From Planctomycetota bacterium (GTDB lineage Bacteria; Planctomycetota; Planctomycetia; Planctomycetales; Planctomycetaceae): a stretch of 46,440 bases of DNA. Below the pieces are notes generated by a model that made no database searches, was not told where the DNA came from, and saw nothing but the letters and a program-made list of their open reading frames with translations. The stretch covers positions 1 through 46,440 of the forward strand of contig JAQBWV010000019.1 in the NCBI GenBank assembly GCA_027624335.1, written 5' to 3'. A program made the position numbers and the translations under genes. Positions 1 to 46,440 of this stretch are shown piece by piece (position 1 is the first letter of the stretch; each line of letters opens with the position of its first letter).

Positions 1-389
1 CTCTTCTTCGGAAATCCGCCCTTGTGGAGTTCTGTCTTCCAGAGCTGCTTCCCGCTGGTTCGCTCGAAGCAAAGCATCGATTGCACCTGCGTGTCCTCTT
101 CAGCCGTCGCCAGAAAAACTCGTGTACCGACGACCGCTGGAGACCCGTGTCCGCGACCAGGCACGGGAACCTTCCAGACCACGTTTTCCGTTTCGTTCCA
201 TGTCAGCGGCGGCGTCTGTTCAGGCGAGGCATGTCCATTGCGTTCAGCGCCCCGCCACCACGGCCAATCTGTCTGTTCGAACTTAACGGGCAGCAGTGGC
301 ACACGTCGCGCGAAGTCTTCACTCCGTGCTTGTCCGACAACAAGCAAACCTGAAGCGATCAGTACGGCAGCAACAATCGAGCGCGTCAT
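1..389 (-). CDS. Exported PQQ-type beta-propeller protein, 5' part only (cut by window edge)
   Basis: Reading the minus strand from the ATG at 389 gives an open frame to the window edge, 129 codons, with no stop. The N-terminus is a signal peptide: basic start MTRS, a hydrophobic stretch and a likely cut after a GQARS-type segment. Next comes a DWPWWRGAERNG motif. This W-RG-xx-G start is typical of planctomycete PQQ-binding-like propellers related to BamB. It is followed by VVWKVPVPGRGHGSPAVVG and a second strand set ending in GKQLWKTEL, which are propeller blade repeats. GAGGA lies about 8 nt before the ATG. The C-terminal blades are outside the window. The role is probably periplasmic or surface-bound; the ligand cannot be told from this part. 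Confidence 0.8.
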   Translation of the reverse strand, partial: MTRSIVAAVLIASGLLVVGQARSEDFARRVPLLPVKFEQTDWPWWRGAERNGHASPEQTPPLTWNETENVVWKVPVPGRGHGSPAVVGTRVFLATAEEDTQVQSMLCFERTSGKQLWKTELHKGGFPKK

Positions 390-616
390 AAGAGAGTTCC
401 TCTATTGGATCTTCCGTCCGGGACTGAATCAAAATACGTGGCATTGAAGGCTTCCAGCGTATGAGCTGCAGACCTGATTGGCCATGCCTGCGACTCAACT
501 GGCCGACTGGTATCTGTCTACTCGCACTTCTGAAATTCGTGAGCCATTACATGAGGCCACTTCAGTGACACTCACGATTCAAATTCAGCGTGATTCCGGA
601 CACGATTGTGAGTTGA

Positions 617-1780
617 TCATTTTCGAACAACACGATTCAGCTGTTCTTCCAGCGCGAGTGTCGTGGGCTTAACTCCGAAGCGTGCAAGCACCGACGCCTG
701 AGCTTTCGCCGTACGCAGTTCGTTTGAGGAACGACGTTGCATTGCCTGTTCAATACCGTCAGCAATCAATATCGGACTGCCTGGCGGGACAAGAGCCCCA
801 AGTTCACCACCCAACAGGATGTCACGAGGGCCATGCGGACAGTCGGTTGATAGCACCGGCACGCCAAGTGACATCGCTTCGACAAGCACGTTTGGCATGC
901 CCTCGTAACGCGACGTCAGGCAGAACAAATCCGCCGACTTGATCAGCGGATACGGATTGTCCAGAAATCCGATAAAGTGAATCACCTGGTCCAGACAATG
1001 TTGTGCGGCCAGATGCTTTAATGCCTGTTCTCTTGCTCCTGCTCCTGCCACAGTGACGGCAAGATTAATGTGTCCCCGAACGTTGACCAGTTCGTTTACC
1101 GCATCGAAGAGGACATCGAACCCTTTGCAGTCCTCAAGTCGCCCGACCGTGACAATCTGGAATCCCACTGAACCAACTGCATTGTTAGAGAGTGCCTCGG
1201 AAGCACGATTGGAGATATAGTCAAAGTCGAATCCATTAGGGATCGCAACAACCTGGTCTTCGCCGAGCCGATAAAAGTTACGACATTCCTGAGCGAGTGA
1301 GTCTGAATTAGCGATGACTCGTGCGGCAGTCCGATATGCCTGTTGCAGGAGCCTCGTTTTCAGCCAGCGGAATCGTCGGAAATTCTCACTCAGGTCACTC
1401 GCTGGGTTCGCAACAACCGTGGACAGGCGCGGAACACCGGCCCGTTGACACGCCGGAGCGGCGATCAACGTCATGTGCGAAGTTCGATCGTAGACGACAT
1501 CGATCCGCTCATCGCTCAACATTCTCGCGAAGTGATCGATTTGTGCTCGACGAATTCGACCCGGCAGATACCAGCCAGTCAGTGGTGGTGTGTCATCAAA
1601 TGACTTCACTTGTACATCGTCTGGCACGTGCCGGAGAAACTCGCCGGTTCGACTGACGAGGTAGAGCCACGGCTCAAACTTCGATCGATCAATGTGCCGC
1701 AGAATGTTAACGATCTGCCGCTCGCTGCCGCCTCCACCGAGAGATCCGATCGCGAACAGAACTCGGATTCTATCGGGCAT
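617..1780 (-). CDS. GT4-family glycosyltransferase
   Basis: A 387-aa GT-B fold glycosyltransferase, the usual length for GT4. The N-terminal domain opens with RVLFAIGSLGGGGSERQ, the glycine-rich loop of GT4 enzymes. The C-terminal Rossmann domain starts near residue 205 (IVTVGRLEDCKGFDVL). It carries the E-x7-E donor-binding motif at E293 and E301, inside SRYEGMPNVLVEAMSLG. No signal peptide or membrane segment is seen, so it acts in the cytosol or at the inner membrane face, probably moving a nucleotide-sugar to a lipid-linked or surface glycan. The closest matches are likely to be N-acetylgalactosamine or glucosyl transferases, but the substrate cannot be read from sequence. It lies 45 bp after the SNF2 gene on the same strand and may share its transcript. 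No strong ribosome site is visible at the ATG. Confidence 0.9.
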   Translation of the reverse strand: MPDRIRVLFAIGSLGGGGSERQIVNILRHIDRSKFEPWLYLVSRTGEFLRHVPDDVQVKSFDDTPPLTGWYLPGRIRRAQIDHFARMLSDERIDVVYDRTSHMTLIAAPACQRAGVPRLSTVVANPASDLSENFRRFRWLKTRLLQQAYRTAARVIANSDSLAQECRNFYRLGEDQVVAIPNGFDFDYISNRASEALSNNAVGSVGFQIVTVGRLEDCKGFDVLFDAVNELVNVRGHINLAVTVAGAGAREQALKHLAAQHCLDQVIHFIGFLDNPYPLIKSADLFCLTSRYEGMPNVLVEAMSLGVPVLSTDCPHGPRDILLGGELGALVPPGSPILIADGIEQAMQRRSSNELRTAKAQASVLARFGVKPTTLALEEQLNRVVRK

Positions 1781-1825
1781 CGCGGCAACTTATGGGGCTG
1801 GCTGAATGGGATCAATATGGCAGCT

Positions 1826-3763
1826 TCAAGCGGCGTCCTGTTTCGCATCCTCAGCTTTCGCTGGAGCTATCTTCTTTGTCCCCTTGCCGTGCCTTGCTTT
1901 CAGGTCAAACAGGCCAAAGATTTCAGAAGCATTCAGACTCAGTGTCACATTGGATTCGTCACCTGCACCCAGAATACTTTCGAAGATGGCTCGCTTCTGT
2001 GTCAGGATCGCGTCGATCCGCTCCTCGATCGTATCTTTGCAGATAAAGCGAGTCACGATGACGGTGCTCGTCTGGCCGATTCTATGCGCTCGATTGATGG
2101 CCTGATCTTCGACAGCCGGATTCCACCAGCGATCAAACAGGAAGACATATCCGGCAAACTGCAGATTCAAACCCACAGCACCCGTGCCATAGCTCATCAA
2201 CAGAATGTGTCTCGTTGGATCCGCTTTGAACTCGGCCAGAATGGGTTCCCGTTTCTTTGTTGGAACGCCACCGTGGTAGATCAAAGGATTGAACTGCTGC
2301 AATCGAGCACCGAGCCAGTCCAGCACCTTCGTCCATTGACTGAAAAGAATTGCTTTGCCACCACTTTGTGCGATTTCCTCCATGTCGGCGACGAGCCGGT
2401 CAAGCTTCGAACTTTCATTCGTCAGCGGATCGAAGTTGGTAATCTGCTTCAGGCGAAGTACCAGTTCGAAGACATGCTGCACGGAGACCTGGTCGCCCAT
2501 CTCGTTCAACTGAACGACGCCTTCTTTCTCGGCGACGGTGTAGGCGTACTGCTGAGCGGGACTTAGTTCCAGGTAAGCGTCCCGGTCCAGACGAGGAGGC
2601 ATATCTTTCATGGCAACATCTTTGGTGCGTCGCAGAATGTAGACGTCGGCCAGTCGTGACAGTTGCCGCAGGTCGGGTGTTGCACGAGGCGGGACCACTT
2701 CCAGAAACTCGAACAGCGATACCAGCTCCTCCGGACGGTTCTCGATCGGCGTTCCGGTCAGGCACCAGCTCCGCTTTCGGTTAAGGTCCCGAGTCACAAC
2801 CGCAGTCTTCGAGTCGCGATTCTTGATGCGCTGAGCTTCGTCTAACACCACAAGATCGAACTTCGGTCGCTCGTCTTCCGGCATCGCTTCCATATCGCGA
2901 ACCATGACTTCGTAGTTCGTAATGAGAATGGGGACGCCGGGCATCTTCCAGATCAGGTTCCTGCGTGCGGTGTCGCCTTCAACGGTAACCACCGGAAGTT
3001 CTTCGGCCCACGCGCGAAATTCACGCTGCCAGTTCGGAATCAGTGGTTTGGGGCAGACCAGCAGAATTCGGCGGATCTGGCCGCCTCGCAGGAGCAGTCG
3101 AACAGCCGTAATCATCTGCATGGTTTTGCCGAGGCCCATCTCGTCAGCCAGCAACGCCGACTTCTGAGAAAACAGCCAGCCAATGCCTTCGTACTGATGC
3201 GGAAACGGCTCGAACGGCATGATCAAATCCTGTCCGGCCAGCATGGTTTCAAGTGGCGGTTGCAGGATGTAGAAGAGCCGGTCCTCCAGCGAAAGCGCAT
3301 CACTGGGCGGCCTCAGTCGTGTCGACTTTGTCGCGACTTGGCTGTCATCGGACTCGCCATCCGGTTTCTTCTTGCGAGCTCGCAACGTCTTCAGCTGTTC
3401 GCCGTCTCTTTCGGTCGGGGCCGGCTGAAACTCGATCGCCTCCGGAAAAGCGAGTCCGACGGTATGGACTTTTGGCCAACCAGGCTTCCACGATGGCACA
3501 GTACCGACCACCAGACCAGCTTCGATTTTCTGACACTCGATGCCGAGCCAACGGTTGAGAGCGACGTTTGATCCAGACGAGAAAATGTCGACTGTTGGTA
3601 ACAATTCGACAGTCGATGTTTCGAAGGGGAAATCAAACGCTCGCGGACATGGCACGTCAAAGGACGCATCGCGCTCAGGCAAGTTTCGGTGATTTTGAGC
3701 AGACAACATGAAAGTGGCTCCGGCATCAGTAGTCAGGCAGGAACGCTTCCTGTAGGCCGTCAA
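1826..3763 (-). CDS. SNF2/RapA-like DEAD/DEAH-box helicase (ATPase)
   Basis: A 645-aa SNF2-type ATPase that probably moves along duplex DNA or remodels protein-DNA complexes. Motifs in order: [11 protein letters not shown] (Walker A at 210-214), ITNYEV, DEAQ at 308-311, TGTPIEN at 336-342, then a helicase C domain with [27 protein letters not shown] and the motif [13 protein letters not shown]. The first ~180 residues match no domain I recognise and include a basic [11 protein letters not shown] linker. The start is a TTG whose last bases form the TGA stop of the upstream 189-aa gene (TTGA overlap), which points to coupled translation. An ATG at 3709 (MLSAQNHR) is the alternative start. Bacterial SNF2 proteins are found in repair and in some defence systems; no defence partner is visible here. 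Confidence 0.92.
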
Positions 3764-4329
3764 GCAACACGCGGTCTCACCGCAACCGTGGACATCGTCT
3801 CGCGTAGCGCTTCACCGACACGCTGCAGCGGTTCGTGCATGTTGGCGTCGTCCGACAGTTCCAACGCGATTCGCTCCACGATGGCTCGATCGCTGAGGAA
3901 GTCTTTGTGCATGCGAAAGGTCTGCCGTCCGAAACGTACCTGCTGATCCTTCTGCACTTCGGTCCGTGTCGCCGTGTCGCTTGAGTCTGACGGAGAAGAC
4001 GCTTCGTCGAAGAGCACAGGCAAACTTGCAGTTGGCCGTAGCTGCAGCATCTCAACTCGACTCGTCAATACGAGAGTCGGCTTTACGGAGATCCGATCCA
4101 GCAGCGTCTTGCCAAGCAGCTCACCAAGAATGAACGGAACCAATGTCGGACCGTAAAGCAGTTCCTGTGTCCGATTGGGCTTAACGGGAGTCGTACATTG
4201 AAATTCGAGCGGGCGTCCGAAACGATCAGTTACGAGCAGACCGCCGACGAAAGTGCGATCGACAATCTCGATTGCAGTCATAAAGCCCAGACGAACCTGG
4301 TCCTTACGGTCTTTCGAAGCTGAAGTCAT
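3760..4329 (-). CDS. Unknown protein translationally coupled to the SNF2 helicase
   Basis: A 189-aa protein I cannot assign to a family. It lacks a signal peptide and membrane segments. The N-terminal half is compact and aliphatic ([19 protein letters not shown], then [13 protein letters not shown]). A Ser/Asp/Thr-rich linker follows ([14 protein letters not shown]). The C-terminal third is charged and ends in [17 protein letters not shown], probably helical. Its stop overlaps the TTG start of the helicase by 4 nt, so the two proteins are likely made in fixed ratio and may act together. The ATG at 4329 is the first gene start after a long intergenic stretch, so the promoter for this pair, and perhaps for the glycosyltransferase, should lie just upstream. 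Confidence 0.75.
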
Positions 4330-4653
4330 AAAGCGTCGTCCTCAGTCGATGCGGGTCATTCACGATGCAGGCTCTTCAGGCTGCCGATAACAGCGACTGA
4401 AATGTCGATCAAAGCAGTTGTGGAAACGCGCGCGGACGATTCCCTGCCTGAATAATCGGCTACTGGTTACTTCATCGACTCCAACTTGATTTCGACTTTA
4501 ACGATTATGCAGGTTAAGGCGTGTCGCTCATTTGTCGGCCGATGGTCATGCGGGAAATTCCGGGAACAGTGGACTGACGTGAGTCGTTCGTCAGGATGCC
4601 ACGGAACATTGCCAGATACATCGCTCTGATGACTGTGTCAGGTATTGCCAACG
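4330..4653. other. Noncoding stretch between ferredoxin terminator and the 189-aa gene
   Basis: No convincing reading frame is seen on either strand. Open frames here are short and of random composition. The part next to 4329 should contain the promoter of the minus-strand helicase operon, but I could not pick a clear -35/-10 pair. Confidence 0.5.
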
Positions 4654-4690
4654 AAAACAGGCGGTTGATCACCAGGATCAACCGCCTGTT
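4654..4690 (-). terminator. Rho-independent terminator of the ferredoxin gene
   Basis: A perfect 15-bp inverted repeat (arms 4656-4670 and 4676-4690, 5-nt loop ACCAG on the plus strand) lies about 35 nt after the ferredoxin stop. On the minus strand the stem is followed by TTTT. This is the usual layout of an intrinsic terminator. Confidence 0.85.
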
Positions 4691-4723
4691 GGATTGTTTT
4701 CAGCTTAAGCCAGCAACGAACAA

Positions 4724-4999
4724 CTATTCGCCCAGTGGCTCTTTCTTTTCGGTGATGACCGGCCATTCCAGAGCCATGTCGGCGTTGAGCTGTTTGTAGT
4801 CGGCCCATTCTTCCGGCAGGTTGTCTTCGTGAAAGATTGCCTCAACCGGGCACTCCGGAACGCAGGCTTCGCAGTCGATGCATTCGTCGGGGTGAATCAC
4901 GAGGATGGCTTCGCCTTCGTAGAAGCATTCTACAGGGCAAACGACAACGCAGTCCGTGTACTTGCAGTTGAAACAGGGTTCGGCGACGACGTGAGTCAT
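4724..4999 (-). CDS. fdxA: 7Fe ferredoxin ([3Fe-4S][4Fe-4S]), FdxA type
   Basis: A 91-aa cytosolic electron carrier. Cysteines follow the Azotobacter ferredoxin I pattern: C9, C12, C17 and C21 in [19 protein letters not shown], then C40, C43, C46 and C50 in [17 protein letters not shown]. By family knowledge C9, C17 and C50 hold the 3Fe cluster, and C21, C40, C43 and C46 hold the 4Fe cluster. The acidic tail is also typical. The start chosen is MTHVV at 4999 because the family begins there and AAAGGG sits about 8 nt upstream; a longer frame from 5038 adds 13 residues without support. The gene has its own promoter and terminator, so it is probably monocistronic. Confidence 0.95.
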
Positions 5000-5169
5000 T
5001 CTGCATCCCTTTCTTGTGTCCGCCGAGCGTATCGGCATTCAATGGCGAAATCAGAGGTGTGAAACCGTTTACGCGACACTTATCGGCAGACTCGAATTGA
5101 CTACTGAGTCCATCCACAGAGTCTGAAAGAATTCGCTGGAATTCGTAGCCAGGTCAGACTTTGCGCGGG

Positions 5170-5198
5170 ATCGTAGTCCTGAAAAATCGGAGTGTCAA
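5170..5198 (-). promoter_or_regulatory. Sigma-70-type promoter for the ferredoxin gene
   Basis: On the minus strand TTGACA (5198-5193) is separated by 17 nt from TACGAT (5175-5170), a near-consensus housekeeping promoter. Transcription should begin near 5163, which leaves a leader of about 160 nt before the ATG at 4999. Confidence 0.7.
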
Positions 5199-5262
5199 GT
5201 GCCGATTCTCGACCATTACCGCAGCTTTTTATCAAGTTGATTCAGAGACGCAATGTCACCCC

Positions 5263-6642
5263 TCAGGCTGCTGCTTTGGGCTTTTCTTCGGGCTTGTCTG
5301 AATCCTCCGTTGCTGGCTTCTTGTCGGTCGACTCGCCATTCAACATCGCCTGAACTTTCTCCAGGGCTTTCTCGAACTGACGATCCTTGAAGTCAGATTT
5401 CGGTGGAGCTGACTCGCTCAGGACATCGCGTGCTCGCCGATATCCGTCGTAGTCTTCCAGTTCTTTTCGAGTGAACCGAACTTCCTCATCGGGCTGAACA
5501 CCCCACTCGTCGGTCACCTTGGAATCAGGAAAGCGATGAATGTTCTTCCCACTTGGCCGCAGATATCCGGCAGTTGTCAGTTTCAGAGCACTCGCTCCGG
5601 ATTCCAGCTCAATCACATTCTGAACACTGCCCTTGCCCCAGCTTCGCTCGCCGATCACGACGGCGCGTTTGTGGTCCTGCAGGCATGCGCTCAGAATTTC
5701 GCTGGCTGACGCGCTGAACCGATTGACCAGAACGGCCATTGGAAAATCAGGCAATGTTCCGGCCTTTGTGGCGGAAAACGTTTTCTTTTCCGTATTTTTG
5801 CCTTCAGTACTGACGATCGTTCCCGACTCAATAAACATGTTCGAAATCTCAACCGCCTGAGACAGTAAACCTCCCGGATTGAATCGAAGGTCCAGAATAA
5901 GCCCCTTCATACCCAGCTTCTGCAGACTGTCGATCGCTTCGGCCAGCTCATCACCGCTCTTGCGACCGAATTGCGTCAGTCGGATGTAGCCGATCTTCTG
6001 TTCCGGATCGACCATGAAATCCCACTTGCCTTTCTCGCCCCACTTGTCGCCCAGTACCGATCGGACGCTGATAATCGCCCTCTGCATGCTGACCTCGACG
6101 TCTTCAGTCGAAGAGAGATGACGAACCTTGATGGTGACGGTTTCCCCCGGAGCGCCTTTCATCAGCTCGACCGCTCGCGACAGAGGCATGTTCTCGGTGT
6201 CGTAACCTTCGACTTCGGTGACGATGTCCCCGGCTCGAACGCCGGCGTTGTACGCCGGAGTGTCCGGGAGAGGTGAGATCACCAGAATTCGATTGGTTCC
6301 TGGATCCGGTTGAACCTGAATTCCAATGCCTCCGAACTGCTGATCTACCTGTTGATTGAATCGAGCAAGCTCTTCGGGTGGGATGTAGCTGGAGTAGGGA
6401 TCCAGTTCGCGAATCATGCCTCGCAGAGCGGCTTCCAGCAACTTGCGGCGATCGACGTTCTTGACGTAGTTTCGATCGACCTGCTCAAAGGTATCGACGA
6501 AGGTCTGCATCAATTCGAAATACTCATCCTTCTTCGGCTTTTCAGCGACCGAAGTTTCGTCCTGAGCGTCTACTGGGCTCACCAGTAGAACCAGAACGAG
6601 AGCCCACAGAGTTCGAACTTTCCATCGCACGTCAAAGGCCAT
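5263..6642 (-). CDS. ctpA: C-terminal processing protease, S41 (CtpA/Prc family)
   Basis: A 459-aa exported serine protease. Residues 1-26 form a signal peptide (RTLWALVLVLLVSPVDAQ). An N-terminal helical part contains LDPYSSYIPPEE. A PDZ domain follows at about 100-180 (GGIGIQV, then NAGVRAGDIVTEVEG). The S41 core has DLRFNPGG and the catalytic pair S312 in NRFSASASEIL and K337 in ERSWGKGSVQ, 25 residues apart as in known tail-specific proteases. The Lys/Glu/Ala-rich tail is disordered. It should trim or degrade envelope proteins from their C-termini. The start MAFDVR at 6642 is chosen because AGGAG lies 8 nt upstream and the signal peptide begins there; the open frame extends 45 codons further without a ribosome site. 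Confidence 0.93.
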   Translation of the reverse strand: MAFDVRWKVRTLWALVLVLLVSPVDAQDETSVAEKPKKDEYFELMQTFVDTFEQVDRNYVKNVDRRKLLEAALRGMIRELDPYSSYIPPEELARFNQQVDQQFGGIGIQVQPDPGTNRILVISPLPDTPAYNAGVRAGDIVTEVEGYDTENMPLSRAVELMKGAPGETVTIKVRHLSSTEDVEVSMQRAIISVRSVLGDKWGEKGKWDFMVDPEQKIGYIRLTQFGRKSGDELAEAIDSLQKLGMKGLILDLRFNPGGLLSQAVEISNMFIESGTIVSTEGKNTEKKTFSATKAGTLPDFPMAVLVNRFSASASEILSACLQDHKRAVVIGERSWGKGSVQNVIELESGASALKLTTAGYLRPSGKNIHRFPDSKVTDEWGVQPDEEVRFTRKELEDYDGYRRARDVLSESAPPKSDFKDRQFEKALEKVQAMLNGESTDKKPATEDSDKPEEKPKAAA

Positions 6643-7018
6643 AATCGCCGCTCCTGTTGCCGGATAAATCAATCGACCGTGCGCTTTTGCCAGCCAGCGG
6701 TGCAACACCGCAGCGGGTCGGCCAGCAATTGTCAAAAGTCGAAAATTGAGTGTAGGCGAACCCGTAAACACCAGCAAGCTGCGATGTTTCCGACAGAGGG
6801 CAATCGTTTCAACGATGCTCGCGCACTCGCCGAATCATTCTGCCATACCAGCTCATAATCCAGTGCCACACTTCCCTTACAGACTGAAATTGACCTCGAC
6901 GTTAATCGAACCGTAGACTTCCAGCCCTTCACGATCTCACTTCCGGAGTCGCTCCGACTCATCAGTTTCTGCGGCATTTCCTCTCCTGCCGTTTCCCTTC
7001 ACCGTTCGGAAGCACCAC
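6643..7018. other. Divergent intergenic region between ctpA and the lipoprotein gene
   Basis: About 375 bp with no convincing gene on either strand. It must hold promoters for the two diverging genes. A TTGACA-like box is present on the minus strand near 6735, but no good -10 follows at the right distance. On the plus strand TTGACC near 6892 has only a weak partner. Confidence 0.5.
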
Positions 7019-7897
7019 ATGACATCAGGTCGCTACGCACCTGATCTGCAATGCCGCTTGCGGCAGTGGATGATTTTCTGCACGGCGATTTTCTGCCTGT
7101 GCCTATCCGGATGCCATTTACTGGACTTACCGGCGATTGGCTCTGAGACAGCTTCTAATAGTAACTCAGACCTCAAGTTGCCCCCGATCGTGGCTTCGAG
7201 GGACGCGGTTCAACTTGAGATTCTGTTCGTGGACAGGCCGATCAATGACGGTCTGCTGGGCGAGTCGCTCTGGAATCAGGTCGATCAGATCGCGGGGATG
7301 TCGGCGAATATTCGCAGCAACCTCCGCGCAAATGGCTGGCGCGTCGGACATGCCAGTTCACACCCACCGCGAGCACTTGAACAACTGCTGGAAATGTCTT
7401 CCGGACGCCCTGAGGTCATCGACCATGAGCGCCGTTTGATCGGTCGTCGAGTCGCTCTGGCAGCTGGCAGCACCCTGCCGATTGATCTCACGGATCTCCA
7501 GTCTGAACTTCAGTTCCGACCGGACTTCGGCGAAGACGTCAAGACTTACTCCAATGCTCGCTGTATTCTGAATGTGCAGATTGATCGCGAGCAGGATGGC
7601 TGGGTCCGGCTGAACTTCACGCCCGAGATCCATCATGGTCAGAACTGGCTCCGGCCTGTCGCCACTCAGCTCGACTGGACCCGCCGCCGGGGCCAGTTGA
7701 TCGAGCCGATGTTTGACCAGAAGTTCTCGTTGAGTCTCAACGTGGGCGAGATGGCCATCGTCACTGCCGACGGAGACGACAAAGAAACGATAGGCAACTC
7801 ATTCTTCCGCAGCGTCCACGAATCCGGAGGCCTGCAGCGTCTTCTGGTCGTCCGAGTTGCCAACATGCGAAAGATGATCCCGGTCTACGACAACTGA
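7019..7897 (+). CDS. Putative outer-envelope lipoprotein of unknown function
   Basis: A 292-aa protein with a lipoprotein signal: hydrophobic MIFCTAIFCLCLSGC with lipobox L29-S30-G31-C32. The mature part has no domain I recognise. It mixes beta-rich segments (VQLEILFVDRPIND; ARCILNVQIDREQDGWVRLNF; FSLSLNVGEMAIV) and ends QRLLVVRVANMRKMIPVYDN. GGAAG lies about 7 nt before the ATG. The stop is TGA, and the same frame continues open for 26 more codons of coding-like sequence to a TAA at 7976, treated separately. The gene converges with the propeller gene at 8008. It is a lone gene on this strand, so context gives no hint of its job. Confidence 0.75.
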   Translation: MTSGRYAPDLQCRLRQWMIFCTAIFCLCLSGCHLLDLPAIGSETASNSNSDLKLPPIVASRDAVQLEILFVDRPINDGLLGESLWNQVDQIAGMSANIRSNLRANGWRVGHASSHPPRALEQLLEMSSGRPEVIDHERRLIGRRVALAAGSTLPIDLTDLQSELQFRPDFGEDVKTYSNARCILNVQIDREQDGWVRLNFTPEIHHGQNWLRPVATQLDWTRRRGQLIEPMFDQKFSLSLNVGEMAIVTADGDDKETIGNSFFRSVHESGGLQRLLVVRVANMRKMIPVYDN

Positions 7898-7978
7898 GTT
7901 GAGGTACCGCGAGACATCCGCACCGCCATTCGAGAATTGCAGGACCAACGTCGATCGCATCACTACGACTTCTTCTAA
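7898..7978 (+). other. In-frame coding-like extension after the lipoprotein stop
   Basis: After the TGA at 7895-7897 the same frame reads 26 codons to TAA (7976-7978). The encoded peptide begins VEVPRDIRTAIRELQDQRR and ends HHYDFF. Its composition looks like an amphipathic protein tail rather than random sequence, and the transcription-ending hairpin comes only after the TAA. It could be a read-through extension, the remnant of a longer gene after a nonsense change, or chance. Confidence 0.4.
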
Positions 7979-7994
7979 TCAGGGTTAAGGGGAG

Positions 7995-8030
7995 CGGCAC
8001 GTCCGGCTCAACGATCGGGACGTGCCGTTT
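7995..8030 (+). terminator. Hairpin terminator for the lipoprotein gene
   Basis: A perfect 10-bp stem (CGGCACGTCC at 7995-8004 with GGACGTGCCG at 8018-8027) is followed on the plus strand by TTT. It overlaps the last codons of the convergent gene, whose stop codon lies in the loop, so it may serve both directions. The T tract is short. Confidence 0.55.
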
Positions 8031-8970
8031 CCCAGTCGAGTCGTAGAATTCGACCGGACGCAAAACCCACGACCAGCCATTCACCAAGCGGATCGCAAAC
8101 GAGACTGACAACGTCGTCGGGAGTTTCGGCGGCCCATAGCAGAGCACCGTCAGCATCGAGCCAGTACAGATGCCGCTCGACGGTCGCGACGACGAGTCGC
8201 TCTCCGAAATAGCTGGCCGACACTTTTGCGGGGGTCCCCTCGACGACGAACGACGTTCGTGTGTTGCCGCGATGATCGAAGCACTGAACGCCATGAGCAA
8301 ACCCGGCGAGATAAATCGAACGAATACCTTCCGTGATGCTCAGGTCGCCGACCGTCGACCAGATCTTCTCACTCCAGACTTCCGTGCCATCAAACCGGTG
8401 AACGCATAAATGTCCGTACTCAGCCGCGCCGCAGAGACGTTGCTTGTCGACACAGAAGTCCAGAAATTTCAGTGGCTGCGCCGACTTGAACTGCTGCAGC
8501 TTCCTGCGGTCAATGCTCAGCAGAACGTTCTCGCCGCTGTTGAGTCCCAGTGCAATGTTATGGCCGTAAGGATCGATGGCCGCCGTGAGCACGACCGTCG
8601 GCGACTCACTCGACCAGACAACCTGCATACGTTCATCCAGCGCGCAGAATTCGTGAGTCCCGCAGACAGCGACGCCGACATTGCCTGAGTCTGACCACCG
8701 CAACAGACGAGCGTTCTTGAGTCCTCGGCTCAGCGTCTGAATTCGCCCGAGCTGATTGAGACGGTACAGTCCTCCGAACGAGTCCACCGCAAACAGATCG
8801 CCGGTCTCACGGGCCATACTGAGACTGCTCAGCTCGGCGTCAGTGTTAAACGCCCACGCAATGCGAGGAGCCAGCCCCGGACCTGAATGAAGCCAGTCAG
8901 CAGAGTTTGCCATCGCTGTTTCGATACTCCGGTCGTGGATCATTTCAGGGCGTGTGTTTGCGATGGACAT
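8008..8970 (-). CDS. Beta-propeller (WD40/PQQ-like) protein, unknown function
   Basis: About 320 aa built of repeated short beta segments: GDLFAVDSFGGLYRLNQLG, NVGVAVCGTHEFCALDERM, GHNIALGLNSGENVLLSID, RLVVATVERHLYWLDADG and EWLVVGFASGRILRLDWE. These alternate strand, turn and strand with Asp or Gly at turns, as in WD40 or quinoprotein-like propellers. I see no signal peptide, so it is probably cytosolic, unlike the other propellers in this window. It most likely acts as a binding scaffold. The start is uncertain. The ATG at 8970 (MSIANTRPEM) is used; the frame is open to a GTG at 9048, and another ATG begins MANSADW. It is divergent from the gamma-glutamyltransferase gene. Confidence 0.75.
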   Translation of the reverse strand: MSIANTRPEMIHDRSIETAMANSADWLHSGPGLAPRIAWAFNTDAELSSLSMARETGDLFAVDSFGGLYRLNQLGRIQTLSRGLKNARLLRWSDSGNVGVAVCGTHEFCALDERMQVVWSSESPTVVLTAAIDPYGHNIALGLNSGENVLLSIDRRKLQQFKSAQPLKFLDFCVDKQRLCGAAEYGHLCVHRFDGTEVWSEKIWSTVGDLSITEGIRSIYLAGFAHGVQCFDHRGNTRTSFVVEGTPAKVSASYFGERLVVATVERHLYWLDADGALLWAAETPDDVVSLVCDPLGEWLVVGFASGRILRLDWETARPDR

Positions 8971-9242
8971 TACCAACCGGTTCGAGCCTCCGCGACCGGA
9001 TCGCGAGGCAGGGGCGTCAGTGGTAAACCGATTCGCCACACTCCACACTTTGCAGTGTCTGCAAATTTCAAATCAGCATCCGATCGGACGAGTGTCACAT
9101 GAGACGTACGACGTTGCGATACCCTCGCCAGCCGGTTGATGCAAATCCTGTTCAGCCGCGTCGACGCCGAGTTCCACCTGCACGAACTTGCTTCCGACGA
9201 TTGCAGCGTCTGATTGTCCTGCTGTCGCTTACGGGAATCATC

Positions 9243-10937
9243 ATGACCGATCCAATGTCGAATCCGACAACCGAACAAACGGTCTGCGCTGCTGGCTACG
9301 ACCGCCCCGTTGGTGATCCACGGCAAAGCCGATCTGTTGTCATCGCCACCAACGGAATCGTGGCGACGAGTCATCCGCTCGCTGCTCAGGTCGGACTGGA
9401 CGTTCTGAAAAATGGTGGAAACGCCGCCGACGCTGCTATCGCCACGAGCGCCATGATGGGACTTGTCGAGCCGATGAGCTGCGGCATCGGCGGCGATCTG
9501 TTCGTGATTTACTGGGACGCAACCACGGAAAAACTATACGGACTCAATGCCAGCGGCCGCAGTCCGTACGCAATGAACCGGGAAGTTTTCAAAGACAAGG
9601 GTCTCGACGAAATCCCACTCCATGGAGTGCTGCCCTGGTCAGTTCCCGGTTGTGTAGGCGGATGGGAAGAATTGCGGCGTTCGTTCGGCACGATGTCGTT
9701 CGAAAAACTGCTGCAGCCTTCGATCGACTATGCCGAGGCCGGATTCCCGGTGACTCAGATCATCGCCGGCTACTGGCTCAGCGGCGAAGAGCGATTTCAG
9801 GACTGGCCGGATTCAGCAAAGACTTATCTGAAGAACGGTCGCGCCCCTCGAGAAGGAGAGATCTTCAGGAATCCGTACCTCGCCACCACGTACCGAGCGA
9901 TCGCCAGGGGCGGCCGAAATGCTTTCTACAAAGGCGGGATCGCACAGCAGATTGTCGATTTCAGCGAGAGGAACGGCGGCTGTTTTTCGATGCGCGATTT
10001 TGCCGATCACACATCGCAATGGGTCGAGCCTGTCTCCACGAATTACCGAGGTTACGACGTCTGGGAACTGCCACCCAACGGGCAGGGCATCGCCGCTCTG
10101 GAAATGCTGAACGTGCTCGAAGGATTTGATGTGAAGAAGCTGGGCCACAACTCAGCAGATCTCATTCACGTTTTTCTTGAAGCCAAGAAGTTGGCTTTTG
10201 CCGATCGCGCGAAGTTCTACGCCGATCCGGACTTCAACAAGCTGCCCGTCACCGAGTTGATCTCGAAAGAGTACGGAGTCCGTCAGCGAGCCCGCATTGA
10301 TATGCAAAAAGCGGCGACGGACGTCGACCCAGGCGATCCCGTGATCGGTCAAGGGGACACGATCTATCTGACTGTTGTGGACAAAGATCGGAACTGTTGC
10401 TCGTTCATTCAAAGCAACTTTCACGGGTTCGGTTCGCAGGTTGTTCCGGGAGATGTCGGCTTTGTCATCCAGAATCGCGGGCAACTATTCAATCTCGATC
10501 CTGATCATCTCAACACGCTCGAACCACACAAGCGACCGTTCCACACGATCATTCCGGCCTTCGTCACGAAGGACAACAAGCCCTTCTTCTGCTTCGGTGT
10601 GATGGGCGGCGATATGCAGCCGCAGGGGCATGTACAGATTCTGATGAACCTCATCGACTTCGGCATGAACGTCCAGGCCGCAGGAGATGCCGCCCGGATC
10701 AACCACGTGGGATCACAGACTCCAACCGGATCGCCCATGTGGAGCAACGGAGGCGAAGTCGGTCTGGAATCCGGCGTGAGTGTCGGCGTGAGAAAAGAGC
10801 TGGAGCGGCGGGGCCACATTCTCCGCCGCGACACCGGATCCGTTGGTGGTTACCAGGGTATCCTGATCGACTGGGCGAACGGCACACTCCACGGCGCTAC
10901 AGAAGTTCGCAAGGACGGCGCCGCAGTCGGCTATTGA
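9243..10937 (+). CDS. ggt: Gamma-glutamyltransferase family protein (Ntn-hydrolase)
   Basis: A 564-aa Ntn-hydrolase precursor that by family splits itself into large and small subunits and cleaves gamma-glutamyl bonds, as in glutathione. Family signatures are present: ATNGIVATSHPLAAQVGLDVL, NGGNAADAAIATSAMMGLVEP, GIGGDLFVIYWD near the N-terminus, and GGDMQPQGHVQILMNLIDFG near the C-terminus. The predicted nucleophile is the Thr in GQGDTIYLTVVDKD, the first residue of the small subunit. The usual TTH-SVVD reads TIYLTVVD, so residues after the nucleophile differ from classic enzymes and the substrate may not be glutathione. The start at 9243 has GGGA 7-8 nt upstream; the frame is open back to an ATG at 9099, which would add a basic, weakly hydrophobic N-terminus and could make it an exported form. 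Confidence 0.9.
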   Translation: MTDPMSNPTTEQTVCAAGYDRPVGDPRQSRSVVIATNGIVATSHPLAAQVGLDVLKNGGNAADAAIATSAMMGLVEPMSCGIGGDLFVIYWDATTEKLYGLNASGRSPYAMNREVFKDKGLDEIPLHGVLPWSVPGCVGGWEELRRSFGTMSFEKLLQPSIDYAEAGFPVTQIIAGYWLSGEERFQDWPDSAKTYLKNGRAPREGEIFRNPYLATTYRAIARGGRNAFYKGGIAQQIVDFSERNGGCFSMRDFADHTSQWVEPVSTNYRGYDVWELPPNGQGIAALEMLNVLEGFDVKKLGHNSADLIHVFLEAKKLAFADRAKFYADPDFNKLPVTELISKEYGVRQRARIDMQKAATDVDPGDPVIGQGDTIYLTVVDKDRNCCSFIQSNFHGFGSQVVPGDVGFVIQNRGQLFNLDPDHLNTLEPHKRPFHTIIPAFVTKDNKPFFCFGVMGGDMQPQGHVQILMNLIDFGMNVQAAGDAARINHVGSQTPTGSPMWSNGGEVGLESGVSVGVRKELERRGHILRRDTGSVGGYQGILIDWANGTLHGATEVRKDGAAVGY

Positions 10938-10994
10938 AACGGATCGTTGAACCGAACTCAGATATCGGCACGACATGCACCAGTCGACCCGGCA

Positions 10995-12455
10995 CTAAAT
11001 CAGTTCCGGAATCGGACGCCCGCCCTCAGGCACAATCGGAATCGGGCGGCCGCTGTGGTCGACCCAGTGGGAGTTCAAGTCGATCCCAAGGTGACGGAAC
11101 GTCGTGGCCGCCAGATCCTGCGGGCGCACCACGGCACTCGTGAACGTTCCACCTCGGCGATCCGTGCTGCCGATCGCCTGGCCGTGAGGCAGCCCACCTC
11201 CGGCGACAACCATCGACATGACATTGGTCCAGTGATCTCGTCCTGCGTCTTTGTTGATCACTGGCGATCGACCGAATTCTCCCATCATCAGAACCAGCGT
11301 TTCGTCCAGCAGACCGCGTTGTTCGAGATCGGTCACGAGTCCGTAGAACGCGCGATCGACTCGGGGAATGAGCGGCTTCAGACCTTTTTCGATTCCACCC
11401 CACCGAACGCTGTCACCGTGATGGTCGAAGTAGCCCCACGCTCCACTGACGAGTACGAAGGTGACTCCAGATTCGACCAGTCGTCGCGCCAGCAAAGCCT
11501 TCTCGCCGACGCTTTCCCGACCGTAAAGATCGCGAGTTTCTTCGGTTTCCTGTTTCAGATCGAACGCCTTCTGAACTTTCCCCGAGACAACCATCTCGTA
11601 GGCCTTCTGTGTCGAGCGGTCGAACGCGTTCAACGTGCCGTGCTGATCGACATTTCGGCGAAGTGCATCAAACTGCGATCTCAGCGTGTCCCGGTCCTGA
11701 AGACGCGGTGCCGAGATCCCTTCTGGAAGGTTGAACTTGCCCGTCAGTTCAAGTCCTTTTACTGGCTCGAAGTCGCCGCCCATGTTTCCCGCGCCCCAGA
11801 CGTCAGACGTCCATGAATTGGCGAGTCCCACGAATCCAGGCAAGTCGGGATCGTTCGCACCTCGAAACTTTGCGGCGATTGATCCCATGGATGGATAGCC
11901 TCCGCCGTCTTTTCCATCGTTCGTTCGGCGAGCCAGCGGGTTACCCGCCTGCATCGTGATCGGTGTGTGATTGCTCGATCGACAGTCGACAGATCGGATG
12001 ACTGAGATTCGGTCAGCAATCGAAGCCTGCAGCGGAAGATGTTCTGTGAACTGAATTCCAGGCACGACGGTCGAGATTGTGGAGAATGGGCTGCGAATCT
12101 CCTGCGGCGCATCCGGTTTTGGATCCCACATGTCAATCTGACTTGGTCCACCGGAAAGCCAGAAGAGGATCACCGACTTCTTCGGTTTATCAGTGGCACC
12201 GGCATTGGCGGTGTTGAGCAGGCCAGGCAGCGAAAGGCCACCCATGCCTGCCAGACCCGTCTGCAGAAACCAGCGTCGCGAGCCGACGCGAATAAGGCCA
12301 TTGCCGACCGGTGCAAACGAATTCCGCTGCACACTCGACAAATGCTGCTGCGCGTGACTGCTGGATTTACGGTGAAGTTCCATGATCCGCTCGCACAAAA
12401 TCTGGTGGTTTTGGTTTCGGGAATGCTGCAGACGTATTTCTTCGTCAGCCAACAT
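10995..12455 (-). CDS. DUF1501 protein with Tat-type signal
   Basis: A protein of up to 486 aa of the DUF1501 family, very common in planctomycetes. A Tat-like signal is seen about 60 residues in: SRRWFLQTGLAGMGGLSLPGL. The body has the family blocks VILFWLSGGPSQIDMWDPK, VVPGIQFTEHLP, MMGEFGRSPVINKDAGRDHW and TFRHLGIDLN. Distant similarity to alkaline-phosphatase-like (sulfatase) folds is known for the family, but the reaction is not. It should be folded in the cytosol and exported. The usual DUF1549/DUF1553 cytochrome-like partner is not next to it. The start is uncertain: ATG 12455 (longest) or ATG 12383 (MELHRKSS); neither has a strong ribosome site. It converges with the gamma-glutamyltransferase gene 57 bp away. 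Confidence 0.9.
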   Translation of the reverse strand: MLADEEIRLQHSRNQNHQILCERIMELHRKSSSHAQQHLSSVQRNSFAPVGNGLIRVGSRRWFLQTGLAGMGGLSLPGLLNTANAGATDKPKKSVILFWLSGGPSQIDMWDPKPDAPQEIRSPFSTISTVVPGIQFTEHLPLQASIADRISVIRSVDCRSSNHTPITMQAGNPLARRTNDGKDGGGYPSMGSIAAKFRGANDPDLPGFVGLANSWTSDVWGAGNMGGDFEPVKGLELTGKFNLPEGISAPRLQDRDTLRSQFDALRRNVDQHGTLNAFDRSTQKAYEMVVSGKVQKAFDLKQETEETRDLYGRESVGEKALLARRLVESGVTFVLVSGAWGYFDHHGDSVRWGGIEKGLKPLIPRVDRAFYGLVTDLEQRGLLDETLVLMMGEFGRSPVINKDAGRDHWTNVMSMVVAGGGLPHGQAIGSTDRRGGTFTSAVVRPQDLAATTFRHLGIDLNSHWVDHSGRPIPIVPEGGRPIPELI

Positions 12456-12610
12456 ACCTGCTGATGCGGAATTTGACTACGGCGGCTCGAGATAACGATC
12501 GACCTCGCACTACCCGTTCGTGCTTGTGAGTTTTCGGTAGAACAGGGTCTACTTCACGAGCGTCCGTCATTTCTCTGGCAGCGTCAGTTACACACGCTCT
12601 CGACGCGTAA

Positions 12611-13405
12611 TCAAACTTCGACGTTGCCGATGTGCTCGTGATCGTGGATGTGAGTTTCGCAGTAACAGGGAGCGCCATCGCACTTGCTGCAGTATCGAAA
12701 CTCAAGTGTCGGATCCGATTTGTCGCTCGCACCGCAGACCACACACTGGTGTTTTGACTTTCGCGCTTCAATAACCGTACGGGCCTTGTTCCGAATACGG
12801 TGTTTCCGAGATCGCATCCGCATGACGACTTCGTCGCCGAAGAAGAGCAGAAAGTTGGCGATCCCGGCGAGCACAAACAGTCGAGTCGACATATCGCCGA
12901 CGAGCAGGGCGTAAATCAGCCCGATCCAGGTCAACAGGGCCAGCCATCGAACTTTTACCGGCAGGACAAACATGATGTAAAAAACGTAGTCGGGATACAG
13001 CCAGGCAAACGCCAGAAACACGGACGTTCCAACAAACACGTTTGTCGCGACATGGTCGAGATATATGAAAGCGACAGCCACGGTGGCGATGTAACCACTG
13101 AGCAGAAACAGGTTGTAGCGGACCAGGCCCCAGGTTCGTTCCAGTGCCGAACCCATCATGTGAAAGATCAGCATCGCAAAGATAAAGAAGAGCGGATTAG
13201 TTCCAGGCGGAACGAAACAGAAACTCCCCAGACGCCAGATTTCACCTTTCAGGACGAGGCGAGGTAACAGATTCATCTGATCAATAATCCGAGGATCAGA
13301 CTGGCTGAGAATGTACGCCAGCGACTGGCCCATCACGATAATGAGGGTCAGGTTTGGAACGGCGAATGGTCTGAATTTCCGTTCCAGACGGTCCAGCAGT
13401 CGCAT
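12611..13405 (-). CDS. Rhomboid-fold membrane protein with C-terminal Cys/His zinc-ribbon tail, probably not a protease
   Basis: A 264-aa protein with about six membrane helices (residues 18-195) and a soluble tail. The order WRLGSFCFVPPG, then FHMMGSALERTWGLVRY, then LLSGYIATVAVAF matches the L1 and TM2-TM3 region of rhomboids. VGTSVFLAFAWLYPD (G126-T127-S128) lines up with the GxSG serine helix. The last helix reads LAGIANFLLFFGDE where the catalytic His is expected, and the HxxxN of TM2 is absent. The fold is therefore rhomboid-like, but cleavage is unlikely. The tail has C221xxC224, C239xxC242, C247, C249 and a HIHDHEH cluster, probably binding zinc. It lies 24 bp after ispH, so the two are likely co-transcribed. 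Confidence 0.8.
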   Translation of the reverse strand: MRLLDRLERKFRPFAVPNLTLIIVMGQSLAYILSQSDPRIIDQMNLLPRLVLKGEIWRLGSFCFVPPGTNPLFFIFAMLIFHMMGSALERTWGLVRYNLFLLSGYIATVAVAFIYLDHVATNVFVGTSVFLAFAWLYPDYVFYIMFVLPVKVRWLALLTWIGLIYALLVGDMSTRLFVLAGIANFLLFFGDEVVMRMRSRKHRIRNKARTVIEARKSKHQCVVCGASDKSDPTLEFRYCSKCDGAPCYCETHIHDHEHIGNVEV

Positions 13406-13429
13406 AATTGAGCCTTGATCACGAACGAG

Positions 13430-14365
13430 TTAGTCGACGGTTAACAGTCGGAGTTCTTTGGGGAGCGGAAAGCTGACGTGCTCTTCCCGCACGACGACGC
13501 TTTCGACGTCTGCTCCAAACCGACTCACGAGCGCGTCGACGCACTCCTGCACAACAACTTCCGGGGCACTGGCTCCAGCCGAAATCAGCACGGTCTCAGT
13601 TCCAGAGAGTGCGTCCTCCGGCAGTTCCTGGATTCCGTCAATCAGAAACGAACGTGCGCCGTGAGTCTCACCAAGTTCCATCAGCCGACGACTGTTCGAG
13701 CTGTTCTGGCTGCCCAGCACAATCACCACATCCGCCCTCGTCGCGAGTGTCGCGATCGCTTCCTGTCGGTTCGTCGTCGCGTAGCAGATGTCATCCTTGG
13801 GTGGGCAATGAATGTGCGGAAACCGTTCCCGCAGACGACCAATAATCGCTTCGGCCTCGGAGACGCTCAGTGTCGTCTGAGTCAAGTACGCGATCCGTGC
13901 ATCGTCGCTGAACGAAAGTCGGTCAACATCTTCCGGTGTCGCAACCAGCGTAATGCTTTCCGGAGCCTCGCCCATCGTGCCGATGACTTCGTCGTGTCCT
14001 TCGTGACCGATCAACACGATGTTGTAGCCGTCTTTTGCATATCGGATTGCTTCCAGATGTACCTTCGTGACCAGAGGACATGTCGCATCGATGGTGTGCA
14101 GCTTGCGGTCACGCGATTGCTGTCGTACCTCCGGCGACACGCCGTGAGCGCTGTACAGCAGGATCGAGCCTTCCGGCACTTCAAGTACTTCATCGACAAA
14201 CGTGACGCCCTGCTGCGTGAATCGGTCCACGACGTACTTGTTATGAACGATTTCGTGGTAGACGTAGATGCTGGTTCCGAACCGGCGAATGGCTTCGTCA
14301 AGGCACTCGATCGCCATGTTCACACCGGCACAGAAGCCGCGAGGGTTTGCGAGAAGAATCTTCAT
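13430..14365 (-). CDS. ispH: 4-hydroxy-3-methylbut-2-enyl diphosphate reductase
   Basis: The last enzyme of the MEP isoprenoid pathway; it reduces HMBPP to IPP and DMAPP with a [4Fe-4S] cluster. From the start MKILLANPRGFCAG (311 aa) the ligands fall at C12, C96 (IDATCPLVTK) and C194 (DDICYATTNRQ), close to the E. coli pattern. Substrate residues H41 (VHNKYVV), H74 (YSAHGVSP), H124 and E126 (GHEGHDEV) are in place. The full length and intact residues mean it should be active. It is cytosolic and may receive electrons from a ferredoxin such as the one at 4.7 kb (inference). The frame is open five codons upstream (ATG 14380); family alignment favours 14365. It is followed by the rhomboid-like gene. 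Confidence 0.96.
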   Translation of the reverse strand: MKILLANPRGFCAGVNMAIECLDEAIRRFGTSIYVYHEIVHNKYVVDRFTQQGVTFVDEVLEVPEGSILLYSAHGVSPEVRQQSRDRKLHTIDATCPLVTKVHLEAIRYAKDGYNIVLIGHEGHDEVIGTMGEAPESITLVATPEDVDRLSFSDDARIAYLTQTTLSVSEAEAIIGRLRERFPHIHCPPKDDICYATTNRQEAIATLATRADVVIVLGSQNSSNSRRLMELGETHGARSFLIDGIQELPEDALSGTETVLISAGASAPEVVVQECVDALVSRFGADVESVVVREEHVSFPLPKELRLLTVD

Positions 14366-14482
14366 GACGGTGCGGGACATTTATCTGGAGATTGCAGGAA
14401 AGTAGAGAAATGTGCGGGTGGAATTCGTCGTTGCTGAACTCGTGCGGCTTAATGTTTCAATCGAGCGCACGCGCCGTAGTCA

Positions 14483-15406
14483 TCACTTCTGAGGAATTTC
14501 TGACTTGATCCGAGTCGCGTAAAAACCGAGTTTCCGATCAGCCATCACCATGTAGCCAGCCATCGCTGATTTGTCTTTCGTCCACAGGAATGCGTCAATT
14601 GTCTGAGAAGCATTTGCCAGTTCGATGTTCAGTTTGGCATTGTGAGGAAGTGCGGCAATCTTGCCGGATATTTCATAAACGCTCTTCGTGTCGTCGGAAA
14701 TGAACCGTCCAAAGACCCGTCGTTCTTCGACGTCGAGTTCCCAGACACCTTCCCAGCGACCATCAATACGGACCTGCCATGCCCCGGCGAAGTCCGATGG
14801 AATGACTCCGGTATGAGATGTCGGGTCGGGACGTTTTGCCGGATCAGTTTCGGGAAGTGCCGGACCATTCAGCACGAACAATTCAGATTTGGCAGTCGGT
14901 TTCAGAACTCCGTCGCCTTCGCAAAGGATGTCTTCACCCTGCCCTGCAGGAACGACCTGGCCAATATCGAAATTAAATCCGAAGCCAGGAAACAACATGA
15001 TGTCCTTGCCCGACGCCGTCGTCAGATTCTGTCGGTCGCCCCGGTAATTGACGAAACGCTCGATCAAAACAACCGGAACCCGGCTTCCATCGTTTCCCTT
15101 GCGAAAGCCCCAGGTGACCAATGCTTTGGCCCAGTTATCGTCGTCAGTATGGACGACGATGCAGGGTGAACCGATGCCTCGACCAATCGTGTTCAGCGAA
15201 AGAGCGCCCTGCATCGCAAGCGATTCCATTGGCTTTGCGTCAGCTGTCGCCCGCCGTAACCAGTAGGCAGTGTGATCGTCAAACACGTCCGCTTGCGTGG
15301 TCGAGATTGCTGAAATGAAAGCCGCCAGAGCGAACACAGCGCCGCGCACGGCACTGAATTTCGACGTCGGGTTATTCGCAAAAATATGCTTCAGCAGAAG
15401 ATTCAT
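14483..15406 (-). CDS. Exported protein of unknown function
   Basis: A 307-aa protein with an N-terminal signal peptide (hydrophobic AVRGAVFALAAFISAIS, probable cut TTQA-D). I do not recognise a family. The mature part appears to have two halves. The first contains HTDDDNWAKALVTWGFRKG and VPVVLIERFVNYRGDR; the second has GAWQVRIDGRWEGVWELDV followed by ISGKIAALPHNAKLNIEL, a beta-rich pattern. AGGGA lies about 10 nt before the ATG. The gap to ispH is 102 bp, so co-transcription is possible but not shown. It is placed in the periplasm or at the cell surface on the basis of the signal peptide alone. Confidence 0.7.
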   Translation of the reverse strand: MNLLLKHIFANNPTSKFSAVRGAVFALAAFISAISTTQADVFDDHTAYWLRRATADAKPMESLAMQGALSLNTIGRGIGSPCIVVHTDDDNWAKALVTWGFRKGNDGSRVPVVLIERFVNYRGDRQNLTTASGKDIMLFPGFGFNFDIGQVVPAGQGEDILCEGDGVLKPTAKSELFVLNGPALPETDPAKRPDPTSHTGVIPSDFAGAWQVRIDGRWEGVWELDVEERRVFGRFISDDTKSVYEISGKIAALPHNAKLNIELANASQTIDAFLWTKDKSAMAGYMVMADRKLGFYATRIKSEIPQK

Positions 15407-16083
15407 GGCTCATTTCCCTGAGAAATTCGGAGCGGGGCAGCGAAGATGCTAGCAGACGCCGTGCTGCTTCACGACGGCTCGCCCCTGGGTGCCCGTCCGG
15501 CGACTCCGTATTTCAAAATACCTGGCCAGAGCGTTGATAGCCCCTTCGATCTTCCTGGAACTGTCGGTCAGCGAACGGTCGACGTCAGACGATCAGTTTT
15601 TCGCGGGACCGCGGGAGTTGGGCTGTTCAGCATTTCTGTTCGCCTGGAAATTCCGCTTGGGGAACGCGATGGAATCAACTTCTAGATTGCCCAATCTCGG
15701 CGGCATCCCCATGCCACTGGAACGGCGACTGGATGTCGCCAACGTGGCCGCCTATAAGTTCAAGCAGTTTCCTGATTGCGATTTTCGTCAGTGCTTGCGC
15801 ACGGATGAGCAGTAATTTTCAATGTTCCGGAACTATATTTCGAGAATAGCAAACGGGATCCTTGTGACGGAATGCTTTACCCACTATTCGTACCCCCTAC
15901 AGTCAACACAGTCTGCCCTGAAAACCTTGAAGATCACAACAGCGATACCTTTCGCAGTCGCTCTTTGGTGTATGTTTAAGAAAGCAGGGTGAGCCGGGGG
16001 GCTCGGATGTCCTGCGGTTGATGAGTTTCAGTTTCTGTCCAGTGCCCGATATCGCTCGGGCGGCAGCATCAGGAGAGTTTGCT
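15407..16083. other. Long noncoding region and leader of the Cys-rich protein gene
   Basis: About 680 bp with no credible gene; the open frames at 15446-15815 have no family look and no ribosome sites. Two small hairpins lie in the likely 5' leader of the next gene: GAGCC/GGCTC at 15991-16004 and CCCGA/TCGGG at 16045-16060, the latter about 10 nt before AGGAG. They may affect translation. No clear promoter pair could be chosen. Confidence 0.5.
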
Positions 16084-16590
16084 ATGAGAAAGCTTGCGAG
16101 TTTGTTTTGTGCGGTTGCTGTTGTGGCAGCTGCGAACGTTGCGTCTGCAGCTGACTTCAGTCCGCTGTTCCCAAGCGCCTTTGTGGGCAGCTTCGATCAC
16201 CAACAGGACGCTGCTCCGGCTCCAGTCGCCGAAGGCACTGCGATCGAATTGTTCGAATGCGTGAAGTACGAGGATCTCGATCATATCGCGCCTTGTGCTG
16301 AGCAAAAGGTCGTCAAAGTTCTGGATCCCTGCTGGAAACCGGATCCTTGTGCCTGCTGCCAGAAGCCGAAGTGCGTATACGTGATGATCTGCGTTCCGAA
16401 ACCACAGGCTCCATGCTGTGCACCGAAACCAAGCTGCTGTGCTCCGAAACCAGCCTGTGGCTGCCAAAACGACCACGGTCCGAAAGTGACCTGCAAGAAT
16501 GACGGTGCCTACGTGAAGTACGATTACGGCAAGTATCGGATCGAAATTCGATCGAAGAATGGCCGAGTCGTCGTCGATTACGACAACTAA
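16084..16590 (+). CDS. Small Cys-rich exported protein
   Basis: A 168-aa protein with a clear signal peptide (MRKLASLFCAVAVVAAANVA, cut near SAA-DF). The middle is rich in Cys and Pro: DPCWKPDPCACCQKPKC, then repeats of the type CCAPKPSCCAPKPACGC. The C-terminus is a charged beta segment (YVKYDYGKYRIEIRSKNGR). The many Cys could be disulfide cross-linked in the envelope or bind metal. Planctomycetes are known for Cys-rich wall proteins, but this is not shown to be one. AGGAG is 8 nt before the ATG at 16084, so the longer frame from 16018 is rejected. A strong terminator follows, so it is a single-gene transcript, probably well expressed. Confidence 0.85.
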   Translation: MRKLASLFCAVAVVAAANVASAADFSPLFPSAFVGSFDHQQDAAPAPVAEGTAIELFECVKYEDLDHIAPCAEQKVVKVLDPCWKPDPCACCQKPKCVYVMICVPKPQAPCCAPKPSCCAPKPACGCQNDHGPKVTCKNDGAYVKYDYGKYRIEIRSKNGRVVVDYDN

Positions 16591-16622
16591 CCAGCCTCAC
16601 GGCGTTTAGTGAATAAGACCAG

Positions 16623-16656
16623 GCCAGTCGGGATGTGAGTCCCGGCTGGCTTTTTT
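16623..16656 (+). terminator. Rho-independent terminator after the Cys-rich protein gene
   Basis: An 11-bp stem (arms 16623-16633 and 16640-16650, one G-T pair) is followed by six T. It begins 33 nt after the stop codon at 16590. Confidence 0.9.
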
Positions 16657-16982
16657 CGTCAGCGGACTGTCGGCCCCTGATACTCCTACGCGGTTCCTGG
16701 AAGGCGAGCAGTATCGCACTTAACTAACGGCTCGAAAATAATTTGCCGTAGCCACATCGTCAGCAGTCCAAAATCCTCTCGTTCCGGCAAAAGCGGCTAC
16801 GCGGGCACGGTTGTGTTAACGAACGGAAGCGCAATCCTTTCTCGTCGGCATCCAGATTCGAGAAATGAGACAGCTGTTTGCAACGTGCGGAGTTACAGAT
16901 CGGACATGCGTGTCAATTCTGCAGAGCGGCTCTCCGCAATCTGAGAAAGTGGCGGCGAGTGACTGCAACACGGCACGCAATT
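16657..16982. other. Intergenic region with two overlapping inverted repeats
   Basis: No credible gene. TTTGCCG (16742-16748) pairs with CGGCAAA (16785-16791), and the overlapping CGTAGCC (16747-16753) pairs with GGCTACG (16795-16801). The two helices share bases and cannot both form fully. This part may belong to the transcript that ends at 17109, but no promoter could be located. Confidence 0.4.
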
Positions 16983-17109
16983 CAGTAACAATGCTGCAGC
17001 AGCCGGTCGGATGTGCCGTTTTAAGCGTTGGCCCGCGCGCGAAGTGGCATTGGCCGGCTGCATTATTCTGCACTACTGACAAGCCTGACCTGAAGGTCAG
17101 GCTTTTTTT
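16983..17109 (+). ncRNA. Candidate small RNA: long interrupted hairpin followed directly by a terminator
   Basis: A region without a gene ends in a strong plus-strand terminator, which implies a transcript. Its last ~100 nt can fold into one rod: CAGTA (16983-16987) with TACTG (17074-17078), TGCAG (16995-16999) with CTGCA (17068-17072), CAGCCGG (17000-17006) with CCGGCTG (17054-17060) and TGCC (17014-17017) with GGCA (17046-17049). The 7-nt CATTATT forms an asymmetric bulge. The shape recalls 6S-type rods but is shorter, and I do not assign a family. The 5' end is unknown and could lie further upstream. Confidence 0.45.
17081..17109 (+). terminator. Rho-independent terminator
   Basis: A perfect 10-bp stem (17081-17090 with 17095-17104, TGAA loop) has a run of seven T (17103-17109). 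The T-run is on the plus strand, although the nearest protein gene is on the minus strand. The hairpin might also stop minus-strand transcripts from the NHL gene, where only a weak TTGT follows. Confidence 0.85.
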
Positions 17110-17157
17110 ATTGAGCGTCACGTCGCATGGTCCATCAGAGACGTGATGGCCTGAGTG

Positions 17158-18264
17158 TTATCGATCAGCCAGGCGGCGTACGCGGTGAGCTTCACTGTCG
17201 CCGATGTAGACATTCCCTTCGCTGTCGACGAACACTCCATGTGGGCGAGCCGTGCGACACTTCAGTGGATCGCCATCCGGGCCGTCGCCGCGCTGACCGT
17301 CGCCCACCAGCAGTTCCAGTATCCCTGTCGACGCTCGAATCACACGGATGCTGTGACTTTCCGTGTCGGCCAGGTAGACGTCGCCCGTGGGGCCGATCGC
17401 GATTCCTTTTGGACCTGACAGGGTCGCCCGTTTCGCCGGACCACCGTTGCCCGCGAATCCTTTCGTGCCCGTACCGGCAAGATGATGCAGCGTCTGCTTC
17501 TGAAGATCGATCCGGTAGACCGTGTTGCCCTCCCGGAGTGCCAGATACAGGCTGTGTTTTCCGTCAAAGTCCAGGGCTCGCGGGCCGTTCAGCGGTGTGC
17601 CGTGCACCGGTGCTCCATCGGGCGTCGGCAATCTGGCACCTGTTCCTGCGAAGGTGTCAATCATGCCAGATTCGAGCTTCACGATGCGAACGCGGTGGTT
17701 GCCGATGTCGCAAATATAGAGATTGCCTCGACCATCCAGCGCGATGGAGTGAGGTCGGTTCAAAGTTGCCTTCGTGGCGAGTCCGCCGTCTCCCGAGAAT
17801 CCGACTGCACCGGTGCCCGCGACTGTTGAGATGATCCCCGACTTTGCATCGACTCGTCGGACAATGTTGTTTTTCATCTCCACGAAGAACATGTTCCCCT
17901 CAGCGTCGAACCTGACTTCATATGGTTCGTTGAGCGTGGCACTGGTCGCCGGCCCGCCATCGCCGGAGTAGCCCTGCCGACCACTGCCAGCGACGACGCT
18001 GATCTTTCCCGTAGCCTCATCCAGCCGCCGCACGACGTGAGTGGCGATCTCACAAACGTAGAGCGCACCGTCGGGACCTTTAGCGAGGCCATACGGTTCT
18101 CCGACAGGCGTTTGTTTTGCGATCTGCTCGCCGGCTTCGAAGCCCGAAACTCCCGTTCCGGCGATCGTGACAACGTCGCCCGCGAGCAACTTGCCTGGCA
18201 TCAGCTCCGGAAAAAAGCAGCCAGCCAGCGCACTGCAGACGAGCAGTCGCCGTGCATTTTGCAT
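17158..18264 (-). CDS. Exported NHL-repeat beta-propeller protein
   Basis: About 368 aa with an N-terminal signal (ARRLLVCSALAGCFFPELM) and a six-bladed NHL-type propeller. The repeats are obvious. Blades share the pattern GPDGALYVCEIATHVVRRLD, AEGNMFFVEMKNNIVRRVD, GRGNLYICDIGNHRVRIV, TGDVYLADTESHSIRVI and SEGNVYIGDSEAHRVRRL. They are separated by VAGTGAVGFSGDGG-type linkers. Such proteins bind ligands or act as lactonase-like enzymes; no catalytic set can be named here. The start MQNARRLL at 18264 gives the better signal peptide; the frame is open to 18297. It follows pyk on the same strand with about 160 bp between. Confidence 0.88.
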   Translation of the reverse strand: MQNARRLLVCSALAGCFFPELMPGKLLAGDVVTIAGTGVSGFEAGEQIAKQTPVGEPYGLAKGPDGALYVCEIATHVVRRLDEATGKISVVAGSGRQGYSGDGGPATSATLNEPYEVRFDAEGNMFFVEMKNNIVRRVDAKSGIISTVAGTGAVGFSGDGGLATKATLNRPHSIALDGRGNLYICDIGNHRVRIVKLESGMIDTFAGTGARLPTPDGAPVHGTPLNGPRALDFDGKHSLYLALREGNTVYRIDLQKQTLHHLAGTGTKGFAGNGGPAKRATLSGPKGIAIGPTGDVYLADTESHSIRVIRASTGILELLVGDGQRGDGPDGDPLKCRTARPHGVFVDSEGNVYIGDSEAHRVRRLADR

Positions 18265-18428
18265 GTGTCGGCAGCGGGAAGAAATGGCATGTTGCATCGG
18301 CAGAATCCTCTGTTGACGTCTCCAGTAAATGTCCGGTGACGGACTCGTCGCAGGTGGTGGTTAACTGTAGTGGTGAGCAATCTGACATGACAGCATCGCT
18401 GCCCGCGCCACCACAAATCAGACCGCCA

Positions 18429-19898
18429 TTACTCGACGACGTGTACGAGCATGGCGTCGTGTCCGCGGTCGCTCCAATGGGAACTGGCCACCACCACGAC
18501 AGCATCTCCTGCCCTAAGAACGCCTTCTCTGAGTCCCCACGTCGTCGCGAATTCTGCCAGTTCGTCTCCGGTATGTTCGGACAGGCTCCGCACGACCGAG
18601 GTCACTCCCCAAAGCAGGGCCATGCGTCTCGCCGTGTGCCAGGATTCGCAGACTGCGAGTACCGGAACCTGTCGACGTTCCTTCGAGATGGCCAGGGCTG
18701 ACCTTCCGGAAACGGTGGCGACGGCGATGAGGCTCGCCCTTAGCCGGTCCGCTGTCGCGACAGCTCCAACCGCGACGGCTTCCGTGATGATCTGTGCCTG
18801 AGCCGAAGTCGCTGACCGGTCCTCCCGGACAATCGGCTGAGATGCCAGCAGCGTCTCAGCTTCGCGAACGATGCGACTCATCATCGCCACCGCCTCACGC
18901 GGGTAAATTCCGATGGCACTCTCGCCTGAAAGCATGACCGCATCGGTGCCGTCGAGAACGGCGTTGGCGACGTCGCTGGTTTCCGCACGCGTTGGCAGCT
19001 CCTTCGTCTGCATACTGTCCAGCATCTGAGTCGCCGTGATGACGGGAACGCGCTTCTGATTACAAAGTCGAATGATCCGCTTCTGAATGCCCGGCACCGT
19101 GACAATGTCGACTTCAACGCCAAGGTCTCCGCGAGCGACCATCACGGCATCCGACGCGTCGATGATCTGTTCGAGTTGAGCAACGGCTTCGCCTTTTTCA
19201 ATCTTCGACACGATCATCGGGGGCGTCGTCGTGCCGGATGCTTCGATGCAGGACCGCAGTAATCGGACATCGTCGACACTGCGTACAAAGCTCAAGCCGA
19301 CGAATTCGAGCTGATTTTCGATCGCCCACTGCAGGTCCTTGCGATCTTTCTCCGTCAGCGACGGAGTGCTCAAAGCAACGCCCGGCAGATTCACTCCCTG
19401 TCGGCTGCGGATCGTGCCCGCGGCGTCGACGACACATCGAGCCCAGCCTGCCTGGGGATCAGTCTCCAGTACTCGCATTCCGACCATTCCGTCAGCGAGC
19501 AGAATTCGATCTCCGGCGGCCAGGTCGTCGACCAGCGGTTCATAGGTGCATGTGAGTTCCGAATCGTTTTCCGGATCCCGGTCTCGGACGAAAGTAAATA
19601 TCGCACCGTCGACACATAGCACGCTGTCACTGGCGAGTTTCCCGAGTCGAATCTTCGGTCCGGACAGATCGCCCAGCAGTCCGATCGGGCGGTCAAGTTC
19701 TTTGGACAGGTCGCGACCTTTCGCGACGATCTCCGCCAGCCATTCGTGCGTTCCGTGGGCAAAGTTGAGCCGGAAGATGTCCACCCCGCGAGTGATGAGA
19801 CCCCGCAGAGCATCCTGACTCTCGCAGGCTGGACCGACAGTGGCGATGATCTTTGTTTTCGCCAGCGGATTTTCATGATAGTCGTTGCCGGAACTCAT
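18429..19898 (-). CDS. pyk: Pyruvate kinase
   Basis: A 489-aa cytosolic glycolytic enzyme that makes pyruvate and ATP from phosphoenolpyruvate and ADP. Motifs in order: TKIIATVGPACES, DIFRLNFAHGTHE (Ser of the usual NFSHG is Ala), GDLSGPKIRLG, then the B domain, the catalytic block IVSKIEKGEAVAQL with the active-site Lys, MVARGDLGVEV (metal and substrate loop), VPVITATQMLDSM and DGTDAVMLSGESAIGIYP. The C-terminal allosteric domain is present. The start MSSGNDYH at 19898 has GGGAG about 8 nt upstream; the frame is open to 19949. It is divergent from pgpA. Confidence 0.96.
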   Translation of the reverse strand: MSSGNDYHENPLAKTKIIATVGPACESQDALRGLITRGVDIFRLNFAHGTHEWLAEIVAKGRDLSKELDRPIGLLGDLSGPKIRLGKLASDSVLCVDGAIFTFVRDRDPENDSELTCTYEPLVDDLAAGDRILLADGMVGMRVLETDPQAGWARCVVDAAGTIRSRQGVNLPGVALSTPSLTEKDRKDLQWAIENQLEFVGLSFVRSVDDVRLLRSCIEASGTTTPPMIVSKIEKGEAVAQLEQIIDASDAVMVARGDLGVEVDIVTVPGIQKRIIRLCNQKRVPVITATQMLDSMQTKELPTRAETSDVANAVLDGTDAVMLSGESAIGIYPREAVAMMSRIVREAETLLASQPIVREDRSATSAQAQIITEAVAVGAVATADRLRASLIAVATVSGRSALAISKERRQVPVLAVCESWHTARRMALLWGVTSVVRSLSEHTGDELAEFATTWGLREGVLRAGDAVVVVASSHWSDRGHDAMLVHVVE

Positions 19899-20101
19899 GA
19901 GCGGACTCCCTGGCTGCAGATTGGCTGGAAGCGGCGAACTTGCCTGCAACTCGTGTTCGTGATAATTCCCCTGGCTGAGCGATCGTCGCTCCCCGGAGTA
20001 CGAAACGTCCTCAAGGTAACCTTTCGAAGATGTCTCACTCAGTCCCGGACAGACTGAACAGCGGCAGTGTTCGCCCTCGTCCGCAGGATTCTACCGCACA
20101 A

Positions 20102-20608
20102 ATGAACCAGACAAATCGTAAACCCTGGATCGATCACCTGGCGGTGACACTTGGCACGGGCCTGGGCATCGGCTTTGCTCCATTTGCGCCTGGTACATTC
20201 GGCAGTCTGTTGGGACCTCCTCTTGTCTGGGGAGTTCTGCAATCGGGAATACCTTTGGCAGTGATCCTCGTTTCGGCCGCGGCCTTTATCCTTGCAGGGA
20301 TTCCAATCTGTACGAGAGCTTCGGCAGCCTTAGGCAAGCACGATCCAGGTCAGGTGGTTTACGACGAGATTGCCGCGTTCTGGATCGTTTTTCTGCCTCA
20401 TATCGTTCTGAGCCGCCCCATTGGCTGGGTGGCTGTCGTCGGCGGTTTTACCTTCTTTCGCGTCTTTGACATCTCGAAGCCCTGGCCAGTCAATCGGCTG
20501 GAGAAATTGCCGGACGGACTGGGCATCATGGCTGACGACCTGGCGGCCGCAGTTTACGCCGCAGTTTGCCTGTTTACTCTGGAGCAAATGGTCGCAAATC
20601 TTCTTTGA
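20102..20608 (+). CDS. pgpA: Phosphatidylglycerophosphatase A
   Basis: A 168-aa inner-membrane phosphatase that makes phosphatidylglycerol from its phosphate ester. Family motifs: GTGLGIGFAPFAPGTFGSL at the N-terminus, HDPGQVVYDEIAAFW with the acidic pair, FFRVFDISKPWPVNRLE, and GLGIMADDLAAAVYA near the C-terminus. Three to four hydrophobic segments are visible, as is usual. The start MNQTNRKPW at 20102 is chosen by family length; the frame is open to 20030 (MSHSVPDR) with no better ribosome site. The next gene follows about 110 bp later on the same strand. Confidence 0.93.
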   Translation: MNQTNRKPWIDHLAVTLGTGLGIGFAPFAPGTFGSLLGPPLVWGVLQSGIPLAVILVSAAAFILAGIPICTRASAALGKHDPGQVVYDEIAAFWIVFLPHIVLSRPIGWVAVVGGFTFFRVFDISKPWPVNRLEKLPDGLGIMADDLAAAVYAAVCLFTLEQMVANLL

Positions 20609-20716
20609 CCGATTTTCTGGATGACCGGGCCTGCTGCCGGAGTATCATTCCGCCTGGGAAAATCATCGACGATAAGGCGAAACGTGCGACCGCAACCGCA
20701 GGGGGGCTCTTTGACG

Positions 20717-22141
20717 ATGCTTATTAATTTAGCACGACGGAAAGATGGCAAGCATCTTCCATATCAATCTGTGCGTTCTGTGGTCTCCTGCCTGGCTTGT
20801 TACACAAGCGGGTTCCAGCAGGTAAGCAATGCGGTGTTGCGAATTGGAAATCGAACCCAGCAGTTTGCGGCTGCCGTCGCGATGGCCCACGCACTGTGTT
20901 TCGTCATGTGTTCTGCGGCGCGAGCCGACATCGTGTACCTGACGACCGGCGGAGTCATTCGCGGCACGATCGTGTCGCCAGAAGATGATGCGGACTCGTT
21001 GAGAATCTCTTCGCTTGAGGGAGTGGAGATCGATCTCCCCGGGAGTCATGTTTCGCGTCAGCAGCGTCGTCCGCTCAAGTTCGAAGAGTATGAAGTACGA
21101 GCCGAATCACTAGCCGACACGCTGGCAGCTCACTGGGAACTGGCGGAGTGGTGCCGCGAGCAGAACCTTACCGAGCAGCGGGAGATTCACCTGGAAATCG
21201 TCCTGGCCATCGACCCGGAACATCGCCAGGCACACTACGCGTTGCGGCACACGTTTTACCGTGAGCAGTGGATGACGCGCGAAGAGTACGAGCAGACTCG
21301 CCGCGACGATGGATTCGTTTTCTACAACGGAAAGTGGGTTCCGGTGGAGAAGCTCGAATCCGTCAAGACCGACGACGCAAGTTCGAAAGCCGAACGGGAG
21401 TGGTATGCGAAGGTTCGAGTCTGGCTGAACTGGGCCACCGGAAACCATCCTCAGCGAGCCGCCGATGGGCTTAACAATCTGCGTGGCATCAACAGTCCCG
21501 AATCACTTTCGGCGCTGGTTCAATTTCTCGGGAAAAGTCAGCATGCCGACATTCGGCGTTTGTTTATTGAGATCGCTGGAAAGATCGAAGGTCCCGGACC
21601 GATCGTTCCGCTTGCCACCTTGGCGGTTCGGGAAGACGTGCGTGAGCTGCGTGAGCTGGCTCTGTCAATGATCGGCGAACCGCACCACGAACAGGCTCGG
21701 CAGATCGTGATCAGCGAACTTCGTGATCGCAACAACATCGTCGTTTGCCGAGCCGGGTTCGTACTGGCGAAAATCGGAGATGAGACCTCGGTCCCCGCAT
21801 TGATCCGGGCTCTAGTCACGACTCATGGCTACAAAGTTCGAGTGCCCGTGCAGGGTTACAGCTTCGGAGTCGATGGATCAATTCCTGGCGGAACCGGACT
21901 TCCGCCGGAGATCGAAACTGGTCTGCGAACCGGAGTCTACGACAGCGTTCAGGTGGTCCCGTTACTGGGCGCCGCGCGAGCCACAAAGCTGGTTCCCATT
22001 TCCGTCAGTCGCGAGAACACCGACGTGCTGCTGGCGCTCCGCGAGATCACCGAACGGAATTTCGGTTTCGACGAAAACGCCTGGCAACGCTGGTGGACGG
22101 TCGATCGCAACCAGACAACGCTCGCACCTGACATTCCATAG
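20717..22141 (+). CDS. Exported HEAT-repeat protein
   Basis: Up to 474 aa. A signal peptide lies well inside the frame (FAAAVAMAHALCFVMCSAARA-D), so the true start may be the GTG at 20834, which has AGGTAAG upstream, or the ATG at 20717 used here. The mature N-terminus, DIVYLTTGGVIRGTIVSPED, resembles a small beta-barrel found in planctomycete exported proteins. A helical part follows with two WELAEWC/YALRHTFYREQWM segments that recall TPR helices. From about residue 240 HEAT-type repeats run on (LSALVQFLGKSQHADIRRL; PLATLAVREDVRELRELAL; SVPALIRALVTT). It is probably a periplasmic scaffold. It converges with the helicase gene, with 12 bp between stops. Confidence 0.8.
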   Translation: MLINLARRKDGKHLPYQSVRSVVSCLACYTSGFQQVSNAVLRIGNRTQQFAAAVAMAHALCFVMCSAARADIVYLTTGGVIRGTIVSPEDDADSLRISSLEGVEIDLPGSHVSRQQRRPLKFEEYEVRAESLADTLAAHWELAEWCREQNLTEQREIHLEIVLAIDPEHRQAHYALRHTFYREQWMTREEYEQTRRDDGFVFYNGKWVPVEKLESVKTDDASSKAEREWYAKVRVWLNWATGNHPQRAADGLNNLRGINSPESLSALVQFLGKSQHADIRRLFIEIAGKIEGPGPIVPLATLAVREDVRELRELALSMIGEPHHEQARQIVISELRDRNNIVVCRAGFVLAKIGDETSVPALIRALVTTHGYKVRVPVQGYSFGVDGSIPGGTGLPPEIETGLRTGVYDSVQVVPLLGAARATKLVPISVSRENTDVLLALREITERNFGFDENAWQRWWTVDRNQTTLAPDIP

Positions 22142-22153
22142 GGTATGACGCGA

Positions 22154-24136
22154 TCAACTGTCCGTGATCAATTCGCATTCCGGCAGGCTCGACAGAAAGA
22201 GTCGACCGTACGGTTTTGTGCGGACTCGAGGGTCCAGAATCACCACCTGTCCGGTGTCCTGACTTGACCGGATCAGCCGACCGAAGCCCTGCTTCAGTTT
22301 GATGATGGCTTCCGGAACCTGATATTCCATGAAGGGGTTCCCACCGCGAGCACGGATGGATTCAACGCGCGCTTCCAGCAGCGGCTGATCGGGAACACTG
22401 AACGGCAATTTGGTGATGATGACGTTCTGCAGCGCGTCTCCTGGAACGTCGACTCCCTGCCAGAAACTGTCTGCTCCAAACAAAACAGCGCTGGCTTCAT
22501 TCCGGAACTTGTCCAGCATCTGCGAACGCGGCAGTCCATCGCCCTGACAATAGAGAGAGATGTTCTGTTCGGCGAACCACGACCCAAGTCTGGCGGAGCA
22601 GTTCTTAAGCGTTCGATAACTGGTGAACAGCACAAACGCGCGACCGGCCGTCTCCAGCACGTGTTTCCTGATGGCCTGACACAGTGCCGTTTCAAAGTCT
22701 GCGGGATGCGTCGTGGGGTCCGGCATGCGGTCTCGCACGATCAGCTTCACTTGTCGCTGATAGTCGAAAGGACTTCCGAGTTTCTTCTCGATAGCTTTAG
22801 TGAGGCCGAGCCTGCTCTTGAAAAAGTCGAAGTTCTCCTGACCGATGGCCAATGTGGCACTGGCCAGGACGACCGTCTTCTTGACGTTGAACAGTTCGTC
22901 ACGCAGCACCGGTCCCACCTCGATCGGGCAGGAGACCAGCCTGGTGCTTTCACGCCGCCCAGAGGTTGATTCGATCCAGAAAACGGAATCGTCATCCTTC
23001 TGCGAAATCCACGAGTCGACCGACATCGCCAGCATGCTGCAACGTTCCGACGCGGCCTTCAGCTCGATTCTCTTTTCTTCGGCGTCGATTTCTTCAGCGG
23101 CCTCGGACAGGCGGATACCCAGCTTGCGCAGCGCCGGCGTCAACTGATTGGCGATTTCGACCGGTGTCCGTACTCGACCGTTCGCCGCACATTTGGAGTC
23201 TCGCCAGAATCGCATGGCGGTAAAAAAGTCCGAGTAATATTCCCGGAGCCGGATCACCGACTTCTGGCAGTCGGTCAGGTTGTGGGCGACAAGCAGCCCT
23301 TTGTTGGTGCGGTCGTTGTAGAGCCGGTTCAACAGGTACTCGACCTGCCCGCTTGAAGCCGAGATGCCCAGGTGGTCTCCGGCGACGGCCTCGATCGTGT
23401 GCGCTTCGTCGAGAATCGCGATGTCATAGTCGGGGAGAATCGCGGCGCCGTCTCGACGTAACGCGAGGTCAGAGAAAAACAGAGCGTGATTGACAACCAG
23501 GATGTCCGCATTCCAGATGCGCCGGCGAGCCTGGAAGTAGTAGCAGTCTTCAAAGAAGTCGCAGTGTTTGCCGAGACAGTTACCGTGTTCGCTTTGAACT
23601 TCTTCCCAAACCGAAGGCAACGGTCGAAAGTCGAGGTCTGAGCGGCTGCCGTCTCTGGTCGTCTTTGACCACTCGACGACGTCTTCCAGCTGACGGACTT
23701 CGTCGGGCCGAGCGTACAAAGAATCGGAGCGCTCGATCGCTCCGAACATGCGACGCAAGCTGATGTAGTTGGACCGACCTTTGACCAGAACCGACGAAAA
23801 CTCGACTGGAAGTACCGAATTCAGAAACGGCAAATCTCGATGAAACAGCTGCTCCTGCAAACTGATCGTGTGAGTCGAAATGACGATTCGCTTGCGAGGC
23901 GTTTTCTCGTCATTCGATTTGCCCTGGTCCCGGGTCGCGTGCAGAATCGCGGGTACCAGATACGCGAAACTCTTGCCGACTCCGGTACCGGCCTCGACGA
24001 TCAGATGCGACTCTTCGTTGATGGCCTGCTCAACTGCTGATGCCATTTCCAGCTGTTGAGGACGGCTTTCGTAACGATCCAACCGCTGAGCGATGCGCCC
24101 GGAGTCTCCAAGAATCGATTGAACATCCAGTTCCAT
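22154..24136 (-). CDS. DinG/XPD-like superfamily 2 DNA helicase with altered Fe-S cysteine set
   Basis: A 660-aa helicase of the XPD/DinG group that should unwind DNA with 5'-3' polarity. Walker A is EAGTGVGKS (50-56), motif II is DEAH (243-246), motif V region is GADSFWQGVDVPGD and motif VI is QGFGRLIRSSQDTG. In the Fe-S domain three Cys are kept (C187, C192, C198 in NCLGKHCDFFEDCYYF). The first one, normally in KGRSNYLC-x-RR, is Ser here (KGRSNYISLRR, S126). The start is MELDVQSIL at 24136, with GGAG about 9 nt upstream; a TTG at 24229 would extend it. Likely roles are DNA repair or clearing R-loops and G4 structures (inference from family). Confidence 0.9.
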   Translation of the reverse strand: MELDVQSILGDSGRIAQRLDRYESRPQQLEMASAVEQAINEESHLIVEAGTGVGKSFAYLVPAILHATRDQGKSNDEKTPRKRIVISTHTISLQEQLFHRDLPFLNSVLPVEFSSVLVKGRSNYISLRRMFGAIERSDSLYARPDEVRQLEDVVEWSKTTRDGSRSDLDFRPLPSVWEEVQSEHGNCLGKHCDFFEDCYYFQARRRIWNADILVVNHALFFSDLALRRDGAAILPDYDIAILDEAHTIEAVAGDHLGISASSGQVEYLLNRLYNDRTNKGLLVAHNLTDCQKSVIRLREYYSDFFTAMRFWRDSKCAANGRVRTPVEIANQLTPALRKLGIRLSEAAEEIDAEEKRIELKAASERCSMLAMSVDSWISQKDDDSVFWIESTSGRRESTRLVSCPIEVGPVLRDELFNVKKTVVLASATLAIGQENFDFFKSRLGLTKAIEKKLGSPFDYQRQVKLIVRDRMPDPTTHPADFETALCQAIRKHVLETAGRAFVLFTSYRTLKNCSARLGSWFAEQNISLYCQGDGLPRSQMLDKFRNEASAVLFGADSFWQGVDVPGDALQNVIITKLPFSVPDQPLLEARVESIRARGGNPFMEYQVPEAIIKLKQGFGRLIRSSQDTGQVVILDPRVRTKPYGRLFLSSLPECELITDS

Positions 24137-24323
24137 CCTGCGGGACTCCAAGTGATGCTGCCGCATCGAAGAATGTCGCGTCGTGCGCTGTGCCTGGTGC
24201 TCACCCAGGGAATGGAGTGAGACTCGCAAACCATAGCAGGTCGATCCGGCAATAGCGTCGTTCCATCACCAGCGGTACTGTGGACACACTCACTTCGGTG
24301 AGGAGTCGCAGAGGTGACGGGTC

Positions 24324-26051
24324 TTACGGAACTCGCTGAAAACCAACCATGCAAAGATCATCGCTTTGTGCATGTCCGCCGGCAAAAAGCGTGACGTCGT
24401 CGACGATTGCTTTGATCAGCGCATCAACTTCGAGTGGTCCACTCTTGACGAAAGCCTGCAGTCGCTTGCTGCCATAAATTTCACGACTGGGCTTCATCGC
24501 TTCGGTAACGCCGTCGGTGTAGAGCAGCCATGTGTCGCCACGCTTCAACGGATGAACAGACTGAACGAAGCTCTGATCTGCAATAATGCCCAGCGGCAAT
24601 CCGGTGTCATCCCCGTCGATTTGCTCGATGTTTCCATCCAGATCACGCGAGATTGGGGGCAGATGGCCCGCGCTGACCAGTACGATTTCGTGTTTGACTG
24701 GATCCAGTACGGCCATGGCGCAGGTGATAAATCGATGCCCAAGTCCGCTGGTGGAGATTTCTGAATTCAACCCCGACATTGCTTCCGCTGGGGATGTCCT
24801 TGTCAGCAAATGGTATCTCGCTGCGGAATAGAGGCGTGCCATCAGTAGCGCCGCAGGAACACCTTTGCCGGCGACATCAGCTACGGTGACCGCAATGCGA
24901 CCGTCCGGCAATTCGATGTAGTCGTAGTAATCTCCACCAACGTGCTGAGCGGCTTCGTAAAAGTCGGCGAATTCGTAGTCTTTTACGTCCGGGCACTTGT
25001 GTGGAAGAAAGCCGATCTGCACCTGCATGGCGATCTCAAGATCACGCTCGATATCTCGTCGCTTGAGCAGCGTCAGGTGCATGTTCGCGTTTTCAATCGC
25101 GAGCGAACATTGAGTCGCAATATTGACCAGCAGGTCGAGGTCGTCTTCGTCGAACCTGGATCTCAGGTCGAACGTCGTGATCTGAATGACGCCCAGCCGT
25201 TCTCCGCTCTGAGTGATCAGCGGAGCGCACATCATCGAGCGAATTTGCAGCCCGGCAAGACTTTCGCTACTGACAAACCGGCTGTCCTCACTGGCGTCAG
25301 CACTTAGGATGGCCTCTCCCGACTTCATGGCCCGGTTCACGATGGTTCGACTGACCGACATCGAGTCATCGTCGGTTCGACGGTTTCGACAGGCGCGAAC
25401 CTGTGCTTCCACATGATCTTCGTCCTTTAGTAGAACAAAGGCCTGATCCGCCTGAGAAAAGATTCGGAACAGTGCGTCGAGGATCGACGGAAGCACTTCA
25501 TCAATGTTCAATACATTGCCGAGGTACTTTCCAATTTCAAGGATCGCACGCAGTTTCACTTCGGGCTTGACACTCAGTCGGACTCCCGAGCCAGAGCGGG
25601 CATCAATGCGCGAGATGATCGACGATCGCTCACTATCGTCGTCCGAATCTCCTTCATCGCCAGTGATCGGCACATCAATGTTCGCGGTGGCGCCAATCTC
25701 ACCAGGGTACGAACTCGGCGGCTTTGCGTAGGCTGTATCTCCGCTCTGGTCTGAGTTACTGCTGTCGCAATGAAACGAGTAGGTGTACTCGCAGACTCGA
25801 ATGATGTCGCTTTCCTGAAGCAAAGTTGGCTCGGTCACGTCGGACTCGTTGACCTGAGTTCCGTTGCGGCTGCGAAGATCCTTCACGTAATAACTGCCGT
25901 GCAACTGAACGATCTGAGCGTGCTGTCGACTGACGGCACCATCTTCCAGAATCACCGCGCAGCTCGGATGACGACCGAACACAACTCGATCGCTTTCAAG
26001 TGGGATAATTTTGCCCTCGTCTGCACCAGTTAGAATCTTCAGATGTGCCAC
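24324..26051 (-). CDS. FHA-GAF-PP2C (RsbU/SpoIIE-type) serine phosphatase
   Basis: A 575-aa three-domain signalling protein. An FHA domain at about 1-95 has GRHPSC, SRQHAQI and RSRNGTQVNES, and binds phospho-Thr peptides. An acidic linker follows, then a GAF domain at about 160-320 (AILEIGKYLGNVLNIDEVL ... CSLAIENANMHL). The PP2C/SpoIIE domain at about 340-575 has VGGDYYDY, VADVAGKGVPAALLMA, SAGHLPP, YTDGVTEA and SDDLCMVGF, so the metal-binding acids are all present. By family it removes phosphate from Ser, often on anti-sigma-factor antagonists. The phosphopeptide partner of the FHA domain is not known. The start is GTG at 26051 with GGGG upstream. It lies between the degenerate protease and the helicase, same strand. 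Confidence 0.92.
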   Translation of the reverse strand: MAHLKILTGADEGKIIPLESDRVVFGRHPSCAVILEDGAVSRQHAQIVQLHGSYYVKDLRSRNGTQVNESDVTEPTLLQESDIIRVCEYTYSFHCDSSNSDQSGDTAYAKPPSSYPGEIGATANIDVPITGDEGDSDDDSERSSIISRIDARSGSGVRLSVKPEVKLRAILEIGKYLGNVLNIDEVLPSILDALFRIFSQADQAFVLLKDEDHVEAQVRACRNRRTDDDSMSVSRTIVNRAMKSGEAILSADASEDSRFVSSESLAGLQIRSMMCAPLITQSGERLGVIQITTFDLRSRFDEDDLDLLVNIATQCSLAIENANMHLTLLKRRDIERDLEIAMQVQIGFLPHKCPDVKDYEFADFYEAAQHVGGDYYDYIELPDGRIAVTVADVAGKGVPAALLMARLYSAARYHLLTRTSPAEAMSGLNSEISTSGLGHRFITCAMAVLDPVKHEIVLVSAGHLPPISRDLDGNIEQIDGDDTGLPLGIIADQSFVQSVHPLKRGDTWLLYTDGVTEAMKPSREIYGSKRLQAFVKSGPLEVDALIKAIVDDVTLFAGGHAQSDDLCMVGFQRVP

Positions 26052-26236
26052 GGTGGCCCCTGCTTCTCACTTAGGAATCGATCTGTGATGAAAGCGTGAA
26101 TCGCGAGCAAGCGATTCTAGTAACGAGGCGGGACTCCGGCAACGAGCGAGTCAGGCGACCGGGAGCGTTCAGTACGAGTGTCCCGTACGTCGCCTCTGCC
26201 ATCGAATATGGGACGACACCGGATCGGGCGATCGAC

Positions 26237-27301
26237 CTATTTGACGGGAGGCGATTTGCGAGGTACCGGCATTTCGAATGTCAGCAGCTGATCGTCGCGG
26301 CGAACAACCAGACGCAGGACGTCACCAGCTTCGAGCCTTCCGAACGCAGCCGACAGCTCTCTGACGGACTGGACGAGGTCGTCATTGACGAACAGCACCA
26401 GGTCATCGGGCTGCAGTTTCATTTTGTGAGCGGCAGACGCTTCGACCAGAGCATTGACGTAGGCCGGGGTCCGAAACAGCACGTCCGGAACCATCACGAT
26501 GCCGAAATCCATGGGAGAGTAGCGCAACTCGGGCGTGGGTTCGTCGATCGGCTGTCGCTGCGATCGGAATTCGCCGGAAATGATTTCCCGGATCGGCGTC
26601 GTCAACTCGGCGATCGGTATGGAATAATTCAACCACGTGTTGGTTTCCGCGTTGCGAACTTCCCGACCGATCATGCCGAGCAGTTTTCCTTCGCGAGTTG
26701 TCAGTAGTCCACCCGCTGCTCCTGAGTTATTCGTAATAGCGTCCACAACATACACCGCACCGTCATACGGAATTTCAAACGTGCCGCGTCGCGTCTTCAA
26801 CTTCGTCTTTGCCGCGACGACACCATGCAACACGGAGACAGCTTCGTCACCGGTCGCCACCTTGAACATATTGCTGAACCCGAGCACGCGAGTTCCTTCA
26901 CTGGCTGAACCGATGCCGGACTCAAGATCAAAGAATGGCAGATCGAGATCCTGCGTGTCTTCCGAAATCTTCAGCACAGCGAGTTCCAGCTGAGGTTCCG
27001 CTCCCAGCACCGTCGCCGTGTACCGTCGGCCATCGTTGAGAACAACGATCACTTCGTTGGCGTCCAGCACGTGGCTCCAGACGGTGACGATGTGCCCTTC
27101 CTTCGAAACCAGAAAACCGCTTCCGTAAGCGGCAAGGCCTTGCAGCCCGCCCGCCCCGAAGATCTTCACCATGCGGGGCAGAACGTAATCGATCGTCTGG
27201 AAACTTGACCCGCTACCCGCCGCAAGCGACGTCTGAACAAAGCATCCGACAATCGCGACGCCGAACGAAAGCATCAAACCAACGTGCTTTACTCGAAACA
27301 T
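26237..27301 (-). CDS. Trypsin-fold HtrA-like protein with altered catalytic triad
   Basis: A 354-aa exported protein. The N-terminus has a signal peptide with a possible lipobox (AIVGC20). The trypsin-like domain keeps H77 (VTVWSHVLD) and a Ser at 193, but the Asp position reads LELAVLKI (E106) and the usual GNSGGPL block reads NNSGAAGGLL. The triad is therefore H-E-S with a changed oxyanion loop. A PDZ-like C-terminus follows (AYVNALVEASAAHKMKLQPDD, then GRLEAGDVLRLVVRR). It may be a weak protease or a binding-only pseudo-protease. AAGGTG lies about 8 nt before the ATG. It is 72 bp after the HtrA-HEAT gene, so the two are probably co-transcribed and could act as a pair. Confidence 0.85.
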   Translation of the reverse strand: MFRVKHVGLMLSFGVAIVGCFVQTSLAAGSGSSFQTIDYVLPRMVKIFGAGGLQGLAAYGSGFLVSKEGHIVTVWSHVLDANEVIVVLNDGRRYTATVLGAEPQLELAVLKISEDTQDLDLPFFDLESGIGSASEGTRVLGFSNMFKVATGDEAVSVLHGVVAAKTKLKTRRGTFEIPYDGAVYVVDAITNNSGAAGGLLTTREGKLLGMIGREVRNAETNTWLNYSIPIAELTTPIREIISGEFRSQRQPIDEPTPELRYSPMDFGIVMVPDVLFRTPAYVNALVEASAAHKMKLQPDDLVLFVNDDLVQSVRELSAAFGRLEAGDVLRLVVRRDDQLLTFEMPVPRKSPPVK

Positions 27302-27373
27302 TTACGTCACCTTCACTCCAAGCGGAAACCTGCTCACCACACAGGCAAATCGGAACGGTTTCTGGTTCTGGCG

Positions 27374-30300
27374 TCAACCGCTGACCGGCATATCGGCTCT
27401 CAGACGAATTCTGGCCGCCGCTCGAGCTGCTGCATACTGTGTCGAACTTGCCTGAGTGGCGCTGGCCAGTTCATCAAGTTTCTCAAGGCTGGCTGGCGAC
27501 CCGATCTCGGTCAGCAAGCTGAGAATCGCCTTCTGAATCTTAGTAGCAGACTTTGAAACTTCGGCAACCAGCATTCGCTCACCATCCACTCCGACGCCTG
27601 TTTTCTGCAGTGTTTGAGCCGCCATGAACTGAAGCTTCGACTCCGGGTCCAGGAACAGTTTCAGCAGCCGTGCGATGCTGCGTTTGGTGGCTCGCTTCTG
27701 AAGGGCCATCATGCCCTGGTGCTGGACTGCAAAGTTGACATCATCGAGCGACTTGAGCAGCGCGTCTTCCAGCTCGTCGCGTTTGTAATCGGTGACATCA
27801 CCGAGTTGCATAATGGAACTCGTTCTCGCGTAACCACTGGCATCAGCAGGGGTATTCATGGCCTTCAGAACTGCCTCTACCTTTGCCGCCGATAGATCGA
27901 CCACAGCCTCGTCTCCGCCCGCCTCAGCCACAGTCCTGGCAGCGGCGACTCGCGCATTCACGCTGTCCAATGAACGTTTTGCGTAACTCTTGCGGAAGTT
28001 GTCCGTCCCATTGGCGATTGATTCGAGCGGTTCGACTGAGTTCTCGCCGCCGAGTTCTTTAAGAATGTCGCAGGCTGCCTGAAAGATTTGCAGATCACCA
28101 TCGAAGAGCAGCGCGATCACCGGCTCCTCAGCAACTCTTCCGATCTTCACCAGCGCGCCTCTTGCATCGTGTCGAGCCAGTTGATTCTTACGAACTGTCT
28201 CAAGCAATGGCGCTACTGATCGTTCATCGGGCATGGCTCCCAGCGTCTTCACGGCAGCCTGTACAACCGGAAACTTCGAATGCTTCAACTGAGCGTTGAT
28301 AGCCGGAATGCTGTTCGGTGTACCCCACGTCTGCAACGCTCCCAACGCTGCAGTGACGGTCAGGTACTGTTCGGATTCCAGCAGGCCGACGAGCAGTGCT
28401 TCGACTTCGTCGCGGCGATCCGGGAGTACTTCAAATTTCGACAACGAACTCAATTGCGAAGATGGATAGCCTCCTTTTGCGGCTTCGTCCCTGAGTGTCT
28501 TCAGCAGGGTATCGAGCCTCTCGCCCGCTGGGACGATGACCTTATTCGCCTCTTTCACGGCATTCGCATGCTCGACTTCGGCCTGAGCGATCGCGGCTTC
28601 ACGTTTTCGTTTGGCGACAACGTCCGCTGCTTGACGCTTCACGGCGATTTTCACCGGAATTTTCACCGACTCCTTGCCGTCGTTCTTCTCATAGAGGTGT
28701 TCGAACTCGAACGATTCGATCAGCCCCAGACGCCGGCTGAAAATCACTTCACCTTTGCCCGTAATGCGAAAATATGGAGTCTCGTCATTGTCGAGGGTCG
28801 TCAGCGTAAACGTCTTTTCAAGGACAACTCGATCGTCGCTGTCCGAGACAATCCGGTACTGGCGGACCTCGACAGCCTCGAACTCTTTCAACGTCTTCGG
28901 AGCAAACGGGTCAATCCCAGGCCGTCCGAATCGAGGCAGACGCGGAACTGGAATCCGTGGGCGGACCCTACCGAATGGCGAATTGTCCTGTTGAACGGTG
29001 ACTTTGATCCGATTTCGAACTGTCCAACTGCTGCGTCCAGCCTGGTCGAACTGATGAATCGTCAGTAACGACATCGGGCCGGCGAGAAACGGAAGCTGAT
29101 TCGGAGAGTCGAATGACGCCACACGTCCAAAGGTATCCACGTTCAACGAACCGGAATTGAATGTCATATTCGGAAACGAAAACGTGAGCCGCCTCTGATC
29201 TGTGGGCTCGTTACGAGTTCGAAAGCTGCCGCTGCTCTTGATTTGAACGAGTTGCTCGGAGACCTTCTGCACATCGATCGTGACCGAAATTAATGCCACG
29301 GAGGGTGCCACGGCTTCAACCAGACTCGGGCCGTCAAGGTCCTTGTCCGACGCACCGTCCAACGGTTTCACCTGGTTCGCCTTCAGCAACGAAACAGCAC
29401 GCTCTGCCGGCACGCAGAAACCGACTCGAGTCAACTCCAGCCCAACGAGTTTAGAACTCGCAACTCCAAGCACCTGACCGCGGCCATTTACAACCGGGCC
29501 ACCGCTGTTTCCCGGATTCACAGCAGCGTCGATCAGAAATCGCTGACCTTCAGCTTTCTCAATGATTCCTGCGACGATTCCTCGCGTCACTTTGATGCCG
29601 TTTCCGAGTACCGTCGACAGGGGAAACCCAATCGCTCGAACCTCTTCACCCAGGCGAACCTGGCCTGAATCTGCCAGTGAAAGTGGATGCAGACCGGACG
29701 CGTCGATGCGGAGCAGTGCCAGGTCATCATCTGGTTCGACGGCAACGACACGGGCAATATGTGTTTTGCCCTGGATCTCAACTGCGATCCGATCGGCTCC
29801 CTGAATCACATGAGCACAGGTAATCAGAAACCCGTCGGCGCTGACGACAAAACCGGTACCAGTACCAGTCACAGACTTCGAAGTTTCCGTGTCACCAGTG
29901 GCCGTGTCGACATTCGGTGGCTGCTCCTCGAAGGTCAGTTCAACTGTCCCCGAGACACTGTGCTTCTGCTCGTCGATAGTTGTAGCCATGCTGACCGTGT
30001 ATGCCTGAATTTCGCCAGGATTCCAGTGGTAGGACAGCGGAGTTCCTTTGGTCGAACTGTGCGTCTGGGTCTTCGACTCTGGTGGTTCTGTCGTGCTCCC
30101 AGCATCTGGCGTATCGGCGGTTGATGCTTCAGCCGTGTCGGCAATTCCGGTGCCTGCTACAGAAGTAGGCGACACGAGATCGGCAACCGTGGGTTCCGGT
30201 TGCTTAATCGGCTCCGGTGCAGCGTCTTTCAGAGAATCAGAAAGAATGGGTTCTGAAGCCGCAACGATGACTGGCTTCGACTCGGCGATTTCAGGGATCG

Positions 30301-30571
30301 TGACCGGCTCCGTCAGGTCGCTCTGAATTTGATCCGGCGTCTCGGCGGGAACTGTTGCCGACCGCGCTTTGCGAACTTCGACATTCGAATCTGTGAAGGC
30401 AACTGCGTCGGGCGGCGCCGAATGGAACAACAGTCCAACCGCTGCAAATCCGCCAGCAACAAGAACTCCGCAGATTGTTGCGGCGCTCAGGACGAGCAGA
30501 GCCATGGTCCGACCGTCGTGGTTTTCTTCGATCTCTTCAAAATCTGGCAGTTCGTCGGTTCTATCATCCAT
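27374..30571 (-). CDS. Membrane-anchored HtrA-type serine protease fused to HEAT repeats
   Basis: A 1065-aa multidomain protein. Residues 1-22 are an acidic cytosolic tail, 23-49 one membrane helix, and 50-180 a Pro/Thr/Ser/Glu-rich stalk. The trypsin-like domain at about 235-400 has an intact triad: H254 (ITCAHVIQ), D283 (DDDLALLRI) and S356 (NPGNSGGPVV). An unassigned beta region and a charged helix (AKRKREAAIAQAEVEHANA) follow. About 300 residues of HEAT-type repeats end the protein (TVTAALGALQTWG; VVQAAVKTLGAMPDE; FMAAQTLQKTGVG). No PDZ domain is seen, so HEAT repeats may take over substrate binding. The start MDDRTDEL at 30571 has GGAAG 8 nt upstream; the frame is open 123 codons further without support. 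The orientation puts the protease outside the inner membrane. Confidence 0.88.
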   Translation of the reverse strand: MDDRTDELPDFEEIEENHDGRTMALLVLSAATICGVLVAGGFAAVGLLFHSAPPDAVAFTDSNVEVRKARSATVPAETPDQIQSDLTEPVTIPEIAESKPVIVAASEPILSDSLKDAAPEPIKQPEPTVADLVSPTSVAGTGIADTAEASTADTPDAGSTTEPPESKTQTHSSTKGTPLSYHWNPGEIQAYTVSMATTIDEQKHSVSGTVELTFEEQPPNVDTATGDTETSKSVTGTGTGFVVSADGFLITCAHVIQGADRIAVEIQGKTHIARVVAVEPDDDLALLRIDASGLHPLSLADSGQVRLGEEVRAIGFPLSTVLGNGIKVTRGIVAGIIEKAEGQRFLIDAAVNPGNSGGPVVNGRGQVLGVASSKLVGLELTRVGFCVPAERAVSLLKANQVKPLDGASDKDLDGPSLVEAVAPSVALISVTIDVQKVSEQLVQIKSSGSFRTRNEPTDQRRLTFSFPNMTFNSGSLNVDTFGRVASFDSPNQLPFLAGPMSLLTIHQFDQAGRSSWTVRNRIKVTVQQDNSPFGRVRPRIPVPRLPRFGRPGIDPFAPKTLKEFEAVEVRQYRIVSDSDDRVVLEKTFTLTTLDNDETPYFRITGKGEVIFSRRLGLIESFEFEHLYEKNDGKESVKIPVKIAVKRQAADVVAKRKREAAIAQAEVEHANAVKEANKVIVPAGERLDTLLKTLRDEAAKGGYPSSQLSSLSKFEVLPDRRDEVEALLVGLLESEQYLTVTAALGALQTWGTPNSIPAINAQLKHSKFPVVQAAVKTLGAMPDERSVAPLLETVRKNQLARHDARGALVKIGRVAEEPVIALLFDGDLQIFQAACDILKELGGENSVEPLESIANGTDNFRKSYAKRSLDSVNARVAAARTVAEAGGDEAVVDLSAAKVEAVLKAMNTPADASGYARTSSIMQLGDVTDYKRDELEDALLKSLDDVNFAVQHQGMMALQKRATKRSIARLLKLFLDPESKLQFMAAQTLQKTGVGVDGERMLVAEVSKSATKIQKAILSLLTEIGSPASLEKLDELASATQASSTQYAAARAAARIRLRADMPVSG

Positions 30572-30828
30572 CTCTGATCTTCCTCGTACTCCAGACTTTG
30601 AAGCCGTTGTCTGCAGATAACCCATCGCCCTGAAGTGAAGTCGAGTCCGCTGCGGGCGAGTGATCATGCTAGCGTTGAAATTTACCGGACGTCTCTCGAA
30701 AACAGGAGGTTCCGGAAATACCGATGTAGTCAACCAGACGGGAAAATCTGCCCGTTTGGGAAAGAGTGCCGTCATGATGCAGCGGATTTGCGGGGCTTGA
30801 GTCACGCACCGCTGTCCAGCAGGAACTT
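30572..30828. other. Intergenic region upstream of the HtrA-HEAT gene
   Basis: No credible gene. The HtrA-HEAT frame stays open through here on the minus strand, but the encoded sequence is Arg-rich and low in quality. The promoter of the protease genes probably lies here; no clear consensus pair was found. Confidence 0.45.
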
Positions 30829-30871
30829 CACGACTGCTGCGCTGACGCTGAGTCGGAATGCCGCAGTCGTG
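30829..30871 (-). terminator. Hairpin directly after the small Cys-motif gene
   Basis: A 9-bp perfect stem (CACGACTGC at 30829-30837 with GCAGTCGTG at 30863-30871) starts 1 nt after the stop of the minus-strand gene. There is no T-run after it, so it is a weak or factor-dependent terminator, or an mRNA-end stabiliser. Confidence 0.4.
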
Positions 30872-30872
30872 A

Positions 30873-31082
30873 TCAGCTGCCGACGAAAAAGCGGTCCGTG
30901 GAGCCGCCCTCTTCGACAATCGGAATTCGCACCGGTGCACAGCAGCGAGGGCACCAACCGACGAAAGCGTCCTTCGAGGCGTTGGCGTAAGCTCGGATGT
31001 AGACGTTGCAGCACTTCATGTGAACGCCCACAAACGGTCGAGCGATGTTCGAGTTCGGTTGCGAATCCGACGGTGAAGGCAC
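30873..31082 (-). CDS. Small Cys-motif (zinc-ribbon-like) protein
   Basis: A 69-aa protein on a GTG start. AGGAGG lies 7 nt upstream, an ideal ribosome site that settles the start and the reality of the gene. The sequence has RPFVGVHMKCCNVYIRAYAN with a Cys pair (C24-C25), then FVGWCPRCCAPVRI with C44xxC47 and C48, and ends STDRFF. Two Cys clusters about 20 residues apart suit one zinc site. I have the impression of similar short conserved proteins in other planctomycetes, but no function is known to me. It is placed between the ketosynthase-like gene and the protease genes, all on the minus strand. Confidence 0.75.
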   Translation of the reverse strand: MPSPSDSQPNSNIARPFVGVHMKCCNVYIRAYANASKDAFVGWCPRCCAPVRIPIVEEGGSTDRFFVGS

Positions 31083-31139
31083 TGGGAACCCTCCTGGTTC
31101 ACTCGTCCCCGTAATCTCTGCATGTCATCGACACAGGCT

Positions 31140-32441
31140 CTAAACACCGCAGGCAACCAGCGCGGCTGCCTGACCGAAGGCCGTTACGTTTACCGTCAGA
31201 AACAGTTTGTTACTTGTTTTCAACGGCTCGCCGTGAACAACGTTCAGACGGCAGTTGTCGTCCGGCGTTGAATAGTTGAGCGTTGATGGGATCACTCCGT
31301 GCTGGAGTCCGATCAGCGATGCGGCCAGTTCGAGAGTTCCGCATGCGGCGCCAGAGTTTCCAATCACACTCTTGAAAGCAGTGACTGGAACTGTAGACGC
31401 GGAATCGCCGAATACGTCATGAATCGCGTTTGCTTCGTCGATGTCAGTCTGACGACTGCCCAGTCCGTGTGCGTTGATGTGGCCAATGTCAGCTGGCGAA
31501 ACTCCGGCCCGCTCAAGAGCAAGACGGATGACGTTGGCCAAAGCTTCCTGGGTTTTCGGCTTTCCGTTGATGTCGACCACACAGCAGGACGCCGCACTGA
31601 GTACCGTTCCAAGAATGCTGGCACCGCGAGCCCGCGCGTGTTCTTCTTCTTCGAAGATGAATGTGCAGGCACCTTCTCCCGCAATCTGCCCCCGTCGCGA
31701 CGCATCAAAAGGACGCGACCACGTCGCCGGATCGGCATCCTCGTACTGAGCCATTTCGTCCCACAGCGCTGCGTGTAGACACTTGGTCGGCTGGATGCGG
31801 GATCCGGTCGAACCGGCCAGCATCATGTCGGCACGACCCGTCGAAATAATGCTGAAGGCTTCGCCCATCGCGCTGTTTCCGGATGCTTCGGCCAGAGTCA
31901 GCGAGTTGTTGGGGCCTCGCGCGTCAGCGTGAATTCCGATGTGGCAGGCCGGCATGTTGGGCAGGTACTTAAGAAGCCACAGCGGCTCCATTCCTGCCAG
32001 GCCATCCTCGCCCCAACGGTCGAAGTGGAAGACCTTGCCTTCATCACAGCGAAAGACTCCTTCGCTCAAGACGTCAGGAGTGCTGAACATTTGGTTCGCG
32101 CCGAAGTCGACTCCCAGACGCTCTGGGTTGAGTGCGCTCATGTCGAGTTCGCTATTGGTCAGCGCGAGATGTGCAGACGCCACGCCCAACTGAATTTCGC
32201 GGCACATCACTTTGACGCTCTTGCGTTGAGCTTTTAAATACTCTTTGCGAGCCGCCTCGTCTGTGAATTCTTTGCACTCGCCTGCAACGTGCCCCGGTAG
32301 AGCAGAGGCCGACAGGAGTTCGATCTTCGAGATACCTGGCGTCTGGGCAGAAATGCCATTCCAGAATTCGTCCCGGCCAATTCCGATTGGCGAGATGATG
32401 CCGGCGCCTGTAATTACGACGCGTTTTTGATCAGTATACAT
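31140..32441 (-). CDS. Ketosynthase-fold (FabF-like) protein lacking the active-site Cys
   Basis: A 433-aa thiolase-fold protein, full length for a FabF-type ketosynthase. It opens RVVITGAGIISPIGIGRDEFW and keeps GEGACTFIFEEEEHARARGA and INAHGLGSRQTDIDEANAI (H325). The nucleophile position in the TACATG block reads LAEASGNSAMG, so Cys is Glu (E185, codon GAA). The second active-site His, normally in KS-x-x-GH, is Asn (KSVIGNSGAACG, K357, N362). It should not condense acyl chains the normal way. Chain-length factors and KSQ domains carry Gln at this place, so a decarboxylase or partner-subunit role is possible. No catalytic ketosynthase or acyl carrier protein gene is next to it. No strong ribosome site is seen. 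Confidence 0.9.
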   Translation of the reverse strand: MYTDQKRVVITGAGIISPIGIGRDEFWNGISAQTPGISKIELLSASALPGHVAGECKEFTDEAARKEYLKAQRKSVKVMCREIQLGVASAHLALTNSELDMSALNPERLGVDFGANQMFSTPDVLSEGVFRCDEGKVFHFDRWGEDGLAGMEPLWLLKYLPNMPACHIGIHADARGPNNSLTLAEASGNSAMGEAFSIISTGRADMMLAGSTGSRIQPTKCLHAALWDEMAQYEDADPATWSRPFDASRRGQIAGEGACTFIFEEEEHARARGASILGTVLSAASCCVVDINGKPKTQEALANVIRLALERAGVSPADIGHINAHGLGSRQTDIDEANAIHDVFGDSASTVPVTAFKSVIGNSGAACGTLELAASLIGLQHGVIPSTLNYSTPDDNCRLNVVHGEPLKTSNKLFLTVNVTAFGQAAALVACGV

Positions 32442-32533
32442 AGATGTAACACTGGACCCAGAAAAGAGTTACAGGCCGTAATCGACCATTGAACAGGATT
32501 TGCCCACGCCAGCCGTCACCATCGAACCTCATG

Positions 32534-32563
32534 ATCGGACACGAGACCCAGCGTGTGTCCGAT
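32534..32563. repeat. Inverted repeat between DUF1499 and ketosynthase-like genes
   Basis: ATCGGACAC (32534-32542) and GTGTCCGAT (32555-32563) form a perfect 9-bp stem with a 12-nt loop. It could be an operator or a weak terminator for the ceramidase-DUF1499 pair; there is no T-run in the minus direction. Confidence 0.4.
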
Positions 32564-32669
32564 TTGACCCAGCTTACGATTGAAGTGAGGCTAACCACAG
32601 GAAGTTTACAGGCAGAACACATAGCAAACCCAAACCCGGCTGAAAATTCAAGAGCCGACCGGGAAGTGT

Positions 32670-33056
32670 TTAACGCTGATTGCTGTACCGTTTCCGAATC
32701 GTCTCAATGCGCCGGCGATTGACGCCCAGATCCCAGTGACCGATTTCGGACGCCGAACGGACATGAATCAGTCCCGCTGTGCTGTCCATTCGGAATTCGA
32801 CGACGTCTTCAAAACGAAGCACTGACGTACGGACCCGTACCTGAAGATAGTTCTCTTCCCGACTGACGATCGTGGTTCGAGCTTGCGCCGTCACGATGTC
32901 GATCAACCGAGCCCATGCTGCAATGGGATCGCCGAAGACTGAAAGAGGCGCGATCGCATGACTGGCTTCCGGGAATTCGCTGCAGACACAGTTGGGAGAG
33001 TCCGGGCACGGATGCAGCTTTCCGTCAACCAGTCTGGCTTCCCCTTGACCACTCAT
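32670..33056 (-). CDS. DUF1499 protein
   Basis: A 128-aa protein of the DUF1499 family. The family mark CPDSPNCVCS is at residues 17-26. It is followed by the beta-alpha body VTAQARTTIVSREENYLQVR, FRFEDVVEF-like strand (here LRFEDVVEFRMD), then LIHVRSASEIGHWDLGVNR and RRIETIRKRY at the end, all in family order. No signal peptide is seen. The function of the family is unknown. The ATG overlaps the stop of the ceramidase-like gene by 4 nt (ATGA), so the two are translated together; the longer open frame from 33404 lies inside that gene and is rejected. Confidence 0.88.
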   Translation of the reverse strand: MSGQGEARLVDGKLHPCPDSPNCVCSEFPEASHAIAPLSVFGDPIAAWARLIDIVTAQARTTIVSREENYLQVRVRTSVLRFEDVVEFRMDSTAGLIHVRSASEIGHWDLGVNRRRIETIRKRYSNQR

Positions 33057-34423
33057 TCTGGAGCCTGCACCTTCTCGCCGTTCTGTCTGGCAAGCCGATG
33101 CACTGTCGAGACGATCTGGTCTTCGAGGCCAGCCTTCCACCTGGACGGAAGCTGGTACACGATCATGGAAGAGTCTCCTTCGTAGCCGCCTTCCTCCAAC
33201 ACTCGCTCGGACGGGATGTAGGCCATCACGTCGTTCGCGTAGCCAGTGACCCATGTCGAAGACTCTCCCAGTTCGCGTTTCAGTCTGAGCTGGTAGTCGA
33301 CGACCAGTTCTCCACCGAGCGCCACCCAGGTCAACTCGCCACCAAGTTGCCAGACCTGAATCGGGTACGGCCAGGATTTCGGCAACGAGCCATCGCGATC
33401 CCACTCGGTCAACAGTAGTTTCGCACGACCGCTGGTGTAGCGGCTGGAGTTTTTCAGATCTTCCTGGAGCTGCTCTTTTGTCGGAAGCTGGTTGAACTCC
33501 AGCTCGACTTCCTCGAACGACGCCGCCAACTTACCGGCAACCAGCTTCATGGGTTCGTCCAGGACATCGTCGACCGAGACGGCAAGCATGCGTCCATACT
33601 TCTCCGCGAGTTCGATCCTGCGGCGCGGTAGAGGATTCTGATCGGCTCCTCCGCCGGTGAAGAACATCGCCACCGAATCCGGATGCCGGTCTTCAAGGTA
33701 CAGCTGAGCGAAGCCCGAGTAGTCTCCGCACCAGTCGTAGAACCCGAGCGTCGTATTATGGCACGCGTATCCGAAGACAACGCCTCGCAGTTTCAATCCG
33801 TCGTGCGATTCGATCTTCAGCACTGGGACCTGGTGGTCATACGGGCCGATGCCTTTCGGTGTCCGTCGGTTCGCGGCGAAACGGCAGATGCCGCTGCCGG
33901 TTGAAAGTCGAGCTGGCTGCAGGTCAGCGATGGCAGCGTCGATAGCCTCGGTCACGCGTTGGTTGAGCCAGACCTGGTACTCGCGGACCAGCTTCCAGTC
34001 CTGCTCTTTCATGTCGAGCATATAACTCAGTCGGTCGTCCAGCGCCGGACCGCAGTGCGTGTGCGAGCAAGCCAGCATCAGGTTTCGTCGAGGCAGACCA
34101 TGCTTCTTCCCGGCCGCCTCAGCGACAGTCGTCGCCATGGCCTTCGGAACGCCCACCAGGTCGGTGGCGACAAACACGACGGTCTCGCCTTTCGCATCGC
34201 GGATGGCGGTCGCTCGAGCGTACAGATCGTGAACCTTTCCCTCGGCGGCGTGGGCGCGGCCTCCGTAGCCGGACATCCAGATGAACTCGGGCGGCGTGAT
34301 CACCACTCGGGAAACACCCGCTTGCCATGAACTGGCTTCGTTCGAGGTGTCGGCAGCATGAACTGTCAAACCGAACGCGGGCGGAACCAGAAGCAGTAAC
34401 ACAGTGAGCAGAGCCGGTCGCAT
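33053..34423 (-). CDS. Neutral/alkaline ceramidase-like exported hydrolase
   Basis: A 456-aa exported protein with a signal peptide (ALLTVLLLLVPPAFGLTVHAA). The body matches the N-terminal domain of neutral ceramidases. It has AGVSRVVITPPEFIWMSGYGG at the start, then ACSHTHCGPALDDR (H121, H123 zinc region), FGYACHNTTLGF, and FFTGGGADQNPLPRR in the place of the family GD-SPN block. The C-terminal immunoglobulin-like domain of full ceramidases is missing, as in many planctomycete members, so the amide substrate is unsure. GGAG lies 8 nt before the ATG at 34423. It is the first gene of a two-gene unit with DUF1499 and divergent from the GT-C gene, with 79 bp between starts. Confidence 0.85.
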   Translation of the reverse strand: MRPALLTVLLLLVPPAFGLTVHAADTSNEASSWQAGVSRVVITPPEFIWMSGYGGRAHAAEGKVHDLYARATAIRDAKGETVVFVATDLVGVPKAMATTVAEAAGKKHGLPRRNLMLACSHTHCGPALDDRLSYMLDMKEQDWKLVREYQVWLNQRVTEAIDAAIADLQPARLSTGSGICRFAANRRTPKGIGPYDHQVPVLKIESHDGLKLRGVVFGYACHNTTLGFYDWCGDYSGFAQLYLEDRHPDSVAMFFTGGGADQNPLPRRRIELAEKYGRMLAVSVDDVLDEPMKLVAGKLAASFEEVELEFNQLPTKEQLQEDLKNSSRYTSGRAKLLLTEWDRDGSLPKSWPYPIQVWQLGGELTWVALGGELVVDYQLRLKRELGESSTWVTGYANDVMAYIPSERVLEEGGYEGDSSMIVYQLPSRWKAGLEDQIVSTVHRLARQNGEKVQAPE

Positions 34424-34502
34424 GATGAATTCTCCATTGCAGGGAGGCACAGCGAGGCTCAGCATAGCGAATCGCCCGCGAGTCCAAAGTGACTCACACA
34501 TC

Positions 34503-36491
34503 ATGTGTCCTCTGGAGAGCTCAATCAGCGTGCCCGTTTCTCGAACTGAACTCGTCGTCGCATTGGCCATTACGATCGTCGGCTTCGCTGCGCGGTTCGC
34601 GTTGCTGGACCAACTGGCGATCGAGCACTTCGACGAGGGCGTCTACGCATCGAACCTCTGGTTCCCGGACGAGGGCTTTCAGTATCCGGACCGCTTTCTG
34701 TATGCGCCGCCACTCGTGCCGAGTCTGATCGAATGGTCGATGCTCCTTTTCATTCCCGCTCGGTGGGCCGCGTTTCTGCCGTCGCTCATCCTGGGAAGCC
34801 TGACCGTGCCGCTTGCCTGGTGGTCGTTGCGTCGCTGGTCGAACGGACCAGCCGGCATCGCGGCGGCGGCTCTTGTCGCGCTGAGCGACTTTCACATCGC
34901 GATGAGTCGTTCCGCACTGACCGATGCTCCGCTGGTGTTTTTCCTGTTGCTGGCCGTCTGGCTGACGATCGAGTCGCTTTCGAAGAGCGATCTCCGGCTG
35001 GCCGCGATGGCAGGCTTCGCCACGGGTCTGGCATGGGCAACGAAGTACAACGGCTGGCTTCCCATCGCGATTGCACTGAGCGGAGCCATCGTGGCCTGGC
35101 TGTTGCAACCTCGCATCAACAGACAGCCAGAAATTGAAACGCGGCGGGACCCGGACAAAGACAGCACTCGGCTTTCATCGATCCTTTTGTGCCTGGCGGT
35201 TCTTATCCTGGCTGCGGCTGCAATCTGGTCGCCGGTGTGGTGGGATCTGCAGCCGACCGGCGGTTACTCGCGTGTTGCTGATAACCATCAGAACTACGTG
35301 ACAGGCTTCGCCGAATGGTGGCCGGCTGCAGTGCGGCACGAAGTCGTGCAACGTCATTATGCCGGATGGCCAACGTTACTTTCCGGCTGGCTGGCCGTCG
35401 CTGCGGCCGCCTTCGTTTTACGTGTGGAACGTTCCACGTGGAACGACCTGGCGTCCGTCGTCAACCTGTCAACCTTTGGAGACGCAGCTCGTTCCACAGC
35501 CTCGGTCACAACCGCAGACCGTTCCACGTGGAACGATCCCAGGTTCCTGAAGTCAGCCGCGATTGCCGGTGCGCTGGCGGGGGCGGTTGTGTTGAGTCCG
35601 CTCATGGCACTTGGCATCTGGTCGCTGACGGAACTGGTTGCGTCGGCGGTCACATTACGCCGGAACGGGATGCGGCGTTTGCGAGACTCGCAACAGGATG
35701 AACGCTCCGTGAAATCGCATCCACAGGCAACCGCAACGTCCACCGACGCGCGCCGCTGGTTCGGATTGTGGTTGCACCTGGCCTGGCTCTGTGGACTCAT
35801 TCTGGCAACTCCTCTTTATCGCCCGTATCCAAGACTCATCCTCCCGCTGTTGTGCGTCGGCTGGCTGGCGACTGGAATTGCGATCGTCCGGTTACTTCGT
35901 GGCAGTCTCGTTTCCGGTAAGTCGGATGGTCGCTCAACTGGAAAGTCGACGGTGGATGCCGGTCATCCCTGGCAACGTCTGAGATTTATCTGGCTGGTGC
36001 CAGTTGTCTTTCTATGCGTCTGGCACGCAGTCACTCATCGTGCTGGAGCCTGGCAGGAACGTTCGGCACTTGCTGTCATCGCCGAGCAGGCGATCGCCAC
36101 AGCAGCGGCCAGTTGTAAAGATGAACCTGAACCGAATTCGAACATCAACCCGCACGCGAGCATTGACTTCGTGATGTACGTCTACGGAGAGCCCGGCCTG
36201 TTCTTCCATATCCCACGCGACGGAGTGCCAGTTCAGCCGGTCACTGATTTGAACTTCGCAAAGCGAGGATCGACGCACACTCGAGTGCCGACCTTCGTCC
36301 TGGCTGGTCCTCATGCCTGGAAGAGTCCGCAGTTCGGTACTCAGTTTCGGGAAGTGGAAGAGACGCTGACTCTGGTCGCGGTGTTTCCCTACGAGCTGAG
36401 CGATTTCGTCCTGCTCGATGACTACGCACCGAGACTCCTTTCCCGCCATCGCAAAGACGACGTGCGACTGTTCCGAGTCCGCTTCGAATAA
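34503..36491 (+). CDS. GT-C membrane glycosyltransferase (PMT/ArnT-like) carrying parS sites in its coding sequence
   Basis: A 662-aa polytopic protein with about ten membrane helices. The first periplasmic loop has the acidic motif of lipid-linked sugar transferases, EHFDEGVYASNLWFPDE (D44, E45). Next come FHIAMSRSALTDAPLVFFL and WATKYNGWLP, both PMT/ArnT hallmarks. It should move a sugar from a polyprenyl-phosphate donor on the outer face of the inner membrane; the acceptor is unknown. Residues about 305-350 form a polar insert with repeated RSTWND (R310, R340) and RSTA (R330). The DNA of these repeats makes the two parS-type palindromes. The start is ATG 34503, because an earlier ATG (34404) overlaps the divergent gene; the ribosome site is weak. 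Confidence 0.88.
   Translation: MCPLESSISVPVSRTELVVALAITIVGFAARFALLDQLAIEHFDEGVYASNLWFPDEGFQYPDRFLYAPPLVPSLIEWSMLLFIPARWAAFLPSLILGSLTVPLAWWSLRRWSNGPAGIAAAALVALSDFHIAMSRSALTDAPLVFFLLLAVWLTIESLSKSDLRLAAMAGFATGLAWATKYNGWLPIAIALSGAIVAWLLQPRINRQPEIETRRDPDKDSTRLSSILLCLAVLILAAAAIWSPVWWDLQPTGGYSRVADNHQNYVTGFAEWWPAAVRHEVVQRHYAGWPTLLSGWLAVAAAAFVLRVERSTWNDLASVVNLSTFGDAARSTASVTTADRSTWNDPRFLKSAAIAGALAGAVVLSPLMALGIWSLTELVASAVTLRRNGMRRLRDSQQDERSVKSHPQATATSTDARRWFGLWLHLAWLCGLILATPLYRPYPRLILPLLCVGWLATGIAIVRLLRGSLVSGKSDGRSTGKSTVDAGHPWQRLRFIWLVPVVFLCVWHAVTHRAGAWQERSALAVIAEQAIATAAASCKDEPEPNSNINPHASIDFVMYVYGEPGLFFHIPRDGVPVQPVTDLNFAKRGSTHTRVPTFVLAGPHAWKSPQFGTQFREVEETLTLVAVFPYELSDFVLLDDYAPRLLSRHRKDDVRLFRVRFE
35430..35445. 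promoter_or_regulatory. parS: parS-type ParB-binding site 1
   Basis: CGTTCCACGTGGAACG, a perfect 16-bp palindrome. The GTTCCACGTGGAAC core is the known parS core of Pseudomonas-type chromosomes and is close to the Bacillus site. A parB gene starts about 1.36 kb downstream. It is directly preceded by a further GTGGAAC half site (35424-35430), so three half sites alternate in direction. Confidence 0.85.
35490..35497. promoter_or_regulatory. parS half site
   Basis: CGTTCCAC matches one half of the two full sites and is in the same reading frame, 60 bp after site 1 and 30 bp before site 2. The other half has diverged (AGCC). It may be a decayed third site. Confidence 0.45.
35520..35535. promoter_or_regulatory. 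parS: parS-type ParB-binding site 2
   Basis: A second copy of CGTTCCACGTGGAACG, identical over all 16 bp, exactly 90 bp after site 1 and in the same codon frame (Arg-Ser-Thr-Trp-Asn). Confidence 0.85.
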
Positions 36492-36807
36492 CGCTACGAC
36501 AAACAGAGCGAAAGAACCGCTCTCGATCGAAATCGAGGAAAACTGCGCAATCCAGGTAGAGTCGGAATAGCCGGAATCCACAAGTGGCAACATCGTCGCC
36601 ACATGCAGCCATGTCCGGCGAACTTCGTTCCCTGGCAAAGCCGAAACAAGTGACAGGTCCGGGATGTTTGCCAGGCATTCCAGCATGAACGATTGTTATG
36701 TTCACTATCGGCAGACACATCTTTGTCGGAATGGCAAGAGGAAATAGAATCCCGCTCACACCCGGAATTGCCTACTGCTGTTATCAGGTCCAGGGAAGGA
36801 TTAGCTC
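36492..36807 (+). other. Leader and promoter region of parB
   Basis: About 315 bp without a credible gene. A small hairpin (CTCGAT/ATCGAG, 36523-36538) lies just after the glycosyltransferase stop, with no T-run. The ribosome site GGAAGGA is 8 nt before the parB ATG. No clear promoter pair was found, so parB could also be read from the upstream gene. Confidence 0.45.
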
Positions 36808-37752
36808 ATGGCGCAGGATGGCGCACCAAAACGCCGCCTCGGACGAGGTCTCGACGCACTGCTCGGTGGCAAGCCGCAGCAGGACCATGAACCTGCGCCG
36901 GTTGTGATTGGGGAAGCGGTACCGGTGCCCGATACGTCTTCACAATCGGTGACAATTCTTCGCGTCGACCAGATCCGAAGGAATCCGTTTCAACCACGTT
37001 CCGAATTCGACGAGCAGTCGCTGAACGAGCTGGCAAAAAGTATCGGCCTGCACGGAGTCCTGCAGCCGGTCCTTGTCCGGAATACGGAAAAGGGCTATCA
37101 GCTGATCGCGGGCGAACGCCGCTGGCTGGCCGCTCAAAAGGCAGGCCTGACCGAGGTTCCCTGCCGGGTTATGGAGCTGGCGGATCGCGAAGTCAGCGAA
37201 GCCGCAATCGAAGAAAACTTGAAACGCAAGGACCTCAACGTACTTGAGAAGGCTCAGGCCTTCCAGGATTACGTCGACCGATTCGGCTGCACGATCGAGG
37301 ATCTCGGCAAACGTCTTTCGATGGACCGCTCGACCGTCTCCAACATGCTTCGACTGCTGGAACTTCCCGAGCCGATTCGCAAGCTGCTCCACGAAGAGAA
37401 AATTACCGGCGGCCATGCCCGAGCGATGCTGCCGCTGGAAGAAGTGGATCAGCTCGCGATCTGCGGGAGAATTCAGGCGGAGTCGCTGTCGGTCCGCAAA
37501 ACTGAGCAGGCTGTGCGATCGATTCTTCGAGGTGAGAAAGCAGCCACAATTCCGATCGATTCAGCCAGGCAGCAGACGCCCCCCGCCGAACGCACATCCC
37601 ACATCGATTCGCTGGAGCAGCAACTGCGAGACGTGCTGGGTCTAAAGGTTCAGATCAAGCTGAAAACCAGCGAGTCCGGCCAGGTGATCATCGACTTTGG
37701 TTCGAACGGCGATTTCGAGCGGATCACCAGATTCCTGCGGAAAGCTGCCTGA
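36808..37752 (+). CDS. parB: Chromosome-partitioning protein ParB (Spo0J/Noc family)
   Basis: A 314-aa ParB. The N-terminal KRRLGRGLDALLGG is the family start that contacts ParA. The CTP-binding and clamp domain has DQIRRNPFQPRSEFDEQSL, LQPVLVR and AGERRWLAAQKAG (GERR at 102-105), then EENLKRKDLNVLEKAQAF. The helix-turn-helix at about 161-182 (TIEDLGKRLSMDRSTVSNM) reads parS. The C-terminal dimer domain ends FERITRFLRKA. By family it loads at parS as a CTP-gated clamp, spreads, and organises and segregates the origin region. Two parS-type sites lie 1.3 kb upstream in the glycosyltransferase gene. No parA is in the window; usually it is next to parB. The ATG has GGAAGGA 8 nt upstream. Confidence 0.96.
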   Translation: MAQDGAPKRRLGRGLDALLGGKPQQDHEPAPVVIGEAVPVPDTSSQSVTILRVDQIRRNPFQPRSEFDEQSLNELAKSIGLHGVLQPVLVRNTEKGYQLIAGERRWLAAQKAGLTEVPCRVMELADREVSEAAIEENLKRKDLNVLEKAQAFQDYVDRFGCTIEDLGKRLSMDRSTVSNMLRLLELPEPIRKLLHEEKITGGHARAMLPLEEVDQLAICGRIQAESLSVRKTEQAVRSILRGEKAATIPIDSARQQTPPAERTSHIDSLEQQLRDVLGLKVQIKLKTSESGQVIIDFGSNGDFERITRFLRKAA

Positions 37753-37973
37753 GGTCCAACACTTCCGGACAGACAGGCATTCGTTTGAACGGTCCGACGA
37801 CTCGGCGACGCAGCAGAGAAAGTTGCTGCCTCGTAGCAACAGTTGGTTGCCTGCCATAGCCGCTGAGTAATGGCGTCGGCCACTGGGATATCGAATCGCT
37901 CGTCAGGTCGCATTTGCCGAAAAACCCGCGACGCTGATCGTCGTTTCACAGGGTCGCCGGTCCACAAGTCTCG

Positions 37974-39092
37974 TCAGCGTTGCGGCTTTTGATTTGTGAT
38001 TTCGGTTGACGTGGCGCTGAATCGCTCCAGCCAGTCTGCGGTGATTGCTTCACCAATTGTTGGTTGATCCTTCGTTCGAAGTTGCGCGGCAGGCGTGCCC
38101 CAGTAGAAACTGATCCATCCATCCGTGTGGTCAGACGATCGATGGATGAAATCGGTGAGTTCTTCGGAGCTGCATTTGAGAGGAAACGTTTCTTCGATAA
38201 CGAGTGGTTTACCCACCTCGTAGGCTCTGAGTGCTTTCAGAGCCTGATCGATTTTACCTTTCTTTGGGTAAAAGTGCACAGCGACAAAGTCGAGCCGCTT
38301 ATTGACGCGAGGCGAGTAGAACAACGGCTTTCCTCCACCGAACGCAAAAACCCATGGAATGACCCCGACAGTGATCATGTGGTGCTTATCGTGCTGGCGG
38401 ATCGCGTCTGTCATTGTGTTGACCCAGGCTTCTGCGATTTGTTCCCGGCTACGGCCGTTGAGATCAAGTGCCAGTCGCTGCACAAAATGCTTGCCGCCAA
38501 ATTCGCCAGCCAGCCAGTCTGTTGCCGGCTCTTTTCCAGGCAGAATCGGTTCGTTCATCAGGTCGTAGCAGAAAATCGCCGGACTGTTGGCGCAGGTCCG
38601 TGCGATTGCTTCCCAGAAGACGGTCTGCGCTGCCCAGCGGTTCTGCTCGCTCAGCTCGTCATACCAGGGGGGGATGTTCGCTTTGTGGTAACACGCCAGG
38701 CCGGTCACATCGAGATATAGTCCAGTGTCCTCTGCCAGTTTGACCAGACGAGCCAGCTGATCCAGCGAGGTCGAGTCGGGCTCGCTCGGTGACGTCATGA
38801 ACTTGCCGACCTGCAGGTGAATCCGCACACAGTTGACGCCAAGTGCTTTGATCTCGCGAAAGTCTTCAACGACCGTTTCCCATTCATCGATCCAGTATTC
38901 GTCGAGCAATCGACCGGACGCGTCGTGGTCGTAGTTGACCCCCCAAACGACGAACCGACGACCGGATAATGCACCAACGAAGTGCGAGCCGTCGTCGCTG
39001 ACTTTGACCGGTTCAAGCGGTTGCGCCGCGACGATTGTCACAGGTGACAGGAAGCAGGACATTAGAACAGAGAGTAAACAAGGGCGGATCAT
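37974..39092 (-). CDS. GH5-like exported glycoside hydrolase
   Basis: A 372-aa exported (beta/alpha)8-barrel glycosidase. It has a signal peptide (CLLSVLMSCFLSPVTIVAA) and the barrel strand motifs FVVWGVNYDHD and ALGVNCVRIHL. The acid/base Glu is in IFCYDLMNEPILP (E181), followed by DFVAVHFYP. The probable nucleophile is in KPLVIEETFPLK (E300 or E301). These fit clan GH-A, family 5 or a close relative acting on beta-1,4-glucan or mannan; the exact substrate is not readable. Length is normal for a single catalytic domain and no binding module is seen. AAGGAG is about 8 nt before the ATG. It converges with parB; the 221-bp gap between them shows only a weak hairpin (GTTGCT/AGCAAC). Confidence 0.87.
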   Translation of the reverse strand: MIRPCLLSVLMSCFLSPVTIVAAQPLEPVKVSDDGSHFVGALSGRRFVVWGVNYDHDASGRLLDEYWIDEWETVVEDFREIKALGVNCVRIHLQVGKFMTSPSEPDSTSLDQLARLVKLAEDTGLYLDVTGLACYHKANIPPWYDELSEQNRWAAQTVFWEAIARTCANSPAIFCYDLMNEPILPGKEPATDWLAGEFGGKHFVQRLALDLNGRSREQIAEAWVNTMTDAIRQHDKHHMITVGVIPWVFAFGGGKPLFYSPRVNKRLDFVAVHFYPKKGKIDQALKALRAYEVGKPLVIEETFPLKCSSEELTDFIHRSSDHTDGWISFYWGTPAAQLRTKDQPTIGEAITADWLERFSATSTEITNQKPQR

Positions 39093-39605
39093 GGTTGCTT
39101 CTCCTTCGCAGGTCTGAGTCGTCGTCGTTCAAGTCGAGTTGATACCTGATCTGATTGTCATCGCGACGCGGTGTCGAGTGAGGCTGGTCGGCGAACTGTT
39201 AAGTGTACGTTCCATCGAACAAACAAGTCGCCCCAACCTGGAAAACGGGAACACTAATTCAACAGCCTCAAGGTATGCAGGTCCGCATCAGAAGGTTCAA
39301 CCCGCGTTCTCGAATGAGTGGGAAGCAAGTTGAGTTCAGACATTATCAGGCTGATCGGTCCCAGCACCGGCAACCCGCGTCTCTTCTTCACCGGAGACAG
39401 GTGACGTGTGGGCAGACCGTTTGTGGTATGCGTGGACCATTGCGGTCAGGTGGCAAGTCCCGGATAACGGATACTGGGAATTCTGGCGACCGAGCCGTTG
39501 CTCTCGACCGGTTAAGTTCTCGCCGATATTAAAGAGGCCTGCTGATTGGCCCCGTGAACGTGAATTGTTTTCGCTGAAAGACGACATCTTCTGCCGGAGT
39601 TCCTG
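39093..39605. other. Divergent intergenic region between the glycosidase and DUF1501 genes
   Basis: About 510 bp without a credible gene; the open frame 39203-39532 has no ribosome site and random composition. It must hold the promoters of both diverging genes. No convincing -35/-10 pairs or operators could be chosen. Confidence 0.5.
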
Positions 39606-40982
39606 ATGCTGCGTAATAGTAATCGAAACGGCTGCTCAGAGTTTCAGAACCAGATGGGCATGAACCGTCGTGGGTTCCTCAAGGCTGGCGGCCTGGGGCT
39701 GACTGGCCTGACGCTCACGGACCTGCTGCGGCACGAGGCTCGGGCTGGAGCAGCGGCAAAAAAAGAAAACTCCGTAATCATTCTGTGGATGCGAGGCGGT
39801 CCGTCGCAGCATGAAACGTGGGATCCGAAAATGGATGCCCCAGCGGAGTACCGTGGTGGATTCGGAGCAACATCGACGGCAGTGCCGGGAATTCAAATTG
39901 TTGACTTATTGCCGAAATGCGCTTCGATCATGGATAAGTGGTCGATCATTCGCAGTCTGCACCACACGAATGCAGGACACTCTGCAGGCGATCAGATTCT
40001 CTTCACCGGTCATCCTCCAGGTCCAAGTCCCGACGTCAATATCCATCCCAGCTGCGGTTCAATCGTCTCGGAACAGCTCGGCCATCTGACTCCGGAGCTG
40101 CCGCCTTACGTCGCCATTCCGAAACAGGTACCGGGAACCGATTCGGCCTATCTGGGAGTCGCTCATAAGCCTTTCGAAACGCTCGTCGATCCAGGCGATG
40201 ATGGTCCGTTTGCGTTAAAGAATTTCTCACTGGTCGAAGGCATCAGCGAAAGCCGCTTCACTACACGCAAAAGTCTGCTGCAGGGGTTCGACCAGTTTCG
40301 GGCGGCAGTCGACACATCCGGGCAGATGGATTCGGTCGGTAAGTTTCATCAGAAGGCGTATGGCATTCTGAGTTCTGACAAAGCTCGCCAGGCGTTCGAT
40401 CTGGACGCAGAGCCGGACGACATCCGCCAGCGGTATGGATTCATTCCGAAATACGATCCGGGCGACCCCAGACGCTGCAGCGCCAACGCTTTCTGCCAGC
40501 GAGTGCTGCTGGGAAGGCGGCTGGTCGAAGCCGGCGTTCGACTGGTCACGGTCGATTGCCGCTGGTGGGACACTCACGTCCAGGGTCTGGACTCGATGAA
40601 GAATGGGTTCCTGCCTCGCTGGGACCTGTGTTACTCGGCGTTAATTGAAGACCTTGATCAGCGAGGCATGCTCGATACGACAATGGTCGTTGCCTGGGGC
40701 GAATTTGGCCGCACTCCGCGAATGAACAAGGAGTCGGGCAGAGACCATTATCCCAACGTCTTCAGTGCCGCGCTGGCCGGAGGACCGGTGCAGGGTGGTC
40801 GCGTTGTCGGATCGTCCGATTCCAAAGGCGCCTTTCCGCTGGACAATCCCAAATCGCCGCAGGACGTCCTGGCAACCATGTACCGCCACCTCGGAATCGA
40901 CACCGACCGGCACTACCTTGACTACGGCGGTCGCCCGATCATCACGCTTCCATTCGGCAGCCCGATCGAAGAATTCTCCTGA
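39606..40982 (+). CDS. DUF1501 protein with Tat signal
   Basis: A 458-aa second DUF1501 member. The Tat signal is clear: NRRGFLKAGGLGLTGLTLTD, then a cut near ARAGA. Family blocks are SVIILWMRGGPSQHETWDPK, AVPGIQIVDLLP, HTNAGHSAGDQILFTGHPPG, GEFGRTPRMNKESGRDHYP and MYRHLGIDTDRHYLDYGGRP. It should fold in the cytosol and be exported. The DUF1549/DUF1553 partner that normally sits beside such genes is absent here too. GGAG lies about 8 nt before the ATG. The family is phosphatase/sulfatase-like by fold, and its reaction is not established. Confidence 0.93.
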   Translation: MLRNSNRNGCSEFQNQMGMNRRGFLKAGGLGLTGLTLTDLLRHEARAGAAAKKENSVIILWMRGGPSQHETWDPKMDAPAEYRGGFGATSTAVPGIQIVDLLPKCASIMDKWSIIRSLHHTNAGHSAGDQILFTGHPPGPSPDVNIHPSCGSIVSEQLGHLTPELPPYVAIPKQVPGTDSAYLGVAHKPFETLVDPGDDGPFALKNFSLVEGISESRFTTRKSLLQGFDQFRAAVDTSGQMDSVGKFHQKAYGILSSDKARQAFDLDAEPDDIRQRYGFIPKYDPGDPRRCSANAFCQRVLLGRRLVEAGVRLVTVDCRWWDTHVQGLDSMKNGFLPRWDLCYSALIEDLDQRGMLDTTMVVAWGEFGRTPRMNKESGRDHYPNVFSAALAGGPVQGGRVVGSSDSKGAFPLDNPKSPQDVLATMYRHLGIDTDRHYLDYGGRPIITLPFGSPIEEFS

Positions 40983-41277
40983 ACGGCGTTGCTGCTACTG
41001 GCTAATTCTGCTTTGGCCCAATTCAGAGCGAGTGACGATCGACAGCCGTCGTTCCTTCCAGGGTAATCACGATACTACTCTGGCTTGAAGTCTTCGATGG
41101 CGATCGTAGACGGCCCGCAATCCGGGACGAGCGGCGTAGAGAGCCCGATGCAGGTCCAGATGAATTTTCCACGACGGACGGTTTCGCTGTCTGGTTCACG
41201 ACCGTAACGTCCTTCGTCTCAAGCTTATTGTCTGCGGTCGGGCTGTCGTCATCACACTTCGGATTCACTGATAAACG
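40983..41277. other. Intergenic region upstream of the yhaO-like gene
   Basis: Just under 300 bp without a convincing gene. An 81-codon minus-strand open frame (41023-41268) is Ser/Arg-rich with no family features and is not called. The promoter of the nuclease-ATPase pair should be here. Confidence 0.4.
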
Positions 41278-42555
41278 ATGTCATCTTTCAGATTTGTACA
41301 CGCTGCTGATCTGCATCTCGACAGTCCGTTTGTGGGTCTTGGGCGCTTGCCCGCAGTGCATGCCAGCATCGTTCAGGAATTGCGTCAGGCCACGTTCAAA
41401 GCATTTGATGCCGTCATTGATTTGTGCTTGAGCGAAAACGTCGATTTTCTGCTGATCGCTGGTGATGTCTACGACGGTGCGGATCGCAGCCTGCAGGCTC
41501 AGCTGAAGTTCCGAAAAGGACTGTCGCGACTGAGCGACGCCGGAATTCGAGCGTTCGTCGTACACGGAAATCATGATCCGCTGGACGGCTGGGCTCACTC
41601 GCTGGAGATGCCGGCTTCGACTCACGTCTTCGGAGCGGAACTGGAGTCCGTCGTCTTTCAGAAGGACGGTCAGAGCGTCGCTCGGATTCATGGGATCAGT
41701 TATCCGACAAAGACGATCGGCAAGCGTTTTGGTCAGGACATGAAACGCGAAGGGGACGAGCCGTTTCAGATCGGGCTGTTTCACTGCAACGCTGGCGGCT
41801 ACACCGAACATGATCCCTACGCCCCTCGCACGGTCAGCGAACTGGTCGACGCGGGGCTTGATTACTGGGCTCTCGGCCATGTTCACGAACGCGTCGTGCT
41901 CCGCGATTCAGACCCGTTCATTGGATACCCTGGCAACACTCAGGGACGCCAGATCAGGGAATGTGGTCCGCGAGGTTGTCTACTGGTTAACGTAACGGAG
42001 AACGGAAAGCTGGAGCGACCACCGGAGTTCGTCCCGACGGACGCCGTCCGATGGTCGACAGCTGAGATTGATATCTCCGGCCTGATGAATCCTGATCAGT
42101 TGTTGTCACGCATTGAGGAATCGATTGACGAAGTGACTGCCGCATCGGATGGCCGTTCTGTGGTTGTACGACTGACTCTGTCAGGTCGAGGCGCACTGCA
42201 CGGCGATCTCTCGCGGCCTCATGCGGCGAACGATCTGGTTGAGGAACTGCAAAGTCGCAGGGTAAGTCGAACACCGTTCGTCTGGATCGAGAAGCTCAAG
42301 CTGAACACGCTGCCGGACATCGATTTGAATGCTCGACGCGGTACGCCGGATTTTCTTGGCGATCTGCTGCGACTGATCGATGAGATCCGAAACTCGCCAG
42401 AAGAAGTCGCCGCATTGCGCGAAGTGCTGACCGAACTGTACGACCACAAGCGAGCGAGTCGGATCCTGGAATCGCCCAACGACGACGAACTGCATCATCT
42501 GCTGGACCAGGCCGAAATCTGTTGTGTTGATCTGCTGGCTGAGGATGACTGCTGA
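41278..42555 (+). CDS. SbcD/YhaO-type metallophosphoesterase (DNA exonuclease subunit)
   Basis: A 425-aa calcineurin-like phosphoesterase. Metal-binding motifs in order: VHAADLHLDSP (D11, H13), LLIAGDVYDGAD, VVHGNHDPLDGW, IGLFHCNAGG and DYWALGHVHERVV. The spacing and the extra C-terminal part (TLSGRGALHGDL; RRVSRTPFVWIEKLKLNT) match the YhaO branch of Mre11/SbcD nucleases. It should cut DNA ends together with the ATPase encoded next. Its TGA stop shares one base with the ATG of that gene (TGATG), so translation is coupled. A DNA repair role is inferred from the family. Confidence 0.92.
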   Translation: MSSFRFVHAADLHLDSPFVGLGRLPAVHASIVQELRQATFKAFDAVIDLCLSENVDFLLIAGDVYDGADRSLQAQLKFRKGLSRLSDAGIRAFVVHGNHDPLDGWAHSLEMPASTHVFGAELESVVFQKDGQSVARIHGISYPTKTIGKRFGQDMKREGDEPFQIGLFHCNAGGYTEHDPYAPRTVSELVDAGLDYWALGHVHERVVLRDSDPFIGYPGNTQGRQIRECGPRGCLLVNVTENGKLERPPEFVPTDAVRWSTAEIDISGLMNPDQLLSRIEESIDEVTAASDGRSVVVRLTLSGRGALHGDLSRPHAANDLVEELQSRRVSRTPFVWIEKLKLNTLPDIDLNARRGTPDFLGDLLRLIDEIRNSPEEVAALREVLTELYDHKRASRILESPNDDELHHLLDQAEICCVDLLAEDDC

Positions 42556-45500
42556 TGCGGATCGAAGAACTTCATATCGACGGCTTCGGCCGGTTTTCCG
42601 GACTGTCGCTCAGGCAGATGTCGAGTGGATTATCGATCGTCCTGGGTGATAACGAAGCCGGAAAATCGACGCTGCTTGCGTTCCTGAGGTCTGTGCTGTT
42701 CGGACTTCCGTCGCGAAAGCAGAAGGAGTTCTATCCGGCACTCAATGGCGGTCGGAAAGGCGGGCGCGTGGTGTTGCTCGATCGTCGCTCTGAGCGGATT
42801 ATCGTCGAACGCTGCGAAGGAAAAGGAACTGGGCCTCTAACGATCACTTTTCCGGACGGTCGCACTGGTGGCGAAGAAGCGTTTCGGCCGCTGATCGGAT
42901 CGGCAACCGCAGAGCTGTACGAAAACGTGTTCGCGTTCAGCCTGTCCGAGTTGCAGGAGTTCGGGTCGCTGAACACCGGGAAAGTTCGCGATGCCATCTA
43001 CAGCGCCGGTGTTGGTGTTGGACGCCGGACGTTGACGGAAGTCAGCAGGGATCTGGTGAATCGGTCGGGAGAATTGTTTGCTCCAGGCGGGTCCAAACCT
43101 CAGATGAATAAGCTGCTGACTCAGATTGAACAGTTGCAGGGTCAGATCAAGGAACACCGTCTGGATCAGGAGCGGTATGAGCAAAGTCGGTCGGAACTCG
43201 ACATTTGCAACGCGGCTGTGGAAAAAGTCAAAGCCGAACTGAGCACCGCGCGTCAGCGTGCTGACCGGGTGCGAATTCTGCAGCAGGCCTGGGATGACTG
43301 GATCGCGTTGGGAAGTGATCGTCGCCAACTGCAGGACATCCCCGTTATTGACGCGTTCCCGCCGGGTGGCATTTCGAGAATGGAATCGCTGATTCTGGAA
43401 CTGCGTACCTTCCGCGATCAGCTTTCTGAAGTCAGCAGCGAGCGGGAACAGACCGCTTCGAAGCTCGACGCGATTCGTTTCGACGATGCTGTGTTCCGCT
43501 CGACGGAGGAAATTCGCCGGCTGGAACGAGGCCGCGAACTCTTCGAGTCGAGTCTTCGACAACAGCCGGAACAACGGACAGAATGCGAACTTGCGGAACG
43601 AAAGCTCGCGCAACTGCTGACTGAACTCGGTGATGCCTGGAGCGAGACTCGACTTGCTGCATTCTCGTTGCCGCAATCCAGTAGGGAAGAATTGGACGCA
43701 ACCTGCCGTCGGGTGCAGTCCGCGTCAGAGGCCGTTCGACTTCACCTGACGCAACTGGATATCGCGCAGCAGGACCAAACTGAGGCTGAAGAAGCTGTGA
43801 AATCAGCGCTCGCCCAGATTCAGCAATTGCCTGAATTGCAGTCTGAGAAGTTTGTCTCGGAAGCTCGCAAGGTGGTTTCAGGGAGAGGAAGTTTCGAGAG
43901 TCTCCGTCTGGATTTGTCGGGCGTGCAGAAGCAGTTGGAACTGGGGCTTGGCGGCCTGCAGGATTCGCTGATGCAGATCGGTCCAGACTGGACGGAAGAA
44001 CGGCTGCGCAATTTCGATACGTCACTCGCCGTGCAGGACCAGATTGCCGGACATCGAACGCAGCTGTCAGATCTCCGCGCCGGTCATCTGCAGGCGACAG
44101 GCCGAGTCGAAGATGCCGCTCGAAATCACGCCGATGCTGATGCCGAATTCAATCGAGCCGCAGAATCTCTGGTAGCATTCGCAGTGCCTGCGGAGAGTGA
44201 CGAAGCGGTCCTGCTCGAACGCCGGCGCGCGATTCGCTCTCTGCGAGCGTTGTCGTCGGAAGTAAGCCATTTGCAGGAGAAACAGGCTGACATCACGGAG
44301 CGGATCGTCGATGTAAATGCTCAGCTCGATCGACATGGCCAGGTCGGACTGTCTGGCGACCCTGAGTTGATTCCGGCATGGGCAGTTCCATTGCTGGTGG
44401 CGGTGGGGCTGGTCGGTTTGCTCGGTTTGGGTCTGGGTCGCGAGGACTGGGTGACCGGCGGAATCGTGTTGGCACTCACCGTCGGACTTGCAGGTTTAGT
44501 GATCTTTGTCGCGCGGGCGGCAAAGGAGCGTGGCAAACTCGATCGTGAACAGCGATCGCGGGATTGCGCCGAGCTGGAAATTCGACGAGGAACTCTGCAA
44601 CAGTCCGAGAGCGACCTGTGTGGACGTCTTGAGAAAGTGAACGGACAGTTCACCGAGTTGGCGACGTCCGCGGACCTCGCTACTCAGTTCGATGTGAGAG
44701 ATCTGAACGCGGCAGAAGCCGACGTCGAGGCGGCAGTGGAACTTCTGCAGCGGCGGAGACCTGTCGAACAGAAACACAGCGACGCTCAGGCGAGTCTTGC
44801 GAAGTGCAATCAGACACTCATCGAGGCACGTCGACGTAAAGACGAACTGGCTGTGCAGCTGAAAGATGCCGTTGAGCGATGGAGCGGCTGGTTGATCGCA
44901 ACAGGTCTGCCTGAATCGTTGACGCCGGAGAGCGCGGCGAACGTGCTGGCAAAGCTGGACGCCGCTCGCGAGCAACTCAAATCGATTGATCGAGACCGTG
45001 GCCGCGTTACTCAGATTCTGGCAGCGATGCGGGACTATGAAGACAAGGTTCGAGCGATCACGGTCCACTGGCTGCTTGAATCTGAAGCGGGCGACGATGT
45101 GCTGCGAGTGGTGGATGACCTGGCGGTGAGTCTCGGTCAGTACGACCGTGATGCGCAGACTCAAGGCGACTTGCATCGCCAGCTGAAGGATGGTGAGGAA
45201 CGAGTTGCCAACCTGAAGCGGCGCGTCGACGCGACATCGAAGTCACATCGCGAATCCCTCAATGCCGAGCAGCGGGTCACAGAGGAGTGGAACTCGCTGC
45301 TGCTTCACATCGGGCTGGAAACTACTCTGACGGCAGAAAACGCTCCGCATGCTCTGCAGGCAGTGGAGCGTGCTCGTGATCAGCTGACCGTCGTCACAGA
45401 TCGACGTGCTCACGTAGAGTCTTTACTGCAATCGATCGGCTCCTATCGTCGTGAAGTTCTCGCAACTGCTGCGGCTGCAGGTCTGACGACAAGTTCTGCT

Positions 45501-46440
45501 GATGATGCGAGTCACACCGTGAGTGAGCTGCTGGTGTTGCTGGAGCACGAAGACGAGGCACGCAGAACGGCCGTTGGACTCGTCGAGAAAGTCGAAGTCG
45601 CAGACAACCGACTTGTTCAGCTTCAGCGGAAGATCGATGGGCGTCAGTGCGCTATTGATGAACTCTTCGCTGAGGCAGAGTCAGTGGACGAGAAATCGTT
45701 TCGTCTGAAGGCCGAGCATTTCGAGCAGCGGAGAGAAACTCAACACCGGATCAAGCAATGCGAGACCCGGCTGTGCCAGCTTGTTGGTAGTGGTGAAGCA
45801 CTCCGGGCACTTCAAAATGAACTGCAGATTTCGTCGCCAGAAGCTTTGTCGCGGGAGAAGCACGAACTGGACGAGCAGATTCAGAACTGCGAACAGAATC
45901 ACACGGACGCGGCGGATGAGCGCGGGCGGTTGAAGGAGCAGTTGGAGCAGCTTGAAAAAACCGACGAGCTGTCGCAACTGCGAATCGAAGAGCAATCTGC
46001 CCGGACGGAGTTGGAAACCGGAGCCGTGGACTGGTCCGTGCAGAAGCTCGCCGCGTATCTGATCGATCGGGCTCGCGAGAAATACGAACGAGAGCGGCGA
46101 CCGGCTGTGTTGAGCGAAGCGGAAAGTTTTTTCTCGCGTTTCACCGGCGGTCGATATTCAGAAATCCGACCGTCAGACGACGGCAGCTGCGTCGTGGTGC
46201 GGACTCCAGACGGTCAGACCAAAGAGACAGACCAGCTGAGTCGCGGGACCGCTGAACAACTCTATCTTTCGTTGCGGTTCGGTTTCGTCAGCGAGTTCGT
46301 GCGTCACTTCGAGCCGCTGCCGCTGGTGTTTGACGACATTCTGGTCAACTTCGATCCGGTCAGGGCTCGTGCGGCGGCGGAAGCAATTCTGGAACTGGCT
46401 TCCTCGCAGCAGATTCTGTTTTTCACGTGCCAGCCTTCGA
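42555..46440 (+). CDS. SbcC/YhaN-type coiled-coil AAA ATPase with membrane hairpin (cut by window edge)
   Basis: An open frame of 1295 codons with no stop before the window end. The N-terminus RIEELHIDGFGRFS is typical of RecN/SbcC-like ATPases, followed by Walker A GDNEAGKST (31-39). Long Glu/Gln/Arg-rich coiled coils run from about 180 to 1180. They are interrupted at about 605-655 by two hydrophobic helices (VPLLVAVGLVGLLGLGLG and GGIVLALTVGLAGLVIFVA), a membrane hairpin also known in Bacillus YhaN. Near the end are the ABC signature LSRGTAEQLYLSLRF and Walker B PLVFDDILVNFD, so only a few tens of residues are missing. It should gate the nuclease encoded just before it, perhaps at the membrane. 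Confidence 0.92.
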   Translation, partial: MRIEELHIDGFGRFSGLSLRQMSSGLSIVLGDNEAGKSTLLAFLRSVLFGLPSRKQKEFYPALNGGRKGGRVVLLDRRSERIIVERCEGKGTGPLTITFPDGRTGGEEAFRPLIGSATAELYENVFAFSLSELQEFGSLNTGKVRDAIYSAGVGVGRRTLTEVSRDLVNRSGELFAPGGSKPQMNKLLTQIEQLQGQIKEHRLDQERYEQSRSELDICNAAVEKVKAELSTARQRADRVRILQQAWDDWIALGSDRRQLQDIPVIDAFPPGGISRMESLILELRTFRDQLSEVSSEREQTASKLDAIRFDDAVFRSTEEIRRLERGRELFESSLRQQPEQRTECELAERKLAQLLTELGDAWSETRLAAFSLPQSSREELDATCRRVQSASEAVRLHLTQLDIAQQDQTEAEEAVKSALAQIQQLPELQSEKFVSEARKVVSGRGSFESLRLDLSGVQKQLELGLGGLQDSLMQIGPDWTEERLRNFDTSLAVQDQIAGHRTQLSDLRAGHLQATGRVEDAARNHADADAEFNRAAESLVAFAVPAESDEAVLLERRRAIRSLRALSSEVSHLQEKQADITERIVDVNAQLDRHGQVGLSGDPELIPAWAVPLLVAVGLVGLLGLGLGREDWVTGGIVLALTVGLAGLVIFVARAAKERGKLDREQRSRDCAELEIRRGTLQQSESDLCGRLEKVNGQFTELATSADLATQFDVRDLNAAEADVEAAVELLQRRRPVEQKHSDAQASLAKCNQTLIEARRRKDELAVQLKDAVERWSGWLIATGLPESLTPESAANVLAKLDAAREQLKSIDRDRGRVTQILAAMRDYEDKVRAITVHWLLESEAGDDVLRVVDDLAVSLGQYDRDAQTQGDLHRQLKDGEERVANLKRRVDATSKSHRESLNAEQRVTEEWNSLLLHIGLETTLTAENAPHALQAVERARDQLTVVTDRRAHVESLLQSIGSYRREVLATAAAAGLTTSSADDASHTVSELLVLLEHEDEARRTAVGLVEKVEVADNRLVQLQRKIDGRQCAIDELFAEAESVDEKSFRLKAEHFEQRRETQHRIKQCETRLCQLVGSGEALRALQNELQISSPEALSREKHELDEQIQNCEQNHTDAADERGRLKEQLEQLEKTDELSQLRIEEQSARTELETGAVDWSVQKLAAYLIDRAREKYERERRPAVLSEAESFFSRFTGGRYSEIRPSDDGSCVVVRTPDGQTKETDQLSRGTAEQLYLSLRFGFVSEFVRHFEPLPLVFDDILVNFDPVRARAAAEAILELASSQQILFFTCQPS

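Follow-up and report, generated by a model that had tools for sequence, protein, structure and literature searches.

The DNA analysed here (the window, 46,440 nucleotides from a member of the Planctomycetota) carries a glycosyltransferase gene followed by parB, and two identical palindromes accompanied by half sites are located inside the coding sequence of the glycosyltransferase (Table 1). The AlphaFold2 model of the glycosyltransferase (mean pLDDT 78.8) matches the structures of ArnT (5f15, E 3.8e-6), OST, PMT and PglB, and on the strength of the model and the Pfam matches we conclude that the product of the host gene has a GT-C fold. The model places the predicted loop (residues 304–331) between the helices 280–307 and 337–355, where it extends from one palindrome to the other.

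Table 1. Genes and sequence features at the locus, in positions of the window
Feature	Position	Strand	Remarks
GT-C glycosyltransferase gene (ArnT/PMT/STT3 type), host of the sites	34503–36491 (start 34503 or 34530)	+	Pfam PMT_2, PMT, STT3
Half site GTTCCAC	35424–35430	-	Overlaps the first base of parS-A, giving GTGGAACGTTCCACGTGGAACG
Predicted parS-A, CGTTCCACGTGGAACG	35430–35445 (core 35431–35444)	.	Exact match; spells R-S-T-W-N
Codons of predicted disordered loop, residues 304–331	35439–35522	+	pLDDT <50
Half site GTTCCAC	35491–35497	+	Between the palindromes, same frame (RST-ASV)
Predicted parS-B, 16-mer identical to parS-A	35520–35535	.	90 bp downstream of parS-A, same frame
parB, 314 aa	36808–37752	+	Pfam ParB_N, HTH_ParB, ParB_C

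Both copies of CGTTCCACGTGGAACG occur without mismatch in one codon frame of the GT-C open reading frame, where they coincide with residues 301–305 and 331–335 (numbered from the GTG at 34530); RSTWND is encoded at both places, and the stretch in between is polar. The GTGGAACG run-up to the first site is also found in the congeners G002, G003 and G005. These three have three full sites each, and for this reason the half site between the palindromes of the window is plausibly a middle copy that has decayed. Of all matches to the heptamer GTTCCAC/GTGGAAC in the window, 6 of 11 fall within 111 bp (35424–35534). The 16-mer itself, at up to three mismatches, is matched three times in the window against 0.38 expected, a count reached in one of 100 shuffles. 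Two identical palindromes 90 bp apart, in the same frame and with half sites, had been described in the original prediction, and the exact coordinates confirm this, as they do the placing of parB about 1.3 kb away (its start lies 1,273 bp, or 1.27 kb, past the second site).

In sequence, GTTCCACGTGGAAC fits GTTYCACGTGRAAC without mismatch, and in each arm a single transition separates it from the idealised GTTTCACGTGAAAC; the parS consensus is given as TGTTTCAC-GTGAAACA (PMC7383237). The exact 14-bp core is found at just the two places of the window in the whole assembly (7,080,254 bp in 481 contigs, 93% complete), both less than 1.4 kb from parB, and with one mismatch it has four further places. 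A 16-mer that was common and scattered over the genome had been named beforehand as the outcome that would tell against parS; the genome search at up to two mismatches located 43 places, compared with 10 for the reversed control pattern, and left the proposal standing. We note that two of the palindromes with one mismatch, TGTTCCAGGTGGAACA and TGTTCCAGGTGGAACC at contigs C122:8572 and C179:3018 (L003, L004), may be weak sites or may be due to chance.

The residues of ParB that are expected to read the site point the same way. At the four contact places, the window ParB has R174, M180, E185 and G202 (mapping by eye), of which R174 and G202 are invariant in all 16 aligned ParBs, that of the window included, and occupy the places of R173 and G201 of the Caulobacter protein (again mapped by eye). 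In ParBs of the parS type, R173 and G201 (numbered as in Caulobacter) are reported to be retained, whereas Noc carries QKKR (PMC7383237). Judged by these residues, the window protein is of the parS type (R and G of the RXXG code) and is not a Noc with QKKR. Noc is a ParB relative that binds a similar 16-bp palindrome, and a Noc-binding site (NBS) was considered for the palindromes; it is ruled out, as both the sequence and the contact residues differ, the NBS being TATTTCCC-GGGAAATA and its protein carrying QKKR (PMC7383237), where the window ParB has R and G. There is no parA beside parB in the window genome. The best ParA candidate, a strong PF13614 match (E 1.6e-55) on contig C63, is encoded on another contig than parB and is a putative partner. 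Based on the match to the consensus, the genomic rarity of the site with its clustering near the par genes, and the parS-type ParB, we consider it very probable that the palindromes are parS centromere sites within the GT-C coding sequence and are the predicted targets of ParB. In such a scheme, the ParB encoded 1.3 kb downstream would load on the palindromes and spread from them, and ParB and ParA together would part the replicated chromosome regions.

The site is widespread in the family. Exact GTTYCACGTGRAAC is present in 147 of the 170 family genomes (own genome included) and in 53 of the 58 genera, and was not found in 23 of the 170; the reversed control matched in 12 of the 170 (by our own count). 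With the neighbourhood of parB set to begin 3.5 kb before its start and to end 1.5 kb after it, an exact site occurs in 27 of 58 such neighbourhoods (57 relatives and the window); family members account for 18 of these, out of 36 examined, and other families of the class for 9 out of 22 (G024 gave no ParB match in the search of the relatives). Several of the neighbourhoods from other families carry the site with no glycosyltransferase found nearby. The proposal of a parS core at this locus is supported by the sequence, by its rarity and clustering in the genome, by the adjacent parS-type parB and by this conservation throughout the family.

Within the family, the association of the site is with the glycosyltransferase gene. 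A match to the latter (E 1e-20 or better) was obtained in 150 of the 170 genomes, and 135 of these, from 42 genera, were analysed with the open reading frame (ORF) taken from stop to stop (the GT region of the other 15 was left out). An exact site is located at most 1.5 kb from the ORF in 106 of the 135 and inside it in 59 (in two of these 59, the sites are solely upstream of the catalytic anchor); the other 29 of the 135 have none in this range. Around the gene, the same palindrome is found also outside genes and in other frames. Separately, in 29 genomes the examined GT locus carries a site and lacks parB. A search of 24 of them located parB in 23: in 22 it is on a different contig from the GT, and in G068, a complete genome, it lies about 563 kb away; another contig is not a proven distance, and the GT is flanked on both sides by at least 10 kb of contig in 10 of the 22. 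In these 23 genomes, 63 of the 64 exact sites fall within the examined GT locus. Among the 20 complete genomes that have the site, 13 have all of their sites no more than 5 kb from the GT, G119 has two of three sites at about 4 kb and one at 13 kb, five (G006, G009, G018, G120 and G121) have sites far from the GT, and G023 has the site and no GT match. The sites follow the glycosyltransferase gene rather than parB, and the link is not universal.

The fidelity of the sites to the gene when parB is elsewhere, and the many relatives in which sites are found just 5′ of the GT or just past its stop, would also fit palindromes that serve as operators, by which ParB or some other regulator would control the GT (or parB), with no part in segregation as a centromere. 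We regard this as unlikely on the following grounds: the sequence is the general parS consensus, clusters occur upstream of parB with no GT found near (e.g. G038, G040, G043, G047, G049, G056 and G057), and, unlike the operator of a promoter, the sites vary in number and place, with intragenic and 3′ places common. We also observe that the parS start is fixed at +19 past the GT stop in all 16 GT loci of genus g53 (e.g. L277), and that in genus g71 (e.g. L308) it lies at +12 in nine of ten loci and at +11 in the tenth.

The position of the site within the coding sequence was evaluated by scanning the central 100 codons of the GT in the 135 genes for the best match in each frame (for G004, G030, G116, G129 and G160, which have no anchor motif, the whole ORF was scanned instead). 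In frame 1, the best match is exact in 54 genes, has one mismatch in 16, two in none and three or more in 65. Frames 0 and 2 are at background, with two exceptions, both in frame 0 (G095, exact; G116, one mismatch). The in-frame site reads (R/G/S)(S/F)TWN, and in the 52 genes with the anchor its first copy starts 251–287 residues past the HFDEG-type motif. The 63 central copies of the anchored genes (G004 and G129 stand outside this count) all have the right arm GTGGAAC, whereas elsewhere in these loci GTGGAAC occurs 71 times and GTGAAAC 127 times. This arm is forced to GTGGAAC because GTGAAAC would give an in-frame TGA stop. The left arm has TCC (Ser) in 40 copies and TTC (Phe) in 23, and the exchange of Ser for Phe is large for the protein but neutral for the parS consensus.

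The recurrence of the peptide in a single region of 70 of the 135 GT genes could also mean that (R/G)(S/F)TWN has a function as a motif in the GT-C enzyme, with the palindrome as its by-product. In keeping with this, 12 genomes keep the peptide although a synonymous change has broken the exact palindrome: the 16 genes with one mismatch comprise AAC to AAT (8), ACG to ACA (4), these 12 being synonymous, TGG to GGG (3) and AAC to ACC (1). However, the other 65 orthologues are without the motif, the loop in which it is found has pLDDT <50, the palindrome also occurs outside genes and in other frames near the GT, and Ser and Phe interchange exactly where parS is degenerate; throughout the 70 genes, the first codon (R/G/S) and the S/F codon are those of parS. 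Calculated from the codon use of these genes, the parS core would be spelled by chance in 0.8% of cases for RSTWN, 2.1% for RFTWN, 0.8% for GSTWN and 2.2% for GFTWN (0.8–2.2% per motif), yet in 18 of the 21 genera that have the motif each member with the motif has the exact site; the genes and genera are related, and these counts and chances are not independent trials. We conclude that a protein motif is a very unlikely origin of the palindrome, and that selection on the DNA, acting within a permissive loop, is the most likely reason, judging from these sequences, for the keeping of the sites. The constraint on the DNA is not absolute because 65 of the 135 genes have no central site and 12 are off by one synonymous base. 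In a tree of 49 GTs from the family, limited to one per genus and state, at least 14 changes of the exact state are needed, a number that points to repeated loss, repeated gain or both.

Two or three central copies in frame are confined, among the 135 genes, to the genera g1, g7, g27 and g64, which form one well-supported clade that includes the window and require two changes on the tree. The spacings of the copies (42, 78, 81, 90 and 114 bp) are all multiples of three, as in-frame duplication would give, and a recent tandem duplication of the DNA could in principle have copied the site and left a pair that has no function of its own. In the window, the 30-bp flanks of parS-A and parS-B are alike at 13/30 and 8/30 positions, where random pairs, drawn from codon-phased stretches of the window gene, give 8.2 ± 2.7 (95th percentile 13); between the two window copies, the 16-mer alone is clearly conserved. 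Over all within-gene comparisons, 3–18 of 30 flanking positions are alike, mostly at the random level (mean 8.2, 95th percentile 13), with the left flanks of three pairs above the random 95th percentile and the highest value, 18/30, in G003. The 16-mer across the multiplied copies is identical or differs just at the outermost bases. Flanks at background around an identical 16-mer, together with the single sites that are widespread in the same GT region, make a functionless recent duplication most improbable. The original prediction held that the RSTWND repeat was shaped by the DNA site, and the evidence from codons, frame and flanks supports selection on the DNA as the shaping force.

A check had further been proposed of whether the insert is found only where the palindromes are. 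In the 96 of 135 genes in which the anchor-to-anchor span was measured, the median is 140 with no copy (n = 52), 153 with one (n = 37), 159 with two (n = 3) and 212.5 with three (n = 4), and at genus level the span correlates with copy number (Spearman 0.40, p 0.02). Taken whole, the insert is only partly tied to the palindromes: the loop is longer in the genes with three copies, but genes with no copy and those with one are not clearly distinct (p 0.07).

Taken as a whole, the comparison leads us to suggest, as a reading that is somewhat more probable than its opposite, that the family has a centromere carried by a protein-coding gene: parS sites selected as DNA are held in one frame of the GT, have followed the GT and not parB through rearrangements and have been amplified in frame, by which the enzyme has gained a loop that serves the chromosome and not the protein. 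In our main explanation, selection on the DNA would have kept the site in the GT gene, where a loop allows the protein to tolerate it, and the clade of the window would have gained its extra copies in frame, so that part of the enzyme would be a by-product of the centromere.

The sites resemble the chromosomal parS of Pseudomonas aeruginosa, Caulobacter and Bacillus in being 16-bp palindromes around GTTYCACGTGRAAC that are clustered near parB. Intragenic parS is already known, and in P. aeruginosa nine of ten parS are described as most likely within coding sequences (PMC4368675). Unlike the known parS, however, the sites described here keep to a single codon frame within the same region of a single host gene across 21 genera (exact or with one mismatch), stay at the GT when parB is elsewhere and have multiplied in frame in one clade. 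As far as the literature was searched, what is new is a centromere site that keeps its frame and its region in a single gene across the family, stays with that gene and not with parB and is amplified in frame; in a search mainly of openly accessible literature, we found no paper on a chromosomal parS of planctomycetes and none in which a parS is conserved inside the same gene in several genera. There is also a likeness to the half-parS of P. aeruginosa, GTTCCAC heptamers that are reported to be bound by ParB (PMC10419367), in that six such heptamers are present at 35424–35534 of the window and could be bound in the same way. According to the same report, half-site binding was not observed in B. 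subtilis and was relatively weak in Caulobacter (PMC10419367). Planctomycetes are described as lacking FtsZ and dividing by budding (PMC4910669, PMC4990742). With likely centromere sites now named in well over 100 planctomycete genomes, the use of parS by their chromosomes becomes testable. The gene is also a natural example of one stretch of DNA that serves two codes, being both a protein-binding palindrome and part of a reading frame, and the signs of such a double code (a forced right arm, a free left arm and in-frame spacing) can be searched for elsewhere.

The suggestion that the locus is near oriC was not confirmed. In the fragmented own genome, dnaA is on another contig than parS. Among the 20 complete relatives with the site, dnaA is about 1.6–3.6 Mb from parS in 17 and 0.10–0.24 Mb away in G006, G120 and G121. 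In favour of the suggestion, the sampled GC skew of G080 puts the likely origin at 4.1–4.4 Mb, and the parS of this genome is at 4.61 Mb (permutation p 0.01); against it, that of G118 puts the best origin at about 0.7–1.0 Mb, with parS at 5.5 Mb and nearer the opposite switch (p 0.02); G068 gave no signal in the sampled 0.97–5.67 Mb of its 8.92 Mb. A GC-skew switch at 34–38 kb of the window was considered as evidence for oriC and dropped, since it was not reproduced next to the parS of relatives (6 of 12) or at the third codon positions of the window genes. We note that in 21 of the 22 complete family genomes searched, there is either a second match of the DnaA family or a match elsewhere that exceeds the cut-off. 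For 16 of the 22 (e.g. G076, G077 and G118), the record opens (within the first 1.1 kb) with a short DnaA-like gene that stays under the cut-off of the family and not with the full-length dnaA, and for this reason the start of a record is a poor marker of the origin.

Some genomes have unusually many sites. The family members G101, G104, G116 and G117 have 9–16 exact sites genome-wide, compared with the usual 1–5, and, in another family of the class, G056 and G038 have 48 and 24 exact GTTCCACGTGGAAC sites, mostly spread out. In G056, the 20 dispersed copies that were compared (L127–L146) have in common about 60 bp of consensus surrounding the core (near TGTCNANTTTTGGCGAANTGTTCCACGTGGAACGTCGGCGANNGTTAGAATGTCG), which is an imperfect dyad, and they form a dispersed repeat family carrying a parS core.
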